Shown: positions 1 through 23,412 of the stretch, one piece after another
How the letters are laid out: each line of letters begins with the position of its first letter
How positions within the stretch are numbered: the stretch's first letter is position 1
Virus record (IMG/VR): IMGVR_UViG_3300031232_000032
Span: 1-23,412 of that record
Strand: one strand, 5' to 3'
DNA: 23,412 nucleotides
From: a virus
Notes under the pieces: model-generated
Database searches by the model: none
What the model was told of the DNA's origin: nothing
What the model saw: only the letters and a program-made list of their open reading frames with translations
Translations under genes and position numbers: made by a program

Positions 1-1364
1 CGAGAGAGGATGTCGGCCGGCGTGTGACTGGAGCTCGAGCTGTCGATCGCGTAGGAGGGGAGCGTCAGCGCCACGCTCGAGGGGAGACCGGTGAAGGTGT
101 AGAACGTAGGGACGATCCCGCCCATCAGCGTCGAGAGGATGGTTCGCGCGGTGACGTAGCCGAAGCCGCTCGAGCCCAGCGCCGTCACTACGTCGGGGTC
201 ATACGCCCCGTTGGCGAACGCGAAGTGAGATCCGCCAAAGGGGAACCCGTTGGTCTGGAGCCACTCCAGGTTGCGCCGGATGTCCGCCTTGTAGACGTTG
301 GGCGCAACGCCGGCCGAGATGTAACACCAGCCCCGGGCCGTGGTGTCGGCCGCCTGGGTGGACAAGGTGAACGTGAACGTGGTGGTGTCGCTCACGGTCA
401 CCGTGAACGTGCCGTTGTAGCCGGTCTCGTCGCAGCCCGCGATCGTGACGGAGTTGCCGTTGCTGAGCCCGTGCGCGAACGGCGTAACGATCGTCGCCGT
501 GGCTCCTGACCGCGTGTACGTAAGCGTGGGACCTAGAGCGTAGTTGGTATGGGCCCAGCCGTGAGAACCTATCGTGAACCCGGCTGCAGCGATCTCCTTG
601 ACCTGGGCGATGGTCATGTAGTTGGTCGTCCCGATCTTCGAGCCGTTCGGGTAGAGCGTGCCGACCATGCCGTTCGCCACGAGGTACGGGTATATATACT
701 GGTAGTACCCGGCGAACCCGTCGTCATGGGTGATCAGGATCTTGGGCCGCGCCGTTAGATCCTTCCAGATCCCGTAGAAATAGGCGTTGTACGGGATAGC
801 GGTGTTGGCGGTCTTCTTGATGAACCGGATCTCGATGTGCTTGATCGCCGCCATGTTCGGCGTGCCGTGGTTCACCATGTCGGCGATCTTGATCGGGAGC
901 CACCCTCGAACCGGCTTCATCGCCGTGATCCACAAGTCGGTCCAGGTGCCGTAGTTGGCGTAGGTCGAGAGCGTCGCATCGCTCGAGATCAGCGGCCAGA
1001 ACGAGGTAGCGTAGGCGCTGGTGTCGAACCCCACGTCCAGCCAGAGATAGGTGCTGCCGGTCAAGTCCCAGGTGCCGTCGAACACGCACCCGCCGAACTG
1101 GCTCGTGTTGGCGCTGGACCAGCTCGCCTTCGTCGCGAGCTTCGTGGTGTCGAGCGCGCAGGAGGCGCCGGTAGCGCTGGCGGACGGAGGGACCGCGATG
1201 GAGCCGGTGGTGGTGGCGTCCACGAGCTGGACTCCGCCGGTCCGCCGGTTCTGGCCTGACCGGTTCAGCACGGCGTCGGCCTGGAGGACGCCCATGGAGG
1301 AGATGGTCTCGGCGACGGCGGGGACAGCGAAGAGGAGCAGGAGCAGCGACAGGAGTCGGCGCAT
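1..1364 (-). CDS. Secreted CE4/NodB polysaccharide deacetylase (partial, runs off left edge)
   Basis: Translating leftward from the ATG at 1364 gives 454 stop-free codons to the window edge; the C-terminus is missing. Residues 1-18 (MRRLLSLLLLLFAVPAVA, then E19) form a Sec signal peptide with an A-x-A cleavage site. Residues about 30-205 form a beta-rich, probably sugar-binding domain. The NodB motif THDDG is at 212-216, the H-x3-H motif SHGWAH at 267-272 and a third motif, FANGAYDP, at 383-390. The metal triad would be D214, H268 and H272. CE4 enzymes remove N- or O-acetyl groups from peptidoglycan, chitin-like polymers or exopolysaccharide. Residues about 282-350 carry a separate beta-domain signature (HGL at 298-300, YNGTFTVTV at 316-324) between motifs 2 and 3. 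A purine-rich GAAAGG lies 7 bases before the ATG. The gene is last in the visible late block, in a tailspike-like position, yet the signal peptide argues for export. Enzyme class is fairly sure; substrate is unknown. Confidence 0.85.
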   Translation of the reverse strand, partial: MRRLLSLLLLLFAVPAVAETISSMGVLQADAVLNRSGQNRRTGGVQLVDATTTGSIAVPPSASATGASCALDTTKLATKASWSSANTSQFGGCVFDGTWDLTGSTYLWLDVGFDTSAYATSFWPLISSDATLSTYANYGTWTDLWITAMKPVRGWLPIKIADMVNHGTPNMAAIKHIEIRFIKKTANTAIPYNAYFYGIWKDLTARPKILITHDDGFAGYYQYIYPYLVANGMVGTLYPNGSKIGTTNYMTIAQVKEIAAAGFTIGSHGWAHTNYALGPTLTYTRSGATATIVTPFAHGLSNGNSVTIAGCDETGYNGTFTVTVSDTTTFTFTLSTQAADTTARGWCYISAGVAPNVYKADIRRNLEWLQTNGFPFGGSHFAFANGAYDPDVVTALGSSGFGYVTARTILSTLMGGIVPTFYTFTGLPSSVALTLPSYAIDSSSSSHTPADILS

Positions 1365-1375
1365 GGTGAAGCCTT

Positions 1376-1747
1376 TCACGCGAGGTTGTGGAGCAGGGAG
1401 AGGCAGAAGTCGGACAGGTGCGCGTCCGGCGCGTTCGGAGCGACGATGGTGATCACGTCGCCCGGCTCGAGGCGAGCATCGGCCGCGAGCGCGAAGGTCG
1501 CCACCGTGGCGCCAGCGGCGAAGGTTGCGGTGCCAATCTCCACGCCGTTCTTGCGGATTGAGAACGTGGAGTCGGCGTCGGAAGTGACGCTGGCAGAGCC
1601 CCGGCTGCCGGCGAACCCCTTCTGAAACGTCAGGGGCAGAGCGCAGACGCGGCGGAGGAGAACTTCACCGCCGGCCGGCGGAGCGCCCTTGTGAATGTCG
1701 AAGGTGCGAGCGTCAGCGTTCCAGGGGTGAATCTGTGGCCAACCCAT
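1376..1747 (-). CDS. Small fibre-associated or receptor-binding beta protein
   Basis: A 123-aa protein. The ATG at 1747 is preferred because AAGGAGG lies 9 bases upstream; the longer reading frame to 1795 has no such site. The C-terminal half (residues about 60-118) has alternating beta strands with FSIRKNGVEIGTATF, then FAAGA, EPGD and IVAPNAPDA. This layout (a KNG turn, then an AG-rich turn, then a GD and AP-x-APDA ending) recurs in small phage tail-fibre-associated and structural proteins. It ends 11 bases before the deacetylase start, so the two are probably co-transcribed. A short CCCTG/CAGGG hairpin lies at 1772-1784 in the 62-base gap after the large ejection protein; no T-run follows it. 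The role in receptor or glycan binding is inferred from domain pattern and position. Confidence 0.75.
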   Translation of the reverse strand: MGWPQIHPWNADARTFDIHKGAPPAGGEVLLRRVCALPLTFQKGFAGSRGSASVTSDADSTFSIRKNGVEIGTATFAAGATVATFALAADARLEPGDVITIVAPNAPDAHLSDFCLSLLHNLA

Positions 1748-1809
1748 GTGAGTGTGCCTCCTTGCGGTAGACCCTGCCGCAGGGGGGCTTGACACGTCAC
1801 CTTCGCAGG

Positions 1810-4800
1810 CTACTGGCCTTTTTGCCGGGAGGTCTTCTTCTGCTGCTCGATCTGCTCTCGCGTCTGGTACGGCCGGTTAGCCTCGGCCTGGTACCAGGGG
1901 ACCGACTGGAGGCTCATCCCCAGCGGCATCAGCGAGCGCTCCGGCATCGTGAGCTGGCTGTTCTGCGACAGCATCCGGAGCATCGACAGCGGGAACGCGG
2001 AGAGCACCGGGATCTGCTCCAGCGCCCGCTTGTTGCTGGAGTCCTGGAAGACGAACGGTGAGCCCGGGTCGTGCGACGTGGCGAGGATCGGAAGCTGCTT
2101 CCCACGGGGCCACCCCATCCGCTCGGCCGCCCGGTGCATCAGCTCGGACATAGCCCCTGCCTTACCCGTGCCCTCCTGGTAGCCGATGAGCTCGCCGTTC
2201 GGGTCTCGGATCTCCGTGTTGATCGCCGTGCCCCGGAGGATGTCCCGGTTCGGCTCTCCAGCGTACTGGGCCATCGGGTTGGCCCTGGACATCAGCGCGT
2301 CCCAGAGAGCAGACCGGGTCAGGGGAAAGTCGGGGATATTCTTCTGCGCGATGTCGCGTGGCACGCTGAGCGCGGCCTTGGCCGTGTCGTAGAGCTCCGA
2401 CTCGGTCGAGAACGGGTAAGGCATCACCACCGGCTGGTTGACCTTGTCGTGGAGCCCGGTCCAGTACAGCGGGCTGTCCGCCAGGTACTGGCCCACGGGC
2501 CGCGACTTGGACTGCTGGTATTCGTCCGGGGAGAGCATCAGCCGGCGCGACAGGTCGGGGATCCGCTCGGAGACGTTGTACACGCGCTCCGGGTGATTGA
2601 TGAATTGCTGCGCCTGGAGCGGCACGTTCTTGCCCCACCACCGGATGAAGGGGAAGAGGCCGGAGACCCGGTTCATGGCCTCGGACGTCCGGTTGGGGTT
2701 GAAGAGCAAGTCCTCTGTCCTCCGCACTGCATCGCCCACATCGCCGCCGTTGAGGAATCCGCGGATCGTGGACTGCGCGCGCGCCGCCTCCTCGGGACCG
2801 CGGCCGAAGAGCTCCGCCGACCTCTGAACGATCGGGTTGACCGATGGCCGAAGCGGGTTCAGCGACCGGAGGAGCGCGGTCCGCTTCGGGTTCGGGAGGT
2901 CGAGGTCGGCCAGCTCCTGCTCGATGCGGGGACCGATCGGCACCTTGGCGTTGTTGGTCTCGCCCAGCATGCCACGCTTGGTCATCGCGTCGCGGAGCTC
3001 GCCCAGGGTGGCGGAGTTCCCGTTGCCCGCGGCGAGGGGCGTGGCCAGCTCGTCGCCGGCGCCGTACTGGCCGCGGAGCAGGGTCTTTCGGAGCTCGCGA
3101 TCGCGCCACCACGTGGGGGAGAAGGGGGCGCCGGCCGCGCCAAACTCCTTGTAGAGCTGGTCCCAGTTGCTGCCCCAGTTCCGGATGTAGTAGCGGGGGT
3201 TCATCACGGTCGCGGGGATCTTGAAGAGCTCGGACAGCGGGGAGTAGAGGCTCCCGGGCGTGCGCGTGGCGGCCGGCGCGCGGCCGGTGCCGATGTCCAT
3301 CAGCGTGTCGTAGAACCCGCGGCCCGCGCCGCTCTGCTGGTCGATCGTCTGGGCGACGGGGATGGGAAGGGCGATCTGCTTGCCGTCGGTGGCGCGCGTC
3401 CACGCCTGCGACTGGGGCACCTGCCAGTTGCCGACGCCGCCGGGCGCCGCCGACATCGCGTCAGGGAGCTGGCCGGTGACATCCTTCCCGCGGCCCGCCC
3501 ACTGCCGGAGCAGCCGCATGACCTCGGTCTCCCTGATGTCCTTGGCGAACTTCTCCGCCTGCGGAGCCACCGCGCCCGAGAAGAAGTCGCGCGCACCGAG
3601 CTCGGGATGGATCTGGGCCATCGCGCCGCCCAGGTCGAGCCGGGTGTCTTGGGGCGGGAGGATCGACTGGTCGCCGTCGATCAGGCTCTGGGTGATGTCC
3701 TCCTGAAGGTGCCGGCTCTTCTCCGGGATCACCTTCAAGCCGGCCACCGGCCGTTGCCCCTGGGACCGGGCCACGTTGCCGGCCAGGATCTGGGGGTCGG
3801 TCGCCTGGACGGGCAGCCCCTTCGACCGCATCGCCTGCTCCGCCGCCGGCGTGGAGACGTGGCGCAGGTAGGGCTCGGAGATGTTGGCCGCCGCCGGATC
3901 GACGGCGAGCCGCTCGGCCCGGGTCGCGTCCTGCAGGGAGAGGAACGTCTGCCGCGCCGGCCAGAGCTTCTTGATGTCGGGCCGCTGGGCGCCCAGCTCC
4001 CCCAGCCAGGCGCGGAGCACGTCGTTGCCGACCGGTGACCCGATCGCCCTGTTGGGCATCGCGAGCGGCAGGCCGGCGCGCGCCGCCTCGCGCTCGATGG
4101 CCGCGGAGACGTTGGGGAACGCGGCCAGGTCGGGCGCCTTCGGGTTGAGGAGCCGCGTCAGGGTGGAGTCGACGTTGCCGCGGGCGGCCAGCGGATCCAG
4201 GAGCCGCGGGTTCCCGGACAGAAGCTCGGGATGCTCGACCGAGTCGAAGACCAGGGTCTTCTCGGCCGGGGACAACCCGGTCAGGGCGTCGCGCAGCCTT
4301 TGCGCCATGGCGTGCTGCTTCTGGCCGGCGGCGACGTTGGACTCGAGGAGCTCGTCGGCGGCGTTGATCCACTCGGGCAGCTCGGGCTGGCCAGCCAGGG
4401 CCGCAGGCAAGCGCCGCAGGGGCCCATCAGGCGACGCGAAGTCGAGCAGGCGCTGTCCGCCCTGGGTCTTGTCCGCCAACTTCGCCAGCCCCCTGCCGGC
4501 CCACTTGGCGGGTACTCCGATGCCGTACTTCGTCGCCGCGCCCAGGGCCATACCGCCGGGGGTGGGCGCCAGCATCTCGACGATCTCCGACGCGACCTGG
4601 GCCTGCTTCATCGACACCCCACCCAGGACGGGCTGGTTCTCGATCTGGGGCCGGGCGCGCTCGGTCTCCCGGGCCGAGTTGGCGACGGCGATCGCCTGCT
4701 GGACCTGGGCCGCGCTGGGGTAGTCCTTCGGCTCCCCGCCGAGGTTGAAGGACGAGGGGGCCGGTCCCGACTCCATGGCCTGTTTGAGCGCCGCGTCGTA

Positions 4801-5529
4801 GGTGCGCTGCCACACGTCGCTCGGGGTCGTGATCGAGACGGGCTTGACCTCTCCGCGCTGCTTCCAGATATCCCCCATCACGTCGCCCATGTTCTGGCGA
4901 ATGGAGGGGTGGATGATCTGTTCCCGGGAGCGCCCGGCCCATTCCTTGATTCGGTCCCAGTCTTCCCCGGGTACGGTTTGCGACTGGTCGAAGCCGGTCT
5001 TCGGTGCCGAGGGTGACGACGGCTTCCCCATCTCCGCGACAAGCTGGCGGAAGGGGACGAAGAATGAGCCCATGAAGTTGCCGACCTGGCGGAGGCCGGA
5101 GCCGTTCCCAATGACCGGCGTCTCGTTCGGGTCCACCACCGGTGCCGAGCTGCCACCGTGGTTCAGCCGGCGGAGGTCGCCCAGCGCCTGCTGCCAATTG
5201 GCGTTGGCCTTGCCGATCTCCTGCTCGTCCCTGGACGTCTGGGCCGCAACGATGCCCTGCAGCGCGGCCTTGAGGTTCCGGGCCGTATTGCCGACCGTCT
5301 GTACTTGGTTCATCGCGGCCTTGTTCTTCTGGGCGCGCGTCACGTCATCGACGGGCTCGACCGGCGGCGGAGCGGCAGGCTGCGCCGCTGCCGCCGGCGC
5401 GTCCGCGGGGTCGAAGTAGGTGATCCGGGGAGCTGGAGCTTGAACCGGAGCCGGAGCCGCGGGCTGGGGCTGCTGTGGGGCAGCCGCGCCGGGGTCGTCT
5501 GCCGGGTCGAAGTAGACGACCTTGCCCAT
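1810..5529 (-). CDS. 1239-aa internal virion/ejection-type protein with polyvalent-protein signatures
   Basis: The largest gene in the window. AGGAG lies 6 bases before the ATG at 5529, which starts just after the stop of the preceding gene. The N-terminus has two copies of the motif YFDPAD (residues 6-11 and 38-43) separated by a Pro/Ala/Gln-rich linker. The middle and C-terminal parts are mixed alpha with NPRYYIRNWGSNW near residue 776 and FPFIRWWGKNVPLQ near 958. Similar phrases (a hydrophobic-NP-x-aromatic-RN segment, then FPF-x-R) occur in very large phage-encoded polyvalent or internal virion proteins. Position after two smaller putative ejection proteins matches P22 gp16 or T7 gp16, which enter the host with the DNA. 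I see no clear lytic transglycosylase or peptidase motif. It is surely coding; ejection is an inference from order and size. Confidence 0.8.
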   Translation of the reverse strand: MGKVVYFDPADDPGAAAPQQPQPAAPAPVQAPAPRITYFDPADAPAAAAQPAAPPPVEPVDDVTRAQKNKAAMNQVQTVGNTARNLKAALQGIVAAQTSRDEQEIGKANANWQQALGDLRRLNHGGSSAPVVDPNETPVIGNGSGLRQVGNFMGSFFVPFRQLVAEMGKPSSPSAPKTGFDQSQTVPGEDWDRIKEWAGRSREQIIHPSIRQNMGDVMGDIWKQRGEVKPVSITTPSDVWQRTYDAALKQAMESGPAPSSFNLGGEPKDYPSAAQVQQAIAVANSARETERARPQIENQPVLGGVSMKQAQVASEIVEMLAPTPGGMALGAATKYGIGVPAKWAGRGLAKLADKTQGGQRLLDFASPDGPLRRLPAALAGQPELPEWINAADELLESNVAAGQKQHAMAQRLRDALTGLSPAEKTLVFDSVEHPELLSGNPRLLDPLAARGNVDSTLTRLLNPKAPDLAAFPNVSAAIEREAARAGLPLAMPNRAIGSPVGNDVLRAWLGELGAQRPDIKKLWPARQTFLSLQDATRAERLAVDPAAANISEPYLRHVSTPAAEQAMRSKGLPVQATDPQILAGNVARSQGQRPVAGLKVIPEKSRHLQEDITQSLIDGDQSILPPQDTRLDLGGAMAQIHPELGARDFFSGAVAPQAEKFAKDIRETEVMRLLRQWAGRGKDVTGQLPDAMSAAPGGVGNWQVPQSQAWTRATDGKQIALPIPVAQTIDQQSGAGRGFYDTLMDIGTGRAPAATRTPGSLYSPLSELFKIPATVMNPRYYIRNWGSNWDQLYKEFGAAGAPFSPTWWRDRELRKTLLRGQYGAGDELATPLAAGNGNSATLGELRDAMTKRGMLGETNNAKVPIGPRIEQELADLDLPNPKRTALLRSLNPLRPSVNPIVQRSAELFGRGPEEAARAQSTIRGFLNGGDVGDAVRRTEDLLFNPNRTSEAMNRVSGLFPFIRWWGKNVPLQAQQFINHPERVYNVSERIPDLSRRLMLSPDEYQQSKSRPVGQYLADSPLYWTGLHDKVNQPVVMPYPFSTESELYDTAKAALSVPRDIAQKNIPDFPLTRSALWDALMSRANPMAQYAGEPNRDILRGTAINTEIRDPNGELIGYQEGTGKAGAMSELMHRAAERMGWPRGKQLPILATSHDPGSPFVFQDSSNKRALEQIPVLSAFPLSMLRMLSQNSQLTMPERSLMPLGMSLQSVPWYQAEANRPYQTREQIEQQKKTSRQKGQ

Positions 5530-5532
5530 GGG

Positions 5533-6552
5533 CTACTCCTGCTCGACGCCGACGGGCTTCCAGTCGGGGAACTTGGCCCAGTCGGAGACGTTGATGGACT
5601 GCTCCTGTCCGGCCGCGTTCCTGATGCGCAGCTTGGGGGATGCCTTCGGGGGAGGAGGCGTCGCGGGGGTCGGCTGAGCGCCACCAGCCCAGGCGGGAGG
5701 AGGCGGGAGCGGGTAGACGCCCAGGTTATCGCCTTGCGGGGTCGGCTGCGCAGCGCCAGGACGGCGGAGCAGCTCCGGCACGCCCGGGGCCTGGACGCTC
5801 GGGGACGGGGCAGGGGTGATCGGGCGCGGCTGCCAGGGAGACGGCACCGGAGACTGATCCACCGCGGCGGTACCGGGGATCTGCGGCGGCATCGGGCCAG
5901 TGCGAGGGGTGCCAGGCCGGAAGGGAGTCGGCGGGGATCCGCCGCCAGCGATCGTCTGCTGGGCCGCGGCGTACGCTTCCTGTTGGGCCCTCATCAGGTC
6001 TTCGGTGGACTGGATCCCGATGATGTTTCCAGCGGGGTCGATCTTCATCTGGGGCGCGTTCGGCATCGGCAGCCGGGCCCCCTGGAGCTGGGCCTGGTAG
6101 AAGGCCTTCATCTGCTCCTTGTACGCTGCGAGCTCCGCCTCTGCCTGGTAATCCTTGGGCAGGTGGCGAGCCTGGGCCAGCCGCTGCTGATTCATCATGA
6201 GCTGCGTCTGGTAGTCGCGCAGCTTCGGCCCGTAGGCGTTGCCGATCTGCTCGCGGAGCTGGGCGAACTGCGGGTTCTGCATCGCCCCCTCGGGATCGTT
6301 GGCGATCAGGGCGCGGAGCTGCGCCTGCTCGTGCGACGCGGCGTCGGGCAAGAGCGACTCGAGCTGGCTGAACCCCCCGAGCTGGCGGTCGGCCTCGTCG
6401 AAGGCTTGCTTCTGCGCGAGCCGGCGGGCCGCCTGCCGCTGGAGATCCATCTGCTGGCCCTGGACGTAGTTGCTCAGGTCGAACTGGCGGGCCTGCTCGC
6501 GTCGCGAGAGCTCCTGGGCCGTCAGGTTGGCGTAGTTGTCACCCCATCCCAT
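5533..6552 (-). CDS. Putative ejection/internal virion protein, Gln-rich and Pro-rich
   Basis: A 339-aa protein with a textbook AGGAGG five bases before the ATG at 6552. Residues 1-165 are strongly helical and rich in Gln, Ala, Leu and Arg, likely coiled coil. Residues about 195-310 are a Pro-rich disordered linker with runs such as PLPPPP and TPPPPK. The last 30 residues (KLRIRNAAGQ, then SDWAKFPDW) look like a small folded C-terminal motif. No enzyme motif is visible. It lies between the glycine-rich 226-aa gene and the 1239-aa gene, separated from each by less than 10 bases, the position of the P22 ejection proteins gp7/gp20. Function is inferred only from position and composition; a scaffolding or tail-assembly role remains possible. 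Confidence 0.75.
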   Translation of the reverse strand: MGWGDNYANLTAQELSRREQARQFDLSNYVQGQQMDLQRQAARRLAQKQAFDEADRQLGGFSQLESLLPDAASHEQAQLRALIANDPEGAMQNPQFAQLREQIGNAYGPKLRDYQTQLMMNQQRLAQARHLPKDYQAEAELAAYKEQMKAFYQAQLQGARLPMPNAPQMKIDPAGNIIGIQSTEDLMRAQQEAYAAAQQTIAGGGSPPTPFRPGTPRTGPMPPQIPGTAAVDQSPVPSPWQPRPITPAPSPSVQAPGVPELLRRPGAAQPTPQGDNLGVYPLPPPPAWAGGAQPTPATPPPPKASPKLRIRNAAGQEQSINVSDWAKFPDWKPVGVEQE

Positions 6553-6561
6553 TGGTGCCTC

Positions 6562-7242
6562 CTAGTACATCTTGGGGGACTGAATGCCGGCGCCGCCGTA
6601 GTCGTCGCTGGACTGCAGGCCGTTCTTCTTGCCGAAGGCCATCGCGGAAATCGCCGACAAGAGCTGGTCCTGCTGGTTCGCGCCGATCTGTGCACCCTGC
6701 AGCGCGGAGGCGCCCTTGTAGCCGAACTCCACGTCGTACGGGTGCATCGCAGTCGATGCCTGTCCGTTGAGACCCTGGAGATCCATTCCGGCCATCGTGG
6801 TCAGGTCGCGGAAGGTGTCATCGTAGGCGCCCTGCCGCGCCTTCATCCGGGCCAAGGCCATCTTGCTGAGCACGTCGCCCTGGCCGCCGAGGGCGTAGCC
6901 GCTGTCGGAGATGCCGCGGCGGTCGGTCGCGCCGGCGCCAGCCGCGCTCGCCTGCCCCGCGGCGGCGTTCGCCTCGCCGAGGTAGAGCTGGGACCGCTCC
7001 TTGTAGGGCTCGCTTGAGGTTACCTGACCGGGGATCTTCTGGGTCTTGTCCCGCCAGTCGCCGTACTGGCCCTGCCACTTCTTCGATTCGTCGTACATCG
7101 GCGAGTAGTCGGGGCCGCCGCCGCTGAGAAGCCCGGAGATGCCGCCGACTGCGCCGCCGATCACCGCACCCCAGGGGCCGAAGGCGGAGCCAGCCGCCGC
7201 CCCGCTCATCGCTCCGGTCGCACCGCCGCTCCAGTTCGCCAT
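6562..7242 (-). CDS. Putative ejection protein with glycine-rich membrane-active N-terminus
   Basis: A 226-aa protein; GGAGGA lies 7 bases before the ATG at 7242. Residues about 5-44 are a Gly/Ala-rich hydrophobic segment (GAVIGGAVGGISGLLSGGG) of the kind seen at the start of phage DNA-ejection proteins, where it may insert into the host envelope. The remainder is helical and rich in Gln, Ala and Ser, with few Cys. It is followed 9 bases later by the 339-aa gene. In P22-like phages three ejection proteins are encoded in succession upstream of the tailspike, which is what is seen here (226, 339, 1239 aa). There is no catalytic motif. Assignment by composition and synteny only. Confidence 0.75.
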   Translation of the reverse strand: MANWSGGATGAMSGAAAGSAFGPWGAVIGGAVGGISGLLSGGGPDYSPMYDESKKWQGQYGDWRDKTQKIPGQVTSSEPYKERSQLYLGEANAAAGQASAAGAGATDRRGISDSGYALGGQGDVLSKMALARMKARQGAYDDTFRDLTTMAGMDLQGLNGQASTAMHPYDVEFGYKGASALQGAQIGANQQDQLLSAISAMAFGKKNGLQSSDDYGGAGIQSPKMY

Positions 7243-7273
7243 GGACGCATCCTCCGACAGGCACCGATGCCCG

Positions 7274-7930
7274 TCACCTTACGTGGCGCATCTTGAACCG
7301 CACCGAGAACAGGAGGTCTCGGCCGCAGGGCGGGGAGACCCCAGGGACCCCGTAGCCCACCATGCTGTTGAGGGTCAACGTGATGTGCCACCCGCCGGAG
7401 TCGAGCCCCGGGACAGAGGGGATGGGGCGGCGGAACAGCCGGCCAGGGGTCACACCAGCGAGTGTCGCGGAGTCGATCGTGTATGGGGATGGCTGCCCCG
7501 CAACCCACCGCTGCAGGGTCACGAATCCCGAGAACTGGTTCCCAGACCCGTAGTACCCCGCCCACGACACCGGCACTGGAATCAGGGCCCCCGGGGTCTC
7601 CGTCTCCCGGTACAGCTCCGCCGTGCGCGACGCGTCGAAGAAGGGAAACAGGTACCCGTTCATGGACGACGGCTCACAGAGCGCGACGCGCCAGGTGAAC
7701 GGGAAGACGCCTCCGAACATGGTACCCATGGTGAGTCGCCGAATACGGGTCTGCACCTGGAACACCGATCCCGGCTTCTCCTTCATGGAGTTGGGCAGCC
7801 GGAGATTCTCGACGTAGCTGTCGGCCCCGATCCCACCATTCACGGCGGCGACCGCCGGGGCGAAGCAGTCGTCCAGATCCTTCGCGATGAGCGACGGCCG
7901 GACGGCAAGGTGAACTGGTCGGACAGGCAC
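7274..7930 (-). CDS. Short-fibre-like virion protein C (third of three in tandem)
   Basis: A 218-aa protein. The start is taken as the GTG at 7930, two bases after the stop of the preceding gene, with GGGGTG upstream; the longer frame to 8098 only overlaps that gene. The N-terminus has a helical stretch ending in AVNGGIGADSYVENL, followed by a beta-rich remainder. A helix ending in NGGI and then a short N-L turn is common just before the beta domain of short phage fibres and neck appendages. The C-terminal end (FSVRFKMRHVR) resembles an outer strand. The two preceding genes have the same layout, which suggests a set of related surface or fibre proteins. Exact function unknown. Confidence 0.7.
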   Translation of the reverse strand: MPVRPVHLAVRPSLIAKDLDDCFAPAVAAVNGGIGADSYVENLRLPNSMKEKPGSVFQVQTRIRRLTMGTMFGGVFPFTWRVALCEPSSMNGYLFPFFDASRTAELYRETETPGALIPVPVSWAGYYGSGNQFSGFVTLQRWVAGQPSPYTIDSATLAGVTPGRLFRRPIPSVPGLDSGGWHITLTLNSMVGYGVPGVSPPCGRDLLFSVRFKMRHVR

Positions 7931-7932
7931 GG

Positions 7933-8541
7933 TTACACCCCGTGAAGGACTCGGAAGCAGACCACCAGATCCCAGGTAACGGTCGGCTCCCAGCGAGTGG
8001 TTGGGTTGACCACGTCGCCGGTGGCTGACGTCGTAACGGGATCGCTCACCACCGCGGAGAGCCGAGAGCCGGCCCTGACCAGCCCCGACAATTTCCACAT
8101 AAAGGGCTTCGCCGGGAACCGCCAGTCGCCGCCGGCCAGGTCGAAGGATCCAACCGGCGCGCGATCGACGCTCACCGTGAGCAGGCCGGACTTGATCGTG
8201 TTGAACGTCTGCAGAAGATCAAGGCCGGAGCCAGGCTGGCCCACTTGCCGATCCCCGATCATGAAGCCAACGCCAACGAGCTCGGCGTCCATCGGGAGCG
8301 CGACGTGCGGCACCGCCGTGTTCAGGAGCAGCGTTGCCGCCGTGTAGCGCTCCGCCTTCTGCGCGTTCCTGAACGGGACAAGGCCGTTGTGGTTCTCGAG
8401 GCCGAGGTTGCCGGGCTTTGGCGCTAGGTCCGGGCCAACGCCGCCGAGCTGGTCGATGAACTTCTGGAACGCCAGGTTCAGGTCAGCGACGGCCGGCTTA
8501 GTCGTCGCTGCGAACGACGGGAAGGAATCGATCAGGGCCAT
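7933..8541 (-). CDS. Short-fibre-like virion protein B (second of three in tandem)
   Basis: A 202-aa protein with ATG at 8541, overlapping the end of the upstream gene by 10 bases. Residues about 18-55 form a helix (VADLNLAFQKFIDQLGG) leading to a turn with NLGLENHNGL. From about residue 60 it is beta-rich, with a DWRF segment and a final strand VTWDLVVCFRVLHGV. Layout, size and final strand (VCFRVLHGV against FSVRFKMRHVR) parallel the downstream 218-aa protein, so the two may be diverged paralogues. No catalytic motif. Likely a virion surface or fibre component on position (between the gp10-like tail protein and the ejection proteins); not certain. Confidence 0.72.
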   Translation of the reverse strand: MALIDSFPSFAATTKPAVADLNLAFQKFIDQLGGVGPDLAPKPGNLGLENHNGLVPFRNAQKAERYTAATLLLNTAVPHVALPMDAELVGVGFMIGDRQVGQPGSGLDLLQTFNTIKSGLLTVSVDRAPVGSFDLAGGDWRFPAKPFMWKLSGLVRAGSRLSAVVSDPVTTSATGDVVNPTTRWEPTVTWDLVVCFRVLHGV

Positions 8542-9107
8542 CCGTACGCCTCATTGTCCGACACGAGCGCGGAGACGGAGACGCTCTTGATCCGGGACGG
8601 GGAAGGGGACGTGTTGAATAGGAGGGCTGGCGTCACCGTAACGATCAGGTCTTCGTCCCAGTGGTACGAGACGTAGGGAAGCGCGTAGTACGCGGAATAG
8701 GACGTGCCGTCGTCGGCGATCGTGACCTCTGCGACAGGCAGACCTCCAGTCGTTCTGGTCACCGTGAACGTCAGGGGGTGCCCGGACTGGCCCCACGCCA
8801 GCGGCTCGTAGGACACGCCCAGCGCGTGGAGGTAGAACGGCGTCCCACTTCCCAGCATCAGCGGAAACACGTTTCGCGACCCCGAGTCAGTGTTGGAGTC
8901 GGGGTCGTCGTTCTCCTTGCCCGCGTTGATCAGGTATCGGCAGGAGCTCTCTTGGAAGGAGCCGGCAGGGAACTTGGTTCCTTCTGCGATGGAGCCGATC
9001 TCGAGCCCGCCGTTCAACGCTCGGTATACCGAGTTGAGCCGCTCGTCGAGCTTCTCCGCCAGCACCAGGCCATCGTCATAAAGAGGGGGGATGACGATTC
9101 GCTTCAT
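8532..9107 (-). CDS. Short-fibre-like virion protein A (first of three in tandem)
   Basis: A 191-aa protein. The ATG at 9107 is chosen (MKRIVIPPLYDDG) because it follows the upstream stop by two bases; the frame is open further upstream but would overlap that gene. Residues 16-40 form a helix ending in NGGLEIGSIAEG, the same helix/NGG-turn pattern as in the next two genes. Residues about 45-190 are beta-rich, with TFTVTRTTGG and DLIVTVTPALLF. A jelly-roll or similar virion domain is plausible. No enzyme motif is seen. Overlap with the following gene by 10 bases indicates coupled translation. Confidence 0.72.
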   Translation of the reverse strand: MKRIVIPPLYDDGLVLAEKLDERLNSVYRALNGGLEIGSIAEGTKFPAGSFQESSCRYLINAGKENDDPDSNTDSGSRNVFPLMLGSGTPFYLHALGVSYEPLAWGQSGHPLTFTVTRTTGGLPVAEVTIADDGTSYSAYYALPYVSYHWDEDLIVTVTPALLFNTSPSPSRIKSVSVSALVSDNEAYGWP

Positions 9108-9109
9108 GG

Positions 9110-9340
9110 TCAGACCCCAACGGCATGCCACGTGCCGTCCAGCGAGTAGTACCCGATCACCTTGGACTGCCCGTTCACGACGACGCGGAGCACGATGCAC
9201 AGCGGGCTGCTGGCCGCGGGGTAGTGCTCTCCCCCGAAACTGGCCGCGCCACCCAGTTGGGCGGCGCCGCTTTGGCCAGTCGTCCTCGTCTCGACTCGCT
9301 CGATGCGACCGCGAGCCGACCTGTCGTCAATCTCCGCCAC
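9110..9340 (-). CDS. Small virion-module protein, unknown function
   Basis: A 76-aa protein. The start is the GTG at 9340, with AGGGGGG five to six bases upstream and a 14-base overlap with the end of the 562-aa gene; the longer frame to 9406 lies wholly inside that gene. It begins MAEIDDRSARGRIERVE and ends in two beta strands (CIVLRVVVNG, KVIGYYSLDGTWHAVGV) that look like a small beta hairpin closing with a W. I do not recognise the family. Position right after the gp10-like protein and before the fibre-like genes suggests a small tail-tip or adaptor component. Confidence 0.6.
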   Translation of the reverse strand: MAEIDDRSARGRIERVETRTTGQSGAAQLGGAASFGGEHYPAASSPLCIVLRVVVNGQSKVIGYYSLDGTWHAVGV

Positions 9341-11015
9341 GGCGGCCCCCCTGGCGCTCACGCCGCTGGATCTCGAGCGCGCGGATCCCACCGGGCGTCG
9401 GGTCAATCTGGGCGCCTGAGTAGCCGGGGAGCATCAGCGCGGGCTGGAGCCGAGCCGACCGGTCGCGGAAGCTGCCGACCTTCTTCCGGCCGGTCTTCGA
9501 GGTGTTGGGCGAGACGCCCCATGCCGTCGCTTCCGAGTAGGTCGCGTGCGTGGCGCGGGACCCAGCCGCCACGTCGGAGCGCGCCCGCGTGGCGAAGGTC
9601 TCGCTCTCCGGCGCCGCCCCGTCCAGGAGCCGAACGATCTCCTGCTCGAGGTTGGTCCCGTGGATGATCGACAGGCCCTGGAGGAACGCACCGTCGAGCT
9701 CAACCTCTGCGCGCCAGTCGCCCCAGGTCTCGATCCGCTCCGCCGTCCCGAGGGGACCGATCTGGAAGTAGGCCGGGAAGATGGAGCCGGCATCCGTCTC
9801 TCCCTCGTCCTCGAGCCAGAGGTTCCCGCCGGCGTCGCCCGTGAGGAGCATCTCCACGTGAGAGGCCGTCAGCGCCGTGGTGGCGGCCGTGACGTTGAAC
9901 GGATGGTTGACGGCCTCGCGGGAGGCCAGGTCGTACGGGTACCAGCCCGCGGCCGGGGGCTGCCATCGGTCGCTCTTGTAGTCGTAGGTCAGCATCACCC
10001 GCAGCTCCGGCCGCTCCAGCACAGGGATCCAGATCCGGTATTCCTTCCGCTTCGTGTAGTTTACCGCCACCGCGTTCTTGGCCGCGTGGGGATGAAGGTG
10101 CTTGAGGGTCTCGCTCACGGGTCCCGACAGCACCGTCGTCTTGCTGCCATCCCACCGACAGATGACCTTGTCGCCCAGGTAGATCACGGAGTCCGAACAG
10201 GTCTGCACCGACCGCGGGGCCAGGCACCCGTTCATGATGTCGCGGGTACGGGGGATCGGCGACGTGGCATCCTCGTCCGCCTCGATCAGCCCGCGGCGCG
10301 TCGGGAGCACCAGCCGGTCGTAGCAGATCGCGGCACCGGTCACGTGGTCGCCCGTCCCGACCAGCGCGTCGAAGTTGGTCGAGCCAGGCCAGGTGCTCGC
10401 TCCGCCGGCGGGGGCCAGCGGGGAGAGCATCGCGTCGTTGCTGGAGGCGCTCATTCCAACCGTGTACCGGAGCACGGCGACGACCCGGTTTCGCCACACG
10501 GCGAGGAGGGTCGCGCCTGGCGGGTTCGCGAGGTAGGTCCGCGCGCCGGGGACACCCGCATCCGTGCCAGCGTAGGCCACCAGCTCCACCAGCTTGGACC
10601 CGTCGTAGTGGAGCATCCGGCCGAACGGGTCAGCGATGATCGTGTTGCCCTTGTAGGAGACGCCGACGAAGCCAGGGGAGAGCAGCGGAGACGCCGGATC
10701 CGGGAGGCCCAGGTCGATGAACGCGCCGTTCGAGTCGTCGAAGCGGCCGAACGCGGCCCGCCGGCCATCCGTGGAGTGCCCGCCGATCAGGAGCACCCGG
10801 CTCCCGTCCGTCTCGACGTGCTCGACGATCCCGGTGATCGGAAGGCTGAGCGCCGCGAGGGGAGAGCCGATGATGACTCGACCCCTGCGGCGCCGGACCA
10901 CCCCATCCTCGATGATGACGTTCAGCGCCGAAACGATGTCGTCCTTACTGGAGCCCGCCTCGTTGTAGGAGCTCCAGGGACCGCACGTCTCGTGGTTGTC
11001 GCCGGCGTCGGCCAT
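9327..11015 (-). CDS. Tail hub/stabilisation protein, P22 gp10-like by position
   Basis: A 562-aa protein starting at the ATG at 11015, three bases after the upstream stop. The sequence is almost all beta: repeated short strands with GxS/T-D turns and WDG, YDG and GDW motifs from residue 40 to about 480, which suggests a propeller or repeated sheet. YDYKSDRW near residue 350 is typical of phage proteins that stabilise the DNA-filled head (P22 gp10, head completion/stabilisation). The last 80 residues are polar and Arg-rich (SKTGRKKVGSFRDRSARLQP), like a tail-binding extension. It follows the adaptor candidate in the same order as gp4 then gp10 of P22. Coding is certain; the gp10 assignment is by order and fold impression. 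Confidence 0.8.
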   Translation of the reverse strand: MADAGDNHETCGPWSSYNEAGSSKDDIVSALNVIIEDGVVRRRRGRVIIGSPLAALSLPITGIVEHVETDGSRVLLIGGHSTDGRRAAFGRFDDSNGAFIDLGLPDPASPLLSPGFVGVSYKGNTIIADPFGRMLHYDGSKLVELVAYAGTDAGVPGARTYLANPPGATLLAVWRNRVVAVLRYTVGMSASSNDAMLSPLAPAGGASTWPGSTNFDALVGTGDHVTGAAICYDRLVLPTRRGLIEADEDATSPIPRTRDIMNGCLAPRSVQTCSDSVIYLGDKVICRWDGSKTTVLSGPVSETLKHLHPHAAKNAVAVNYTKRKEYRIWIPVLERPELRVMLTYDYKSDRWQPPAAGWYPYDLASREAVNHPFNVTAATTALTASHVEMLLTGDAGGNLWLEDEGETDAGSIFPAYFQIGPLGTAERIETWGDWRAEVELDGAFLQGLSIIHGTNLEQEIVRLLDGAAPESETFATRARSDVAAGSRATHATYSEATAWGVSPNTSKTGRKKVGSFRDRSARLQPALMLPGYSGAQIDPTPGGIRALEIQRRERQGGRRGGD

Positions 11016-11018
11016 CGC

Positions 11019-11510
11019 TTACTTCTTCGGCTCCTCGACGGGCGCGGCCTCGACGACCGGCTCGGCCATCGCCGGCGTGGGCTCTTCGACCTTCGGGGCC
11101 GACTTCGACCGCTTGGCCTTGAGGGCGGCGAGCTCCGCCTTCAACGCCTTGTTCTCGTCGATGGCGGCGAGCGCCTCGTTCACGAGGTTCTCGTCGATCT
11201 CCGGGTCCGGCTTGGCCGGCTTGAGCGGCTGGGACCGGACGATGTTCTTGGCCACGTCCGACTCGATCGACTCGTCGGTCTCGACGACCTCGACCCAGGG
11301 GGCCACGTCCATCGCCCGGCCGCCCTCGTCCTTCTCGCGGGCCTCGTTGTAGTGGATGTCGTTCAGGTGGCGGATCATCCAGCTCGCCACCTGCTCGGTG
11401 ACGTCCATGGCCTCGCCGGGACGCCAGATGTAGACCTTGCCCTCCAGGCGCTGAGAGATCTCGAGGGGCTTCCCTTCGGCGGACTTCCGGACGTTCAAAA
11501 GGCGCTTCAT
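11019..11510 (-). CDS. Phage structural-module protein with coiled coil and acidic tail, unknown
   Basis: A 163-aa protein; GAGGAGA lies four bases before the ATG at 11510. Residues 1-75 form a compact basic/acidic domain (MKRLLNVRKSAEGKPLEI, VYIWRPGEAMDVTEQVA). Residues about 105-135 (ENLVNEALAAIDENKALKAE, then LAALKAKRSK) are a predicted coiled coil. The last 30 residues are Pro/Glu/Ala-rich and probably disordered. It sits between the head-tail adaptor candidate and the gp10-like protein. I do not recognise a family. A minor head or connector protein is likely from context. Confidence 0.75.
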   Translation of the reverse strand: MKRLLNVRKSAEGKPLEISQRLEGKVYIWRPGEAMDVTEQVASWMIRHLNDIHYNEAREKDEGGRAMDVAPWVEVVETDESIESDVAKNIVRSQPLKPAKPDPEIDENLVNEALAAIDENKALKAELAALKAKRSKSAPKVEEPTPAMAEPVVEAAPVEEPKK

Positions 11511-11519
11511 CGTCTCTCC

Positions 11520-12278
11520 TCAGAATGGGCTGCGTGCGTTGACTCGGCGCGTCCGCATCGACGTTCCGCCGCGGTAGAGCTCGCGCTCCAGGAGATCGAG
11601 CCCTTCCTTGTACTCCCCGTCCCACGACGTGGAGCCCCTCTCGTCCTTGTGCTCCACCAGCATCGCCGCCTTGATGCAGACCAGCGAGTGATGGTTGCGA
11701 TACCTCCCCCAGAGGAGCTGCTCGCTGTCCTGCACCTCGGGGATGATCGACGCCGTCACGAACCGGCAGGTGAGGTCCATCACGGGCGGAGGCGTGAAGT
11801 AGATCCCCGTCCCCTCGATGTACCACTCGTAGGGCAGGTCCACGTCGGCCGGCAGGACGTTACCGAAGCGCGGCTCCGAGCGGAACCTCTCGCGCCCCTC
11901 GGTGGGGAACACCGGGAAGTACCGGCCGTCGGAGACCCGCTTGACCTCGACATAGTCGATCGTCGCCGTCTCCTGGCTGCCGAGGCTTAGCGCGAGCGCG
12001 CCGGCCAGGAGCGGATCGCCGCCTTCCAGGACCGAGAAGGGCAGCGGCCCCGCGTGCGGGTAGACGACGTCCGGGCCGCGCTGGAGGAACCGGTCCGGGT
12101 TGAGGAGTTGGGCCTTCGTCCAGATCCGCTCGTTGGCCATCCGGACATAGCGCCGGAGGTCCACGTCGTCGGAGAGCCCGTTCTCACCCAGCCGCTCGAG
12201 GGTCATGGACCGAACGAGCGCGACGGCCGACCCGTCGTCGGGGGCCGTCGCGGCGGGGTTGGTCGAGTAGAGGATCAC
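11520..12278 (-). CDS. Putative head-tail adaptor (P22 gp4-like by position)
   Basis: A 252-aa protein. The start is the GTG at 12278, whose GTGA overlaps the TGA of the upstream gene; the much longer frame to 12638 would cover that gene. Residues about 25-60 contain SMTLERLGENGLSDDVDL and then RRYVRMANERIW, the pattern of a short helix, an acidic turn and an N-E-A-like helix found at the start of phage adaptor proteins that bind the portal ring. The rest is alpha/beta, ending with a helical segment (LLERELYRGG). P22 gp4-like adaptors are followed by gp10, as seen here. Family call is moderate; coding is secure. Confidence 0.7.
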   Translation of the reverse strand: MILYSTNPAATAPDDGSAVALVRSMTLERLGENGLSDDVDLRRYVRMANERIWTKAQLLNPDRFLQRGPDVVYPHAGPLPFSVLEGGDPLLAGALALSLGSQETATIDYVEVKRVSDGRYFPVFPTEGRERFRSEPRFGNVLPADVDLPYEWYIEGTGIYFTPPPVMDLTCRFVTASIIPEVQDSEQLLWGRYRNHHSLVCIKAAMLVEHKDERGSTSWDGEYKEGLDLLERELYRGGTSMRTRRVNARSPF

Positions 12279-12730
12279 AGGCCCATCTCGTCGGCGGCCT
12301 TCACGAACAGGCCGCGGGTCTCGCCCGCCAGAGCGGCGAACGCCTCGGAGGACTCCTGGAGCTTCTTCGCCTTCCGGTCCTTGACCTCCTGGATCAGGTC
12401 CCGCTCCAGGTGCTCGTGACCAGAGGCCCACCGGTCCTGCTTCCGGAGCGCGGCCAGGATCGCGTAGCGGTCCGCCTCCGCGTACTGGCCGCCCTTCTCG
12501 TGGACGTAGATCAGGAGCGGCTGGTCGTGGACCAGGCGGACCGTCGCCGGCGCCTGGCGGATCACGGTGCCGTCGTCCTCGAGCTGGAACGGCACATCCC
12601 ACCCGAGCCCACAGCGCCGCTGGATCTCGTAGACGCACCAGCGGTCGGAGCCGGAATCGGGACGCGCCAGAAGCCGCTCACAGGCGAGCTCCCGGCGCAG
12701 GAAGAGGGTCAGCTCTCGCGCGGTGTCCAT
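12275..12730 (-). CDS. Conserved-looking phage protein, unknown (151 aa)
   Basis: A 151-aa protein starting at the ATG at 12730 with GAGGCG five bases upstream. The first 25 residues (MDTARELTLFLRRELACERL) are an amphipathic helix. Residues 45-85 are beta-rich. Residues 88-150 form long helices (ALRKQDRWASGHEHLERDL, then KAKKLQESSEAFAALAG). Its stop overlaps the GTG start of the adaptor candidate (GTGA), so the two are translationally coupled. Position between the putative decoration protein and the adaptor suggests a minor head protein. No recognised motif. Confidence 0.75.
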   Translation of the reverse strand: MDTARELTLFLRRELACERLLARPDSGSDRWCVYEIQRRCGLGWDVPFQLEDDGTVIRQAPATVRLVHDQPLLIYVHEKGGQYAEADRYAILAALRKQDRWASGHEHLERDLIQEVKDRKAKKLQESSEAFAALAGETRGLFVKAADEMGL

Positions 12731-12737
12731 CGGCGCC

Positions 12738-13190
12738 TCAGATCGTGGGCTTGATGGCCACCGAGAAGCCAGCGATCGGAAACGGGTTGTAGGCGCCGTT
12801 CTGGGTCTGCGCCGAGTAGATGATGTCCCCCTTCTTGACCATCCGGTTGGCCTTGGTCGTGGAAAGGATCGGACGCACGCAGCCCGCGATCGCCGCGATC
12901 TTGGCGGCCACATCGACCGAGGCCCCAACGCCAGCGGCAAGGGTGATCTTCGCCGAAGTGCTCGTAACCGCGACCTCCAAGCCACCCTGGCGGATCCGCT
13001 TGAGGGCGTAGGACACGTCCACGCCGGTGGTTCCCGCCGTCAACTGCCCGACGATGAACCCGACGATCTCGCCGTCGCACGGGGCGACGCCGATCATGAT
13101 GTTCGCGGCGTCAACGACCGTGGCGAACGAGGCGAGGTGGACCTTTCCCAGCGCGGTACGGGACTCGAACTCCTTTGCATTGATTCCCAT
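12738..13190 (-). CDS. Putative capsid decoration protein
   Basis: A 150-aa protein, ATG at 13190 with AAGGGATG shortly upstream. It is beta-rich and has the features of small head-surface proteins: an N-terminal arm (MGINAKEFESRT), Gly turns and segments such as GEIVGFIVGQLTAGTTGVDV and KGDIIYSAQTQNG. It directly follows the capsid gene, separated by a 116-base gap with two stem-loops that may set the ratio of the two proteins. Two Cys residues are present but do not form a motif. A decoration or head-fibre role is inferred from size, position and beta content. Confidence 0.65.
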   Translation of the reverse strand: MGINAKEFESRTALGKVHLASFATVVDAANIMIGVAPCDGEIVGFIVGQLTAGTTGVDVSYALKRIRQGGLEVAVTSTSAKITLAAGVGASVDVAAKIAAIAGCVRPILSTTKANRMVKKGDIIYSAQTQNGAYNPFPIAGFSVAIKPTI

Positions 13191-13211
13191 GGTGCATCCC
13201 TTCTTCTCTGG

Positions 13212-13244
13212 GAGACCGCCCTACCCCGGAGCACAGCGGGTCTC
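13212..13244 (-). other. Stem-loop 2 in the capsid/decoration gap
   Basis: Arms GAGACC (13212-13217) and GGTCTC (13239-13244) are perfect complements around a 21-base loop, just before the Shine-Dalgarno of the decoration gene. It could limit access of ribosomes or mark an mRNA processing site. The stem is short, so the confidence is low. Confidence 0.3.
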
Positions 13245-13254
13245 GAATCGGTGA

Positions 13255-13288
13255 GGCGCGCGGCGACCAGGCGGGGCAGCCGCGCGCC
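13255..13288 (-). other. GC-rich stem-loop downstream of the capsid gene
   Basis: A perfect 10-base-pair inverted repeat (GGCGCGCGGC at 13255-13264 and its complement at 13279-13288) with a 14-base loop follows the capsid stop by about 20 bases. No T-run follows on the minus strand, so it is not a standard intrinsic terminator. A 3'-end stabiliser or partial attenuator that would lower expression of genes after the capsid is plausible. Confidence 0.5.
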
Positions 13289-13306
13289 CCCTACATCACG
13301 GTGCTG

Positions 13307-14617
13307 CTACCAGGGCATCGACGACGGCTTGCTGAGCCCGTACGCGCGGGCGATCGCGTTGCGGGCGACGATGGCCCAGTTGCCGCGGAACATCCAGTAA
13401 CCGACCTGGGCCGGCTTCGCGCCCGTCGAGTCGCGCCACGGGGTCATGTACTGGCCGTCCGCCTGCTCCTCGAGCTCGACGCCGTTCAGCTCGACGTAGC
13501 GCATCTGCGCGCTGTCGAGGAACGTCATCTCCGTCTCGTTGATGAACCAGTCGGCCTGGACCTTGATCTTGCGGCCAGCGACGTTGATGACCACGGCCTC
13601 CATGTTGTCGCCGATGTCGGTCACCGAGCCGTTGACGAACCGCTTGTCCTTGTACGACCCGTCGTTGCCGTAGATCAGACCGTGCTGCTGCTGCGGGTGA
13701 ACCCAAATCATGTTGAACTTGAACGGGCTCTTCTGCATGTAGCTGATCGCCATCGCGGACGCGAGGCCAGGGCCAGCGTCGGCGCCCTGCGCGTTCTTGA
13801 TGATGGCCTGCCAGGCGTCGTAGCTGGTCCCCGAGATCCCGTGGAGACCGCTGGTCGGGTCGAGCGTGCCGTCGTCCGCGAAGAGACGGAGGCCGTTCGG
13901 CTCGAGGCAGGCGCGGGTGCCCGAGTTGACCCAGGCGTTCCCCATCGTGATGACGTAGGACCCGTCAGCGATGGCCGGCACGGAGCCGCCACCGTACATC
14001 GCCACGCTGAACGTGGTGTCGGAGAGCACCGACTGAACCACCGCCCAGTCCGTCGGGAGCTCGCCGGCGCCGCCGTTCACGCGGGTGTTGGCGTTCCAGA
14101 AGTCGAGGGGCATGCCCTGCCGCAGCATCTTCGTGCTGTAGGTGCTGGTGCTCTTGATCGTGAGCGTCTGCGTGCCAGCGCCACCACCGAACGTGGCCAC
14201 GTCGCAGATGATCCCCGTTCCGTCGCCGAGGAACATCCGGTTCAGGTGGGTCTGGAGCGTGTCACGGCTGGTGTCCATCGCCATCTTCATGCCGTCCTTG
14301 AAGGCGGCCTTGTCGCCCTTCGACGCCTTGATCACGTCGTTCGTGATCTCGAAGCCGATGTGGACGTAGGACGGGACGACCGAGCCGTTCTCCGGGGTCT
14401 CAGTGCCCGTCGGAGCGTAGTACCCGTCGTGCTTGCGCGCGGCGACGTACTCGTTGCGCTTGAGGTGAGTCGCGAAGACGTACGCCTTGCCGACACCGGG
14501 GAACTTCCGCTTCGTGAACGCGGAGAACGCGACGGTGTTGTTGATCAGGGCAAAGTTCATGCCCGGCTCGTAGATGTACTTCAACGCCTTGTCGAGGGTG
14601 GTTCTGGTGTTCAGCAT
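13307..14617 (-). CDS. Major capsid protein
   Basis: A 436-aa protein placed right after the scaffold gene, the usual head-gene order. It forms the icosahedral shell. The N-terminus is helical (MLNTRTTLDKALKYIYEPG), followed by a long alpha/beta domain with glycine-rich loops (ATFGGGAGTQTLTI, YGGGSVPAI) and a C-terminal beta/alpha region with DWFINETEMTFLDSAQMRYV, typical of coat proteins where a W/F-rich strand precedes the C-terminus. Length fits P22-type or podovirus coats (about 400-440 aa). A GAAAGGG lies about 12 bases before the ATG. Neither enzyme motifs nor a protease gene are visible, so maturation cleavage is not indicated. Assignment rests on order, size and sequence character. 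Confidence 0.85.
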   Translation of the reverse strand: MLNTRTTLDKALKYIYEPGMNFALINNTVAFSAFTKRKFPGVGKAYVFATHLKRNEYVAARKHDGYYAPTGTETPENGSVVPSYVHIGFEITNDVIKASKGDKAAFKDGMKMAMDTSRDTLQTHLNRMFLGDGTGIICDVATFGGGAGTQTLTIKSTSTYSTKMLRQGMPLDFWNANTRVNGGAGELPTDWAVVQSVLSDTTFSVAMYGGGSVPAIADGSYVITMGNAWVNSGTRACLEPNGLRLFADDGTLDPTSGLHGISGTSYDAWQAIIKNAQGADAGPGLASAMAISYMQKSPFKFNMIWVHPQQQHGLIYGNDGSYKDKRFVNGSVTDIGDNMEAVVINVAGRKIKVQADWFINETEMTFLDSAQMRYVELNGVELEEQADGQYMTPWRDSTGAKPAQVGYWMFRGNWAIVARNAIARAYGLSKPSSMPW

Positions 14618-14650
14618 GGTGGCACTGCCCTTTCAACGTCGTTGGGGCGA

Positions 14651-15505
14651 CTACCCCGCCTGCTGCGCAAGCAGAGCATCCATCGCCTCGTCGATCCCAC
14701 CTTCGGTCGCGAGGTCGATCTGCTTGCCGGCCGTGACCTGCACGCCGCTCCCGACCTGTCGGATCGGAACCGCCCTGCCGTCGTTGGCCTTCGTGCGCGC
14801 GTACGAGGCGTTGCGGGCGTCCGCCGCGCGCTCGAGAAGGGCGAAGAACGTCTTGCCCACCTCGCGCATCGGGAGGTCGTCCTGGGATCCCCACAGGTGA
14901 CCCAGAGTCGCCTCGACCTGGGATGCCAGCTCCCCTTCGAAATACTGGGGGTACTGGCTCTTGAGCTGCTGGAGATCCGCCCTGGCGTCGTCGTACTCGT
15001 GGCGGACGTACATCGCCTGTTGGGTTTGCTGCTGGAACTGCCCGAGCTGCTCCTGGACGTACCGCTGCACGTCCGGGATGGATGCGAACTGCGGCTGCTC
15101 CTCGGGGATCTCGTAGCCCATCGCCCGCAGGAGCTGCTTCGGGTCCGGCATCTGCCGCTGCTGGGGCTGTCCTACGTGCTGCAGAAGCTCGTTGAACTTC
15201 TTCTCGTAGAACTGGTCGCGCTTCGCGATCATCTCGCGGACGCGCTGGTAAGGGATCGGGTTGTCCGTCCCCTGCCCTGCGGGGATTGCCGGGGCCGCCT
15301 GTCCGGGCTGTCGGCTGGGCTGAACGCCACCCTCGGACCCGTCGTCAGACGGGAGAACGAACGGGACGCGCGGCTCGGCCGGCGCTGCACCAGCGGCGGG
15401 AGCGGGGTTCGCTGCACCGGCTGGCGAGGCCGCGGGTACGCCTCCGCCCGAAGCGCTACCAGCGCCCTCCGGAGCGGCCACCATGAATAGCTTCTTGAGA
15501 AACAT
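14651..15505 (-). CDS. Scaffolding protein
   Basis: A 284-aa protein between portal and capsid, the standard scaffold position. The ATG at 15505 has GGGAG five to six bases upstream; a GTG one codon earlier (15508) is the alternative. Residues about 12-90 are Pro/Ala/Gly-rich and disordered. Residues about 90-285 are Gln- and charge-rich helices (MIAKRDQFYEKKFNELLQHV, then YVQEQLGQFQQQTQQAMYV), the character of scaffolds that assemble procapsids and are then lost. The C-terminal segment (LATEGGIDEAMDALLAQQAG) may bind coat protein. It is the first gene after the strong terminator, so it may need its own promoter or read-through. Confidence 0.8.
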   Translation of the reverse strand: MFLKKLFMVAAPEGAGSASGGGVPAASPAGAANPAPAAGAAPAEPRVPFVLPSDDGSEGGVQPSRQPGQAAPAIPAGQGTDNPIPYQRVREMIAKRDQFYEKKFNELLQHVGQPQQRQMPDPKQLLRAMGYEIPEEQPQFASIPDVQRYVQEQLGQFQQQTQQAMYVRHEYDDARADLQQLKSQYPQYFEGELASQVEATLGHLWGSQDDLPMREVGKTFFALLERAADARNASYARTKANDGRAVPIRQVGSGVQVTAGKQIDLATEGGIDEAMDALLAQQAG

Positions 15506-15527
15506 CACTTCTCCCTTTCGGCCGATA

Positions 15528-15544
15528 CGTTCGTGACGTGAACG
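15528..15544. promoter_or_regulatory. Possible operator upstream of the scaffold gene
   Basis: An inverted repeat CGTTC-N7-GAACG lies 23 bases before the scaffold start, inside the 100-base gap between terminator and scaffold. No good sigma70 -35/-10 pair is visible around it; the nearest TTGACG on the minus strand (15597-15592) lacks a -10 match. It might be a protein-binding site or chance. Confidence 0.25.
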
Positions 15545-15606
15545 ACTCGATGGCCTACGTGGGGGCAGGATGCGGCCGGGGGGGTAGAGAGCGTCAACTT
15601 CGTGGG

Positions 15607-15647
15607 AAAAGCAGAGGGCCGACCCGGCGTCCCGGATCGGCCCTCTG
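15607..15647 (-). terminator. Intrinsic terminator after the portal gene
   Basis: On the minus strand an 11-base-pair stem (arms 15647-15637 and 15622-15612, core AGAGGGCCGA) with a 14-base loop is followed one base later by TTTT (15610-15607). It starts 28 bases after the portal stop. A perfect GC-rich stem and a T-run make a good rho-independent terminator for leftward transcription. It separates the packaging/portal genes from the head-assembly genes. Confidence 0.8.
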
Positions 15648-15674
15648 GTGCTTCGTGCGCTCGTTCGCGCTGGG

Positions 15675-17897
15675 TTAAGCCGGATGTGGCGGAGCGGTCG
15701 GCCTCACCGCCGGGAGACCTTCCGCGCCCTCGGTTCCCCGGGGCGCCGAAGACTGGCCCGTGGGTCCACCGGGGCCGCCGAACTGCGGGCCAGCGCCCGG
15801 GGGCGGAGGAGCGCCGGGCGGACCGGGCGGACCAGGATGAGCTCCGGGGCCACCGGGAGGAGCGGCGCCAGGCTGGCCCAGCGCGGAGCCCTCCGGGTTG
15901 TCGGGGTCGAGGTTGGCGGCCAGGAGCTGGTGCCAGTCGCAGAAGGCGTCAGCGAGGGCGCGCATTCCAGGAGGCGCGGACCGGTAGGCGTTCGTCTTCC
16001 GGTGGCCCTTGTTCACCTGCTCGATGATCACGGCGTGGTTGTCGAAGTCGAACGCCTCGATCCCCAGCGCGCGGAGCGTGTCCCGCTCGGAGAAGGGCGG
16101 AGCCATCGGGCTCGCCATCGCGCGCATCGCCGCCTTCTGCTGGCCCTGGACGATCGCCAGCTTCACCCCGTCCACGGTCAGGGCCTGGAGCTTGGCGACC
16201 GCGTCGTCTCCGTTGTCGCGATCCTGGATGTCGGGGTCCCACTCCTCGTTGTCGGGCTCGGCCAGGTTGAGCAGCCGCATGCCGCGCTGAGGATCGAGCC
16301 ACCCGTTGCCCATGTACTTCTCGATCCGGTCGGTCCGCTCGGCGCGGGAGACGGGCAGCGCGGACCCGGGCTGGACGACGACGCCGGCGATCCCGGTGAG
16401 CTGCTCGCCCTTGAACCGGACCACCTCGGTCCGCCGGTTCGAGCCAACGATGCTGAGGAGCCGGTCCTCACGGACGCGCGCGCGCAGCATGCCCATCAGC
16501 ATCTCGCCCGACTCCTGGTAGCCGTCCTCGATGTTCTGGGAGACGGTCCCAAGCACCGTGCCCGCGTACTCCTGGAGGTAGGAGACCATCCGTCCGGACC
16601 GCGTCTCGCCCGGCGCCTTGCCCGAGAGGATGTCCGTGTTGCCGGCGAGCTCCTTCACCATGCCGATCAGCGCGTTGCGCATCTCGATGTGGTGCGCGGG
16701 GAGACCGGGCGGCGTGTACGCCTGGGGAGTGTACGGGTGGAAATATTCCACCACCTCGTCATCGGTCTTGTCCCAGCTCTCGCGCGGCACGTTCGCCTGG
16801 TAGGGGATCAGGGTCTTCGGGCGGAGCGCCTTGCGGTTGTACTCCTGCTGTGAAAACTCGATGTCCACGATCTTGTTGAGGTCGATCAGTTGCCGCGCCG
16901 TGGACGTGGAGTAGTAGCCGTCGGTGTCGATCTCCCCGAACTTCACGAAGGGGATCTCCGGCATGCCCTCGGCGACGGGCCCCGCCTCGGCGACCTCCTT
17001 GCCGTTCACGATCACGGCGTAGAGCCCTTGGTCGAAGGTGTCGCTCCCGGGAGAGTCCGGCCGCGCCGCACCCCGCCGGTAGTGGATCACCTGGAGCTCA
17101 ACGCGGTTGAGCACCGTCACGGGAACGGTGGACTCGTAGCCGTAGAGCTGGGTCAGGAGCGCGCGGCCTTGCTGCGTCGAGGGGTCGATCGGGTTGATCT
17201 TCCCGCGGAGCGACGGGTACATCGTGAGCACCTTCCCGATCGGCAGGAAGGCCCGGTAGATCAGCCGCTGGGTTCCGTCCAGGTCGTCGGCGCCCGGCTC
17301 GACCAGCACCTCGTGCGGCTTCGCTACGTCGATGAACGGCTCCCCCATGAATCCGTTCAGCGCTTCCCCCGTGCTCTGCTTGCGCTCCCACTCGCCGCCG
17401 GCCATCGGATCCCAACCGTGGCGGAGGTAGGAGATCCCGGGGACCAGCATCCACAGGATCGCCCTGCGGAGCTTCTTCCCCATCTTGAGCTTGCGGTAGT
17501 ACGCCTCGAGCACCTTCATGCCCAGGCGCGTCGCCTGGCGGCTGGCCTCGTCGGAGTTGGCCGGGACGCACGTCCACGCCGGCCGGTTCTTGGTCAGGTG
17601 GCCGAGCCGCGTCATGACCGCATTCATGGTGAGGTTGATCACCATCTTGGGGATGTCGGTCTGCTCGATCTCGATCAGCCGGTCGTCGCGCCAGCTCACC
17701 CAGTGGCGCCCCTTAAAATAGGCCCACGCCTTGAGCCACTCCCGCTCCTCGTCCGTGCGCAGGCGGAGCGCCGCGTTCTGCAGCTCCTGGACGTCCTGGA
17801 TCAGCTTGTCGGGGTTGACGTAGCTGTTGTCGACGCCGACGTTCGCCGGGTTCTGGGTGATCGCGCCGGGATCGGGAGGGGGAGGGCTCGTCAGCAT
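15675..17897 (-). CDS. Portal protein, P22 gp1-like, with collagen-like C-terminal tail
   Basis: A 740-aa protein that would form the dodecameric channel through which DNA is packaged and ejected. It starts at the ATG at 17897, three bases after the upstream stop, with AAGAAGG upstream. The core fits P22-type portals: an acidic/helical start, IPKMVINLTMNAVMTRLGHL near residue 85, PGISYLRHGWDP near 150, a helical stem region with DTDGYYSTSTARQLIDLNKI and RPKTLIPYQANVP, then NTDILSGKAPGETRSGRM near 430. Length is close to P22 gp1 (725 aa). The last 66 or so residues are Gly-Pro-rich (HPGPPGPPGAPPPPGAGP), a disordered collagen-like extension replacing the barrel or its tail. Such tails are unusual in portals. 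Strong assignment. Confidence 0.9.
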   Translation of the reverse strand: MLTSPPPPDPGAITQNPANVGVDNSYVNPDKLIQDVQELQNAALRLRTDEEREWLKAWAYFKGRHWVSWRDDRLIEIEQTDIPKMVINLTMNAVMTRLGHLTKNRPAWTCVPANSDEASRQATRLGMKVLEAYYRKLKMGKKLRRAILWMLVPGISYLRHGWDPMAGGEWERKQSTGEALNGFMGEPFIDVAKPHEVLVEPGADDLDGTQRLIYRAFLPIGKVLTMYPSLRGKINPIDPSTQQGRALLTQLYGYESTVPVTVLNRVELQVIHYRRGAARPDSPGSDTFDQGLYAVIVNGKEVAEAGPVAEGMPEIPFVKFGEIDTDGYYSTSTARQLIDLNKIVDIEFSQQEYNRKALRPKTLIPYQANVPRESWDKTDDEVVEYFHPYTPQAYTPPGLPAHHIEMRNALIGMVKELAGNTDILSGKAPGETRSGRMVSYLQEYAGTVLGTVSQNIEDGYQESGEMLMGMLRARVREDRLLSIVGSNRRTEVVRFKGEQLTGIAGVVVQPGSALPVSRAERTDRIEKYMGNGWLDPQRGMRLLNLAEPDNEEWDPDIQDRDNGDDAVAKLQALTVDGVKLAIVQGQQKAAMRAMASPMAPPFSERDTLRALGIEAFDFDNHAVIIEQVNKGHRKTNAYRSAPPGMRALADAFCDWHQLLAANLDPDNPEGSALGQPGAAPPGGPGAHPGPPGPPGAPPPPGAGPQFGGPGGPTGQSSAPRGTEGAEGLPAVRPTAPPHPA

Positions 17898-17900
17898 GGC

Positions 17901-18200
17901 TCAGGCCTTCTTGGCGAAGGAGCGGCCGGCGCGGCGCAGCGCGCCCTGCCGGAGGGGATTCGGAGGAGCGGAGAGACCGGGCAGGCCGGGCGGCTTCGGC
18001 ATGCGGAGGCCAGCGGTCAGGCCGCGCGCGCCGCCACCGGGGAAGCCGCTGCCCATGCCCGGCATCCCCGGCGCCGAGGGCAGACCGGGAGCTCCCGGCA
18101 TCTGCGGCATGCCCGGGAGACCAGGAGGCCGGGGAGGAGCGGGCGGCCCCATCCCCTTGCCGATCAGTTGCCCTGCCTTCCTACGGAACGGGTTCGCCAT
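17901..18200 (-). CDS. Collagen-like Gly-Pro-rich small protein
   Basis: A 99-aa protein; AAGGAG lies 7 bases before the ATG at 18200, and the gene overlaps the upstream one by 20 bases. Residues about 20-50 run in perfect triplets of the form G-x-P (GLP GMP QMP GAP GLP), flanked by basic ends (NPFRRKAGQLIGKGMG and LRRAGRSFAKKA). Collagen-like repeats in phages usually sit in fibre or head-surface proteins and can trimerise. The next gene, the portal, also ends in a collagen-like tail, which suggests a shared role at the head vertex. The function is unknown; translation is well supported by spacing and the ribosome site. Confidence 0.75.
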   Translation of the reverse strand: MANPFRRKAGQLIGKGMGPPAPPRPPGLPGMPQMPGAPGLPSAPGMPGMGSGFPGGGARGLTAGLRMPKPPGLPGLSAPPNPLRQGALRRAGRSFAKKA

Positions 18201-18567
18201 TGGCCTTCTCCTTGCGACGGTTGTCCCCCAACCCCAGCATCTCCTCGGTGGCCGTCAGCTCGCGCTTGCGCCTGACGCCCGGCTCCGGACTCGGCGCCCC
18301 GGTGTAGGCGCGCTCCGCCGCCGCGGCCTCGCTCAGGCTCTTCGCCTCGACCAGCCGCTCCAGCCGCTCCACGTGCTCGCGCCAGTCCCGGCGCTCCTCG
18401 CCAAAGCGGACGAGCACGTTGTTCAGCACCTCGTTTGCGTCGTCGCGCCCCTCGCGTGCATCAGCGAGCCGCGACTCTGAGGAAAAGAACGAGAGGAGCG
18501 CCTCGACGAAGCGCATCACCACTGCGACGCCGACGGCCCAGGCCATCCAAACCGGAAGCACGAACAT
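18181..18567 (-). CDS. Small membrane/coiled-coil protein between terminase and portal
   Basis: A 128-aa protein. The ATG at 18567 overlaps the terminase stop by one base (TGATG), with GGGGAG 7 bases upstream, so it is translationally coupled. Residues 2-18 (FVLPVWMAWAVGVAVVM) form one hydrophobic segment, followed by an amphipathic stretch with FVEALLSFFSS, then a charged helix (EERRDWREHVERLERLVEAK, residues about 63-82) likely to be a coiled coil. The C-terminus is basic and polar. A single N-terminal membrane segment plus coiled coil resembles an i-spanin (Rz) in topology, but no o-spanin partner with a lipobox is seen nearby and the position is not typical. Function unknown. Confidence 0.72.
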   Translation of the reverse strand: MFVLPVWMAWAVGVAVVMRFVEALLSFFSSESRLADAREGRDDANEVLNNVLVRFGEERRDWREHVERLERLVEAKSLSEAAAAERAYTGAPSPEPGVRRKRELTATEEMLGLGDNRRKEKANGEPVP

Positions 18568-20531
18568 CACTCTTCTCCCCAGCACGATCCGGCTCTCACC
18601 CTGCGGACCTTGCCAGACACCTGCGCGATCGGCACCTTCCCTTGCTCTGGCCAGTCCGGGGTGAGACGCGGACCGGGGAGCCTCTGCGCTGCCTGCGGGT
18701 TCGGGAGGCGCCGGATGGGCCCGCAGTGAAGGTGGACTTGGAACCCGATCGCGCCCGCCATGATCCAGTCGTCATGCTTCCCGGCGCGCGCCTGGGGCTT
18801 GCCCTCGATGTTCTCGAAGGTCTTGCACTCCGTGTAGAACACCTTGTCGTGGACGGCGATCGACGCATCGCGAATGGCGAAGTCGAGGGCCGACAGCATG
18901 TAGGGGCGAACCGCGTCGGTGGTGATCCACCCGGCGCGGTCGGTCGGCTCGGCCCCTTCCTTCCGGACGTCCAGGTGGTGCCACAGGCGCGGATACATGA
19001 TCCGCTGCGCCTCCTGGATCGCGGCGACGCCGTAGGCGTTCTGCTCGATCGCGACCAGCGCGTCGCCATAGTGCCAGCCGAGAAGGCACGCCACCTGGCC
19101 CAGCGTGCGCGACGTGGCGTCGTTGGTCCGCCAGCTCGCGACGGCGTCGCAGGTGTCGCGCCGAAGCACCACCACCTGATGGTTGTCGCCGTGCGACAGG
19201 CCAAGCGCCACGTCGGCGGAAACGATGTACTCGCAGTCCTTCCGGGGATGCTCCCAGATCTTGAGCGGACCGCCGTACTCCTCGGATACCACCACCACCA
19301 CCGGCGTCCGGCGGCCTGGGCCGCGGTCCTCGAGCGAGGTCTTGCTCTCGATCTTCCCGGTGAGCAGCGGCGGCCGGACGCCCTTGGAGCTCTTCTCCAG
19401 CGCCTCCAGCGTGCTCGCCAGGAAGAAGAGCTTGCCGCTGCCCTTGAACGCGAGCTCGTCGGTGGCCGGGTACTCCTCATCGAACACGTCCTCCGGCGTC
19501 ATGCCGGCCTTGCGCATGTCCGGGTTGTGGAGCTGGACGCGTCGGAACTGGGCCTGCTCGAGGTTGAGCTTGTACCGCTCGGCGTAGTCGCGCTCGGCCC
19601 GGCTCTCCCACTCCCAGCGCTGCTTTTCCAGGCGGGACACGGCGCGGCGACAGCGCGGGTCGATCAGCCAGGAGAGGAAGATTGCGGCCCACCCAGTCCG
19701 GCCCTCCTTCGATTCCTGGTAGTGATCGTGGAACATCCCGCTCGCCCCGTTGGCGGTGGACTCCATGATCGCGAAGGTGTCGGGGGCGAACATCAGCGCG
19801 GGGCCGACCGCGTTCCAAACGTCCTTCTCCCAGTACGCGCACTCGGAGGCATGGACGAAATGGTAGGTGCCGGAGCGGCCCGGCTCGCCAGCTTCGGACG
19901 ACGTGATCTCGAGCCGCGACTGGAGCCCCGGGTAGGTGTCCCGCGTGCGCGCGTCCGGGTTGCCGAACTTGAACTCGAGCTTGTTGCTCGCCTCGACCAA
20001 GGGCCGCTTGCTCAACGCCTTCCGCTCGTCGAGCATGTGGAACTTCTTGGTCAGGTCCAGGATCGTGGAGCTCTTCTCCTTCTTGTCCGTGATAACCAGG
20101 CCGTTCACGTACTCATGCGTGGAGCAATACTGGTAGGCAAGGGCCTGACAAAAGGTGCTGATGCCGTGCTTGCGGGACTTGAGCACGATCGCGCGGACCG
20201 GCTCCCGCTTCTCCCGGAGCTTCTCGATCTCGATCGACAGCGCGAGCTGGCCCGGGTTCAGCGTGAACGGGATCACCTTGCCGCCGTCGATGTGCGGCAC
20301 CCACAGACAGGACTCGATGAAGTACCGGTGATCGTGCTTCAACCGGTAGTCGTCGCAGCTCTCGCAGCCCTCGACGAACCCGGGATGCTCGTCCTTGTGC
20401 GCCTCGAGCGACCCGTCCGCGAGCGCCTCGGCCGCCCTGCCCTCCGCCGCCGCCTGCCGCTCATCGGCTGCACGGAGACGGGCGCGGGCAAGCGACTTGC
20501 GGGCCCTGTCCGTCGAACTGCGCTCTGGCAT
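18567..20531 (-). CDS. Terminase large subunit
   Basis: A 654-aa protein, ATG at 20531 with GAGGAG five bases upstream. It is the packaging motor: an ATPase that pumps DNA into the head plus a nuclease that cuts concatemers. ATPase: Walker A-like KSRKHGIST at residues 118-126 (an R-x-x-G-x-S version of the loop), Walker B-like HFVHASE at about 224-230 followed by AYW, the usual layout of the family. Nuclease: acidic D440 in SADVALG, HGD at 447-449, E496 in VAIEQNAYG and D587/D588 in KHDDWIMAGA. All four acidic elements are present. A basic N-terminal extension (residues 1-45) precedes the Cys pair at 56 and 59. A length of 654 is long for P22 gp2 (499 aa), mostly from N- and C-terminal extensions. 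Very secure. Confidence 0.93.
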   Translation of the reverse strand: MPERSSTDRARKSLARARLRAADERQAAAEGRAAEALADGSLEAHKDEHPGFVEGCESCDDYRLKHDHRYFIESCLWVPHIDGGKVIPFTLNPGQLALSIEIEKLREKREPVRAIVLKSRKHGISTFCQALAYQYCSTHEYVNGLVITDKKEKSSTILDLTKKFHMLDERKALSKRPLVEASNKLEFKFGNPDARTRDTYPGLQSRLEITSSEAGEPGRSGTYHFVHASECAYWEKDVWNAVGPALMFAPDTFAIMESTANGASGMFHDHYQESKEGRTGWAAIFLSWLIDPRCRRAVSRLEKQRWEWESRAERDYAERYKLNLEQAQFRRVQLHNPDMRKAGMTPEDVFDEEYPATDELAFKGSGKLFFLASTLEALEKSSKGVRPPLLTGKIESKTSLEDRGPGRRTPVVVVVSEEYGGPLKIWEHPRKDCEYIVSADVALGLSHGDNHQVVVLRRDTCDAVASWRTNDATSRTLGQVACLLGWHYGDALVAIEQNAYGVAAIQEAQRIMYPRLWHHLDVRKEGAEPTDRAGWITTDAVRPYMLSALDFAIRDASIAVHDKVFYTECKTFENIEGKPQARAGKHDDWIMAGAIGFQVHLHCGPIRRLPNPQAAQRLPGPRLTPDWPEQGKVPIAQVSGKVRRVRAGSCWGEE

Positions 20532-20533
20532 GC

Positions 20534-20938
20534 TTACTCCTCGAGGGACGCCCGCAGCCTCGCGCGATCGCGCTTCCGGGCATAGAACTCCGCGTCGCGG
20601 TGCTTCCGGTTGCAGAAGCCCGGCTTCGCGTTGAACTTCTTCTTCGCCGTGAACTCCTTGCCGCAGCACCGGTAGCCGCAGCGGAGCACCCACTCCTTCG
20701 CCGGCGCGCTGTACTGGCGGAGAGCAGCCGCGCGCCGCTCCTCCTCCCGGTGCTCTTCGATCGCGTCGTTCGCCCCGACCAGCCGCGCGATGCGCCCCAG
20801 CGGGCAGCGGCAGATCTGGCGGAGCTGGAGCTCCCGGCACTTGTCCCGCGCCAGCGGCCCCTTCATCGGGCACGCGACCTCGCCCGTGGCCTGGATCACC
20901 GCCAACGAGCTCGCTACCGTCTTGCTCAGCACGGTCAC
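20534..20938 (-). CDS. Cys-rich zinc-finger-like protein upstream of terL
   Basis: A 134-aa protein when started at the GTG at 20938; the longer frame to 21112 runs through the tRNA and is rejected. An ATG at 20866 would give 110 aa. The C-terminal region has CGYRCCGKEF and then FCNRKHRDAEFYARKR, a C-x3-C-C ... C-x3-H pattern like the small zinc-binding fold of bacterial CGxxF fingers. The N-terminal part also has a Cys cluster (ACPMKG, DKCREL, ICRCPLG), which argues for the longer start. The protein is basic and could bind nucleic acid, for example as a packaging accessory or regulator. It ends two bases before the terminase ATG. Function unproven. Confidence 0.65.
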   Translation of the reverse strand: MTVLSKTVASSLAVIQATGEVACPMKGPLARDKCRELQLRQICRCPLGRIARLVGANDAIEEHREEERRAAALRQYSAPAKEWVLRCGYRCCGKEFTAKKKFNAKPGFCNRKHRDAEFYARKRDRARLRASLEE

Positions 20939-20944
20939 ATCAGC

Positions 20945-21013
20945 GACCTGGAGCGTGGTGGAGAATGGCGGGCAGGGACCAGCCGCTCCGCCAAAGAGGC
21001 CACGCTCCAGGTC
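20945..21013 (-). other. Long stem-loop directly 3' of the tRNA
   Basis: A 14-base-pair perfect inverted repeat (GACCTGGAGCGTGG at 20945-20958, complement at 21000-21013) around 41 bases. Inside is a second stem (TGGCGG/CCGCCA). It starts two bases after the tRNA 3' end and finishes seven bases before the GTG of the zinc-finger gene. The AGGT that would be that gene's ribosome site (20949-20946) lies inside the 3' arm, so the stem would hide it. No T-run, so not a plain intrinsic terminator. Confidence 0.75.
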
Positions 21014-21015
21014 TA

Positions 21016-21087
21016 CTGGGAGGGCAGGATTCGAACCCGCGATCTTCGGCTTAACAGGCCGACGCCTTACCGCTTGGCTACCTCCCA
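21016..21087 (-). tRNA. tRNA-Asn (anticodon GUU)
   Basis: A complete 72-base cloverleaf on the minus strand. The acceptor stem TGGGAGG pairs with CCTCCCA over seven base pairs. The D-arm has a GCC/GGC stem and a 9-base loop containing GG. The anticodon stem TCGGC/GCCGA encloses the loop CTGTTAA with anticodon GTT. The T-arm is GCGGG/CCTGC (one G-T pair) with the loop TTCGAAT. The discriminator base is G, as expected for bacterial tRNA-Asn. CCA is not encoded. It lies 6 bases after the stop of the 78-aa gene, within the late block, so it would be cut out of the operon transcript. Confidence 0.95.
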
Positions 21088-21093
21088 TCACCT

Positions 21094-21330
21094 TCACTTC
21101 CCCATCCCCCACTTGTGCCAGCGCTCGACCATCAGCGCCGCCAGCTCCCGCCGCTCCGCCCCAGTCAGCGAGACCATGCTCTCGACCCCCTCGCTGTACG
21201 TCGAGAGGTGGCCGTCGTAGCCGTCATAGACCGAGGCCGCCTCCTCGCCCCGCCCCGTCAGGCTAATCCCGACGACTCCGCCGGTCGCGTGCAGCTCCCG
21301 CCCCGTGCTCAGCTTGATCACCGCGTTCAT
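21094..21330 (-). CDS. Small conserved-looking phage protein (78 aa)
   Basis: Starts at the ATG at 21330, whose ATGA overlaps the stop of the upstream gene; GGGGGCACCG precedes it. The protein begins MNAVIKLSTGRELHATGG, then VVGISLTGRG, DGYDGHLST and finally LTGAERRELAALMVERWHKW. The pattern of a beta start with a GYDG turn and a C-terminal LT-x-x-ERREL-A-x-x-M helix is familiar from small uncharacterised phage proteins. It has no known function. It is followed by the tRNA. Confidence 0.72.
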   Translation of the reverse strand: MNAVIKLSTGRELHATGGVVGISLTGRGEEAASVYDGYDGHLSTYSEGVESMVSLTGAERRELAALMVERWHKWGMGK

Positions 21331-21695
21331 CGGTGCCCCCGCGCCAGCCTCGTCAAGAACAGCCACACCCAGTACCGCGACCGACGCACGCGCCGCCTGA
21401 CCCTGCGCACCAGACGCACCAGCCAGCGAGGCCGCCACCACTTCGGCTCCGCCCACATCCCAACGTTCAGGTAGTGGATGGCCTGCTTCGACATCGCCTC
21501 ATGCTGGACGTCGACCATGTACCGGATCGAGAGCGCGCAGTCGTCGGCGTAGGCCCGAGACAGCATCTCCTCGGCGAGCTGTAGCTTGCCTGCCCGCAGC
21601 GGCTGGATCAGGAACGCCTCCCCCTCCGGAACCAGCGGGCGCGCAACCACCGGCAGTTCCCCGCCGAACAGCCAGACCACCGACCCCATCGGCAT
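21327..21695 (-). CDS. Basic phage protein, unknown (about 122 aa)
   Basis: Start uncertain: the ATG at 21695 (MPMGSVVWLFGGELPV) is the first reasonable choice but lacks a clear Shine-Dalgarno; a GTG at 21698 and an ATG at 21689 are alternatives, and the longer frame upstream is low-complexity. Residues about 30-75 (PLRAGKLQLAEEMLSRAYAD, then IRYMVDVQHEAMSKQA) form helices. The C-terminal 40 residues are very basic and Trp-rich (RPRWLVRLVRRVRRRVRR), which could bind DNA, RNA or membrane. Its end overlaps the start of the 78-aa gene by four bases (ATGA), supporting real translation. No family recognised. Confidence 0.65.
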   Translation of the reverse strand: MPMGSVVWLFGGELPVVARPLVPEGEAFLIQPLRAGKLQLAEEMLSRAYADDCALSIRYMVDVQHEAMSKQAIHYLNVGMWAEPKWWRPRWLVRLVRRVRRRVRRSRYWVWLFLTRLARGHR

Positions 21696-21862
21696 CACGC
21701 TGCCCAGGAGGCCGTGGGACGGCGACTCCGGCTCCTCCTCCGACGCCGGGCAGCGGGACTCCGACCCGTTGGACCCCGGCCCTGTATTTTTTACCGACTC
21801 ACTTCCCGACCCGTTGTAGGGCTGGGATTGCGCAGTGGAGCATCCAGATTGAATCGGTCCGG

Positions 21863-21873
21863 CCCCCCCCCCC
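21863..21873. repeat. Homopolymer C11 (G11 on the minus strand)
   Basis: Eleven consecutive C on the plus strand. Such tracts slip easily during replication and sequencing. On the minus strand it lies about 170 bases upstream of the 122-aa gene. Confidence 0.9.
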
Positions 21874-21901
21874 AGGCCACCTCCACGGGCCGCGTCCACG
21901 T

Positions 21902-21917
21902 CCTGCGCGCGCGCAGG
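21902..21917. repeat. 16-base perfect CG palindrome
   Basis: CCTGCGCGCGCGCAGG equals its own reverse complement. Its core is alternating CG and is followed by G-runs and a further CG/TG alternating tract starting with the same CCTGCGCGCG. It may form a cruciform or Z-DNA or be a dimeric protein site. Confidence 0.85.
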
Positions 21918-22025
21918 CTGGGGGCGGGGGAGGGGGCCTGCGCGCGTGCGCGCGTGCGCGGGCGCGATCCACACATGCAGCGCGGCGGCGGCGGCCGGCG
22001 GCGCAGCGGCGGACGCATCGTGCGC

Positions 22026-22054
22026 TTGACGCAGCGTCAGCGACGTGCTAGACG
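22026..22054 (+). promoter_or_regulatory. Candidate promoter with overlapping operator for the 62-aa gene
   Basis: TTGACG (22026-22031) is followed after 17 bases by TAGACG (22049-22054). The perfect inverted repeat TGACG-CAG-CGTCA (22027-22039) overlaps the -35, so a dimeric regulator bound there would block it. If the start of transcription is about 7 bases after the -10, it falls near the second ATG at 22062 and translation would be leaderless. Confidence 0.45.
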
Positions 22055-22055
22055 G

Positions 22056-22244
22056 ATGGTCATGGACGCCATCGACACCGCCATCGCTCAGAGCATCAGC
22101 TATCGCAAGACCGTCGAGCTGCCGTACGACCTGGACGCTGCTCACGTCCTTCTCTGTCTGTCCGAGACCTCCCGCCGCACGTCCAAGGGAGTCGAGTACA
22201 GCGCTCGCCATCCGAGGTGGACGGTGGTCCTGATCGGGCAGTGA
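22056..22244 (+). CDS. Small plus-strand accessory (moron-like) protein
   Basis: A 62-aa protein (60 aa from the ATG at 22062), the only plus-strand gene within the late block. It begins MVMDAIDTAIAQSISYRKTV, then ELPYDLDAAHVLLCLSE, and ends HPRWTVVLIGQ: a helix, a strand, a helix and a closing strand, well balanced for a small folded protein. The antisense frame is Pro/Ser/Gly-rich and looks like a shadow. No Shine-Dalgarno is visible; a promoter with operator-like repeat lies just upstream. Opposite orientation and own control are features of phage morons, often expressed in lysogens. I do not recognise the family. Confidence 0.65.
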   Translation: MVMDAIDTAIAQSISYRKTVELPYDLDAAHVLLCLSETSRRTSKGVEYSARHPRWTVVLIGQ

Positions 22245-22268
22245 GCGCTTCGCGGGGGTCTTGCTCAC
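22241..22268. other. Inverted repeat containing both convergent stop codons
   Basis: GTGAGC (22241-22246) and GCTCAC (22263-22268) pair around 16 bases. The stop of the plus-strand 62-aa gene and the stop of the minus-strand small terminase each lie in one arm. A weak two-way terminator is possible, but there is no T-run. Confidence 0.35.
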
Positions 22269-22903
22269 GGCTGCTCCAGGGCAGGGCAGGACAGGTCGGC
22301 GGGATGAGGGGAGTCGAGCGGCTCGGTGGGGCAGCCTGCCTGCGCTGCCAGGTCTGCAGCGACTTGGTCTGGGGAGCGGCCACCCGGCTCGGGCAACCCG
22401 GCTGCCTGGCGAGCGGCGGCCCTGCGCTGGCGTGCTTGCTCTCGGAGCCGGTGAGCGCTGCTCTGCTCTCCCCGTGTGTCCTGGGTGGACGTGCGGGGCA
22501 ATAATGCGGGAGGAGTCGCGCGGCCAGTGCTTGTCGGGGCGAGTACCTCTCTTGCCGCTGCTACGCGCGTGTGGTGAGAGCCCTTCTTGTCCTGCAGCGT
22601 CTCCGCCAGGGCCTCGATCGCGTAGGGCCGGAGCATCGCTTCCGTCGTTGCCGGGTCCGCAGCGAGCGGGGCGAGACGGTGGATGGCCTCTCTCACGTTC
22701 GCCAACCCTCGCAGCATGATTACGGCGAGGGGGTAGGTGTAGCCAGCCAAGGTCGCAGCTTCGTTGGGGGACTTACCGTCAAGCAGGTTCTTGACGAACC
22801 GTCGTTGGCGCTCATTCAGGGGACGAAGGGCTTCGGAGAGGACTCCCAGGCCTTCTCTGGGTGCACGCCTGTCTGAGACCTTGCTTCGCGTCCTGGCGAC
22901 CAT
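22265..22903 (-). CDS. Putative terminase small subunit
   Basis: A 212-aa protein; AGGA lies 6-7 bases before the ATG at 22903. Residues 29-60 (LNERQRRFVKNLLDGKSPNE, then AATLAGYTY) match the start of many small terminases, where an L-x-x-x-Q-x-x-F-V helix is followed by an N-x-x-x-A-A-x-x-AGY helix-turn-helix that binds the packaging site. A helical segment follows (IEALAETLQDKKGSH, residues about 93-110), then a Ser/Pro/Arg-rich tail of about 90 residues that looks disordered. It is the first gene of the leftward block, in the expected position ahead of the large subunit, although five features lie between. The DNA-binding assignment is good; a general HTH regulator is the alternative. Confidence 0.75.
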   Translation of the reverse strand: MVARTRSKVSDRRAPREGLGVLSEALRPLNERQRRFVKNLLDGKSPNEAATLAGYTYPLAVIMLRGLANVREAIHRLAPLAADPATTEAMLRPYAIEALAETLQDKKGSHHTRVAAAREVLAPTSTGRATPPALLPRTSTQDTRGEQSSAHRLREQARQRRAAARQAAGLPEPGGRSPDQVAADLAAQAGCPTEPLDSPHPADLSCPALEQP

Positions 22904-23056
22904 TGCGAATCCTGTGTCAGGTTCACGGAGGAGCTGTCAAGGCCCTAAAACACAGAGGGGGAGGAAAGGCCAGCGTCTACGGCAGGATGGGGGGGCAAAT
23001 TAAACTTTTCCGGCTGCACCTGCTTGGGGCGTTCGCTTGGCATGCCGTCCGAGCGC

Positions 23057-23086
23057 TTGACAAGCTCATGCACGCTGCGTTAGCTT
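23057..23086 (+). promoter_or_regulatory. Candidate promoter for the rightward gene with palindromic -35
   Basis: A perfect TTGACA (23057-23062) lies inside the palindrome GCTTG-A-CAAGC (23055-23065). The best -10 is TAGCTT (23081-23086, 18-base spacing), a weak match. GCTTG recurs four times between 23022 and 23088, and a wider inverted repeat GCTGCAC/GTGCAGC (23013-23019, 23094-23100) brackets the site. These look like regulator-binding sites, but no protein is assigned. Confidence 0.4.
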
Positions 23087-23152
23087 GCCAATCGTGCAGC
23101 GGCTGGGGTGGTACCTGGCAGGCGGCACACAAAAACCCGAAGGGAGAAAATC

Positions 23153-23412
23153 ATGCCTGACCGATTCATCGGCAACCGACACCCGGCTTTCTTGGCCTAC
23201 GAGCGCGCTTGCCAGGCCGACTCCGAGGCTTACCTGCGCTCGTCCGAGGGCCAGAAGGCCACGGCCATTCGGAACGCCAAGCGGGTCCTGCTCCTGGCCC
23301 TGGCGGAGTACCAGGAGTGCCGCTCGCTCTGGGCGGTGGACCGTTCCCGGGGGATCAAGCGCAACCTGCCGATCCTGGAGCGGCTCACTGACCTGCGAAG
23401 GTGGGTCCAGGT
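23153..23412 (+). CDS. Rightward gene of unknown function (partial, runs off right edge)
   Basis: The ATG at 23153 has AGGGAG six bases upstream, and the frame stays open for 86 codons to the window edge. The protein starts MPDRFIGNRHPAFLAYERAC and continues with a helical, Arg/Leu/Glu-rich sequence (NAKRVLLLALAEYQECRSLW, then RNLPILERLTDLRRW). It diverges from the small terminase across a 249-base gap and probably begins a separate, perhaps early, transcription unit. No motif is recognised and the C-terminus is missing. Confidence 0.75.
   Translation, partial: MPDRFIGNRHPAFLAYERACQADSEAYLRSSEGQKATAIRNAKRVLLLALAEYQECRSLWAVDRSRGIKRNLPILERLTDLRRWVQ

Follow-up and report, generated by a model that had tools for sequence, protein, structure and literature searches.

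The gene that closes the tail block of a P22-like podovirus encodes a polysaccharide deacetylase of the CE4 family preceded by a Sec-type leader that looks functional, and it is quite probable, judging from the sequence, that the protein is exported in either of two roles, as a free enzyme or as a tail enzyme. The explanation favored here, to which slightly less than an even chance is given, is that of a late enzyme, exported by the Sec system, that would alter envelope or capsule glycans, probably receptors; passage through the periplasm on the way to the virion tail is its close rival. A preliminary description of this DNA had reported a CE4 gene with a Sec-type leader, and this basic observation is confirmed by the reading frame, the Pfam NodB match, and the leader score.

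The Structural Gene Block

The window, which is the whole stretch of 23,412 bases analyzed, is an IMG/VR virus record without an associated host assembly, and a second genome scan for a host gave no match. Read on the minus strand (Table 1), it contains the structural genes of a P22-like podovirus, in the order large terminase, P22-type portal, scaffold, capsid, head-closure protein, 1239-aa protein, 139-aa tail-fiber-type protein and, as the last gene, the deacetylase; the assignment to the P22-like podoviruses is based on the occurrence of portal, terminase, capsid, and head-closure protein within one block. The head-closure protein has a leader-bearing homologue in the genome G008. A tRNA-Asn (GTT) is located at 21016-21087 on the minus strand, upstream of the terminase genes.

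Table 1. Features of the structural gene block and of the deacetylase gene, with positions in the window.
Feature	Position	Strand	Remarks
Large terminase, start uncertain	18567..20873	-	phrog_2 E=3e-16
P22-type portal protein	15675..17897	-	PF16510 E=3e-14; phrog_156
Major capsid protein	13307..14617	-	phrog_14242 E=7e-15
Head-closure/stabilization protein, leaderless	9327..11015	-	phrog_3287, phrog_578
1239-aa tail/internal virion-type protein	1810..5529	-	synteny marker with L002 (48% identity)
139-aa tail-fiber-type protein	1376..1795	-	phrog_29809 E=2e-14; tail families phrog_11660, phrog_7049
Shine-Dalgarno-like AAGG	1372..1375	-	7 nt before ATG1364
Sec-type signal peptide (residues 1-18), MRRLLSLLLLLFAVPAVA	1311..1364	-	own rule; predicted cut after A18, before E19
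Beta-sandwich domain (~residues 45-203)	756..1232	-	position as galactose-binding-like domain of HFTV1 turret protein
NodB, first part (residues 204-282)	519..755	-	PF01522 over 204-275
Motif 1, THDDG (212-216)	717..731	-	catalytic base D214, metal ligand D215
Motif 2, HGWAH (268-272)	549..563	-	metal ligands H268, H272
Inserted virion-type beta-domain (~residues 283-356)	297..518	-	phrog_5838 E=5e-8, phrog_9998 E=7e-7
NodB, second part (residues 357-454), motif 3 AFANGAYD	3..296	-	ends at contig end, before motif 5

Gene Start and Leader of the Deacetylase

The deacetylase frame (1364..3, minus strand) comprises 454 aa without a stop and is open at the contig end, the 3' end of the gene being missing. 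An alternative upstream GTG (1379) overlaps the stop of the 139-aa gene (GTGA), an arrangement as in coupled genes. The preliminary description had considered an internal start at M24; no ribosome-binding site or Shine-Dalgarno motif was found before this codon, whereas ATG1364 has its AAGG at 7 nt.

The leader consists of MRR, the stretch LLSLLLLLFAVP, and AVA, with E as the following residue. It was evaluated by a rule of our own, complemented by inspection, which takes into account a positive n-region, a 9-residue hydrophobic core, and small residues at -3 and -1, all of which are present in the deacetylase. The resulting score of 4.78 is reached by random N-termini with P = 6.5e-5 for the composition of the protein itself and P = 4e-5 for that of the virion proteome of the window, corresponding to only 4-6.5 residue shuffles per 100,000, and by 2 of the 718 start codons followed by at least 60 open codons on both strands; by inspection, these two are the two starts of the deacetylase gene itself. 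The best-scoring cut of the rule falls after A16, two residues before the standard-looking AVA-E site after A18. Among the virion-module genes of the window the deacetylase is the only one flagged (1/19) and, in a P22 control, the rule flags only Rz, Rz1, and GtrC, which are secreted or membrane proteins, and none of the virion proteins examined. The 18-residue hydrophobic signal peptide ending in AVA before E19, as originally described, is borne out by score and shuffles, while the idea of an N-terminal anchor becomes less likely because the leader carries a standard signal peptidase (SPase) I site.

The Enzyme Domain and Its Insert

The NodB domain is recognized by PF01522 with E=3.3e-13 and 50.1 bits vs. 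a cut-off of 23.1. In an alignment of 11 phage CE4 proteins (that of the window and ten others) D214, D215, and H268 are invariant and H272 is nearly so. Motif 3 reads AFANGAYD in the window vs. AYPYG or AFPNGAY in the relatives, with replacement of the conserved P384 by alanine, and the place of the motif-5 histidine is beyond the end of the contig. Of the NodB motifs listed previously, THDDG and H-x3-H hold, while "GAYDP" turns out to be part of motif 3.

Directly after the metal-binding H-x3-H the domain is split by an insert of ~70 residues, which, besides the virion families listed in Table 1, has a weak match, below the Pfam cut-off, to the endosialidase beta-barrel PF12195. The insert is absent from all other rows of two alignments pooled for this comparison (18 distinct phage relatives, phage G being present in both and counted once) and, taken in isolation, gave no phage match by tblastn, though profiles do match it. 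The mature protein has four cysteines, of which C311 and C347 are located in the insert.

A Widespread Beta-Sandwich and NodB Layout

The order of domains in the window protein, a carbohydrate-binding-like beta-sandwich followed by NodB, is the one that characterizes virion CE4 proteins of the type of the HFTV1 turret head protein (THP), and a beta-sandwich before NodB is also found in a TM7 phage, in Bacillus phage G, in Gordonia and Arthrobacter phages, and in many IMG/VR contigs. Single-protein scans of viral and genome contigs gave no relatives of the deacetylase; the family profile matches the HFTV1 turret protein along almost its entire length (E=4.9e-8), and the structure of this protein is the top PDB fold match both for a relative (E=1.8e-15, model pLDDT 70.6) and for the weak AlphaFold model of the window protein (E=1.6e-6, pLDDT 51), which, being poor, was left out of disulfide geometry. 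These profile and fold matches add the window gene, as a new and unusual case, to a layout that is widespread and usually virion-borne; it departs from its virion relatives in two respects, the leader and the insert inside NodB.

The HFTV1 THP (gp31; PDB 8QPG/8QPQ) is composed, like the window protein, of a galactose-binding-like domain and then a deacetylase-like, CE4-type domain, and no bacteriophage homologue was found by its authors; unlike the window protein, it is an archaeal-virus capsid turret with an anchoring N-terminal part, for which a signal peptide is not mentioned and no insert is reported (PMC12494034). The minor tail proteins or "glucosaminyl deacetylases" of Gordonia phages, the protein of TM7 phage DolZOral124_53_65, and gp673 of Bacillus phage G share the order of domains; those read have tail-type N-termini and lack both the leader and the insert of the window protein. 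Gp36 of Arthrobacter phage Gorpy (L018:2716-4077) combines the same two domains with an export-type N-terminal leader, but this leader is Tat-like with a twin arginine, and the gene adjoins integrase and membrane-protein genes, not tail genes. The tailspike deacetylases of G7C (PMC10743462) and Aristophanes (PMC8471582) are likewise phage tail enzymes that deacetylate surface polysaccharide; they are virion tailspikes for which a signal peptide is not mentioned, and the comparison with the window protein concerns function. As regards export, the endolysin Lys44 of phage fOg44 is, like the putative case of the window, a phage enzyme exported before lysis by a cleaved Sec signal, but it is a lysis cell-wall hydrolase and not a glycan deacetylase of a tail block (PMC6116005), and Lom is a known exported phage membrane protein (PMC12309495).

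Two further CE4 proteins with leaders are encoded by virus records. In IMGVR_UViG_3300045997_000038 (L155:7797-10537), a CE4 deacetylase with a leader and a Thr-rich linker is located just upstream of the terminase genes and adjoins a membrane family-2 glycosyltransferase (PF13632 E=2e-19; weak chitin synthase match); the pair looks like those of NodC/NodB or PgaC/PgaB type and could make and deacetylate an exopolysaccharide. The 44-kb record IMGVR_UViG_3300032365_000044 (L171:8968-9714) has a short CE4 protein with the leader MKKSAILAVIVSIVFVLFSAVMANA and no beta-sandwich.

The Corresponding Slot in the Nearest Relative

The nearest relative, IMGVR_UViG_3300045051_000890 (hereafter L002), is syntenic with the window from the terminase to the 1239-aa protein, with 41-48% identity in the large terminase, portal, capsid, and 1239-aa protein. 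Directly downstream of the 1239-aa homologue it encodes a pectate-lyase-fold protein resembling tail proteins (PF12708 E=2e-11; phrog tail E=6e-8) with the leader MRLRYLAVLVLAATVARA, followed by D, and with AGGAGG 8 nt before the start. Different glycan-active enzymes thus occupy the same slot in the two phages, each with a leader. No virion-anchor region shared by the two proteins was detected after their leaders (P=0.33), which counts against a virion role for the deacetylase; in place of a virion-attachment region, the window protein has its leader and a short linker. Alignment scans with the 1239-aa protein and the capsid recovered only L002 and distant relatives without a visible slot gene.

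Leaders on Tail Proteins of Other Podoviruses

The frequency of leaders on tail proteins was surveyed in collar fibers from a motif-pattern sample of IMG/VR contigs (n=115 genes with intact 5' ends), where a loose rule flags 10/115 and a convincing leader at the start is seen by eye in 1/115. This one is located on the podovirus contig IMGVR_UViG_3300042988_000862. Seven of its tail-block proteins are flagged, including the collar fiber, a 1090-aa fiber, and a 794-aa protein that matches head closure Hc3 (phrog_578 E=2e-7), whereas none of capsid, portal, and terminase is. The contig is P22-like, and most of its tail-block proteins have leaders (L173:455-11043, L172:18612-19733, L029:2991-3704). 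In the complete podovirus MW202554.1, whose capsid and portal (about 23% identity) make it a distant relative of the window, leaders are present on a fiber matching Pfam Collar (E=1.7e-23) and on four further proteins of the virion block. The leader-bearing genes (L005:12265-16170, 22934-23428, 27470-28495) encode, besides the collar fiber, a LamG protein and three others of the virion block, one of which, of 846 aa, contains six closely spaced cysteine pairs. Shine-Dalgarno motifs precede many, but not all, of these leader starts. No leaders occur on the virion-block genes examined in three other Manatee Spring genomes.

The proposition that tail proteins commonly bear leaders is rejected by the collar survey and by the genomes without any. 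The general statement made at the outset, that virion proteins normally lack Sec signals, stands for the P22 virion proteins examined and for all but about 1/115 of the collar fibers and fails for two podovirus genomes, whose leaders on clear tail proteins mean that a signal peptide alone does not exclude a virion role. No report of Sec signals on tailed-phage tail proteins was found in the open-access literature, subscription papers being outside the search.

The leader-bearing proteins are also richer in cysteine, 0.98% in the mature proteins vs. 0.37% in leaderless virion-module neighbors (P=9e-7; P=3e-5 without the most cysteine-rich protein), in a set that is small and chosen by leaders, namely the leader-bearing podovirus proteins together with the window gene, the L002 spike, and the L155 CE4. 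Such an excess is as expected for proteins maturing in an oxidizing compartment, to which it points in a way that is suggestive only.

Role of the Deacetylase

In the favored explanation, a protein made of a virion-type glycan-binding beta-sandwich and a CE4 domain would be re-routed by its Sec signal peptide. Expressed late together with the tail genes, it would be exported by the Sec system with cleavage of the leader after A18, and the mature metal-dependent enzyme would deacetylate glycans of the envelope, capsule, or matrix, both on the infected cell and on neighboring cells. The benefit would probably lie in receptor alteration, with fewer progeny re-adsorbing to debris, reduced superinfection, and easier spread. 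Glycan alteration is the best-supported idea for the role of an exported enzyme by analogy with Aristophanes, since cells pretreated with its purified tailspike deacetylase are not infectable by that phage (PMC8471582) and a released deacetylase could similarly hinder re-adsorption or superinfection and ease spread.

This exported free enzyme is supported by the improbability of the leader (P 4e-5 to 6.5e-5), its being the sole one in 19 virion-module genes, the Shine-Dalgarno start, and the intact metal-site residues, as well as by the different, also leader-bearing glycan-active protein in the L002 slot, with which no virion anchor is shared; the L155 CE4 and Gorpy gp36, two other phage CE4 proteins that seem to be exported, add to this support. 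Against it are the position in the tail block, the virion-type insert, and the fact that most relatives of the same layout are tail or turret proteins; moreover, the motif 3 proline is lost, the contig ends before motif 5, and in a diderm host an enzyme exported to the periplasm would have yet to gain access to the cell surface. Of the export proposed previously, the phage CE4 enzyme with its functional-looking leader stands, and export is the most economical reading.

The close rival, to which a substantial but minority probability is assigned, is a tail enzyme, equivalent to a tailspike or turret, that is exported by Sec, folds in the periplasm, where it may form disulfides, and joins DNA-filled heads only at lysis. 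The deacetylase gene in fact closes the tail block, following a tail-fiber-type gene, the L002 gene in the syntenic slot resembles tail proteins, the insert in NodB is of virion type, and fold and layout are those of the HFTV1 turret protein; leaders on collar fibers and on a head-closure protein in other podoviruses and the cysteine contrast, within its small, leader-chosen sample, point in the same direction. This route is opposed by the lack of a recognizable virion-attachment region after the leader, or of one common to L002, by the presence of a single leader within the window's own tail block, and by the lack of a published precedent for Sec-exported tail proteins in the open-access literature. 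In a broader and rather unlikely form, some podoviruses would routinely make tail-block proteins as Sec pre-proteins, comprising collar and long fibers, glycan-active enzymes, and even a head-closure protein. Maturation of the tail components would then take place in the periplasm, their encounter with DNA-filled heads would be delayed until lysis, and the window deacetylase would be the enzymatic end piece.

It is improbable that the leader does not direct export with cleavage and that a cytoplasmic or membrane-anchored protein is incorporated into virions by the normal route. The tail-block position and the leaderless virion relatives would agree with this, but the n-, h-, and c-regions are canonical with AVA before E19, the hydrophobic core is too short for a typical anchor, and the L002 protein in the same slot also bears a leader, with a strong Shine-Dalgarno motif. 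An artefact, i.e., a wrong start with M24 as the true one or a chimeric contig end, is very improbable, since the location at a contig end, where assembly errors are commoner, and the in-frame ATG at codon 24 are outweighed by the Shine-Dalgarno motif found before ATG1364 and not before M24, by the overlap of the upstream GTG with the stop codon of the phage tail gene before it, and by an insert that is itself a phage virion domain.

Implications

If the leader works, phages export enzymes of the virion toolkit, the simplest purpose being to alter receptors in the surroundings of the infected cell; for phage depolymerases, such a route has received little attention. In the accepted picture phage tails are assembled wholly in the cytoplasm, and an exception to it would be needed if tail parts take a periplasmic route. 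For the turret enzyme of HFTV1, reported without a bacteriophage homologue (PMC12494034), there is now a broad phage family.
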